Below are positions 1-35,518 of a stretch of DNA of 35,518 nt, piece by piece. The position numbers were made by a program, and so were the translations under genes. This DNA comes from a virus, in the IMG/VR virus record IMGVR_UViG_3300020442_003277, positions 1-35,518 of that record. One strand, given 5' to 3'. Position 1 is the stretch's first letter, and the number at the start of each line of letters is the position of its first letter. Under the pieces are notes generated by a model. It made no database searches, was not told the origin of the DNA, and saw only the letters and a program-made list of their open reading frames with translations.

Positions 1-234
1 ATATTCTGCTGGATACAGCATAATCGAGAAGGCGTCAAATTCGTCGTTTGACAGACCTACTCGATACGAAAATCTAGCAACTTCTAAGAATGCTCTTTGG
101 ATAGTCTTAAATGGACGCAATGCAGAGTTACCCCTGTTGTCAATTGCATCGGAAGCATCAAAGTCATCAGGGTTAACGTAAATAATACGTCCCGTACGGG
201 ACGTAATAATATTCTTAAGACGGGTTAGTGCCAT
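1..234 (-). CDS. Virion structural protein, N-terminal part (runs off the window)
   Basis: The gene starts at the ATG at 232-234 and is open to base 1, giving 78 residues beginning MALTRLKNIITSRTGR. The N-terminus contains a stretch RGNSALRPFKTIQRAFLEVA that I recall from large cyanomyovirus structural proteins, possibly of fibre or beta-helix type. No catalytic motif is visible in this part. It is the last gene of a leftward series of putative fibre proteins and has a late-type promoter box 23 bases upstream. No strong ribosome binding site is seen. A perfect 20-base palindrome lies inside the coding sequence at 186-205. The family assignment is from memory and the function remains open. Confidence 0.7.
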   Translation of the reverse strand, partial: MALTRLKNIITSRTGRIIYVNPDDFDASDAIDNRGNSALRPFKTIQRAFLEVARFSYRVGLSNDEFDAFSIMLYPAEY

Positions 235-256
235 TTCTTACGCTGCTCTTTTAGTT

Positions 257-265
257 ATTTATTAT
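257..265 (-). promoter_or_regulatory. Late-type promoter box TAATAAATA
   Basis: The minus strand reads TAATAAATA in the gap between the 501-aa gene and the left-edge structural gene, 23 bases before its ATG. This resembles the T4 late -10 box TATAAATA and would give a leader of about ten bases. Confidence 0.5.
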
Positions 266-273
266 ATCAGGGA

Positions 274-1779
274 TCAGGGAGCGCCACCGCCGCCACCGCC
301 ACCGCCGACGCCACCATAGTCAGCAACGTTAACTCTAGTGGTGAAGGAAGTAGAAACATCCTCAAATCCTACAAGGTTAAATACGTTGTTTTGTGTTACA
401 GAATTTACAATTAATTTCTGTCCAGGACCAACAACCAAAGAAGTTGTGCGATCAACGTTATTTGCAGCATTGGTTTTACCAATAATGATATAACTTTCAG
501 CATCAACATCAGAAGATCCTGCAACCACAGCACTCACAGTTGCAGTGTTTCTAGTTGCAGTTTGCGAAATTGGGTTGTCTCTGAATGTGTTAGTGCCTGC
601 AAAGTTTCCAGATCCTGCACCAAGACATACACGCAATTCAGTGCCAACGTAACTACGGACATAACCATATGCACCTGCAGTTTCTGCAGTAATAGTATAT
701 GTAACGTCGTTGATTGTAAATGTATCGGTGTTAGGGACCAGAGTACCATTAAGATTATAGATGTAAATACCAGTGTAAGTATACTGGTTTGAAGTGCTCA
801 GGACTCTGCTAGTGCCACCGTAGATAGAGTTGCCAGCAGTGCCTGTGCCACCATCATAGTAATACAAACTACCAGTAATACCAGTGCCAGAAAGGTCGTA
901 TTGGACATATGCACCAGAGCTACCTGCTGTGCCGTTACTAGTCTTATTGGTAGTATACTCGGTGCCATCATCAATAGGAGTGCCACTACCAAAAACACCA
1001 TCAGGACCCCATTCACCATTGGCAGTAATAGAGAGTTTGAAGTCTCTACCTGACATAGAAGAGTCAGCGAGATTAAAACGGTATGCGCGGTCAGAGAATA
1101 CTTCCAAACCATTCAAGAAGTAATCGTAAACACCGTTTGCTGTCGTTACAGAGAATACAAACGCTTGCACTGCTGCTGCAATACCACCAGATGAAATGGT
1201 AGCACTACCACCGAAGGACGTTGCTACAATATCACCATCAGCAAATTCTGCACCAGATCCATTAATAGTGGAGGGACCAATATAGAGAATTGTATTTGCA
1301 CCGCTATCATCTACAGCAAATACGGTTGCCTCTGTGTCATCAGGAGCAGTGCCAGTTGTAAGGACTTGACCAACTTCAAAGTTACCAGTAACTGATTCAA
1401 TGGTAATTTGACGAAGAGCAACATCTTTTACAAAAATCTCAGTAAAAGCAGGGACATAGAATGATTCAAACTGGAAGACTTTTTCCTCATCTTCAGTTGT
1501 AAGTGCAACACCAGATGTAAATCCAGAGTTAGCAGTCATATTTGTATCAACTTCAATACGATATGCTGTGATTACATCACCAGAATGAAGAAGATAATTA
1601 GCAGAGTCCAGAGTCAGTTTCTGATCCCAATCTTTCAGTGCTGCAGAATATGCAGATCCTGTGCCGTCGTTTGCAACCGTTAACACAGCACTGGCAGATT
1701 GACCAATAGGTGCTTTGTATAAGACCGTATTAGTATTCGCCGCTGGCTTCGATTGTGCAAGTAGTCCTGTTTTTGCCAT
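274..1779 (-). CDS. Virion structural protein with poly-glycine C-terminus (501 aa)
   Basis: The protein begins MAKTGLLAQSKPAANTNTVLY and is rich in Thr, Ser, Gly and Ala, with beta-type segments such as SAVLTVANDGTGSAY and LRQITIESVTGNFEVGQVLT. It has no signal peptide, membrane segment or catalytic motif. This composition fits a tail fibre or virion surface protein. The last residues are a run of eight glycines followed by Ala-Pro, encoded by a GCC/ACC-type triplet repeat at about 278-305. It lies 9 bases downstream of the 441-aa fibre-like gene in the same direction. The virion role is inferred from composition and position; the exact structural part is unknown. Confidence 0.65.
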   Translation of the reverse strand: MAKTGLLAQSKPAANTNTVLYKAPIGQSASAVLTVANDGTGSAYSAALKDWDQKLTLDSANYLLHSGDVITAYRIEVDTNMTANSGFTSGVALTTEDEEKVFQFESFYVPAFTEIFVKDVALRQITIESVTGNFEVGQVLTTGTAPDDTEATVFAVDDSGANTILYIGPSTINGSGAEFADGDIVATSFGGSATISSGGIAAAVQAFVFSVTTANGVYDYFLNGLEVFSDRAYRFNLADSSMSGRDFKLSITANGEWGPDGVFGSGTPIDDGTEYTTNKTSNGTAGSSGAYVQYDLSGTGITGSLYYYDGGTGTAGNSIYGGTSRVLSTSNQYTYTGIYIYNLNGTLVPNTDTFTINDVTYTITAETAGAYGYVRSYVGTELRVCLGAGSGNFAGTNTFRDNPISQTATRNTATVSAVVAGSSDVDAESYIIIGKTNAANNVDRTTSLVVGPGQKLIVNSVTQNNVFNLVGFEDVSTSFTTRVNVADYGGVGGGGGGGGAP

Positions 1780-1788
1780 GGTTAGTTA

Positions 1789-3114
1789 TTAAAATCCTGC
1801 GTAGAAGAATTGTTGTTGTCTGGTCCTACCAGTTAAGTTTGCGGCACCAATACCAGCACCAAAGTTAACGTCGTCAAGAGAAACGTTTTCAGTAGAAAGC
1901 AGGGTTGCATCTGCATCAGGGAAGCGAATCTCTCTAATATCAGTCAAGTTGTCAGTTTTAATAGCAAGTGTGCCAACTGCAATTGCACTCTCTTTTACCA
2001 GGGGTTGATAGAAAGTTTTATTATCAAGGTTTTGTGTGGCCTTTTCGGTGACAATGACGTTATTCTCACCGATATTTGTATTTAGGGTCTGAGTTTCTGC
2101 AAATTCAAACGTTTGGTTTGTTTGAGTATTAGAATTAGCAATACTAAAAGAAAACTTCTTAGTATTATCTGTAGGATCTTGGAAGATCATCCCCTCAGTA
2201 GTTTTGTTGGTAAGGATCTGTGTAGTATCCGTGCCAACCAATTCAATACTAAAATCAGGAATAGTAATTGTCCTGTTTGCTGTTAAAGCATCAGTATTGA
2301 ATTGTGCCCAGAATGCATTTGTTTCTGCATTAGGGACAAGTTTCGCATTGACAAAGGACTTAGAAAGCAAAGTTTGCTCAGTCTTTGTGTCAATTAATGT
2401 AGAACTTGTAGCAGTAGGTTCTGTAGATGTCGTGATAGGACCAGGATCTGGCAGGAAGTAGGATCTACGAAGTCCTGCTGAATCGGGCCAGTTAATTTGG
2501 AAGATTGCTTCCTCATCACCATCTACAATAACAAAGTTATCCTCATCAATGAGAAGAGTTTTGTTTCTCAGAGTTTGCTCAGTATCATCACCAACCAAAA
2601 TTGTGCCACTACCAACCGTAATAGGAGGTAACGTCATGATTCTGGTGTTTGTGCCAGTGCCTACGTTACTGACTTCAAATCTTGCTCTAGGACCCTGAGC
2701 ATCTTCAAGGATGAATTCGCCATCACCCATGACAAATTGACCAGTTACCTTAACGGCACCTGTGCCTTTCGGTGCTAACACAATGTCAGCATTATCAGCA
2801 CTCGTGTCTATTGCAGTAATATAAAGTGAAACAAATTCACTGCTGTTTTGAATTCTACTGAAATAGAATCCACCATCGCCAAATGCAACACCCATTTGAT
2901 CATATGCATCTTGATATAGACCAGTATTTCGGTCCAAGTCAAAACAAAGTCCAGGCTCTTGTTTAGTGCCTTGGGCAACACCTTTGAAAAGTTGATTGAT
3001 TTTTGCTTTTCTGTTGGGAATCAGAGGGTCAGAAACAACCACTGGAAGAATTGCTTCTCCAGATAGATTGGAATCTGAAATTGTTTCCAACTGAGAGATT
3101 TTACGGGTTCCCAC
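1789..3114 (-). CDS. Tail-fibre-like structural protein with NKT repeats (441 aa)
   Basis: The protein starts MGTRKISQLETISDSNLSGE and carries about five degenerate repeats spaced at some 50-60 residues, with cores EQTLRNKTLL, EQTLLSKSFV, TQILTNKTTE and TQNLDNKTFY. Repeats of the TLTNKTL kind are common in phage tail fibres and cyanophage virion proteins, where they form beta-structured shafts. The N-terminal MGTRKISQL start resembles the attachment end of such proteins. A perfect late box TATAAATA lies 28 bases upstream. It precedes the 501-aa structural gene in the same transcription unit. Fibre assignment is by repeat type; the receptor and position on the particle cannot be told. Confidence 0.65.
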   Translation of the reverse strand: MGTRKISQLETISDSNLSGEAILPVVVSDPLIPNRKAKINQLFKGVAQGTKQEPGLCFDLDRNTGLYQDAYDQMGVAFGDGGFYFSRIQNSSEFVSLYITAIDTSADNADIVLAPKGTGAVKVTGQFVMGDGEFILEDAQGPRARFEVSNVGTGTNTRIMTLPPITVGSGTILVGDDTEQTLRNKTLLIDEDNFVIVDGDEEAIFQINWPDSAGLRRSYFLPDPGPITTSTEPTATSSTLIDTKTEQTLLSKSFVNAKLVPNAETNAFWAQFNTDALTANRTITIPDFSIELVGTDTTQILTNKTTEGMIFQDPTDNTKKFSFSIANSNTQTNQTFEFAETQTLNTNIGENNVIVTEKATQNLDNKTFYQPLVKESAIAVGTLAIKTDNLTDIREIRFPDADATLLSTENVSLDDVNFGAGIGAANLTGRTRQQQFFYAGF

Positions 3115-3140
3115 GAATAATCACACGATTTGCTACAGGT

Positions 3141-3308
3141 CTATTTATACTCTTCCGAAGGATAGAGTTCGTTGTATTTGAGGAAGCGGCGAATGTTAGG
3201 AGGAATACCTAATGCATCACAGCAATCATTGTAGTGCTCCCATTCTTTTTGCAACTCAGATGGGATCGATTGGTCTGTTTCCGAGGATGAGTTCTCTGAA
3301 TTGCTCAT
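3141..3308 (-). CDS. Small hypothetical protein (55 aa)
   Basis: A 55-residue frame starts MSNSENSSSETDQSIPSELQ and ends at a TAG at 3141-3143. AAGG lies about 9 bases before the ATG, a reasonable ribosome binding site. It overlaps the 3' end of the preceding gene by 53 bases in another frame. The protein is hydrophilic, with a Ser-rich N-terminus and a CCDALGIPPNIRRFLKYNEL segment that looks like a short folded helical part. I do not recognise the family. The late promoter for the next fibre gene overlaps its stop codon, so it probably ends a small-gene cluster. Confidence 0.6.
   Translation of the reverse strand: MSNSENSSSETDQSIPSELQKEWEHYNDCCDALGIPPNIRRFLKYNELYPSEEYK
3142..3149 (-). promoter_or_regulatory. 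Late promoter box TATAAATA
   Basis: Perfect match on the minus strand to the T4 late -10 box, 28 bases upstream of the 441-aa fibre-like gene and overlapping the stop of the 55-aa gene. Confidence 0.65.
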
Positions 3309-3498
3309 ACTTTTGCACCTTATTCTTGTGGTAGTCTAGCATTTCTTGCGTCTCAGCAATCAATTCCTCATAAAATTTACGAGGATTAACATCATCGTCA
3401 TCGAGATAATCAGAAATTACATCTGCCAAACGACAGCGACGTTGTTTATCATATGTTTGATCAGGTCCTAAGAAGGGATGATCACTTACCGATTCCAT
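3256..3498 (-). CDS. Conserved cyanophage hypothetical protein (80 aa)
   Basis: The likely protein starts MESVSDHPFLGPDQTYDKQR and ends NRPIDPI. I recall similar short proteins with an SDHPFLGPDQTY start in other cyanomyoviruses, which is why I prefer the ATG at 3496-3498; an open frame extends up to 3534 and another ATG lies at 3504. Motifs seen are an acidic patch DYLDDDDV and a helical, possibly coiled-coil segment FYEELIAETQEMLDYHKNKV. The start overlaps the end of the upstream 73-aa gene, suggesting translational coupling. No function can be assigned. Confidence 0.65.
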   Translation of the reverse strand: MESVSDHPFLGPDQTYDKQRRCRLADVISDYLDDDDVNPRKFYEELIAETQEMLDYHKNKVQKYEQFRELILGNRPIDPI

Positions 3499-3703
3499 AG
3501 TCATCTGCTTCAGATTCAAGTTTGCGAAGGTCATTGTGTAACCGTTTGAGTGCTTCGGTCATCTCAGGAGTTTCTTCCCACTCCCAAGTATCACCTTTGC
3601 TATTTTTACGAGACTTTTTCATAATTTCTCTCTCCTCTGGTGATAATTTTCCCAACTCTACTTTCCACCAGGGAGCATAGAGTGGATACTTATAATTTAC
3701 CAT
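3482..3703 (-). CDS. Small hypothetical protein (73 aa)
   Basis: I place the start at the ATG at 3701-3703 (MVNYKYPLYAPWWKVELGKL), which overlaps the stop codon of the upstream zinc-ribbon gene; a TTG start 15 bases further upstream is possible but less likely. The protein has an aromatic N-terminus, a charged central part with KKSRKNSKGDTWEWEE, and a helical C-terminal end ALKRLHNDLRKLESEADD. There is no signal peptide or membrane segment. It belongs to a chain of overlapping small genes. I do not recognise its family. Confidence 0.6.
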   Translation of the reverse strand: MVNYKYPLYAPWWKVELGKLSPEEREIMKKSRKNSKGDTWEWEETPEMTEALKRLHNDLRKLESEADDYGIGK

Positions 3704-3858
3704 TTTCCGATAGGGCAATGCATTTGTGGGATTCTTACCTTAATAGGCATAATACAACCACATTTTGCACAGCGACTAAAACGTTGCAAAAACTCACAAT
3801 CTCTGCATATTTTCATTCGTGCATCAGCACTAATATTTTTATTGTTAGGGACGGTCAT
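3697..3858 (-). CDS. Small zinc-ribbon-like protein (53 aa)
   Basis: The frame runs from ATG at 3856-3858 to TAA at 3697-3699 and encodes 53 residues. Cysteines sit at 18, 21, 30, 33, 35 and 48 in the pattern CRDC-x8-CAKCGC-x12-C, a four-cysteine zinc ribbon with extra cysteines. I recall short cyanophage proteins of the same CxxC/CAKCGC/PIGKW type of unknown function. The stop overlaps the next ATG (ATGGTAA). A perfect late promoter box lies 27 bases upstream, immediately after the tRNA-Asn 3' end. Zinc binding is inferred from the cysteine spacing; a role in nucleic-acid or protein binding is only a guess. Confidence 0.7.
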   Translation of the reverse strand: MTVPNNKNISADARMKICRDCEFLQRFSRCAKCGCIMPIKVRIPQMHCPIGKW

Positions 3859-3884
3859 AACAATTGATACTTTTACACTGAAAA

Positions 3885-3892
3885 TATTTATA
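3885..3892 (-). promoter_or_regulatory. Late promoter box TATAAATA, abutting tRNA-Asn
   Basis: Perfect TATAAATA on the minus strand beginning at the base next to the tRNA-Asn discriminator. It would drive the zinc-ribbon gene and the small-gene chain after it. Confidence 0.65.
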
Positions 3893-3964
3893 CTCCCCTT
3901 CCTGGGATCGAACCAGGGACCAATTGATTAACAGTCAATCGCTCTACCGCTGAGCTAAAGAGGA
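3893..3964 (-). tRNA. tRNA-Asn (anticodon GUU)
   Basis: A 72-base cloverleaf on the minus strand. The acceptor TCCTCTT pairs with AAGGGGA, with one U-G pair. The D arm is GCTCAGCGGTAGAGC, the anticodon arm is GATTGACTGTTAATCAATT with GUU in the loop, and the T arm is CCTGGTTCGATCCCAGG. The discriminator is G and no CCA is encoded, as in many cyanophage tRNAs. Confidence 0.95.
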
Positions 3965-3970
3965 ATATTA

Positions 3971-4010
3971 GGGGGCGCTCTTTCTATGCAGAGTCTTTAG
4001 GTACTCCCCC
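3971..4010 (-). other. Stem-loop in the spacer between tRNA-Ala and tRNA-Asn
   Basis: The 47-base spacer between the two tRNAs can fold on the minus strand with five G (4006-4010) paired to five C (3971-3975) around an inner CUCU/AGAG stem (3978-3981 with 3990-3993). It may guide tRNA processing or separate the tRNAs. There is no T tract, so it is not a classical terminator. Confidence 0.4.
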
Positions 4011-4011
4011 A

Positions 4012-4084
4012 TGGAGAATAGCGGACTCGAACCGCTGACATCCTGCTTGCAAAGCAGGCGCTCTACCAACTGAGCTAATTCCCC
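4012..4084 (-). tRNA. tRNA-Ala (anticodon UGC)
   Basis: A 73-base cloverleaf. The acceptor GGGGAAT pairs with ATTCTCC (one G-U pair). The D arm is GCTCAGTTGGTAGAGC, the anticodon stem-loop is CCTGCTTTGCAAGCAGG with UGC, and the T arm is AGCGGTTCGAGTCCGCT. The discriminator is A and CCA is not encoded. Confidence 0.95.
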
Positions 4085-4090
4085 TGAAAA

Positions 4091-4212
4091 TAACCGCTGA
4101 TGCGTCCATCAACGGTAGCAGTCAAGAAGGATCCCACTTCTCTCTCACATGGGTTGGATTTCCGATTCTTTTTTCTCTCGGAGATGTGAGCACGGGTGTC
4201 GCCATCCCGTTT
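4091..4212 (-). ncRNA. Candidate structured RNA between tRNA-Thr and tRNA-Ala
   Basis: The 126-base spacer between two tRNA genes has no convincing ORF and folds into four consecutive stem-loops on the minus strand. They are ACGGG/CCCGT (4206-4210 with 4192-4196); CTCACAT/ATGTGAG (4184-4190 with 4144-4150) enclosing TCCGA/TCGGA (4178-4182 with 4161-4165); AGAAG/CTTCT (4137-4141 with 4125-4129); and a 10-bp stem with a 4-base loop (4107-4116 with 4093-4102). The last stem has one pair (4097/4112) that is G-U on the minus transcript but a C-A mismatch on the plus transcript, which favours the minus RNA. T4 has non-tRNA stable RNAs (C and D) near its tRNA cluster, so an analogous RNA is plausible. 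Not a tRNA: no T-loop consensus. Confidence 0.4.
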
Positions 4213-4213
4213 A

Positions 4214-4287
4214 AGCCAAACAACGGACTTGAACCGTTGACCTACGGTTTACAAAACCGTTGCTCTATCCAGCTGAGCTAGTTTGGC
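4214..4287 (-). tRNA. tRNA-Thr (anticodon UGU)
   Basis: A 74-base cloverleaf with fully paired acceptor GCCAAAC/GTTTGGC. The D arm is GCTCAGCTGGATAGAGC, the anticodon arm is ACGGTTTTGTAAACCGT with UGU, and the T arm is CAACGGTTCAAGTCCGTTG. The discriminator is U and no CCA is encoded. Its 5' 23 bases also encode the end of the 70-aa gene on the same strand. Confidence 0.95.
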
Positions 4288-4477
4288 GTTCTTCTTTGGA
4301 TGTTTTGAAGTAGAGTTTATAATACCTCTGCTTCATCTCATCCAGTATAGCATTATCCTCGTCAAATGCCATATATTTAGTGAGTTGGTAACATCCTTCT
4401 AACTCAGAAATAAGTCTAAGAATGTTGACTGATTTACGAGGCAATCCGCCGTGTGTCCAGTGAGTGTGATCAGTCAT
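4265..4477 (-). CDS. Small hypothetical protein ending inside tRNA-Thr (70 aa)
   Basis: The start MTDHTHWTHGGLPRKSVNIL at 4475-4477 overlaps the TGA of the upstream 59-aa gene (ATGA). The protein is soluble, with a helical middle NILRLISELEGCYQLTKYMA and a basic end YYKLYFKTSKEERQTSSAG. The last seven residues and the TAG stop are read from the 5' part of tRNA-Thr, the stop falling in the D arm. The tidy ATGA junction and the amphipathic pattern support a real gene. I do not recognise the family. RNase P cutting of the tRNA would remove the stop codon from the mRNA. Confidence 0.6.
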   Translation of the reverse strand: MTDHTHWTHGGLPRKSVNILRLISELEGCYQLTKYMAFDEDNAILDEMKQRYYKLYFKTSKEERQTSSAG

Positions 4478-4653
4478 TGACGAAGGGGCCAAGGACCGAA
4501 ATAGTCTTCCTTATCAAGATCCAAATACTGATACAATGCTATATGTAGGTGCCAATAGCGAAGATACCAATCAGCAATCAGACCATACATTGGTAACTCA
4601 TGGTAATCATTTTCATTTTGATGAAGCATTTGGATCAGGGTTTCTTTATCCAT
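4474..4653 (-). CDS. Small hypothetical protein directly after tRNA-Leu (59 aa)
   Basis: The frame starts MDKETLIQMLHQNENDYHEL at 4651-4653, only two bases after the tRNA-Leu 3' end, and ends with TGA overlapping the next ATG. The protein is aromatic and acidic, with LIADWYLRYWHLHIALYQYL in the middle and DYFGPWPLRQ at the end. No ribosome binding site exists outside the tRNA, so the message would be nearly leaderless after tRNA processing. No family is recognised. The overlap with the following gene and a clean reading frame of plausible composition support coding. Confidence 0.55.
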   Translation of the reverse strand: MDKETLIQMLHQNENDYHELPMYGLIADWYLRYWHLHIALYQYLDLDKEDYFGPWPLRQ

Positions 4654-4655
4654 AG

Positions 4656-4739
4656 TAGGAGCGGGGGGACTTGAACCCCCACGAGATAATTCTCAACAGA
4701 TTTTAAGTCTGGTGCGTCTACCGATTCCGCCACGCTCCC
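4656..4739 (-). tRNA. tRNA-Leu (anticodon UAA)
   Basis: A class II tRNA of 84 bases. The acceptor GGGAGCG pairs with CGCTCCT (the first pair is G-U). The D arm is GTGGCGGAATCGGTAGACGC, the anticodon arm is CAGACTTAAAATCTG with UAA, the variable arm is GAGAATTATCTC, and the T arm is GGGGGTTCAAGTCCCCC. The discriminator is A and no CCA is encoded. Confidence 0.95.
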
Positions 4740-4750
4740 AGAAAAGTTGC

Positions 4751-5341
4751 CTAGAAGAAAGTGGCAACAAGGACAATACGTCGTTTGTCAACAGGAGGAC
4801 GCATACAATGCAAACCTTCAAACAAAACAATGTCATCCTCAACAGGATAGAAAATTTTATTTGCTGAGTTAAGATTTGCAGATTGCGGAACAGTAGTCAT
4901 AGGGTTGTCCTCATCAATTAACACCGTCTCACCACCTGCATCAGTCAAGTAGATAAGAATGTTTTTATGTGGGAATGGGTGATCGTTGTGAGGAATGGAT
5001 AAACGGCGATCCCTAGAAGGATGCACACAATTTGCGTTGAATCTCAAAAGAGAATTTACATTCAAGTTGTTAGCATCAATAATTTCTTCCAGAAGTGGAT
5101 AATACTTCTGCATGAAAATAGATTGCTCCACTGGGTAATAGGTTTGACCCATACCCAACCACTTAGGACGTGCAAGAAAGGTGTGACTATAGAAAGGAAT
5201 ATCCTGATAATGACCTGTATCCTTATCTTCTGGAGTTGCAGAAGGGTTATAAAACCACGGAAAATCTGCACTCAGAGTAAGAGATTTCAATTCATTATAC
5301 AGAGGAGAAAATGTATTCTCCAGTCTCTCAAATTGACTCAT
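4751..5341 (-). CDS. 2OG-Fe(II) oxygenase family protein (196 aa)
   Basis: The C-terminal half has the iron-binding triad of 2-oxoglutarate oxygenases: H118 and D120 in IPHNDHPFPH, the distal H178 in LFEGLHCMRPP, and R187/R188 in VDKRRIVLVATFF for 2OG binding. NILIYLTD and GGETVLIDED are the matching core strands. Cyanophages commonly carry several such enzymes, with proposed prolyl-hydroxylase-like or nucleic-acid-modifying roles; the substrate is unknown. It begins MSQFERLENTFSPLYNELKS and lies 12 bases before tRNA-Leu. A strong sigma70-type promoter sits about 24 bases upstream, so this enzyme and the tRNA cluster are probably early or middle genes. No signal peptide is seen. Confidence 0.8.
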   Translation of the reverse strand: MSQFERLENTFSPLYNELKSLTLSADFPWFYNPSATPEDKDTGHYQDIPFYSHTFLARPKWLGMGQTYYPVEQSIFMQKYYPLLEEIIDANNLNVNSLLRFNANCVHPSRDRRLSIPHNDHPFPHKNILIYLTDAGGETVLIDEDNPMTTVPQSANLNSANKIFYPVEDDIVLFEGLHCMRPPVDKRRIVLVATFF

Positions 5342-5364
5342 GAATGTTGCTCTCTTGCTTGTAT

Positions 5365-5394
5365 ATTATATATCCTTGACCCCAACGTTGTCAA
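5365..5394 (-). promoter_or_regulatory. Sigma70-type promoter for the oxygenase and tRNA cluster
   Basis: On the minus strand -35 TTGACA (5389-5394) and -10 TATAAT (5365-5370) are separated by 18 bases, both perfect. The -10 overlaps the stop of the upstream 76-aa gene and lies 24 bases before the oxygenase ATG. Confidence 0.75.
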
Positions 5395-5596
5395 GGAATT
5401 GCTTTCTAAACTCCTCAACCTCATTGACTACTTCATCACTGATGGGAGGACCAGATTGCACAATTGGTGCAAGAATTACAGCAGCACCATCAGGTCTTTC
5501 GATACGCCAAACGCAACGATTGCGCTCACACATATCTACCAGAAACTCAAGATACTTCTCTGCTTCTGCTTCAGTTATTCGGATAGTGTCATTCAT
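5366..5596 (-). CDS. Conserved hypothetical protein (76 aa)
   Basis: I place the start at the ATG at 5594-5596 (MNDTIRITEAEAEKYLEFLV), which overlaps the upstream stop as ATGA. The frame is open 18 bases further but that would increase the overlap. The protein has a helical N-terminus, a strand region CVWRIERPDGAAVILAPIVQ, and an acidic helix DEVVNEVEEFRKQFLDNVG. It is soluble with no recognised domain. It is the second gene of a two-gene unit driven by the promoter at 5810-5838. Confidence 0.65.
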   Translation of the reverse strand: MNDTIRITEAEAEKYLEFLVDMCERNRCVWRIERPDGAAVILAPIVQSGPPISDEVVNEVEEFRKQFLDNVGVKDI

Positions 5597-5787
5597 TCTT
5601 TTACAGAAAAACAATAGGTCAACATGTCAGGATCAAGGATATCCTGAATTTCAGAAACGGTCTCAGTAAATCCTTCCAGACCCTCATCATCCCATCTCCA
5701 ATTTACAACTTTGTCGTTTCCTTCGTTGTCCATGAGTTTGATCTCACGTTTGGAGAAATTGATGAATACCTGCTCTAGGTCGGTCAT
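5593..5787 (-). CDS. Conserved cyanophage hypothetical protein (64 aa)
   Basis: A 64-residue acidic protein MTDLEQVFINFSKREIKLMD with a strand-like first half containing KVVNWRWDDEGLEGFTETV and an Asp-rich end. I recall similar small proteins in cyanomyoviruses without known function. The gene is first after a sigma70-type promoter, about 22 bases downstream of its -10, and its TGA overlaps the next ATG. Early expression is inferred from the promoter type. Confidence 0.65.
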   Translation of the reverse strand: MTDLEQVFINFSKREIKLMDNEGNDKVVNWRWDDEGLEGFTETVSEIQDILDPDMLTYCFSVKE

Positions 5788-5809
5788 TGGGTGCCTCGTT
5801 TACCCACAT

Positions 5810-5838
5810 ATCATAGCACACTGCCGCGGCCGTGTCAA
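5810..5838 (-). promoter_or_regulatory. Sigma70-type promoter with GGGTAAACG leader
   Basis: Minus-strand -35 TTGACA (5833-5838) and -10 TATGAT (5810-5815) are 17 bases apart, with a GC-rich spacer containing GCCGCGG. Three bases after the -10 comes TGGGTAAACG, identical and equally spaced to the promoter at 29428-29456. The -35 overlaps the gp5 stop codon. Confidence 0.75.
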
Positions 5839-8390
5839 TTCAATTTGATCGTGGGGGCAGTCAAGACCATCGATGCCTTAGAGGTCAGAGTCATTGCGCC
5901 AGTCGCGTCAAGCGTCATGGCAAGTGCGGCAGAAGCAGTAATTGCACCCTTAGCAGTGAGAGTGATCGCTGTCTGAGTATCTGTGCTCCAACTCATAGAG
6001 TTAGTAATCACTGCACCCTGTGGGTTAGCAATAGTGAAGAGTGGGGTAGTGCCAGCCTGCGTGAATGTAACTGGACCAATACAGTTAACATTAAATCCTA
6101 CCGATGATCCTGCACCCACAATAGTAAACTGCACACCAGAGGCAGCACAGTTAAACATGCCGCCAGAGAAAACATGCTCACCACCACTATGCTCTTGCAC
6201 ACCACACATATTGTTGTAGTTTCCACCCTGAATTTTATGGGTGTTAGCAGAAAGTGTATATTCTGAAGCGTGTAGAGCAAGACCTGCACCTTGAACCTTT
6301 ACCTCAACATCAGATCCAAAGGCAATTGTATGTTTTTGAGGTTTTGTGTTTTTACTAGTGTCTTTACCCTCATCATCAGTTTGAATCTTAGGTCCACCAG
6401 CAGCATGTATAAAGAATCCCCCACCAACTTCCAAATGGAAGTCACCAGCAACTTTAAGACGATAATCTTCACCAACTGTAATAGCGTATGTTGAATCAAC
6501 TGTCTTACAGTCGTCACCATGAGTTTCTTGAGTGTAGTTTCCTGCTTTGATAGAGTGGTCAGCAACGAAATTTGCAGTATCATCCTGCTCGCCAGATTTA
6601 CCCTTTTTCTTACTCTTAGGAGTATTTTTCTTTACATATTTTTCAACTTCCTTTTCAACTTTTTCAGGATCAGTTACTCCCTGCGCTCTAAGTTCTGCTC
6701 GTGCTCTTGCCTCAGCAGCGACTTTCTGATTAGTTTTTACAGAAATATCAGTAGATCCAGATGCAGTCTTTTTAACAGTTGCCTGCTTACCAGGGGTGCC
6801 AATATTCAAGTCATAAGCACCACTCAGATAGTTTGTTGCTTGTGTCATGTAAGGCAGAGCACATTCCATGATACCGTCAAGGAATGAAGTGCCCAGCTTA
6901 TCGGTGCCACAGTTGCCCAGTAGATTACCAATATCTACTTCACCAAAACCATCATTATCTAACTCAGGTCCACATGCAGTCATTCCGAAGAATGGATACC
7001 AACCCATGTTGTCATCACCACCACTGGGTTTTCTTCCACACTCTTGATCAGGAAGAAGACCAATCAATGCTGTCAAGAAACTCAAAATACTGGTGAAATT
7101 CATCGTCGATGGATTTGCAGCAGTTGCATCTGTCATGATGCCTTCACCAGACGATGCTGTGCCCAGAGCATCGGAAGCGGCACCCAAATCAACATCGCCA
7201 AGTCCTTGTATCGCGCCAGACAATTCAGTTACAGCTCTAACCATATCAATGATTGTCTGCAGTGTATCGATAAGATCTTGGACATAGCAAAGAATCGAAT
7301 CAAGGAGTTTTTCAAATGAGCTGATTGCTGCTTCTGCAACACTAATCACCTGATCCAGGACTTGATCAATAATATCTGCTAATGCTCCAATAGGATCTAA
7401 AATAAAATCAATAAGTGCATCATCAATACCACAAAGTTTATCCAAAATTGCAGCAATGATTTTCTGGATAGCAGTTATTGTAGGTCCAGGAATGCCTAAC
7501 ACACTACCCGCTTGTACTGCAGATGTTAACCCTTCAATCTGTGCTTCAACACCTTCTCTAATAGCAGCAACAACTTGAGCAAAAACTCCACTCAAAAAGT
7601 TTCTTAGTTTTGCGGTGAGTGTCTCAAAAGTAATTAATTTACCTTCAACAATATCAATGAAATCACCCTCTTCATTTTTGGTCAAATTGCCTGCTGTGGT
7701 AGCAATATCTTCTACCAAGTATTGCAAACCAGTCATTAGGGTGCCCATAGGACCCTTAACACCATTTGCTGCAGGGACTTGAGCATTTCTGGGTTTTTGT
7801 GCATTAGCAGAACTACCAGAAATACCAGATACGTTTCCTAAGTTTGATGGTGCTCCACCCGATCCAGGGACCTGATCATCACTAGGAATTTTAACGCTAT
7901 TATTCTGAGTTGGTTGTGCATAATCTGCTGTGCTGTCTGTAGCACCATATTCTGAAGAAGCAGGGTTTGGAGCAAGATCTTTCGGAATTTCCTCACCTGT
8001 TAAAGCAAACTTTCTCTTTTCATCTGCATCGCCTTTATTCATGCGAAGCACACCCATAACAATGGGCATTTGTGCCGATTCTCCATCCATGAAGAATCCC
8101 ATAACAATTGCGCCAGGTTGCAATTGACCTGATGATTCGCCTTGACCATCATTACCCGCTTGGGAAGTGTGCTGCAGCACTGTTGCCCACGGGATTTCTT
8201 CTGTAGGGAGTCCTTCTGCACTACCACCATTGGGATTGGTGTAATAATGAAGTACTCTACATTTTACTCGACCCAAATTCATTGGATCGGCATTATCCTC
8301 AATTTCACCTACCCACCAAAAGAATCCGTCTTTGCCAGCAAAGGCATTTGACTTCTCCTTAATAATGCCATCAAGACTCTTAGTTGCCAT
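5835..8390 (-). CDS. 5: gp5-like baseplate hub / tail spike protein (851 aa)
   Basis: The N-terminus (about residues 22-118) is the gp5-type OB fold: GFFWWVGEIEDNADPMNLGR, VKCRVLHYY, IPWATVLQHTSQ, PGAIVMGFFMDGE and MPIVMGVL. The C-terminal 230 residues are short beta repeats ending AITLTAKGAITA and TLDATGAMTLTSKASMVL, the triple-stranded beta-helix of the puncturing spike. In T4 gp5 a lysozyme domain lies between these parts. Here residues about 215-395 are instead long amphipathic helices (for example IIAAILDKLC and LADIIDQVLDQVISVAEAAI), with a Cys-containing region after that, and no lysozyme motif is visible. A late-type box lies close upstream. It is separated from the gp27-like hub gene by a tRNA-Val/cpeT/75-aa cassette. 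Confidence 0.85.
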   Translation of the reverse strand: MATKSLDGIIKEKSNAFAGKDGFFWWVGEIEDNADPMNLGRVKCRVLHYYTNPNGGSAEGLPTEEIPWATVLQHTSQAGNDGQGESSGQLQPGAIVMGFFMDGESAQMPIVMGVLRMNKGDADEKRKFALTGEEIPKDLAPNPASSEYGATDSTADYAQPTQNNSVKIPSDDQVPGSGGAPSNLGNVSGISGSSANAQKPRNAQVPAANGVKGPMGTLMTGLQYLVEDIATTAGNLTKNEEGDFIDIVEGKLITFETLTAKLRNFLSGVFAQVVAAIREGVEAQIEGLTSAVQAGSVLGIPGPTITAIQKIIAAILDKLCGIDDALIDFILDPIGALADIIDQVLDQVISVAEAAISSFEKLLDSILCYVQDLIDTLQTIIDMVRAVTELSGAIQGLGDVDLGAASDALGTASSGEGIMTDATAANPSTMNFTSILSFLTALIGLLPDQECGRKPSGGDDNMGWYPFFGMTACGPELDNDGFGEVDIGNLLGNCGTDKLGTSFLDGIMECALPYMTQATNYLSGAYDLNIGTPGKQATVKKTASGSTDISVKTNQKVAAEARARAELRAQGVTDPEKVEKEVEKYVKKNTPKSKKKGKSGEQDDTANFVADHSIKAGNYTQETHGDDCKTVDSTYAITVGEDYRLKVAGDFHLEVGGGFFIHAAGGPKIQTDDEGKDTSKNTKPQKHTIAFGSDVEVKVQGAGLALHASEYTLSANTHKIQGGNYNNMCGVQEHSGGEHVFSGGMFNCAASGVQFTIVGAGSSVGFNVNCIGPVTFTQAGTTPLFTIANPQGAVITNSMSWSTDTQTAITLTAKGAITASAALAMTLDATGAMTLTSKASMVLTAPTIKLN

Positions 8391-8404
8391 AACTTTTTAT
8401 TAGA

Positions 8405-8413
8405 TATTTATTA
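8405..8413 (-). promoter_or_regulatory. Late-type promoter box TAATAAATA before gp5
   Basis: TAATAAATA on the minus strand ends 15 bases before the gp5 ATG; this gives a very short leader. It lies beside the dispersed repeat at 8430-8473. Confidence 0.5.
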
Positions 8414-8429
8414 GAAAAACCTAAAATGC

Positions 8430-8473
8430 CAATTTTTTGGCGGGATTTTTTTCGCGGTTTTCTGTTAAACAAA
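8430..8473 (+). repeat. Dispersed intergenic repeat, copy 1
   Basis: This AT-rich intergenic element shares a 19-base exact core TTTTTGGCGGGATTTTTTT with copy 2 at 21877-21920, in the same orientation. Further imperfect similarity follows on the right (TTTCTG, then a TAA and an AAA block). It lies between tRNA-Val and gp5. The core is not a clear hairpin and its role is unknown. Confidence 0.65.
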
Positions 8474-8487
8474 GGTGAAATTATATA

Positions 8488-8559
8488 TGGGAGATACAGG
8501 ATTCGAACCTGTGACCTACTGCGTGTAAAGCAGTCACTCTACCGCTGAGTTAATCTCCC
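8488..8559 (-). tRNA. tRNA-Val (anticodon UAC)
   Basis: A 72-base cloverleaf with fully paired acceptor GGGAGAT/ATCTCCC. The D arm is ACTCAGCGGTAGAGT, the anticodon arm is ACTGCTTTACACGCAGT with UAC, and the T arm is CACAGGTTCGAATCCTGT. The discriminator is A and CCA is not encoded. Its first 26 bases also encode the C-terminus of the cpeT-like gene. Confidence 0.95.
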
Positions 8560-9016
8560 GCACAAATTTATATAGGTCCCAACCGCCAAAGACCTTATCA
8601 CCATTTTCATCAACCCCTTTGTCTCTAGATTCCAAACCAACTTTAGTTAAATTGATTTCAGATATCACTTTAGCATTGCCTCTTACGATGCAATTGTCTC
8701 CGATTAACTTTCCAATCCATTGGTTGCCATCGAATTTAAATATCATATCACAATTTCCATCTCTTGTCCAGTCTAGATGGTAATTTTCTACCACCACAGT
8801 ATCTTCTGAAACAACTCGGATTTTATGATTTCTTTCTCGGTATGGCATATGAGACTCATGCCTATACCATTGCTTTGAGTGATACCCATTAGAAACTTTC
8901 TCCCAGACTATACAGACCTGGGAGAATCTAGATGGATAAGTTTGTGCCTGGTGCCAGTTGTTGTATTTGCCTAACAGATAACTTTCAAATTTAGTCGTCG
9001 TACATTCTACATTCAT
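8534..9016 (-). CDS. cpeT: CpeT/CpcT-family phycobiliprotein lyase-like protein (160 aa)
   Basis: The CpeT fold is recognisable: FESYLLGKYNNWHQAQTYPS at the start, PYRERNHKIRV, then the signature NCDMIFKFDGNQWIGKLIGD followed by CIVRGN and a final RDKGVDENGDKVFGGW-DLYKF. CpeT/CpcT proteins attach or handle phycoerythrobilin on light-harvesting phycobiliproteins, and cyanophages carry them as auxiliary metabolic genes. I choose the ATG at 9014-9016; ATG at 9022 and GTG at 9037 are alternatives, all overlapping the upstream 75-aa gene. The final residues EINSAVE and the TGA are encoded inside tRNA-Val. It sits between the gp27-like and gp5 genes. Activity in the host cytoplasm is inferred from the family. 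Confidence 0.85.
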   Translation of the reverse strand: MNVECTTTKFESYLLGKYNNWHQAQTYPSRFSQVCIVWEKVSNGYHSKQWYRHESHMPYRERNHKIRVVSEDTVVVENYHLDWTRDGNCDMIFKFDGNQWIGKLIGDNCIVRGNAKVISEINLTKVGLESRDKGVDENGDKVFGGWDLYKFVREINSAVE

Positions 9017-9218
9017 CTGCATCAGGTTCCATCTCACAATAAAGCTCTAAAGCAGTTGGATCGTGATGGTCTCCTGCTTCGATTTCTTTTTTATGATTTT
9101 CTACATATACTTCTAGCTCATGCAACTCACCTTCAATGTGACGACGTTGCTGTGGCGATGTTGTGGGATCTTGAAGAATCTCCTTGTCTTTTTCGATATG
9201 CTTCTCAACGCTTTCCAT
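8991..9218 (-). CDS. Conserved cyanophage hypothetical protein (75 aa)
   Basis: The protein starts MESVEKHIEKDKEILQDPTT and is strongly charged, with helices forming a likely coiled-coil hairpin broken at PTTSPQQRR. The C-terminal part GDHHDPTALELYCEMEPDAD ends in an acidic tail with two cysteines. I recall close relatives with the VEKHIEKDKEI start in many cyanomyoviruses, without assigned function. CGGAG lies about 13 bases upstream as a weak ribosome binding site, and a late-type box lies 26 bases upstream. It overlaps the start of cpeT. Confidence 0.7.
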   Translation of the reverse strand: MESVEKHIEKDKEILQDPTTSPQQRRHIEGELHELEVYVENHKKEIEAGDHHDPTALELYCEMEPDADECRMYDD

Positions 9219-9243
9219 GGTTGGTATAGCTCCGTTACTAAAT

Positions 9244-9250
9244 TATTTAT
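9244..9250 (-). promoter_or_regulatory. Late-type promoter box ATAAATA
   Basis: The minus strand reads CATAAATAA in the short gap between the gp27-like gene and the 75-aa gene, 26 bases before the latter's ATG. Confidence 0.5.
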
Positions 9251-9259
9251 GTGACTATT

Positions 9260-10675
9260 CTACTTCTTTCCTCGGAGTGTGTCTCTATATACTAGCATTT
9301 CCGTATACATTTCCCTACCATCCCACTTATGCCTGACTGCTGCGATCAAATATCTTCCACTATACTTTGTGTCCGTCATTGGTTTTTCACCCTTCACTTT
9401 ATTCATAGGAATCACAATATCAATACCCTTTCCTGCATATAAATCAGTGTTTCCAGGAACAGTTACTAAAAGTTGAATAGTTTTTAATGTTTGCACTCTT
9501 GCAAACTGATATGACTGTAAGTATGGAAGTTGCTCATACAACTTGTTGTCATTCTCTGCTGCTGTGGCATCTTGACCGTCTGCAACTCTATTGGGAAGAA
9601 ATGTGTGTCTAATTCTTCTAGGAGTTTTCATTAAACCCACCGTTTGATCAGAAAACTTACCATACGGATCATGCTTTGCACTCTTTCCATCTAGGTGCTC
9701 CATCTTACTCCAGAGCTCATCGACTGAGTATGTGTATGTGCTACTAGTATTCTCAGATTCAACACTAACCAAAGAGTTTGAGAGGACAGTGGGATCTAGA
9801 GCAGAAGAATGTCCTGCCCATGTGCCATTTCTAAGTCCCTCTAAGATATTCCTATCGGAAACATACTTGACAGTGTTGATTTTATACAAATCAGCTGCCT
9901 CTTGTCCAGCCTTTTTCGGAGAATACACATATTGATACAATTTAGCTTCACCGCTAGTCGTATCAGTCTCACTATCATACTCCTGCTTATTGATGTCAGC
10001 AATCATCTTATCAATAGACACAAAGTTATATCCCATTCCATTTTCAAAAAACAGAAATCCATTTTGAGGATCTTTGCTTTTTCCAGACTGCTTTCTAACT
10101 GATCTTTGGGCAACCCAATAGATTGTGTCAAACCATCTCCAGTTACACAAAATAAATTCATGGGAGTTATCGCCTGGTTCAATAAAACACTTCTTCTTCG
10201 TCTTCATGAATTTAGAAGTACCACTCTCTTTGCCACGCAATATTCTCTCTACGATGTCATGAGACTTATCTTCTTTGTTGAATACAACCTTTGATGATCC
10301 AAATAAATTAGATACTTCATTTGCTAAAAACTCTGGTGAGCAACACTTGACTGTATACAGATCTGTGTTATTCTGACGAGATCTATTTTCAATGGAGTAT
10401 GATTGCAATGGATAACTAATTGTCCCTTGCTGCGTTGTGTAAATCAGTTGCCAAATCTCATCACCTACAAGCGAATTGATCAGATTGGCACTGTCCATAA
10501 TGTTGATTTCTGCTTGAATACCAGCACCATTAATAGACTGTATTACGTTACAGGTAACCACAAAGTCAGCTAGATCAGATGCACCAGAGCTGTTTGTTTC
10601 AAGTTGCCCATCACGAATAAGACGTAAGTTAAATCTTCCGTCTGTAGCAGATTCTCTTGCAGATTGCTTTGCCAT
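9260..10675 (-). CDS. gp27-like baseplate hub protein (471 aa)
   Basis: The protein begins MAKQSARESATDGRFNLRLI and contains tube-like strands with IQSINGAGIQAEINIMDSAN and GTISYPLQSYSIENRSR, then a charged middle, and ends YSGRYLIAAVRHKWDGREMY followed by TEMLVYRDTLRGKK. The final pattern (strand, H, aromatic, TEMLVYRD) is typical of the gp27/gpD/VgrG-type hub fold that anchors the gp5 spike and continues the tail tube. T4 gp27 is 391 aa, so this one is longer. It follows the 1109-aa tail protein by one base and precedes the cpeT cassette and gp5. I assign hub function from the fold-like pattern and position; direct similarity to T4 gp27 could not be tested. Confidence 0.65.
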   Translation of the reverse strand: MAKQSARESATDGRFNLRLIRDGQLETNSSGASDLADFVVTCNVIQSINGAGIQAEINIMDSANLINSLVGDEIWQLIYTTQQGTISYPLQSYSIENRSRQNNTDLYTVKCCSPEFLANEVSNLFGSSKVVFNKEDKSHDIVERILRGKESGTSKFMKTKKKCFIEPGDNSHEFILCNWRWFDTIYWVAQRSVRKQSGKSKDPQNGFLFFENGMGYNFVSIDKMIADINKQEYDSETDTTSGEAKLYQYVYSPKKAGQEAADLYKINTVKYVSDRNILEGLRNGTWAGHSSALDPTVLSNSLVSVESENTSSTYTYSVDELWSKMEHLDGKSAKHDPYGKFSDQTVGLMKTPRRIRHTFLPNRVADGQDATAAENDNKLYEQLPYLQSYQFARVQTLKTIQLLVTVPGNTDLYAGKGIDIVIPMNKVKGEKPMTDTKYSGRYLIAAVRHKWDGREMYTEMLVYRDTLRGKK

Positions 10676-10676
10676 T

Positions 10677-13600
10677 TTACTGTCCTAAAATATTATTAGA
10701 AGAATTTAATTGATCGACCAAACTTACATCATCACTAGATCTGGGCAGAGTCTGAGTGTTAACACTGGGAGTGCTTGCAGACTGTGCAGATTGCATTGCC
10801 TCAGCAGACTCTCGTCTCAATTGTGCTACCATGGCATTTTGCTTGGCAACGGTTAAGGAGACTGCTTGCAGTCCTTGCGTGCCCATGCCAGTATTAGTTC
10901 TCACCTCAGTATTTACATCATTAGTTTTATCAATCATTCTCCTTTGGTTGTTGGGAGATGCTGGTGGTGCTCCAGGAGAAGAAGGAGCACTAGGAGCTCC
11001 ACTGTTTGATGACGAAGATGAAATAGATTCTGGTTTTACTGGAGTGGGTTTATCATCTCCACCTCCAGGTCTAAAGTGCATTGGAGAAGTGCCAAGGGCA
11101 TCACCAAATCCCATCTGCTGCATGAGTTCAGCATTTTTTGGATCAAATGCCTTATTCAGGTCAAATCCATCAGTCTTAATTCCTGTGCTAAAGGACTCTC
11201 CAATATTTGCATTGAATGGAAGCGAAGTGCTTGCAGTGAATGGGTTATCACCCGAGAAGATTTGTGAATTAGACAAACCTTCTAACATATTTGCTCTACC
11301 TCCACCTCCAGGAGCTCCTGGAGATTCTCCAACAACTCTGCCAGCAAAAGTATCTTTAAACTGTTGGATATCTTCATCACTAATATCTGCACCCATTGCC
11401 TTAGCAAAAGAAGCAAGTCCTCCAGCAAACTCACTCATAATATTGTCTGCGGTCAATTTAGTTTGCTCAGGTGCTGCTTGTGGACCTGGGATTGGCTCAC
11501 CAGTTACAGGATCAATTTGAGTATCTTCTGCTCTTACAACTTGTTGACCAGTTGTGACCCCACCAGCAATACCAAATTCTTTTTTCTTTGCCTCAATTCT
11601 ACCTGCTAATTCATTAATGGTTATCTTTCCATCTGGATTTTCAACTTTACCTGTTGCTGGATTGTAACCATCCAATCCTGCGTTGTCAGCATACCATCCT
11701 CTTACTCTAGCTGCAGAAAATCCTTGGACCCCTGTGCCATCTTTAGTTGCAATAACTGTATCTGCAGGATCTCCTGCAAACGCTGGTAAGAATGTAGAAA
11801 CATAAACATGACCAGTAGAAACCATTCCACGAGAATCTTTCGGTGCCTTATCAAAACTTGGTTTCAAAAACTTCTCAATGTAAGGTAACTGCTCTAAAGC
11901 ACTAGCAGTCTTCAACCATGAGAATGGTTTACCTGTGTTTAGTCCAGACCAAGTATCTGCTTTGAATTGAATTAAACCTGTCGCACCTTTCTTATGACTT
12001 TTGTTTGGAAGGAGACCAGATTCTGATGCCATCTTACCAAGCATGTCAGACGGATCACACTTCAATCTCTTGCACATCTCTACTAGTGCTGCAATAAATT
12101 CAGGTGTTGTCCTCTCTTTAGCAGTGCCAGTTAATTGAAGTTTAGAAGTCTGTGTCCTTACTTGAGTGGTGGTATTGCCATCAGCTTTAGCACCCCTGGG
12201 ATGACTCAGGACAGTTACTTCCTTAGTTCTCGGTCCATATACACTACCGATGACTTTGCCCTTGTATTTGTCATCATGTTGCCAGTAACCACTCCATAAT
12301 TTTTTACCACCATCTTGGGCAATAGCAGAGTCATTGCCACTAGACCCTGTGCTCGCGTCCCAACCTTTAGTTGTGCTGAAAACTAACGCGCCACTAGGCA
12401 CAAGTCCTTTTACAACTGCCTCTCCCCATTCGTTATATGTCAGGGAGTTTGCCGTAACATTTCCATATGGAGACTTAATAGATCTACTCTTTCCAAGACC
12501 AGGAATAGGACCCCAACCCCAGTCTCCAATTACCTGAGAAATTAATCCCCTAGGCATATTACCACTATCAAGACCTGTGGCAACACTTGGATGACCAAAT
12601 CCCGCACCATGTGCTTCACCAGTATAAATTACACCTGCTGTGCATGTACCGTTTCGAGCATATGGACCGTCAGGATTTACATATTTCGGTCCATTAGTTT
12701 TGCTAAAATCAAGTTTAGCCATATCGCCACCAGCGGCAAATTGTTGCAAATTACGCAACCCTCTTTTTCCTAATGCAGCCATATCTGCATTAGATTGCTT
12801 ATCTTTATTTGCCTTCTCTGAATTTGCCTGACCACCAGAAGCAAATCCCTTCATCATACCACCAAGATCATATCCTGCTGCTGATGCTTGACTCATCCGC
12901 AAACCTGTTAGGTTTGGATTGCCCCTAGTTGCAGGAGTATCAACGGGAATTACAAATCCACCATTTGCTTTCTGAGCAACGTATTCTTTACCATGACCAA
13001 TGAATGCAGTAGTCCTACCACCATCCATTGATACAGGATAACCTGTTTGCGGTCCATTAATCCAACCACCACCTGCACGAAGAGGAAGTCCACCACCACT
13101 AGATCTAGACAGTCCTGCCTGTAGTGCATCTCTGCTAGCGTTAAGAGCACCACCAATCTGTTGGGCTTGCTCATTGGTCTTCAAAAAGTCTGTTGTTGCT
13201 TGTTTTGCTTCCGAAGCCTTTTCTTTTATTTCCTCTTTGTTATCTAATGCACCCTTAATTAAAAGTCCAGCACCAATAACCAACCCAAGTTTACTTGCTC
13301 TTCTTAAAAGAGTATTCTTGGAGTTAAGAATATTTTTATTGAGGAATGATAATGCACTACCAAGATCGCCAACGATCTTCATAGGATTCTTTAAATAGCG
13401 AATCGCTAAGAATCCTATAGCAAAACTTTTTAACCTCCGCATCGCTGCGCCAAACTTCTCGCCTGGGGTTGCATCCTCAGACAGCAAAGTGTACAGATCG
13501 TCTACTAATTCCTGAGTCTGTTTAGTAATAAACTTAGTGATTGCCTTCAAGGCATCTACAATGACTGTGATTGTAGTTTTAATTTTTTCTCTATTCTCTT

Positions 13601-14006
13601 CTTTAGATAACCAATCTAAAGCAGCAACACCAATACCAAATCCAATAGTATTCTTCAGGAAATTCATCAGAGCTTCCAAGAATCCTATCTTAGGGAGAGA
13701 TAGTTTTGGTGTTGCTACAGCAACACCTTCTTTCTCTACAGGTCCCTTTCTAGTTGTATATTGTGCTTCAAATTTAGGTTTTTCTGCTTTTACTTGAGCA
13801 AGTTGTTTTGCCTGATTGTCTCTATAATCTTTTAGGACTGCAGCAAGACTATTGACAGTAGTGCCAAGATTATTGATTGCAGTTTGCTGCTCTTTGAGTG
13901 CTGTAACTAACTCCTTTTCTTGCTTAGGAGCATCCTTGTCTACCCTAACTCTTGTAGTGATAAACTTATACGGTTTAATTTTTGCGGACTTCTTTACTGC
14001 TACCAC
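10677..14006 (-). CDS. Giant tail protein with CHAP-like and lytic-transglycosylase-like domains (1109 aa)
   Basis: N-terminus (1-75) is a basic coiled coil; residues 105-225 hold a hydrophobic module with IGFGIGVAALDWLSKEENRE and FAIGFLAIRYLKNPMKIVGD that resembles the next upstream gene. Residues about 440-600 resemble a CHAP/NlpC-type cysteine peptidase or amidase, with candidate C455 in RNGTCTAGVIY and H577 in YWQHDDKYKG. Residues about 630-780 look like a soluble lytic transglycosylase: E662 in GKMASESGLLP followed by GATGLIQFKADTW. A DPDG-type calcium-loop-like sequence NPDGKITINEL (789-800) follows. The C-terminus is Gly, Ser, Pro and Gln rich. A virion-borne peptidoglycan-degrading tail protein, perhaps part of the tape measure, is the best reading. 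Catalytic residues are proposals by motif only. Confidence 0.7.
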   Translation of the reverse strand: MVAVKKSAKIKPYKFITTRVRVDKDAPKQEKELVTALKEQQTAINNLGTTVNSLAAVLKDYRDNQAKQLAQVKAEKPKFEAQYTTRKGPVEKEGVAVATPKLSLPKIGFLEALMNFLKNTIGFGIGVAALDWLSKEENREKIKTTITVIVDALKAITKFITKQTQELVDDLYTLLSEDATPGEKFGAAMRRLKSFAIGFLAIRYLKNPMKIVGDLGSALSFLNKNILNSKNTLLRRASKLGLVIGAGLLIKGALDNKEEIKEKASEAKQATTDFLKTNEQAQQIGGALNASRDALQAGLSRSSGGGLPLRAGGGWINGPQTGYPVSMDGGRTTAFIGHGKEYVAQKANGGFVIPVDTPATRGNPNLTGLRMSQASAAGYDLGGMMKGFASGGQANSEKANKDKQSNADMAALGKRGLRNLQQFAAGGDMAKLDFSKTNGPKYVNPDGPYARNGTCTAGVIYTGEAHGAGFGHPSVATGLDSGNMPRGLISQVIGDWGWGPIPGLGKSRSIKSPYGNVTANSLTYNEWGEAVVKGLVPSGALVFSTTKGWDASTGSSGNDSAIAQDGGKKLWSGYWQHDDKYKGKVIGSVYGPRTKEVTVLSHPRGAKADGNTTTQVRTQTSKLQLTGTAKERTTPEFIAALVEMCKRLKCDPSDMLGKMASESGLLPNKSHKKGATGLIQFKADTWSGLNTGKPFSWLKTASALEQLPYIEKFLKPSFDKAPKDSRGMVSTGHVYVSTFLPAFAGDPADTVIATKDGTGVQGFSAARVRGWYADNAGLDGYNPATGKVENPDGKITINELAGRIEAKKKEFGIAGGVTTGQQVVRAEDTQIDPVTGEPIPGPQAAPEQTKLTADNIMSEFAGGLASFAKAMGADISDEDIQQFKDTFAGRVVGESPGAPGGGGRANMLEGLSNSQIFSGDNPFTASTSLPFNANIGESFSTGIKTDGFDLNKAFDPKNAELMQQMGFGDALGTSPMHFRPGGGDDKPTPVKPESISSSSSNSGAPSAPSSPGAPPASPNNQRRMIDKTNDVNTEVRTNTGMGTQGLQAVSLTVAKQNAMVAQLRRESAEAMQSAQSASTPSVNTQTLPRSSDDVSLVDQLNSSNNILGQ

Positions 14007-14009
14007 GGA

Positions 14010-17000
14010 TTACTGCTCCAAGAGAGGCGATTCAGATACAAAGATGTTAGACATATCTCTATTTATTATGACTGGAGTAGTGATGGGCACAGGCATTTCG
14101 ATGACAAAAGGTATTGTCTCTGATGAATGGAAGTTTAAATCCATCGCATAAGTTTTAGAGAAATCATACTTACCAATCGTTTGTAACTTAAGATCATCTG
14201 CAAATCCACTCTTGGCAGCATCCATAAAATTAACCTTGGGGGTAGTCTCTTCAGCACCCTCAGGTATAATTTGATTACCTTTCTCATCGAATGAAAGATT
14301 AAGGTCACCGATATTTAAGATGTCTTCACCAGGCTTACCACCTGCCAGTGTATTAGCAAAATCTTTGAGCATACCAGGCAATGACTCAAAGAATTTCTTC
14401 GGCGGCGGTGGTGGTGGAGGTGGTGGTGGAGCTCCAGGTGATGTTGTTTGTAGTGCAGGAGATGAAGAATCTGAAGGAGTTACAGTTGTGTCACCCTCAC
14501 CAGTAACTACAGGGATGTTACCTTTAGCACCTGCCTTAATTGCATTGGCAATCTTAGATGCTTCTCTATTAATAAATGCCTGAGGACCATCTAAAATACT
14601 CTGATTTAATGGTGCAACTTCCAGGAGTCCTGACAAGTTATTGCTATTGACAGCACCAAGCTTTCTCTGCGCTGAGTGAATACCATATGCAGCATTTAAA
14701 GCGTTGATGAATCCATTCTCTTTACCCCGTGCTGCCATGTTTGGGTTGATGCCCATCATGCCAGATCTACCCATTGGTGTGGGTGCATCCATATGAAGCT
14801 CAACTGTTGTGATGCCAGCAGCGTTATCTTTATCAATTCTAGAGTAATTGGATTGTGGATTAGAAGTATAATCAACCCTTACAGGTTTCCTATACATCGC
14901 AAGACCACCAGATAATGCAGCTGCTTTCTGTGCAATCTTATCGTTAAAATATGCCTCATTACTTTGATATCCCTTAGCATAAGGCATATGTGGTGCAGTT
15001 GACATATTACCTGAGATGCCGCCACCACTAGTGCCATAAGCGGTATCAGGACCAGGCTTCGTCATATCAGCATGACCCGCATACAGAGCAACTTTACCAC
15101 CGCCAGACAGTTGCTGTATTGACGCACTAACATCAATAGGTTCTGCACCTGTAAGATCTTGGAATGTATTTTCTTTATTCAACCACTCCCAAATCTTTCC
15201 ACCAGAATTCCAGATCTCACCAACAGCAGAGAAGATTGGTTTGATGGCATTGTCATAAACAAAACCAGGAATGCCAGTTGCAATCTTCCATGTCTCTTGA
15301 ATTGCTCTAACTGCTGGATCGATGTATCCCTTAATGGGATCAATAATCATCTCACCAATTTCTTTTGCCTTAGCAAACCCTTCAGCAACAGTCTTGGAAA
15401 CTTTGTTGCCTACAGCCGTTAGCATCTCTGGTATCAGAGTTGCTGGCATTCCAATAAGTTGGAATAATTCTCCTATTTTACCTGCAATATTGCCAAGATT
15501 CCATCCTGTAAATATACCTCTGATCTTTTCAAAGACCCAATTAATTGCAGCTTTACCTGCTTCCTGAATCATTTGAAGTAGGATAGGAGCACCCTCTTTG
15601 AATACTTTTCCTATACCTTGAGCACCTGCCAAAATGGTGTCAAAAATTAGATTGAGTAATTCTTGTGGTCCATTCAGCACATACTTTTGGAATGCTGCCC
15701 AGACTGCTTCACGCCATGGTTTAGATGCTTCCATCAACATCTTACCAAAGTCAAGCACTTGACCTTTAGCAAAATTCCACATGGAAGTGATTGCATTCCA
15801 TGCACCATCCATAATCTGACCACCGAGATTCTTTATGGACTCCCAAAGTCCTGCCCAGAATTCTCCGTTAGCAATAAAGTCTGTCCAAAGTTTCTTCGCA
15901 CCTTCTAATGCTGCTTTACCTAGAGCACCTAGACCTTCACCCTCTCCTGCCTTACCTGTCATGGTGCGGTAGATCCATCCACCAATTGCTTCACCAGCAA
16001 TGGCACCAAGCATAGATCCAACAAATGCACCTAATGGCACTGTGATAGGTGCTGCAGGACCACCAAAGGCACCAATAGCACCACCTGCCCATCCACCTAA
16101 TACCTCACCCAAACCAGCACCGAGACCCTTGGATGCTGCTTCCATCACAGAGTCACCAGCAATCCAGTTGAATACTGCAGTGATAAAGGTGCTAAAGAAT
16201 GGAATCCTGATCTTCTTGATCAGTGCCATCACACCTTTATAACCACCTTTACCTAAGAATTTGAGAATAAATCTCTTAGATAGTTTATCAAGTCTAAACT
16301 TACCAAAAGTGTCGCCAACACCCTTTGTCAGAGTGCTACCTCTTACCTGAGTAGTGGGTGCTAAACTACCTGTTTTGGGAGCAGAAGTTAATCTACCATT
16401 ATTAAGTAGTCTATTTGTTCTTGTATTTGCTCTTTGTGTTGCTTGAGATGGCGATAGTCCATCTCGTACTGCATCATCATATGCACCCGACCAAGCACGA
16501 GCAGCTTCGTTACCATGTAACTTAGAAAATTTATTAACACCACTCTGACGTGGGTTATCAACAGGACCACTCCTAGGTTTGGGTTTACCGTCCTTATCTA
16601 AACCTCCATCGTCAACTCTGTTTGTTGATCCAGTTGTATCTCCTCGTTTACGTCTACTATTATTCTTGCCATCATCACCACTTCTAGTTCTGGAAGGATC
16701 ATAGTTATTGAATAAATCTAATACGCTCAGCAGATCGGTGACCAAACTGAATGGATTCATCAGATATTTTAATCCAATGATGCCTAGCATCATCTGACCA
16801 AATCCACCAATCCTATCTAAGAATCCGCTCTCAGGATCTACTAACTTACTAAATCCATCACCAATATTATCAACCGCTGCTTTGATGAAACCCCATACCT
16901 TCTTAACAACGAAGGTAAACTTCTTCATAAATTCACTGATCATCTTCTGATTATTTTCATCAGACAACCAATCTAATGTAGCTGCACCTATACCAATTGC

Positions 17001-17405
17001 CAGCAGGTTACCAAAGAAACCAACAAACGGTTGTAAAAGACCGTCAAGGAAACTCATGAATCCCTTACGTTTCTTTTTGAGTTTGGGATCTCTAGCTTCT
17101 TCTGCCTTACCTTCCCTCTCCATCTCTGATGAAGATTTAGTCTTACCTTCTTGCCTTTCTTCTGCTAAACGATCTGCTTCTAATCTTGCTTGACGCCTAC
17201 GAATCTCCTCATTATTTTCTTCTAAGATCTTAGCAGATCTATTATTCTTATTGATATCCTCTAAAATTTTGCCGATCCCTTCTACACTGGCACCCATTCT
17301 GTTGAAAGAAAGAGTTGCGCCACGAACCAGTTTTGCTGCAGATGTACTATTAGTAGAAACACCTGCAGGAGAAACAAACTTATGTGCTTTTATTTTAGAG
17401 GTCAT
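14010..17405 (-). CDS. Tape-measure-like tail protein with amidase-like domain (1131 aa)
   Basis: A basic, charged coiled-coil N-terminus (45-115) is followed by a hydrophobic module (115-235) shared with the 1109-aa gene. Then come Gly-rich, membrane-like helices (420-475, e.g. LGEVLGGWAGGAIGAFGG) and long amphipathic helices to about 750, as in tape measure proteins. Residues about 770-960 match the zinc N-acetylmuramoyl-L-alanine amidase (Amidase_3) pattern: KVALYAGHAD (H778), SNEAYF (E817), TTVELHMDAP (H871) and GLLEVAPLNQ (E929). A run of ten prolines (993-1002) precedes a C-terminal part. The gene follows gp26 and its -1-frame extension, exactly where a tape measure gene lies in many tailed phages; its ATG overlaps the TGA of that extension. 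Tape-measure role is inferred from size, structure and synteny; amidase activity from motifs. Confidence 0.7.
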   Translation of the reverse strand: MTSKIKAHKFVSPAGVSTNSTSAAKLVRGATLSFNRMGASVEGIGKILEDINKNNRSAKILEENNEEIRRRQARLEADRLAEERQEGKTKSSSEMEREGKAEEARDPKLKKKRKGFMSFLDGLLQPFVGFFGNLLAIGIGAATLDWLSDENNQKMISEFMKKFTFVVKKVWGFIKAAVDNIGDGFSKLVDPESGFLDRIGGFGQMMLGIIGLKYLMNPFSLVTDLLSVLDLFNNYDPSRTRSGDDGKNNSRRKRGDTTGSTNRVDDGGLDKDGKPKPRSGPVDNPRQSGVNKFSKLHGNEAARAWSGAYDDAVRDGLSPSQATQRANTRTNRLLNNGRLTSAPKTGSLAPTTQVRGSTLTKGVGDTFGKFRLDKLSKRFILKFLGKGGYKGVMALIKKIRIPFFSTFITAVFNWIAGDSVMEAASKGLGAGLGEVLGGWAGGAIGAFGGPAAPITVPLGAFVGSMLGAIAGEAIGGWIYRTMTGKAGEGEGLGALGKAALEGAKKLWTDFIANGEFWAGLWESIKNLGGQIMDGAWNAITSMWNFAKGQVLDFGKMLMEASKPWREAVWAAFQKYVLNGPQELLNLIFDTILAGAQGIGKVFKEGAPILLQMIQEAGKAAINWVFEKIRGIFTGWNLGNIAGKIGELFQLIGMPATLIPEMLTAVGNKVSKTVAEGFAKAKEIGEMIIDPIKGYIDPAVRAIQETWKIATGIPGFVYDNAIKPIFSAVGEIWNSGGKIWEWLNKENTFQDLTGAEPIDVSASIQQLSGGGKVALYAGHADMTKPGPDTAYGTSGGGISGNMSTAPHMPYAKGYQSNEAYFNDKIAQKAAALSGGLAMYRKPVRVDYTSNPQSNYSRIDKDNAAGITTVELHMDAPTPMGRSGMMGINPNMAARGKENGFINALNAAYGIHSAQRKLGAVNSNNLSGLLEVAPLNQSILDGPQAFINREASKIANAIKAGAKGNIPVVTGEGDTTVTPSDSSSPALQTTSPGAPPPPPPPPPPKKFFESLPGMLKDFANTLAGGKPGEDILNIGDLNLSFDEKGNQIIPEGAEETTPKVNFMDAAKSGFADDLKLQTIGKYDFSKTYAMDLNFHSSETIPFVIEMPVPITTPVIINRDMSNIFVSESPLLEQ
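14060..14068 (-). promoter_or_regulatory. Late-type promoter box TAATAAATA inside the 1131-aa gene
   Basis: TAATAAATA on the minus strand lies 54 bases before the ATG of the 1109-aa gene, in the coding sequence for PVIINRD of the upstream gene. It could start an internal late transcript. Confidence 0.4.
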
Positions 17406-17596
17406 CTACCTGACATTTGTCGTTCTTTGGCTCTTCGCTCCTCTTCTTTGAGGAATTGGATCAACATCTGAACGTAAACTTCTTTTTCCCAAGGCATCAA
17501 GTTTTCTATGTATTGTATGTCCCACTTATGGTGATGCATCAGGGCGAAATTGGATTCAAAATATGTCTCCAAATCATTATGTAAAAGGGCTATGCG
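17402..17596 (-). CDS. -1-frame extension of gp26 (probable gp26 frameshift product, 64 codons)
   Basis: An open frame without stops runs from the slippery site at the end of gp26 to the TGA at 17402-17404, overlapping the tape-measure-like ATG (ATGA). It reads RIALLHNDLETYFESNFALM then HHHKWDIQYIENLMPWEKEV and a charged helical end. The first in-frame ATG is at codon 20 and has no obvious ribosome binding site, whereas it joins gp26 by a -1 shift at T TTT TTC, giving about 304 residues in total. The arrangement of chaperone, -1 extension and tape measure gene is that of lambda G/GT and many other tail assembly chaperones. A separate protein starting at TTG or at the internal ATG is the alternative. 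Confidence 0.65.
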   Translation of the reverse strand, partial: RIALLHNDLETYFESNFALMHHHKWDIQYIENLMPWEKEVYVQMLIQFLKEEERRAKERQMSGR

Positions 17597-18315
17597 AAAA
17601 AAGATGCAAGTCCTTCAATAACAACCTCACTCTTAACTCCAGTATTAGGATTCTCAACCTCTAAGGTGTGAGAAAGTTTGGGCATTGTCTCAAAGTATTT
17701 TTGAATTTGCTGGAATTGCTTGCTGTTAAATTGCTCAAACCATTCACGCATTTCTGCTTTAGGTGTGTCTGCACAATCATAAACTTGATTGGTATCAGCA
17801 ATACTAACAATGCAGTCTGCGGCAAGATCAAACACTTGATCTAAAGCAGACCCAGCATTCTCACTATCTTCAACATCAAAGTTTCCTTTGATGAAGGTAT
17901 CCAAACTAGGATATCCCATGGTGATAATAACATCATCACTCAATTTAATTTCATTGGTGTGATCTTTATTCTTGACAATTTTAATATCGTCCAAGGGGAT
18001 TTCAACCTTTACCTCAGTCTCATCATCGTCAGGACATGTAAGATTAACTTCAACAGTTTCACCAACAGATGATGCCCTGATTCTCAAGAAAAGATATTCA
18101 ATATCGAATGTAGCAAGGTCATCAATTTTTTTGATGTTGGTGCAGTCAGTAAGGATGCGTTTGACAGCATCAATCATGTCTTCTTGATCACCTGATTCCA
18201 TTGCAAGAAATAGAAGTTTCTCTTCTTTAACTAGGAAAGGTCTATATTTAACCGCTCTACCATCAGAAGGCAGTTTGGTATTATAATAAGGTACACTTAA
18301 CTTAGGTAATGCCAT
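17590..18315 (-). CDS. 26: gp26-like baseplate hub assembly protein / tail chaperone (241 aa)
   Basis: The start MALPKLSVPYYNTKLPSDGR with AVKYRPFLVKEEKLLFLAME and SGDQEDMIDAVKRILTDC is the recognisable T4 gp26 family N-terminus. A strand region with VEVNLTCPDDDETEVKVEIP and a C-terminal helical part MREWFEQFNSKQFQQIQKYF follow. T4 gp26 (208 aa) is a baseplate hub assembly factor. The gene lies between gp54 and the tape-measure-like gene and is preceded by a late-type box 22 bases before the ATG. The zero-frame stop TAG is at 17590-17592. Just before it is the slippery heptamer T TTT TTC, suggesting that some ribosomes continue into the -1 frame. Confidence 0.85.
   Translation of the reverse strand: MALPKLSVPYYNTKLPSDGRAVKYRPFLVKEEKLLFLAMESGDQEDMIDAVKRILTDCTNIKKIDDLATFDIEYLFLRIRASSVGETVEVNLTCPDDDETEVKVEIPLDDIKIVKNKDHTNEIKLSDDVIITMGYPSLDTFIKGNFDVEDSENAGSALDQVFDLAADCIVSIADTNQVYDCADTPKAEMREWFEQFNSKQFQQIQKYFETMPKLSHTLEVENPNTGVKSEVVIEGLASFFA
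17596..17616 (-). promoter_or_regulatory. Probable programmed -1 frameshift site in gp26
   Basis: On the minus strand the zero-frame codons TCT TTT TTC contain the heptamer T TTT TTC (17596-17602) that allows both tRNAs to slip back one base. Eight bases upstream lies GAAGGA (17611-17616), an SD-like stimulator placed as in dnaX. The zero-frame stop follows one codon later, and the -1 frame is open for 64 codons. Confidence 0.65.
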
Positions 18316-18336
18316 AGAAATTCAACTCAGTATTTT

Positions 18337-18343
18337 TATTTAG
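18337..18343 (-). promoter_or_regulatory. Late-type promoter box CTAAATA before gp26
   Basis: The minus strand reads CCTAAATAAA 22 bases before the gp26 ATG, in the gap after gp54. Confidence 0.55.
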
Positions 18344-18347
18344 GGGG

Positions 18348-19262
18348 TTAGGCGATGGGGGGGTTGCTGATGAAGCCAGACATTAACTGACCACCAGATT
18401 GTGAAGAGTTAGTTTTAAGGTTTTGTGCCGCTGGTGCTCTAGTTTGTGTTGCTGGATTTGGATCATTGATTGACTGTCCAGGAATGGGTAACGGAGAATC
18501 ATCAGAAGCACCAGTATTAAAGTAGAATGCTCTACCATCATCATCTAGAATCTGCTTACCATAGAATCTATATCTCTCGTAATAGAATCCAACATCCAAT
18601 GTGATTGTCTGAGCCTGTTGGTTATTGAGATTCATAGATCCAATATTATATGGAAAGACATTTTCCATATCATACACACCAACTAGTTGATGATTTTTAA
18701 AAAAGTCTGCTTTTTTAGGAAGTGGAATACCATTCTTCTTATAGAATCTTTTGGTTTCTTCTGTCAAGTCAAAGATTTTACCACCACCTCTTTCATACTT
18801 GAAAATATACAGGTGGGGAGCAGTGTAATCATCATAGTAATCAGTCATCTGATTAGAATCACTGGACATGATTTGTATCCACTTCTCAAAAATCATCCTA
18901 GTCTTATGTGACCTAGGCATTCTGAATGTGATACTAATCTGACTGAATGTTGACGTGGTTGCATAGTTATATGCTGCACCAACATTTTTAATTTGACCAG
19001 TGGTTACCTGCTTACTGGGAAGGTTAACACTGTCAGCATAATAGTTTAAGATCTTATTTTCATCCCTTACCTCCAGATCATACTTACCATACAGTAAATA
19101 TCTACCAGATCTCAGGCACCTTGGCGTAGCAAAATTTACAGCATACAGATTCTGTGTTGCTGGTCCATTTTCATTGTCCTTAAAAAATGACTGAAACTCA
19201 GAGATTCTAAAGGAGCTTGAATGTCTACCCTTTCTTCTTAGATAGTTTTTGTTTCCTGCCAT
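18348..19262 (-). CDS. 54: gp54-like baseplate tail tube initiator (304 aa)
   Basis: The middle of the protein has the tail-tube fold pattern: NLYAVNFATPRC, YYADSVNLPSKQVTTGQI, FSQISITFRMPRSHKTRMIF followed by EKWIQIM, then VGVYDMENVFPYNIGSMNLN and TITLDVGFYYERYRFY. This is the layout of T4 gp19/gp54-type tube proteins, and its size (T4 gp54 is 320 aa) and linkage with gp48 support gp54, the initiator on which the tube polymerises. The N-terminus is basic and Ser-rich; the C-terminus is low-complexity, Pro, Gln and Ser rich. It starts one base after the gp4 stop. A gp19-type tube paralogue cannot be excluded, but the position among baseplate genes argues for gp54. Confidence 0.72.
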   Translation of the reverse strand: MAGNKNYLRRKGRHSSSFRISEFQSFFKDNENGPATQNLYAVNFATPRCLRSGRYLLYGKYDLEVRDENKILNYYADSVNLPSKQVTTGQIKNVGAAYNYATTSTFSQISITFRMPRSHKTRMIFEKWIQIMSSDSNQMTDYYDDYTAPHLYIFKYERGGGKIFDLTEETKRFYKKNGIPLPKKADFFKNHQLVGVYDMENVFPYNIGSMNLNNQQAQTITLDVGFYYERYRFYGKQILDDDGRAFYFNTGASDDSPLPIPGQSINDPNPATQTRAPAAQNLKTNSSQSGGQLMSGFISNPPIA

Positions 19263-19263
19263 G

Positions 19264-19683
19264 TTATACCTTTAATTCCTTTTCGGTAATAATCTTAAAC
19301 TCCCAACCATTATCTATACAAAATTCTGCCGCTGCTTTCCATTTTGCTTGGTTGACACTCCAGGTAACAACCTCATTAATATATCTTTTAGTCACCCTCT
19401 TTTGTGTGGGTGGTTCTTTGGTTTGTCGGTATGGTTTTACCTCAACCAAATACTTATTGCGACCAATCTTTAAATAAAAATCAGGAAAATAACGATGACG
19501 CTTACCATCTACAGGAGATATGTAAGGTATGATGATCTCTTCACTTCCCCACTCTTCAATTGATGGTGTAATATCACACCACTTCATAAATTTATATTCC
19601 CACGATGATCTATAAATGATATTAGTAGGGTCACCCTTATACTTCCTAGGAAAGGAAGGTCTATACTTTCCCTGATACCTCAT
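19264..19683 (-). CDS. 4: gp4-like head completion protein, PD-(D/E)XK nuclease fold (139 aa)
   Basis: The protein MRYQGKYRPSFPRKYKGDPT is basic and short (T4 gp4 about 150 aa). It shows a nuclease-like core: SSWEYKFMKWCD (E29), PDFYLKIGRNKYLVEVKPYR with D68, E81 and K83 forming a D-ExK active site, and a final helix-strand KAAAEFCIDNGWEFKIIT. This is the T4 gp4 head-completion family, thought to trim or protect DNA ends before head-tail joining. It is transcribed divergently from gp48, with a late-type box in the 36-base gap. No unusual feature is seen. Confidence 0.85.
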   Translation of the reverse strand: MRYQGKYRPSFPRKYKGDPTNIIYRSSWEYKFMKWCDITPSIEEWGSEEIIIPYISPVDGKRHRYFPDFYLKIGRNKYLVEVKPYRQTKEPPTQKRVTKRYINEVVTWSVNQAKWKAAAEFCIDNGWEFKIITEKELKV

Positions 19684-19714
19684 AAATAGATTGTATGATC
19701 ATATATCTATTTAG
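19682..19714. promoter_or_regulatory. Overlapping divergent late promoters between gp4 and gp48
   Basis: The 36-base gap carries ATAAATA on the plus strand (19682-19688) facing gp48 and CTAAATA on the minus strand (19708-19714) facing gp4. Between them is an imperfect palindrome with ATAGAT/ATCTAT arms and TGATCA in the middle. Each -10 box lies in or near the leader of the other transcript. Confidence 0.6.
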
Positions 19715-19719
19715 ACCCA

Positions 19720-20760
19720 ATGGCTAAGGGAAAAAAATCTGGATCTGTTTTGAAGTATCCTCTAAAGCCTCCTGTTGCTGGTAGTCCCTACCTAGAAAGC
19801 ACAGAAGGACCAACTGGAAGGATGGATTTCCTTAGATTCCAAAGGTTTAGAATCAACTATGCAGATACACAGTATGGAGGATTGAATCTTCCTGATAACA
19901 AGGCAACGACTACGTTGAATCCTACTATAGCATACTTGACTATGCCGCATAACATTACGGCAAACTATCAAGCAACGTATAACCAAGCAAACATGGGTGT
20001 GCTTGGCATTGCTGCAACCAGACTTGCATCAGCAATCACAGATGGAATGGCTGGTGAGCAATTAAATGAAATGCTTACTGACATTGTGCAGAGAAGTGCT
20101 GGTGGTGCTCTTCCAGAGATGCTATTTAATAAAGGTGCTACTGCTATCCAAAGTTTAAATCAATTGGGTAGTCTGGGTGGTGATATTACAGGTAATAACT
20201 TGAGTGCTTTGTCTCAGGGAAAGGTTATGAATCCCTATACTGAGCAGGTTTTCCAAGGTATCAACTTTAGAAATCATGTCTTCACCATCAAAATGCTTGC
20301 GCGAAATAAAAAAGAAGCAAAGGAGATTTTGAATCTAATTCAATACTTTAAAGAGGGTGCCCTTCCACAATTGGCAGATGCTCCTAAGACAGGAAAAAAT
20401 AAATCAAATCAAGGTCAAAATAGTAACAACGTCTTCAAAAAGAAGAGTACAAAGCAAAGCACTCAAGGTAGATATCTTAAAGTGCCTGACTATTTTGCTC
20501 TTGAGTTTGTCAGACTGAATATGGAAACAGACACGCTTACACCTGTGCCTCACTATAAATTCCAACCATGTGTCTGTCAATCTGTAAACGTAAATTATAC
20601 ACCAGATGGTCAGTATGTATCTTTCAAGGATGCTATTGCAGATCTTAGACCAAATAATGATGGCTCTTTGAAGCAAATGATGGTGCCTGCAGTTGAATTG
20701 ACACTCAATTTTGCAGAGGCAAGAATTGTAACACAAGCAGACGCAGAAGCAGGATTCTAA
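19720..20760 (+). CDS. 48: gp48-like baseplate tail tube cap (346 aa)
   Basis: Length and layout match T4 gp48 (364 aa). The N-terminus is basic (MAKGKKSGSVLKYPLKPPVA), with TIAYLTMPHNITANYQATYN, then an Ala/Gly-rich helical part, the conserved block KVMNPYTEQVFQGINFRNHV followed by FTIKMLARNKKEAKEILNLI, and a final strand region LTPVPHYKFQPCVCQSVNVN. The gp48 ring closes the baseplate below the tail tube and works with gp54. The gene is on the plus strand, divergent from gp4, and is followed after one base by gp53. No ribosome binding site is obvious. Confidence 0.85.
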   Translation: MAKGKKSGSVLKYPLKPPVAGSPYLESTEGPTGRMDFLRFQRFRINYADTQYGGLNLPDNKATTTLNPTIAYLTMPHNITANYQATYNQANMGVLGIAATRLASAITDGMAGEQLNEMLTDIVQRSAGGALPEMLFNKGATAIQSLNQLGSLGGDITGNNLSALSQGKVMNPYTEQVFQGINFRNHVFTIKMLARNKKEAKEILNLIQYFKEGALPQLADAPKTGKNKSNQGQNSNNVFKKKSTKQSTQGRYLKVPDYFALEFVRLNMETDTLTPVPHYKFQPCVCQSVNVNYTPDGQYVSFKDAIADLRPNNDGSLKQMMVPAVELTLNFAEARIVTQADAEAGF

Positions 20761-20761
20761 T

Positions 20762-21694
20762 ATGGCATACTTCGATCTATTACCAAATCATTATGTTTGG
20801 GAAGGGAATGCCATCGGTGGCATTGACAAAAAACTAGTCAAAAACATATTCAGAAGAGTCGTCCTCGCTGATAAGATTGAGAGGTATGTTAATTCCTATG
20901 AGGCATACTACATTGAAGATGGTGAGAGACCTGAAACTATTGCATATGATTCCTTTGGAGACGCTGAGTTAGACTGGGTAATACTGTTAGTAAACAATAT
21001 TACTGATCCATATACACAATGGCCTATGGATACAAATGCACTATTAGAATATACAACATCTCAATATAGTGATCCTGATGCAATTCACCATTGGGAAACA
21101 AAAGAAGTTGAATTTGAGGGGGCAATCTTCAATAAAGAAGGTATAGAAGTAAATGAAGATTACGTTGTGACTCTTCCCGATGGGACAACTCTTGGTAGAG
21201 ATCAATCAATATTCCCTGTGACTAACTTGGAGCATGAAACTATGCTCAATGAAAAGAAAAGACTCATTGGTATTCCTGATTCCAATTTCGTAGCATTCTT
21301 TGAATCTGAAGTTGATCGTCTCACTGATTACGAAGAAAATCCAGAGCTTGATAGAGATGGCAATAAAACTAGTGTCATCAATCCTACTGCTAAGTATCTA
21401 CAGCGGACTCGTTATAGAAGAGATGGTCAAAATATTTCTGTAGCAGAAGAAGGTGTCCTTTCAGGTGACAATCCTGTAATCGATACTTTCGCTCAAGATT
21501 TTACTGCTGATGATCTCCTCGTTGCATCCGTAACAACAAACACAAGCAACATTCAAAGCACTACATCTACTAGTAGCACTAATACTGCGACAACTACAAC
21601 AACCACAACCACAACAACATCTACATCTAGTGGATCTTCTAGTAGCAGTGGATCATCTGGTAGCAGCGGCGGAGGATACGGTGGAGGATATTGA
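20762..21694 (+). CDS. 53: gp53-like baseplate wedge protein with low-complexity tail (310 aa)
   Basis: The N-terminal half MAYFDLLPNHYVWEGNAIGG, VKNIFRRVVLADKIER and DSFGDAELDWVILLVNNITD fits T4 gp53, the wedge subunit that finishes the wedges and starts the inner baseplate (T4 length 196 aa). The extra length comes from inserted strands (VTLPDGTTLGRDQSIFPVTN) and a C-terminal tail rich in Thr, Ser and Gly, with ten threonines in a row and a GGGYGGGY end, encoded by ACA/ACC-type triplet repeats at about 21586-21620. It starts one base after gp48. The tail is probably flexible and may be exposed on the particle. Confidence 0.8.
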   Translation: MAYFDLLPNHYVWEGNAIGGIDKKLVKNIFRRVVLADKIERYVNSYEAYYIEDGERPETIAYDSFGDAELDWVILLVNNITDPYTQWPMDTNALLEYTTSQYSDPDAIHHWETKEVEFEGAIFNKEGIEVNEDYVVTLPDGTTLGRDQSIFPVTNLEHETMLNEKKRLIGIPDSNFVAFFESEVDRLTDYEENPELDRDGNKTSVINPTAKYLQRTRYRRDGQNISVAEEGVLSGDNPVIDTFAQDFTADDLLVASVTTNTSNIQSTTSTSSTNTATTTTTTTTTTSTSSGSSSSSGSSGSSGGGYGGGY

Positions 21695-21713
21695 TCCCAG
21701 TGAATTTATAACC

Positions 21714-21872
21714 ATGGATATATCAAAAGACGGACTGCACCTTGTGTACAAGTCCGTCTCTTTTCATTTGGATAAGTGGTGTGGTGGAGACCCTAGAGAG
21801 CAAGAAGCACTCTTTATGATGAAAGATAATCTGTTGCGTATTATATTAGAGCAACAGTTTGAAAAACCATAG
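21714..21872 (+). CDS. Conserved cyanophage small protein (52 aa)
   Basis: A 52-residue protein MDISKDGLHLVYKSVSFHLD with the central KWCGGDPREQEALFMMKDNL and an amphipathic helical end. I recall similar small proteins with an SKDGLHLVY start and a KWCGG turn in many cyanomyoviruses, of unknown function. The ATG at 21714 is preferred because the family starts there, although the frame is open upstream over the gp53 end. It is the last plus-strand gene, before an intrinsic terminator. Confidence 0.7.
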   Translation: MDISKDGLHLVYKSVSFHLDKWCGGDPREQEALFMMKDNLLRIILEQQFEKP

Positions 21873-21876
21873 GGGT

Positions 21877-21920
21877 CAAATTTTTGGCGGGATTTTTTTT
21901 CCGACTTTCTGGTAACTAAA
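21877..21920 (+). repeat. Dispersed intergenic repeat, copy 2
   Basis: This copy shares the 19-base core TTTTTGGCGGGATTTTTTT and flanking similarity with 8430-8473. It lies between the convergent 52-aa and oxygenase genes and its right part forms the stem of the adjoining terminator. It is nested in a longer inverted repeat GGTCAAA (21874-21880) / TTTGACC (21934-21940). Confidence 0.65.
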
Positions 21921-21930
21921 AGTCGTTTTT
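21902..21930 (+). terminator. Intrinsic terminator of the gp48-gp53 unit
   Basis: A 7-bp stem CGACTTT/AAAGTCG (21902-21908 with 21919-21925) with a 10-base loop is followed by five T. It overlaps the 3' end of the convergent oxygenase gene. Confidence 0.7.
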
Positions 21931-22416
21931 GGTTTTGACCATCACGTTACCAGCAATGACTGACCTATATCTATGTGATGTATTCTTTTTGACACCATGT
22001 CTCAACCAGGAAGGGAAGACTATAAAGTCTCCCTTATTTTGTGGTGGAATAGTTTCTACTCCACCCTTAGTCCAGTAAAATAAACTGAGATCAATTGGAT
22101 CAGTAAAGTGGACCCAAGAATAGACTGCATTAGGAGATAGATGATCGTGCTCTGGATGGTGTGCTCCCGTAGGATATATTTGCATCCAGTATGAGAATTC
22201 ATAATCACGAATCAATCCCAAGTCGTGAGCAACCTTGTCAAGTATTTGACCATAGCACTCAGAGAATACAGACTCGGGTCTCCGATCCCATTCCAAATAG
22301 TAAGAGGAAAAATGTCCTCTACCATAATCATATGAGTCTCTATTAGAAAGAAGAGCAGTTGAAACTTCTTCCAACTGCTCTTGATCGATAACTATATTAT
22401 CTCTCCACAACTCCAT
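21916..22416 (-). CDS. 2OG-Fe(II) oxygenase-like protein, HxH type (166 aa)
   Basis: The region 76-152 has the pattern of the phage 2OG-FeII_Oxy_5-type family: YWMQIYPTGAHHPEHDHLSP (H90 and H92, HxH), YSWVHFTDP, GDFIVFPSWLRHGVKKNTSH with distal H140, and RYRSVIAGN (R151) for 2-oxoglutarate. The N-terminus MELWRDNIVIDQEQLEEVST is helical. The substrate is unknown; cyanophage members may modify proteins or nucleic acids. The ATG overlaps the stop of the His-rich secreted peptide (TAATG), so it is translated together with gp32 and that peptide. It is not close in sequence to the other oxygenase of the window. Confidence 0.75.
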   Translation of the reverse strand: MELWRDNIVIDQEQLEEVSTALLSNRDSYDYGRGHFSSYYLEWDRRPESVFSECYGQILDKVAHDLGLIRDYEFSYWMQIYPTGAHHPEHDHLSPNAVYSWVHFTDPIDLSLFYWTKGGVETIPPQNKGDFIVFPSWLRHGVKKNTSHRYRSVIAGNVMVKTKNDF

Positions 22417-22664
22417 TAGTGTACATGAAACTCAAAAATGGAGCGAGGACGATAGTTGTATCTGTATCGATGCCTGCCATGTTTCCACCTATTGTGTCCA
22501 TGGCAATGCCATTCAATATCCCGATGGGGATGACTGTGGCATGTGTAATACCTTTTAGCAGGTTCGAAATGATGGTGATGATGTCCACGATTATGACGTG
22601 GATGTGCCAGGGCAGGTGCCCCAGCAGCAAAAGCCAACATCACTGCCAACATAGCAGTTTTCAT
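22416..22664 (-). CDS. Secreted histidine-rich small protein (82 aa)
   Basis: A clear signal peptide MKTAMLAVMLAFAAGAPALA with AxA cleavage leaves about 62 residues containing 17 histidines, including five in a row, plus many Arg and Tyr and two Cys (YYTCHSHPHRDIEWHCHGHN). Such composition strongly suggests metal ion binding (Zn, Ni, Cu or Co) in the periplasm or outside the cell. The start overlaps the gp32 stop and the stop overlaps the oxygenase start (both TAATG), so it is a regular operon member. I do not know a described phage family for it. Metal binding is inferred from composition only. Confidence 0.7.
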   Translation of the reverse strand: MKTAMLAVMLAFAAGAPALAHPRHNRGHHHHHFEPAKRYYTCHSHPHRDIEWHCHGHNRWKHGRHRYRYNYRPRSIFEFHVH

Positions 22665-23623
22665 TAGTCTTCTTCAGCAAGTTTTGCAAAGTAAGACATT
22701 GCATCTTCCTCATCATCTACAGGAGAAGCAGCAACTGCTTTCTCTCGGAAGTTAGAAACTTCTTCACCCCAAGAGGGTTTCGATGGGGAGACTGTAATGT
22801 CAGGGTCATTGAAACTACCACGACCTTCAGACTCATCCTCCAGGGATTCATCAACAGGACGGGCAGGTGTGGGTGCCTTGCCAAGGACAAGATCCAAACG
22901 CTGCTTCAGTTGCTCATAGGTCTTGAAGTTTTTAGCGTCTTCAAACTCTGCGAGAGAGTATGCATCTTTCCAGATTGCTTCCAGACGATCATCAGAGAAG
23001 TCTTCAAGCACTCCAGGAGAAGCAAACTCAGACTTGTCATAATTCCAGTAACCATCGACCTTGCGGATCTTCAGTTTGAAATTAGCACCAGTCCAGAAGT
23101 TGAAGGGATCCAGAGGAGTTTCGTCAGCAAATGCAGGTTGCATTGCCTCAACGATTTTATCAAAGATCTTCTTACCATACTTGTAGAGGAAAACCTTACC
23201 CTCATTTTCAGGGTGTGCAGGATCACTGACAACATAGATGTTGCTGTAGTAAGAGAGCTTACGCTTCTGAGCACGAGCAACTTCCTTGTCAGAATCACGA
23301 CCACTATTCCAGAGTTGGCGATTCAACTCAGCAACAGGATCATCCTTGCCAACAGTGGTCAAAGAGTTTTCGATATACCACTGACCGCCAGGACCCTTAA
23401 AAGCATGGGACCAGATCTTTGCCCAAGGCATTTCTTCGCCATCGGGTGCGGGCAAGAAACGGATAACAGCATAACCGTTACCAGACTTGTCCATCTCGGG
23501 TTTCCAGAGACGCTCGTCAGGACCAGCGCCACCCGAAGGTTGATTAATTTTTTCGATCTCTCGTGTCAGTTTTGCCAGCGAGTTGCCAGCAGCGGACGCT
23601 TTTTTGAGGGATGCGAATGACAT
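22664..23623 (-). CDS. 32: gp32-like single-stranded DNA-binding protein (319 aa)
   Basis: The N-terminus MSFASLKKASAAGNSLAKLT is the basic cooperativity region of gp32. The core has the cyanophage gp32 OB-fold landmarks: GNGYAVIRFLPAPDGEEMPW, KIWSHAFKGPGGQWYIENSL, YSNIYVVSDPAHPENEGKVF and PFNFWTGANFKLKIRKVDGY. The C-terminus is acidic (PVDDEEDAMSYFAKLAEED), as expected for binding gp59 and other replication proteins. The Cys zinc finger of T4 gp32 is absent. GGAG lies 9 bases before the ATG. It has a sigma70-type promoter with an embedded late-type box upstream, and follows gp59 and a small gene as in T4. Confidence 0.92.
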   Translation of the reverse strand: MSFASLKKASAAGNSLAKLTREIEKINQPSGGAGPDERLWKPEMDKSGNGYAVIRFLPAPDGEEMPWAKIWSHAFKGPGGQWYIENSLTTVGKDDPVAELNRQLWNSGRDSDKEVARAQKRKLSYYSNIYVVSDPAHPENEGKVFLYKYGKKIFDKIVEAMQPAFADETPLDPFNFWTGANFKLKIRKVDGYWNYDKSEFASPGVLEDFSDDRLEAIWKDAYSLAEFEDAKNFKTYEQLKQRLDLVLGKAPTPARPVDESLEDESEGRGSFNDPDITVSPSKPSWGEEVSNFREKAVAASPVDDEEDAMSYFAKLAEED

Positions 23624-23675
23624 GATTGTATTCTCCGTATTTGTTGTGTGTAGTTGGATTGGTTGCTACTGGATA

Positions 23676-23704
23676 ATCGTAGCATACTATTTAGTCGTTG
23701 TCAA
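23676..23704 (-). promoter_or_regulatory. gp32 promoter: sigma70 boxes with a late box in the spacer
   Basis: Minus-strand -35 TTGACA (23699-23704) and -10 TACGAT (23676-23681) are 17 bases apart. The spacer contains CTAAATA (23688-23694), a late-type -10. The stop codon of the upstream 113-aa gene (23691-23693) lies within the same sequence. Confidence 0.65.
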
Positions 23705-24032
23705 TTTCCTGTTGTGCCGCTTTCTCAAGCGTCTCCACCATGGCATCCATGCACTCCATCATGGTCTTATAACCAAAGGCATTGCACAGTGCGTTGATTC
23801 TAGTTTTCATATCTGCTGCTGCAGAATCAGTCTTAGCAGCAAGTGACAGTCTAGTATAGAAAGTTTTCTGCTTGTCGATTAGATTTTTACAATCCTGAAT
23901 ATGATCTAGTTTTTCTTCGGGACTCATGTCCGACAGTAAACTAGTCCTGCTTGCAACTTCCTGATAGGTTTGGAAGATCTTTTCTAAATCTCCTTTGACC
24001 TGATCAGATGCAAAAAATGTGCTATCATTCAT
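23691..24032 (-). CDS. Helical protein in the DsbA position (113 aa)
   Basis: The gene sits between gp59 and gp32, where T4 has dsbA (a dsDNA-binding late-promoter factor). The protein MNDSTFFASDQVKGDLEKIF is all-helical with LSLAAKTDSAAADMKTRINA and a C-terminal DAMVETLEKAAQQEIDND. Length (113 aa) is somewhat above T4 DsbA (89 aa), and I see no clear sequence match, so the DsbA relation is by position only. Its ATG overlaps the gp59 stop (4 bases). Its 3' end carries the gp32 promoter. Confidence 0.65.
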   Translation of the reverse strand: MNDSTFFASDQVKGDLEKIFQTYQEVASRTSLLSDMSPEEKLDHIQDCKNLIDKQKTFYTRLSLAAKTDSAAADMKTRINALCNAFGYKTMMECMDAMVETLEKAAQQEIDND

Positions 24033-24628
24033 AGTTTTTCCTCTATGGTCTTCAGTATGATTTGTTTATACTTCTTACAATCAATATCTAAAAACGGTTG
24101 ATACTTTTCGATCTTCAATTTAGTGTCTTGCCAAATTGGATCATTTAATACCTTATCGATGCGACTAACATAACCAAGACAATAATTAAATACTACCAAA
24201 GTCTCTAGGTTAATCTCACTTGCGTAAAATCTTTTTAGTAAGAAGGGATGCTTACCTTTCTCTGCTGCAAATAACTTATCGAAGTTTTCTTCATATGGAT
24301 AACCGATATCATCCAAGAGAATATTTACATCCTGTTTAAATTTATAAGTAAATGATTCTTGAAGTGACTTCCACTGTTGATATACATCTAAACTGAAGTT
24401 TCTTAAGTAACCTTTACCATCACACACAAAATTAGCAACAAAATAATCCAGCATTTCTGCATCGGAAAACTTTGTTGCTAACTTCTTGAAAAAATATCTA
24501 TCATTTCTTTGCTCAAATGACTTCTCGCTTGCACGAGACTTGCCACGATACTTCACATAATCATAATCTGGTTTGGTGAAGTGATTTTTCAATGCGAGAT
24601 ACATCTTATACACTTCAAATCCTGTCAC
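24029..24628 (-). CDS. 59: gp59-like replicative helicase loader (199 aa)
   Basis: The protein matches T4 gp59 in length (217 aa) and layout: TGFEVYKMYLALKNHFTKPD and YDYVKYRGKS, NDRYFFKKLATKFSDAEMLD, YFVANFVCD, and KFKQDVNILLDDIGYPYEEN in the middle, then FDKLFAAEKGKHPFLLKRFY and a final KIEKYQPFLDIDCKKYKQII. gp59 binds forked DNA and gp32 and loads the gp41 helicase. It overlaps gp33 (4 bases) and the 113-aa gene (4 bases), preserving the gp33-gp59-x-gp32 order. All-helical and basic, as expected. Confidence 0.88.
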   Translation of the reverse strand: MTGFEVYKMYLALKNHFTKPDYDYVKYRGKSRASEKSFEQRNDRYFFKKLATKFSDAEMLDYFVANFVCDGKGYLRNFSLDVYQQWKSLQESFTYKFKQDVNILLDDIGYPYEENFDKLFAAEKGKHPFLLKRFYASEINLETLVVFNYCLGYVSRIDKVLNDPIWQDTKLKIEKYQPFLDIDCKKYKQIILKTIEEKL

Positions 24629-24873
24629 AGTGGCAGCACTCCCTTTGATGTTTGTTTAATGTAGTTAAGTCGTTGTGCTTCATGCCGAAGTCTTTCTTTT
24701 AGTGGTTTGGACAACAGCTTAGGCACTGTTTCGATCTCAATCTCATTTTCTTGGCAGTAAGTTACGACTGCTTCGATATAAGAGATCAATCCCCCACTCG
24801 TTTTAACAAGTTTTTCGATCTCCATAGAAAACTTCGACGGAGTGAGAAACTTTTCGTCAGTTTCCTTTGGCAT
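24625..24873 (-). CDS. 33: gp33-like late transcription coactivator (82 aa)
   Basis: I place the start at the ATG at 24871-24873 (MPKETDEKFLTPSKFSMEIE), just inside the end of the exonuclease gene; the frame is open farther upstream over that gene. The block EIEKLVKTSGGLISYIEAVV, then TYCQENEIEIETVPKLLSKP, LKERLRHEAQRLNYI and a final VLPL corresponds to the late transcription accessory family (T4 gp33). gp33 links RNA polymerase carrying gp55 to the sliding clamp at late promoters. It overlaps gp59 by 4 bases. The many TATAAATA-type boxes in this window would be its targets. Confidence 0.75.
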   Translation of the reverse strand: MPKETDEKFLTPSKFSMEIEKLVKTSGGLISYIEAVVTYCQENEIEIETVPKLLSKPLKERLRHEAQRLNYIKQTSKGVLPL

Positions 24874-25537
24874 TTGCAAACTCTTCGATGTAGGTTTTAA
24901 GTAACTGTAAATAGTCATCAAGATTGTACTTCTCAAACACTTGAATAGACCCGTCTTCAACCGCGATAAGTGTGACAATTTTCTTTACCTCAATTCCTGT
25001 CCTTTCTAGAAACATCGCTGCGTATGCAGTTTCTTGCACAAAATAGTGCTCGATGTAATCTTCTTTCTTTTCCTTAGTTGAGGTTTTAAAATCGATTACT
25101 GCCAATTCGCCATCGAATTCAGCAATACAGTCAACCCTACCAGCTAGTCCAAGATAATGTGAGTAAAGAAAACCCTCCAAACAATGAATGTTATCAATCC
25201 GATTGAGCGTAGCCTTTGCGGACTGAAACATTCTAACAGACAATGGATTGTTTGCCAAGTACTTTTTTAGATCTAGATTATCTTTGAAATAGTCTTCAGT
25301 GATACTGTGAAATGCTGTGCCCCGTTGTGTAGCACGGGCAGTGATGCGATTAGCCTCCGTTTCACCAATTTTTCTTCGCCAATCTGCGAAGAATGCAGCG
25401 TTTTTAAACGATGTGATTGAGGTAACACTCGGGTAATATTTATCTGCTCCAGGGATGGGATAAAATCTTACCCCATCTTCACTCACAGGTTCGACATCGG
25501 GAGTATCGATGTCAACATGGACAAAATTAAATGGCAT
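24857..25537 (-). CDS. PD-(D/E)XK exonuclease, RecB/MGME1-like (226 aa)
   Basis: The catalytic pattern of RecB-type nucleases is seen: an N-terminal ...YYPSVTSITSF, RGTAFHSITEDYF (H77), GRVDCIAEFDGELAVIDFKT with D136, D149 and K151, and the downstream helix motif QETAYAAMF (Q168). Cyanophages carry this family, related to the mitochondrial MGME1 exonuclease, probably for host DNA degradation or recombination and end processing. It lies between phoH and gp33 in the operon; the ATG overlaps the phoH stop (TAATG). Confidence 0.82.
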   Translation of the reverse strand: MPFNFVHVDIDTPDVEPVSEDGVRFYPIPGADKYYPSVTSITSFKNAAFFADWRRKIGETEANRITARATQRGTAFHSITEDYFKDNLDLKKYLANNPLSVRMFQSAKATLNRIDNIHCLEGFLYSHYLGLAGRVDCIAEFDGELAVIDFKTSTKEKKEDYIEHYFVQETAYAAMFLERTGIEVKKIVTLIAVEDGSIQVFEKYNLDDYLQLLKTYIEEFANAKGN

Positions 25538-26301
25538 TAGAATCCGAGATTGTATTTGCTGATAAGGTAGGATTTAACGAGACCAGATCTAACGATATCA
25601 TCAATACCAAATTCAATACATGAAAACTCTTCCATGTTTTGTAGAATTTTAATGAAGTCTGAGATACCAGATCTTTCATGGTCTCTAGTAAGGTCAGACT
25701 GTGTGATGTCACCACACAACATGATCTTAGAGTCTTCACCGATACGGGTGATCATAGAATCTAACTCATGGAAGTTTAGATTACTGAATTCATCTACAAT
25801 AACAATGGCATTATCAAGAGTAACACCCCTAATAAAACTTGTAGACCAGAAACTAATAGTTTCCTGCGCTCGGAGGTTGTCATATAGCATCTCAAATGAA
25901 TTGTCATCTGGCATACTAAACATGTATCTCACCATATTTTTGTATGGGATTTGATACAGTGCAGATTTATCTTCATGGTCTCCAGGTAAGAAACCAATCT
26001 CTCTTGTAGGCACAAGTGACCTTACGATATAAATTTTATCATAAGGTGTGGCATCGTCAAGCACCTCTCTAAGTGCCATGTAGAGAGTAATGAAAGTTTT
26101 ACCAGTGCCTGCTGCACCATGAAGTAAAAGATTTTTTCCAAGATCATACTGCTCAAAAGCAACAGTCTGATTCTCAGTCAACGGTTTGATAGGCACCATG
26201 TAGGAGCTATCAATAGGTTTCTTTCTTTTCATCTGCTTCGAACTCATACCAGGACGGACAGGGTTTGCACTACTGGTGTTACGCTTTCTTGCTCTAGCCA
26301 T
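25537..26301 (-). CDS. phoH: PhoH-like P-loop ATPase (254 aa)
   Basis: The N-terminus is a basic extension (MARARKRNTSSANPVRPGMS). The core starts PLTENQTVAFEQYDLGKNLL, then Walker A GAAGTGKT (62-69), IVRSLVPTREIGFLPGDHED, Walker B IVIVDEF (D170, E171) and the sensor GDITQSDLTRD. This is the PhoH family, common in marine phages. Its role is unclear: RNA-related or phosphate-stress helicase-like ATPase have been suggested. It precedes the exonuclease (TAATG overlap) and follows the 77-aa gene by one base. Confidence 0.9.
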   Translation of the reverse strand: MARARKRNTSSANPVRPGMSSKQMKRKKPIDSSYMVPIKPLTENQTVAFEQYDLGKNLLLHGAAGTGKTFITLYMALREVLDDATPYDKIYIVRSLVPTREIGFLPGDHEDKSALYQIPYKNMVRYMFSMPDDNSFEMLYDNLRAQETISFWSTSFIRGVTLDNAIVIVDEFSNLNFHELDSMITRIGEDSKIMLCGDITQSDLTRDHERSGISDFIKILQNMEEFSCIEFGIDDIVRSGLVKSYLISKYNLGF

Positions 26302-26302
26302 A

Positions 26303-26536
26303 TCAAGTAAATCGACTCAAATTTGCACGGGGGTGATGACTCTGCACTTTGGACATCACTTCTTTGAAACCATCAGACTGTTTGGGTTTACCATAGATGG
26401 TGCCTGTTGGCGAGGCTGCCTCCCAGTCCTTATCCCAATCAGGATTATCCTCCTTCCACTGACAGTATTCTGCCATTGACATTCGGAATTCTTTTTTCTC
26501 TCCAGTCTTGAGATTTTTTACATTGTATGTAGGCAT
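26303..26536 (-). CDS. Conserved FmdB-like cyanophage protein without cysteines (77 aa)
   Basis: The start MPTYNVKNLKTGEKKEFRMS resembles the FmdB-type small protein family (MPTY.. N-terminus), followed by MAEYCQWKEDNPDWDKDW and a C-terminal DGFKEVMSKVQSHHPRANLS. I recall this DGFKEV end in many T4-like phage proteins. The CxxC zinc ribbon of true FmdB proteins is missing; only one cysteine is present. Function unknown. It is a member of the thyX-phoH operon with one-base spacing on both sides. Confidence 0.7.
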   Translation of the reverse strand: MPTYNVKNLKTGEKKEFRMSMAEYCQWKEDNPDWDKDWEAASPTGTIYGKPKQSDGFKEVMSKVQSHHPRANLSRFT

Positions 26537-26719
26537 TTAACAGTCCTCCTCTTTTTTGAATTGTTTACGACACTTCTTGACCTCTTTCAATTCTTCTTTG
26601 ATCATTTGATATGCATCTTCAGGAGTGATACGTCTTGACATTTCCATGGCAATAGTATATTCAACTCGTGTGCCGAAGTGTTTGAGTGCTTCTTCAAATG
26701 AATTTAGCTCTTCATACAT
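26537..26719 (-). CDS. Conserved cyanophage small protein (60 aa)
   Basis: I choose the ATG at 26717-26719, overlapping the thyX stop (TGATG), giving MYEELNSFEEALKHFGTRVE and a helical, charged remainder TPEDAYQMIKEELKEVKKCR with a Lys/Glu-rich end. Similar short proteins with FEEALKHFGTRVEY occur in cyanomyoviruses, as I recall. No function is known. It lies directly after thyX and before the FmdB-like gene. Confidence 0.7.
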   Translation of the reverse strand: MYEELNSFEEALKHFGTRVEYTIAMEMSRRITPEDAYQMIKEELKEVKKCRKQFKKEEDC

Positions 26720-27429
26720 CAATCAATCCTCAAAGAAGGTTGTAGGCAGTTGCAATCGTCTAGATGCTCAGAGCATCCACAGTCCCCCTCAGCACACCAC
26801 CCAAGCGCCTCAGAGACGATTGGAAACTGGCAGATGAAGTGCTGCTTACAAAGCTCAGCGATGTCCATGTGCTCCTTCTGAGTGCCATTGGCAGTCCTCA
26901 GATTAATATAATGGATCCATGAACGCAGATTGCCCGTCATGTAAAGTTTTGTCCCTACGGCGAGGGGAAGCACAAAACGAGCACACTCCTTTGCAATTCC
27001 TTCTTCAAGCATCCTCTGATATAGATCCATACCTGCAGCAAAATGATGCTGCATCAAGATCTCAAATTTCTGTTTAGTAAACGGGTCAAGATCATCTGTA
27101 GAATTCTGACGATTCTTGTTGTCCTGACGACGGAGCTCTGGGAGTGAGATCTTCTCCGCGAGTAGGGAAGAATCAGCATAGCGTTGGGAAAACTCTTGAA
27201 AACAGAAGGATCTATGACGCAAAATTTGAGCTGCCAGTCCCCTGGTAGTCTCAATCTCAAGAGTCATTGTTGCTTGCTCAAACACAGACCAGTGCCCATG
27301 CTTAATACAATACTTCAACAGTCCTGCAACCTTAGGATTCTCCTGATTTGCAGGATTGCTTACGCGAGCAATATACCCAATTGTTTTCTCTGCATCAGGA
27401 GTGACAGAGACCAAACATACTTTACTCAT
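26719..27429 (-). CDS. thyX: Flavin-dependent thymidylate synthase ThyX (236 aa)
   Basis: ThyX makes dTMP from dUMP with FAD and methylene-THF. The signature RHRSFCFQEFSQRY (71-84) is present, with S81 and R83, and Cys at the first Ser position of the RHRxxS motif. Further family features are GYIARVSNPANQENPKVAGL, HGHWSVFEQATMTLEIETTR and NLRSWIHYINLRTANGTQKE. The C-terminus has a Cys-rich extension (C212, C217, C219, C226, C228, with H222), unusual as I recall. The gene overlaps the upstream membrane protein gene by 4 bases and supplies thymidine nucleotides for phage DNA synthesis. Confidence 0.92.
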   Translation of the reverse strand: MSKVCLVSVTPDAEKTIGYIARVSNPANQENPKVAGLLKYCIKHGHWSVFEQATMTLEIETTRGLAAQILRHRSFCFQEFSQRYADSSLLAEKISLPELRRQDNKNRQNSTDDLDPFTKQKFEILMQHHFAAGMDLYQRMLEEGIAKECARFVLPLAVGTKLYMTGNLRSWIHYINLRTANGTQKEHMDIAELCKQHFICQFPIVSEALGWCAEGDCGCSEHLDDCNCLQPSLRID

Positions 27430-27659
27430 TTACCAAATAGCATTCTAGAAATAATAATTAAACCAATAGACTTGAAGTAACCTATAGCAGGCAGTCCAAA
27501 GATTGCAGGCATTACCCAATTCCATACTAACATGAAAAGCAAAGGAATGCAAAGCAGTCCTACAATGATTCCAAGTTTCTGTGCTCTTGTGCGAGGAAGT
27601 GGGACCTCTTCGATGTCTTCCTCCACCTCGTCTTTAAATTTATTGAAATAGATGGTCAT
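27426..27659 (-). CDS. Small membrane protein (77 aa)
   Basis: The N-terminus MTIYFNKFKDEVEEDIEEVP is acidic and cytoplasmic in type, then PRTRAQKLG, followed by two hydrophobic stretches: IIVGLLCIPLLFMLVWNWVM (about 30-50) and IGYFKSIGLIIISRMLF at the end. This is a small one- or two-span membrane protein of unknown function, recalled as conserved in cyanomyoviruses. Four-base overlaps join it to the 89-aa gene and thyX. Confidence 0.7.
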   Translation of the reverse strand: MTIYFNKFKDEVEEDIEEVPLPRTRAQKLGIIVGLLCIPLLFMLVWNWVMPAIFGLPAIGYFKSIGLIIISRMLFGK

Positions 27660-27925
27660 TTCTTTTTCTTTTTAGGAGCATTAGGATCAACCCAGAGTTT
27701 AGGATTTGCTCTACCTTCAGTCTGTGTCATATTCACAAAGTCATGACGATATAGATCCCAATAATAATCAAAAATGTCCACCTTTTTGGCTGCAGAAACA
27801 ATATCAAATTTTGTTATGCCATCTTGCAGATATTCTACAAGATAGGCAGTGTAAGGAAGTGATCGATCCGTCGCAACAGAAGGATCACATTCCTTATGAA
27901 TGAATTTCAACCTCGACCTCCCCAT
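27656..27925 (-). CDS. Conserved hypothetical protein (89 aa)
   Basis: The protein MGRSRLKFIHKECDPSVATD contains YTAYLVEYLQDGITKFDIVS and DIFDYYWDLYRHDFVNMTQT, ending with a poly-lysine tail after DPNAPK. It is mixed alpha/beta in appearance and basic. I recall similar proteins in cyanomyoviruses with the DYYWD..Y.HD motif, without known function. The start overlaps the end of the 154-aa gene by 19 bases. Confidence 0.68.
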   Translation of the reverse strand: MGRSRLKFIHKECDPSVATDRSLPYTAYLVEYLQDGITKFDIVSAAKKVDIFDYYWDLYRHDFVNMTQTEGRANPKLWVDPNAPKKKKK

Positions 27926-28371
27926 TGGATTTGTGGAAATGCTTCAGAGACTACTGTTTTAGTAATCCGTTTGTATTTCTCACCCAGTCTACCATCCTTT
28001 ACCAGACAAAGCAACTCTGCTTCTTCTGCGGACAATCCTTCCAACAGTTGCACAAACATTGACTCCCTTTTGAGACCAGGAAGTTTGTCAGCACCACCTT
28101 TGAAGAAACGGTAGAGACCTTTATATTCAGACTCCAGTCTAGTATGCTCCGTGCCAACTGGAGCATCGTTAGGGGTGTATGGCACATCACCTTCAGGCAG
28201 CACTGAGATAAGACTATCATCAAAATTAATGATAAGAATCTGTCTCAGTGCTGTGCTGTTGTGATCACGAAGAAGTTTTACCTTCTCGCTTTTGGTCTTT
28301 GCGTTAGAAACTTTTCTAAGCACTTCAGAAAGCAGCAGTCTTTTATTGCTGTTTTGTAATCCTGCGGGCAT
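27907..28371 (-). CDS. DUF6433-like conserved protein (154 aa)
   Basis: The protein begins MPAGLQNSNKRLLLSEVLRK and has a helical Lys-rich start, the segment LLRDHNSTALRQILIINFDD, DVPYTPNDAPVGTEHTRLES, YKGLYRFFKGGADKLPGLKR and a C-terminal LEGLSAEEAELLCLVKDGRL. I recognise this as the DUF6433 family found in many T4-like phages. Function is unknown. It heads the operon that continues through thyX to gp32. The family name is from memory. Confidence 0.75.
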   Translation of the reverse strand: MPAGLQNSNKRLLLSEVLRKVSNAKTKSEKVKLLRDHNSTALRQILIINFDDSLISVLPEGDVPYTPNDAPVGTEHTRLESEYKGLYRFFKGGADKLPGLKRESMFVQLLEGLSAEEAELLCLVKDGRLGEKYKRITKTVVSEAFPQIQWGGRG

Positions 28372-28382
28372 AATAAACTCCT

Positions 28383-28610
28383 TTAATCATCATCTTCTTC
28401 ATCCTCCCAAAATTCTACATCATTTCTAATGTAAAGGAGATCGTCTGATATAAGCATACCATCTTCTCCTATCATTTCTGGGTGTGTAATTGACTTAGCG
28501 AAGGCAGCGTTTTCGATATAGTCTTCAACGTATCCTTTTGCTAACCATGAAACTGTAATGCCTAAAATAAAGGCACCGACAGTTACTAAAACTACCAATG
28601 CAACTAACAT
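28383..28610 (-). CDS. Single-span membrane protein (75 aa)
   Basis: MLVALVVLVTVGAFILGITV is a strong N-terminal membrane anchor, followed by SWLAKGYVEDYIENAAFA and a soluble acidic end with WEDEEDDD. GGAGGAG just before the ATG is an excellent ribosome binding site. Two late-type boxes lie upstream (28625-28632 and 28670-28677). No family is recognised with certainty. It may be a membrane-anchored adaptor. Confidence 0.7.
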   Translation of the reverse strand: MLVALVVLVTVGAFILGITVSWLAKGYVEDYIENAAFAKSITHPEMIGEDGMLISDDLLYIRNDVEFWEDEEDDD

Positions 28611-28624
28611 GGTCTCCTCCTTAT

Positions 28625-28677
28625 CTATTTACAATGATATGGAAACCTACCTCCTTCGCTAACTAAGATTATTTATA
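28625..28677 (-). promoter_or_regulatory. Two late-type promoter boxes before the membrane protein gene
   Basis: The minus strand carries TATAAATA (28670-28677, overlapping the glutaredoxin stop) and TGTAAATA (28625-28632). The first is a perfect late -10; the second is weaker and very near the ribosome binding site. Confidence 0.5.
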
Positions 28678-28909
28678 GGAGGTTCTGCTCCCTCAAATAC
28701 TGGACAGTCTCAACGCAACCGCCGAGATTCTTTCCGCCCTCTACGACTTGAGGAAATGTAGCACCTTCACCAAACTGAGAATAAAATCCAGATCGATCAA
28801 AGTCTCGACCAAGTTTATATTCTACAAATTTAAAATCGTAATGCTGCATTACTGTAACAATCTTCTGACAGTATGGGCAACCGTCTCTGGAATAAATGGT
28901 GTAATTCAT
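28673..28909 (-). CDS. Glutaredoxin (78 aa)
   Basis: A complete glutaredoxin fold: MNYTIYSRDGCPYCQKIVTV with the CPYC active site (C11 and C14), FKFVEYKLGRDFDRSGF, the cis-proline TFPQV motif, and GGKNLGGCVETVQYLREQ for glutathione binding. It transfers electrons from glutathione, most likely to phage or host ribonucleotide reductase. A terminator of the upstream gene and a late-type box lie in the short 5' gap. Confidence 0.9.
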   Translation of the reverse strand: MNYTIYSRDGCPYCQKIVTVMQHYDFKFVEYKLGRDFDRSGFYSQFGEGATFPQVVEGGKNLGGCVETVQYLREQNLL

Positions 28910-28922
28910 GAATGCTCCAAAT

Positions 28923-28947
28923 AAAAAAGGGACACCGCAGTGTCCCC
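28923..28947 (-). terminator. Intrinsic terminator of the outer-membrane-protein gene
   Basis: On the minus strand GGGACAC and GTGTCCC (28940-28946 with 28929-28935) form a 7-bp stem with a TGCG loop, followed directly by six T. It lies 25 bases after the stop of the 125-aa gene. Confidence 0.88.
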
Positions 28948-28958
28948 AGATTGTGTTT

Positions 28959-28965
28959 TATTTAG
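28959..28965 (-). promoter_or_regulatory. Late-type box CTAAATA before glutaredoxin
   Basis: TCTAAATAA on the minus strand lies between the 125-aa gene and the terminator hairpin, so a transcript from it would first have to pass the terminator to reach the glutaredoxin gene. Confidence 0.4.
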
Positions 28966-28971
28966 ACCGTA

Positions 28972-29349
28972 TCAGAAGTTATACTTCAGACCGACCTTAC
29001 CACCATAACCACGGTCGATGTCGTCGTCACCAGAGCCGATGAAGGAAACTTCACCATATGCACCGAGCTTCTCGGTGACAGCAACGCCGATACCTGCCTT
29101 ACCAGAGGGGACAGTATCGCTGTCGCCACCATCAGGGGAGACCAGGCTAGCGCCACCTTGTACGTAGTAGGAAGCAGATTCACCCAGAGCGCCTTCGTAG
29201 CCTACATGGAAATCTGTAGTTGCGCCAGTGTAATCAGCGCCCGTCCAACCTGCGTTGGTTTCCACGTTGACGTAGGGTCCTGCAAGGGCAGCACCAGGAG
29301 CAGCGAAAGCAGCAGCTGCTGCGAGAGTTGCGAAAGCAGTTTTGATCAT
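28972..29349 (-). CDS. Secreted mini outer-membrane beta-barrel-like protein (125 aa)
   Basis: The signal peptide MIKTAFATLAAAAAFAAPGA with ALA-G cleavage leaves about 102 residues with alternating amphipathic strands: PYVNVETNAGW, TDFHVGYEGAL, SASYYVQGGAS, GKAGIGVAVTE, LGAYGEVSFIG and a last GGKVGLKYNF. A C-terminal aromatic Phe after a strand is the outer-membrane assembly signal, so a small six- to eight-stranded barrel is likely. I recall porin-like small proteins in some cyanophages. AAGG lies 10 bases before the ATG. It is the best-isolated gene of the window, with its own sigma70 promoter, a late box and a terminator. Its effect on the host envelope is unknown. Confidence 0.75.
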   Translation of the reverse strand: MIKTAFATLAAAAAFAAPGAALAGPYVNVETNAGWTGADYTGATTDFHVGYEGALGESASYYVQGGASLVSPDGGDSDTVPSGKAGIGVAVTEKLGAYGEVSFIGSGDDDIDRGYGGKVGLKYNF

Positions 29350-29427
29350 TTGTTAATACCTTTTAGTTACTTGCGGAATGGTTACCCGCAGATGAATAGG
29401 GACTCGACTTGTCCCGTTTACCCAAAC

Positions 29428-29456
29428 ATTATAGCACTTCTTTTACTGCAGGTCAA
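29428..29456 (-). promoter_or_regulatory. Sigma70-type promoter of the outer-membrane-protein gene
   Basis: Minus-strand -35 TTGACC (29451-29456), 17-base spacer and a perfect -10 TATAAT (29428-29433). Three bases later comes TGGGTAAACG, shared with the promoter at 5810-5838. The leader of about 70 bases can form two small hairpins (GGGAC/GTCCC and GCGG/CCGC). Confidence 0.8.
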
Positions 29457-29481
29457 GTGTGACAGAATGTAAAGGTGCTGT

Positions 29482-29489
29482 TATTTATA
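29482..29489 (-). promoter_or_regulatory. Late promoter box TATAAATA
   Basis: Perfect late -10 on the minus strand, about 35 bases before the sigma70 -35, giving the outer-membrane-protein gene a possible second, late promoter. Confidence 0.55.
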
Positions 29490-29523
29490 CGAGTTACAAA
29501 GTCACTTTGATGTGAGGATACTA

Positions 29524-29688
29524 CTAAATGTTATCCCAAGGTCTCAATTTTTTGAATCTTTTTCTTGCTTCTTCTTCAGTAATGTCACCAGCCTCCAGTT
29601 CATCTCTAATGTCCTGAGTCTGTTTCATGTATATACGAAAAGATTCTCGTCGATCTCTTCCACGTTTTGAAAAATTTCTATCAATCAT
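29524..29688 (-). CDS. Small basic helical protein (54 aa)
   Basis: The frame MIDRNFSKRGRDRRESFRIY, MKQTQDIRDELEAGDITEEE and a final RKRFKKLRPWDNI runs to the TAG at 29524-29526. Its start overlaps the last eight bases of the 1455-aa gene. The protein is two charged helices with strongly basic ends, which suggests nucleic-acid or protein binding. I do not recognise a named family. Translation coupling with the large virion gene is likely from the overlap. Confidence 0.65.
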   Translation of the reverse strand: MIDRNFSKRGRDRRESFRIYMKQTQDIRDELEAGDITEEEARKRFKKLRPWDNI

Positions 29689-32600
29689 CGATTGCAACGT
29701 AAGAATAAAGGATTGCTTGGCGTGTATGCCATATTAAGTTAGTATTGGTAGATGTGTCAAGTAGATCTGCCGATGTCCTAATAATATTAACAACGTTAGA
29801 TATTTCTAGAGTTGCATTGCAATCAGTGCCATCACTATCACGGAAACATAACTTTGTGCCATTGTTTTGCACCGACAATCCGCCGTAACCACTACCTCTG
29901 ACAATCTGTGCTTGGTATCTACCAGGACCCTCAAGTCTTACAGTCTTACTAGCACTTCCAGATTCAGCATTACCCTTAGTGAAAGATGCTCCAGCAATAG
30001 CCCAGGTGCCTAAGGCATATCCAAAACTAGATGCATCATCCCAATCAAAATCAAGATCAACATCGACAGTGCCAACACCCTCTACAATAATTGACCCATC
30101 ACCTTTACTAATCTGATCAATACGAAGTTTAAATGGTCCACCACTTATATCCTTGCCAGAAATATCAGGGAAAGAAAGTTTGTCTCCCTTTTGATATCCA
30201 GTGCCAGCATTATCAATAGAAACAATCTTATAACTGGTGTTGTTTGGATTTCCACCTGCACCTAATAGTGCATCAAATCTAACAGTAAGAAGCATACCAG
30301 ATCCACTACCACCTGTAGGTGATACCTGTGCCTGCACGAAATCATTTTCATTACTCCACAATTCTGCTCTACCACCATAACTAGTCTTCGCAGATTCTCC
30401 AACTGCTTTGCTGAAATATCCAGGACGACGATTGCCAGGTAAGTCATAATCTTCATACAAAGAAAATGCAATCAGTTGTCCTGCATCACCATCAAAATAT
30501 ACACTGACATTCGATGGGTTTTTAGTCATTTTCCAAGCACCACCTGCTGGATTAGAGTCCCATCTATCTTCATTAGGTTGACCAGATTGATTTGTAACCG
30601 TCATTGTTAACTGGTGAGCACCAGCAGTAAAATTAAAACTACCAGTTGAAGACGATGTAAACCCTGAATGGGTTATGATGTTAGTCCCATCCCAATCTAT
30701 TGTCATAGTATTGTCGGAAGCATACTCAATATCATAACTACCAGAAACAGGAATATCGATTCGGTAAGTAAGAGATTGAGGATCGCCAGCATAGGTCTCA
30801 AAGTTAGATGAGAATACAGCATACTCATCCATGAAATCACCCCAAGCATTATGAGGACCAGACTTAACCCAGTCCAAAACTTCAGTATCTTTGCACGGTG
30901 ATCCACGACAGATTCTCATATACCATCCACCAGGATTACGAGTCCAACTCTGTGCCCATTTATTTTTATCTGTGCCCTCTTTACCTACAGGATTATCACC
31001 CTCACAATTAGGATAATATGTTTTGACTACATTAGGTGCATTGATCTCACCACTAGAAATATAACCATCATATATGCCTTGCTTTGTTGCTGCCCATGCA
31101 GTTGGATTCAATACAGTGTCGGATCTAGATCCACCCTGAGCAACATAATAATTACAATGTGCTGTGTGACCATCCATGTCTGGTGCTCTACCCCTAAGAC
31201 CATACTGTCCTGAAATAGTTTCCGTGCGACCAAATCTACCCGTAATATATTCCTCAGCAACTGCTTTACCAATAGCAGTAAAGTATCTGGCAGGATTTGT
31301 ATAATTTAAAAATCCATATATGCCATAAGTATCAGTGTATTCATCATTTGGATCATCAAGATCTATTGTGCCACCATATGCACTACCATTTACAGTAGTA
31401 TTAATTCTAATAGCACTTACAATTATGTTTGCTGGTATATTATTTGCTACCATGTGTGGAGTCTGAAAACTCCACCAGACATAATCGCCTGCTTCATATC
31501 CAGATCCAGGATTTACAATACTATTGACTCTAAACCTATTGTTAGTAGGATTACCTGCTGCACCAGGCCAAGCCTCAATAGTAATATTCAACCGCATTCC
31601 TACCCCACCACCATTTGTTAGAATATCAAAGGTGTCGGTGTAAGTATCACTTAAAGATCCCCAGAATTGTTTCTGACCACCCTCTACATTATAAAACCAC
31701 TGTGATGGCATTGATCCATCTGCTTTTTGGAAATCTGGACCACTACCGAAGTTACCATGACCAGACCAGTTGTAAGGAGTGATAATACCATTAGGACCAA
31801 CGAAGTTATGACTAAATCTTCTGACAACAGAGTTGCTTACAAAATGTCCATCTAATGTCCTGGGTTGTCTACTAGGATTAGAGTTGGTGCAAACAACAAT
31901 AATTTTATGTGTGCCTGCTGTTACTGCCCTTTCAACAATATATGGCGTTGAAAGATCTCCTGCTCTGAAAATACCACCAGCAACATCTAACAGTGGCACT
32001 TCCTCCTCATCAAAGAAAACTTTTGCAACGTCGTCAACACCAAACTCAAAGAAGTAAGTATCAGTCGTTGGAAACTGGACCAAATATGTAACCGTTTGAG
32101 TGAGACATGGCAATGTACAGACCATAGGGTTGACCCATACAGCATATCGATTTGCAATATCAGACCAATAACCAAGAGAACTTGGAGCAAGATCTGATGT
32201 TACTTCTTCAATAAAGAATTCTGCATTGCAATCATTACCATCACTATCTTTCAAACAAAGTTTATTTCCATTATCAATAACTTTGATTGGTTGATTGTTA
32301 GAATTTAAATCTGTAAATGTAATTGGATACTGCACATTAGCACTGATGGCAACTCTGTGCGATTCAGATCCTCTCTCTGCTTGCTCAAAAGATGCAGCAC
32401 CACCCCAACCAACAGCAGCAATACCAATAGCATCACCACCATTAGGATTGTTTACCGAAATAGTATTAACACCTTTCTTTACCTTGTGAATTGTTAAGGT
32501 GGCATTACAATCATTACCATCATCATCTCTGAAGCAGAGCACCTGTTTAGTGTTACCATCATCATCAGCTTCAACACTAAATCCACCAGAATTTCCAGTG

Positions 32601-34048
32601 ATAGTTGCACTATAAACATTACCAGCAACAACATCCATTTTCTGTGTGTCATTACCATCAGGAATACCTGTGGTCTGTGTGAATGTAATACCATTTGCAG
32701 ACCATGTGCCTAAAGCAACGCCATGAGTATTGGGATTATCATCCCATTCAAACTTAAGTGTTACCTCAGCATCACCGTTACCATCAACAACCAGATCGCC
32801 AGCAGAATTAAAGTAAACTTCAATATCTTCACGCTGAAACTCAGGTCCTGCTACAATGTTTTGTTGTAGTTTAACTGCAACGCCAGATGTCCGATACTGA
32901 TTGGGAATGTTTACTGCAAGCAAAGACCAGTTATCAAAATTATCATCATACTCTCTATTACTAGCACCAGGATTATCCTCTCTCCAATCTTGTCTAGAAG
33001 GAAGTAAAACTTCTTCACTATTGTCAGGCCAAATAACTCTCAGACCCTCTCCACTATTATTAATTCTTTCACCACCGTTTCTATCATTACCAGAAATAGC
33101 ATGGACGAATAACGTCCTAGATCCAGTAAGATCTGCAGTAAAGTCAACCCTTCTGGTTGTTTGCATTGAGCTGAATGGACTTGTAGTTGGTGTGCCAAAA
33201 GCAAAGTATTGAGTTGCAGAAGTATTACCCTCAGGTGGAGCAAACTGTCCAATCTCACCAACACCATTACCATAGTAAAGAAGTGCCACACCTGTCATGG
33301 TTGCACCAGGCAAAGCGGCAGCATCGTAAATATTACTTTGTGTCCATGTTGTAGGACTATTTCCTGTATCAACGTCCTGCAAATTTAAAGTAATCTGACC
33401 CAAAGCAGTGGAGTGATTAGTAGGATCATCATCCCACTTAAGCGTCAACACAACAGTGCCAGTGTCAGATTGATCTCCACGGACAACTAACTTTGTGCCA
33501 TCATCAGAAAATTGCACATCTAGAGTTGGGACTTCTTGCTCTCCAGAATATGCAGCATAAGTTACTGGAGTAGATCTCTCTCTAGGATACAGTTTTGTTG
33601 TGCTTCCATCTTCATTAACCCTAGTGATGGGAGCAATATTAATATCATTTCTAAATGGATTGCATGTAGTTGGATTGATTGGAGGAACAAAGAAATCATC
33701 CTTCAATCCCCATTCTTTAGTGCCATATCCTGGCCAGTCAAAACACTCACCCGCAATTTGGAAAGTGCAAGGTGGCATAGGAAAATCATTTTCCTGCGTC
33801 CCAGGATCCCAAACAGGTCTACAATTATAAAGCTCACCTGTCTCAGGATCTTTCTTACATACAATCTTTTTCAGGGGATAAATTGGATTATCCCCATCAA
33901 AAGGACCAAAAATATCTTCATCATCGTCATCGTCAGGAGGACCAAGACGACGAGGAGCAGGAGCGTCACCATCATCAAAGATGATTATGGCATCACATAT
34001 GGGACCGAAATTACCTTCAGGTCTATAATACTGATTGGGGTGACTCAT
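29681..34048 (-). CDS. Large modular virion protein with repeats (1455 aa)
   Basis: The N-terminus is acidic (RRLGPPDDDDDEDIFGPF) and contains several Cys and Pro. Three copies of a module with a VxGxG..VxLxxxWDD...ALGxW pattern lie near residues 189-222, 418-450 and 1318-1350. Three copies of CFRDDDGNDCNATL-type repeats lie near 504-518, 598-612 and 1401-1415. PA14-like or carbohydrate-binding-like beta regions seem present near 650-720 (YLVQFPTTDTYFFEFGVDDV) and 1090-1150. No signal peptide or catalytic site is seen. A large tail fibre, whisker or head-decoration adhesin is most likely. The genes around it are the secreted peptidase and the 54-aa gene. Confidence 0.65.
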   Translation of the reverse strand: MSHPNQYYRPEGNFGPICDAIIIFDDGDAPAPRRLGPPDDDDDEDIFGPFDGDNPIYPLKKIVCKKDPETGELYNCRPVWDPGTQENDFPMPPCTFQIAGECFDWPGYGTKEWGLKDDFFVPPINPTTCNPFRNDINIAPITRVNEDGSTTKLYPRERSTPVTYAAYSGEQEVPTLDVQFSDDGTKLVVRGDQSDTGTVVLTLKWDDDPTNHSTALGQITLNLQDVDTGNSPTTWTQSNIYDAAALPGATMTGVALLYYGNGVGEIGQFAPPEGNTSATQYFAFGTPTTSPFSSMQTTRRVDFTADLTGSRTLFVHAISGNDRNGGERINNSGEGLRVIWPDNSEEVLLPSRQDWREDNPGASNREYDDNFDNWSLLAVNIPNQYRTSGVAVKLQQNIVAGPEFQREDIEVYFNSAGDLVVDGNGDAEVTLKFEWDDNPNTHGVALGTWSANGITFTQTTGIPDGNDTQKMDVVAGNVYSATITGNSGGFSVEADDDGNTKQVLCFRDDDGNDCNATLTIHKVKKGVNTISVNNPNGGDAIGIAAVGWGGAASFEQAERGSESHRVAISANVQYPITFTDLNSNNQPIKVIDNGNKLCLKDSDGNDCNAEFFIEEVTSDLAPSSLGYWSDIANRYAVWVNPMVCTLPCLTQTVTYLVQFPTTDTYFFEFGVDDVAKVFFDEEEVPLLDVAGGIFRAGDLSTPYIVERAVTAGTHKIIVVCTNSNPSRQPRTLDGHFVSNSVVRRFSHNFVGPNGIITPYNWSGHGNFGSGPDFQKADGSMPSQWFYNVEGGQKQFWGSLSDTYTDTFDILTNGGGVGMRLNITIEAWPGAAGNPTNNRFRVNSIVNPGSGYEAGDYVWWSFQTPHMVANNIPANIIVSAIRINTTVNGSAYGGTIDLDDPNDEYTDTYGIYGFLNYTNPARYFTAIGKAVAEEYITGRFGRTETISGQYGLRGRAPDMDGHTAHCNYYVAQGGSRSDTVLNPTAWAATKQGIYDGYISSGEINAPNVVKTYYPNCEGDNPVGKEGTDKNKWAQSWTRNPGGWYMRICRGSPCKDTEVLDWVKSGPHNAWGDFMDEYAVFSSNFETYAGDPQSLTYRIDIPVSGSYDIEYASDNTMTIDWDGTNIITHSGFTSSSTGSFNFTAGAHQLTMTVTNQSGQPNEDRWDSNPAGGAWKMTKNPSNVSVYFDGDAGQLIAFSLYEDYDLPGNRRPGYFSKAVGESAKTSYGGRAELWSNENDFVQAQVSPTGGSGSGMLLTVRFDALLGAGGNPNNTSYKIVSIDNAGTGYQKGDKLSFPDISGKDISGGPFKLRIDQISKGDGSIIVEGVGTVDVDLDFDWDDASSFGYALGTWAIAGASFTKGNAESGSASKTVRLEGPGRYQAQIVRGSGYGGLSVQNNGTKLCFRDSDGTDCNATLEISNVVNIIRTSADLLDTSTNTNLIWHTRQAILYSYVAIDD

Positions 34049-34061
34049 TGAAGATTATTTT

Positions 34062-34745
34062 TTAATTATTTAGATACCCATTCTCACGCAACCACTGACC
34101 AGTCAGAGGAGTTGGAGGATAAACTTCCCACATTTTACCATCCGCACATGCATTGAGAGCAGTCTGTGTCATTGCTTGTGTGCGACCTGCCCACTGTGCT
34201 TCTGCTTCCCACGGGACCGCAGAGGGGGGATAGGTGCGCTCTGCCATCACACGCCAGATCATAGGAACTTCATCCTCTGGTTTGATAATAGCAATCATAC
34301 TATTCTTGATGGTGCCTGCCATACAGTCTTGTGCAGCGTGCCAACCCTCATGACGCATCAATGTCATCAACACACTAGGACGATCCATATATCTCCTGTT
34401 GAGATAAACGTTGTTACTAACAGTGTGGTATACACCACGATGCATTGGAGGGAAATAACGCTCATCAGCAAGGAATACTTTAATTCCAATCTGATTCATT
34501 GTCACCAGCATCGCATTAAACTCTTGTGCGATTGGTGTAAACTCTTCCGTGTTGGGATATTGACTAGAGATATCCAAAAGAGAATAAACTTCTTCAACAT
34601 CATCTTTACACTCACGCAATAGCATACATCCCATTGCGTCCATAGTATTATAACCTTTGGTGATTTTGTCTTCACCTGCCTCTACGGGGACTGTCATCCC
34701 TTGTGCCGCTCCAAGAAGGAGTCCAGCAAGGATATACTTAAACAT
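34062..34745 (-). CDS. Secreted zinc metallopeptidase-like protein, HEGWH motif (227 aa)
   Basis: A signal peptide MFKYILAGLLLGAAQGMTVP with VEA-G cleavage precedes a soluble domain. The central LMTLMRHEGWHAAQDCM carries HExxH (H132, E133, H136), and the downstream PSAVPWEAEAQWAG offers E180 or E182 as third zinc ligand, as in gluzincin-type peptidases. Five or more cysteines suggest disulfides. I recall HEGWH proteins next to photosynthesis genes in cyanophages, without known substrate. Activity in the periplasm is inferred from the signal peptide. The ATG directly follows the psbD terminator T tract and has no usual ribosome binding site. Confidence 0.75.
   Translation of the reverse strand: MFKYILAGLLLGAAQGMTVPVEAGEDKITKGYNTMDAMGCMLLRECKDDVEEVYSLLDISSQYPNTEEFTPIAQEFNAMLVTMNQIGIKVFLADERYFPPMHRGVYHTVSNNVYLNRRYMDRPSVLMTLMRHEGWHAAQDCMAGTIKNSMIAIIKPEDEVPMIWRVMAERTYPPSAVPWEAEAQWAGRTQAMTQTALNACADGKMWEVYPPTPLTGQWLRENGYLNN
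34067..34073 (-). promoter_or_regulatory. Late-type box CTAAATA before the 1455-aa gene
   Basis: CTAAATAATT on the minus strand in the end of the peptidase gene, 19 bases before the ATG of the large virion protein. Confidence 0.5.
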
Positions 34746-34771
34746 AAAAAAGAGGGTCGTTTGACCCCCTC
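34746..34771 (-). terminator. Intrinsic terminator of psbD
   Basis: The minus strand carries a GGGTC-AAAC-GACCC hairpin extended by flanking GAG/CTC with a small bulge, followed by six T. The T tract runs straight into the ATG of the peptidase gene. Confidence 0.8.
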
Positions 34772-34777
34772 ATTATA

Positions 34778-35518
34778 TCACAGAGCGTTGCCTCTTGGCA
34801 ATACCTCTTCAGGAAATATGAAGTTTTCGTGAGGTTGGTCAGCAGGTGCCATCCAGGTACGAAGACCTTCATTCAGAAGGATATTCTTCGTATAGAACGT
34901 CTCAAATTCAGGATCTTCTGCCGCCCTGATTTCTTGAGATACAAAATCGTAAGCACGAAGATTGAGAGCAAGACCAATGATTCCAATAGAAGCGGTCCAA
35001 AGACCCATAACAGGTACAAACAGCATAAAGAAATGAAGCCAGCGTTTATTACTAAAAGCAACTCCAAATATCTGGGACCAGAAACGGTTAGCAGTAACCA
35101 TCGAATAGGTTTCTTCTTCTTGAGTGCTGTCGAAAGCTTTAAAAGTGTTTGCTTGATCACCATCTTGATACAAAGTATTCTCTACTGTAACACCATGGAT
35201 CGCAGAAAGCAAGGCCCCTCCCAAAATACCAGCAACACCCATCATGTGAAATGGATTCAGTGTCCAGTTATGGAAACCTTGGAGGAAGAGGAGGAATCGA
35301 AAGATTGCTGCCACCCCAAAGGACGGAGCGAAAAACCAACTGGACTGACCCAGTGGGTAGATAAGGAAGACGCTGACAAAAACAGCAATAGGACCAGAGA
35401 ACGCAATAGCATTGTAAGGACGGATACCGATAAGACGTGCCAATTCAAATTGGCGAAGCATGAAACCTATGAGAGCAAAGGCTCCGTGGAGCGCCACAAA
35501 AGCCCAGAGTCCCCCAAG
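34778..35518 (-). CDS. psbD: Photosystem II reaction-centre protein D2, 3' part (246 aa in window)
   Basis: The visible C-terminal 246 residues are a typical D2: [36 protein letters not shown] with the redox tyrosine (YD), [15 protein letters not shown] with the P680 histidine, [17 protein letters not shown] with the iron and QA histidine, WLHFFMLF with the second iron histidine, and the end [16 protein letters not shown]. Four membrane helices are in the window. D2 pairs with D1 (psbA, not seen here) to replace damaged host reaction centres during infection and keep light energy available. The gene continues beyond the window; the first codon here is at 35516-35518. It ends in an intrinsic terminator. 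Confidence 0.97.

Follow-up and report, generated by a model that had tools for sequence, protein, structure and literature searches.

Lambda-type frameshifting of tail assembly chaperone genes has been described as conserved in long-tailed phages, with T4 excepted (PMC5009743). T4 gp51 is needed for assembly and is absent from the particle, and T4 gp26 is given as a chaperone and a possible part of the baseplate hub (PMC3004832). Vladimirov, Gautam and Davidson (2022; PMID 34826709) are reported to have identified gp26 (TAC-N) and gp51 (TAC-NC) as the chaperones of this kind in T4-like phages, and two papers citing that work describe poly-T slippery signals in the TAC-N genes of T4-like phages, some of which have a longer fused gene of its own standing (PMC12846349, PMC10885494). 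A -1 frameshift has also been described in the Vandenendeviridae and Andersonviridae, including Pseudomonas phage Adele, where a conserved GTTTTT ends the TAC-N gene beside the tape measure gene (PMC12846349).

The locus considered here lies in a 35,518-base IMG/VR virus record of a T4-like marine cyanophage, the whole of which is called the window below; its best-covering DNA match among the matches listed is Synechococcus phage syn9, at 79% identity. An initial annotation of this DNA had proposed that gp26 is fused to a -1-frame extension by programmed frameshifting, in the layout of lambda G/GT ahead of the tape measure gene. The heptamer that it named, in phase with the gp26 codons and followed one codon later by TAG, was confirmed from the sequence at the positions given below, as were a -1 frame open for 64 codons up to the ATG of the next gene and a first -1-frame ATG at codon 20. 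The zero-frame end of gp26 reads GAA GGA CTT GCA TCT TTT TTC GCA TAG, and the features of the region are as follows.

18348-19262, minus strand: tail tube protein, upstream of gp26 (phrog_45, E 1.3e-52)
17590-18315, minus strand: gp26 open reading frame, the predicted short chaperone form, TAC-N (241 aa; PF12322, phrog_150)
17611-17616, minus strand: SD-like GAAGGA, a candidate stimulator, 8 nt upstream of the heptamer
17596-17602, minus strand: slippery heptamer T TTT TTC, recognized from sequence and conservation
17590-17592, minus strand: zero-frame stop TAG ending gp26, one codon after the heptamer
17402-17596, minus strand: -1-frame extension, gp51, TAC-C domain (64 codons plus TGA; phrog_634)
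17537-17539, minus strand: first -1-frame ATG in the sequence, at codon 20, within the conserved domain
14010-17405, minus strand: tape-measure-like protein, 1131 aa (phrog_12696, E 0, and tape-measure PHROGs)

In profile searches, gp26 matches PF12322 (E 6.9e-76) and phrog_150 (E 3.5e-86). Almost the whole extension is covered by its match to phrog_634 (E 1.2e-29; profile positions 56-118 of 121), which is the T4 gp51 family and carries the label "baseplate hub assembly catalyst". The 1131-aa open reading frame matches the tape-measure PHROGs 1272, 167 and 4200 with E values from 2.4e-10 to 1.1e-7. The gp26/gp51 pair adjoins this gene directly upstream, the gp51 TGA (17404-17402) overlapping the tape-measure-like ATG (17405-17403) as ATGA; in some relatives, one small gene intervenes.

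The tape-measure-like protein is one of two large proteins encoded in tandem on the minus strand (10677-14006 and 14010-17405), whose N-terminal ~240 residues match the same PHROGs, a pattern suggestive of duplication at the N-terminus. The second protein resembles a tape measure, although some of the shared PHROGs bear the label endolysin. Also on the minus strand, a gp4-like head closure protein (19264-19683; phrog_218) has a match to PF08722, a TnsA-like endonuclease N-terminal domain, at E 3.7e-22.

Sequence, conservation, selection and homology point to a programmed -1 frameshift by which the locus would produce two tail assembly chaperones, gp26 as the short one and gp26-gp51 as the long one, a reading to which we assign a probability of roughly 0.93. 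Most ribosomes would stop at the gp26 TAG, yielding the short chaperone of 241 aa, while a minority would slip back by one base at U UUU UUC as the P- and A-site tRNA-Phe re-pair to UUU UUU. The shifted ribosomes would then read the gp51 frame, generating a predicted fusion of 304 aa that ends where the gp51 TGA overlaps the tape-measure ATG. If the pair works as lambda gpG/gpGT does, the tape measure protein would be bound by unequal amounts of the two forms, and the gp51 domain would recruit the tail tube protein. The predicted tryptic junction peptide of the fusion is SEVVIEGLASFFR, and the C-terminus of unshifted gp26 is SEVVIEGLASFFA. Neither experimental evidence of the fusion nor a cyanophage ribosome profiling study covering gp26/gp51 came to light in the literature.

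The conservation of the slip site was examined in 192 loci, comprising IMG/VR relatives and 20 annotated phages. In 191 of these, the gp26 frame finishes with T TTT TTN and gp51 follows in the -1 frame, which is far beyond chance; as the site-finding scan itself demanded TTTTTT, the weight of this count rests on only one of the 192 loci failing the scan. The heptamer is TTTTTTC in 177 loci, TTTTTTT in 11 and TTTTTTG in three. The single exception, an HTVC008M-like contig (L174), carries a gp26 stop at about codon 163, upstream of the site, and retains the T run; the early stop is probably a sequencing error or the mark of a defective copy. A first set of 80 IMG/VR relatives all have a zero-frame end of TTT TTC after a T and a -1-frame extension that is homologous from residue 1 or 2. 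Beyond cyanophages, the layout is found in T4-like phages of Pelagibacter, Methylophilales, Rhizobium, Sinorhizobium, Ochrobactrum, Stenotrophomonas, Vibrio, Aeromonas and Citrobacter; among the annotated phages compared are Pelagibacter HTVC008M, Methylophilales Melnitz-1, Sinorhizobium phiN3, Rhizobium RHph_I1_9, P10VF and IC12, Ochrobactrum ORM_20, Stenotrophomonas BUCT608, Vibrio F86 and K575, Aeromonas PX29 and avDM6, and Citrobacter Ci1. Searches of IMG/VR with the Vibrio gp26 yielded no loci, and those with the Rhizobium gp26 yielded one. Relatives lacking both the heptamer and the -1 continuity were looked for and none was encountered among the loci compared, and the proposed G/GT-like arrangement ahead of the tape measure is supported by its retention in all but one of the loci.

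Codon choice at the site was compared across 36 lineages sharing less than 70% identity. Phe-Phe occupies the site in 35 of the 36, the codon preceding it always ends in T, and the pair is encoded as TTT TTC in 31 of the 35 and starts with TTC in none. Elsewhere in gp26 of the same lineages, by comparison, none of 39 Phe-Phe pairs is written TTT TTC (Fisher p 8e-17); because the lineages share ancestry, such p-values overstate independence, but the within-gene contrast is still clear. Judged by these codon patterns, T TTT TTC is under synonymous constraint, more than amino acid conservation would impose.

T4 has both parts in a single protein. A profile built from 36 predicted fusions aligns collinearly with T4 gp51 (profile positions 16-282 to gp51 positions 6-244; hhalign probability 97.6), and five other T4 proteins all score below 3 against it. 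The gp26 part aligns with T4 gp26 at a probability of 99.4, and the extension profile, covering the C-domain, aligns with T4 gp51 207-244 at 72.9 (both hhalign). T4 gp51, the product of a separate and unshifted gene on the strand opposite to gene 26, thus corresponds to the predicted fusion over nearly its full length, and T4 encodes the long form directly.

Alternatively, ribosomes might re-initiate once they have passed the gp26 stop and translate the extension solely as an independent small protein with a start codon of its own. Between the last upstream -1-frame stop and the heptamer, no ATG, GTG or TTG occurs in any of the 191 loci; soon after the gp26 stop, however, an ATG is present at -1-frame codon 4 in 118 of the 191, deposited annotations begin gp51 there, and in some phages the gp26 stop and this start overlap as TGATG or similar. 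A separate second product is therefore possible in those 118 loci. The codon-4 ATG is separated by about 25 nt from a GAGG-like site, too great a distance for that site to serve as its ribosome-binding site. In a further 46 loci (the window and 45 others), the first -1-frame ATG does not come until codon 17 or beyond, within the conserved domain, and purifying selection acts on the codons that precede it: in 41 of these late-ATG loci, pN/pS across codons 4-16 is 0.40 for the -1 frame and 1.17 and 1.34 for the remaining two. As purifying selection before the first ATG acts only in the -1 frame, these codons are translated there with no usable ATG ahead of them. Re-initiation as the sole route would also leave the synonymous lock on T TTT TTC without a role and separate two parts that are one protein in T4, and we regard it as very unlikely.

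The change of frame could also arise in the transcript, by slippage of RNA polymerase on the T run, rather than on the ribosome. The run of six Ts, reaching at least seven in a minority of relatives, makes this conceivable, but slippage by bacterial RNA polymerase usually involves a longer run, a C that shortens the run is kept at position 7 in 31 of the 35 Phe-Phe lineages, and the phase for tandem tRNA slippage is kept as well, so that a transcriptional origin seems more improbable still. Homopolymer runs are, in addition, classic sites of sequencing error, and a single-frame gene broken by an artefact or by decay would look similar in any one record. The same junction in 191 loci, complete isolate genomes included, together with selection on the extension frame, refutes this explanation and leaves it a negligible chance.

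Sequences that may stimulate the predicted slippage differ between lineages. The SD-like GAAGGA highlighted by the initial annotation is indeed present with an 8-nt spacer, but it is mostly explained by conserved Glu-Gly residues. Pairing with the anti-SD across the 36 lineages is somewhat better than expected from synonymous recoding (p 6.5e-5), and the window's own site is no better than its recodings. Downstream, over codons 3-15 after the heptamer, the RNA of the lineage set folds more stably than its synonymous recodings do (mean z -1.42, p 2e-5), a difference not seen in two control regions; the window's own value is z = +0.27. Two helix types, chosen after inspection of the folds and hence a lead rather than a test, cover 70 of 135 unique downstream sequences. 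A long helix pairing positions 6-15 with 27-36 after the heptamer is found in 43 of them (e.g., L083, L040, L152 and L194), and a helix pairing 11-15 with 20-24, in which several pairs are changed on both sides, in 27 (e.g., L025, L029, L043 and L077). The window has neither, forming five of ten pairs in the former and one of five in the latter, and no conserved hairpin near the slip site was found in its own clade. A fold common to all was sought with RNAalifold across 60 diverse loci and rejected, the hairpins being lineage-specific. With no local hairpin, and with an SD-like site whose strength the encoded amino acids alone would account for, the window may have a low slippage efficiency.

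A tentative and rather doubtful reading of these patterns is that T4-like phages have kept the heptamer while repeatedly swapping the RNA stimulator. P-SSM2-like phages may use a long hairpin placed 5 nt downstream, and another cyanophage lineage one of 5 bp placed 10 nt downstream, with no nearby hairpin in the window's clade. The lineages with a codon-4 ATG would perhaps also make free gp51, and the long hairpin may cover that ATG. In the P-SSM2-type loci, the long hairpin contains the codon-4 ATG in its 5' arm. The lineage-specific downstream hairpins of relatives may be a new observation and, with the early ATG of other lineages, are possible additions to the known picture.

In deposited genomes, gp51 is annotated from arbitrary internal starts, as in syn9 (L082, 4804-4947; 47 aa) and P-HM2 (L191, 2289-2381; 30 aa), or is left unannotated, as in ORM_20 and avDM6 (L187 and L192). 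A frameshift would account for both the arbitrary short starts and the omissions, and it suggests a likely function for proteins that hundreds of cyanophage records still label baseplate hub subunit or hub assembly catalyst.

Compared with known systems, the predicted slip at T TTT TTC differs from that of lambda gpG/gpGT, where the heptamer is G GGA AAG. The tail assembly chaperone gp13 of HK97 (2ob9) offers a suggestive likeness in fold: an AlphaFold2 model of gp26 (pLDDT 83.8), built from an alignment of loci from the IMG/VR searches only, has both chains of 2ob9 as its top two PDB matches, at an E value of 0.34 that is not significant and a TM-score of 0.41 by target length, and gp26 is about twice as long as HK97 gp13. 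A profile search of PDB sequences with gp26 gave no convincing match. The chaperone of Adele-type phages resembles the present locus in its -1 shift beside the tape measure gene, but belongs to another phage group and uses G-TTTTT rather than T TTT TTC. The closest system is that of the T4-like gp26/gp51 chaperones, whose protein families are the same; the locus is apparently a direct instance of it. Vladimirov and colleagues are said to have found frameshifting conserved in several T4-like groups, with T4 using genes 26 and 51 instead. In T4 these genes are separate, lie on opposite strands and are read with no frameshift, whereas the cyanophage locus holds a pair predicted to be joined by a frameshift. 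The link between gp26 and the chaperone group that the initial annotation anticipated is supported, but it had already been published (Vladimirov et al., 2022, as cited in PMC10885494 and PMC12846349), and the annotation overlooked that the extension is gp51 itself; the locus fits the proposal of that work, and the mechanism is one already proposed for T4-like phages. The window and its relatives would thereby follow the ordinary rule of frameshifted chaperones within T4-like phages, of which T4 has long been listed as the exception (PMC5009743), and T4 gp51 would be the single-gene version of the gp26-gp51 fusion.
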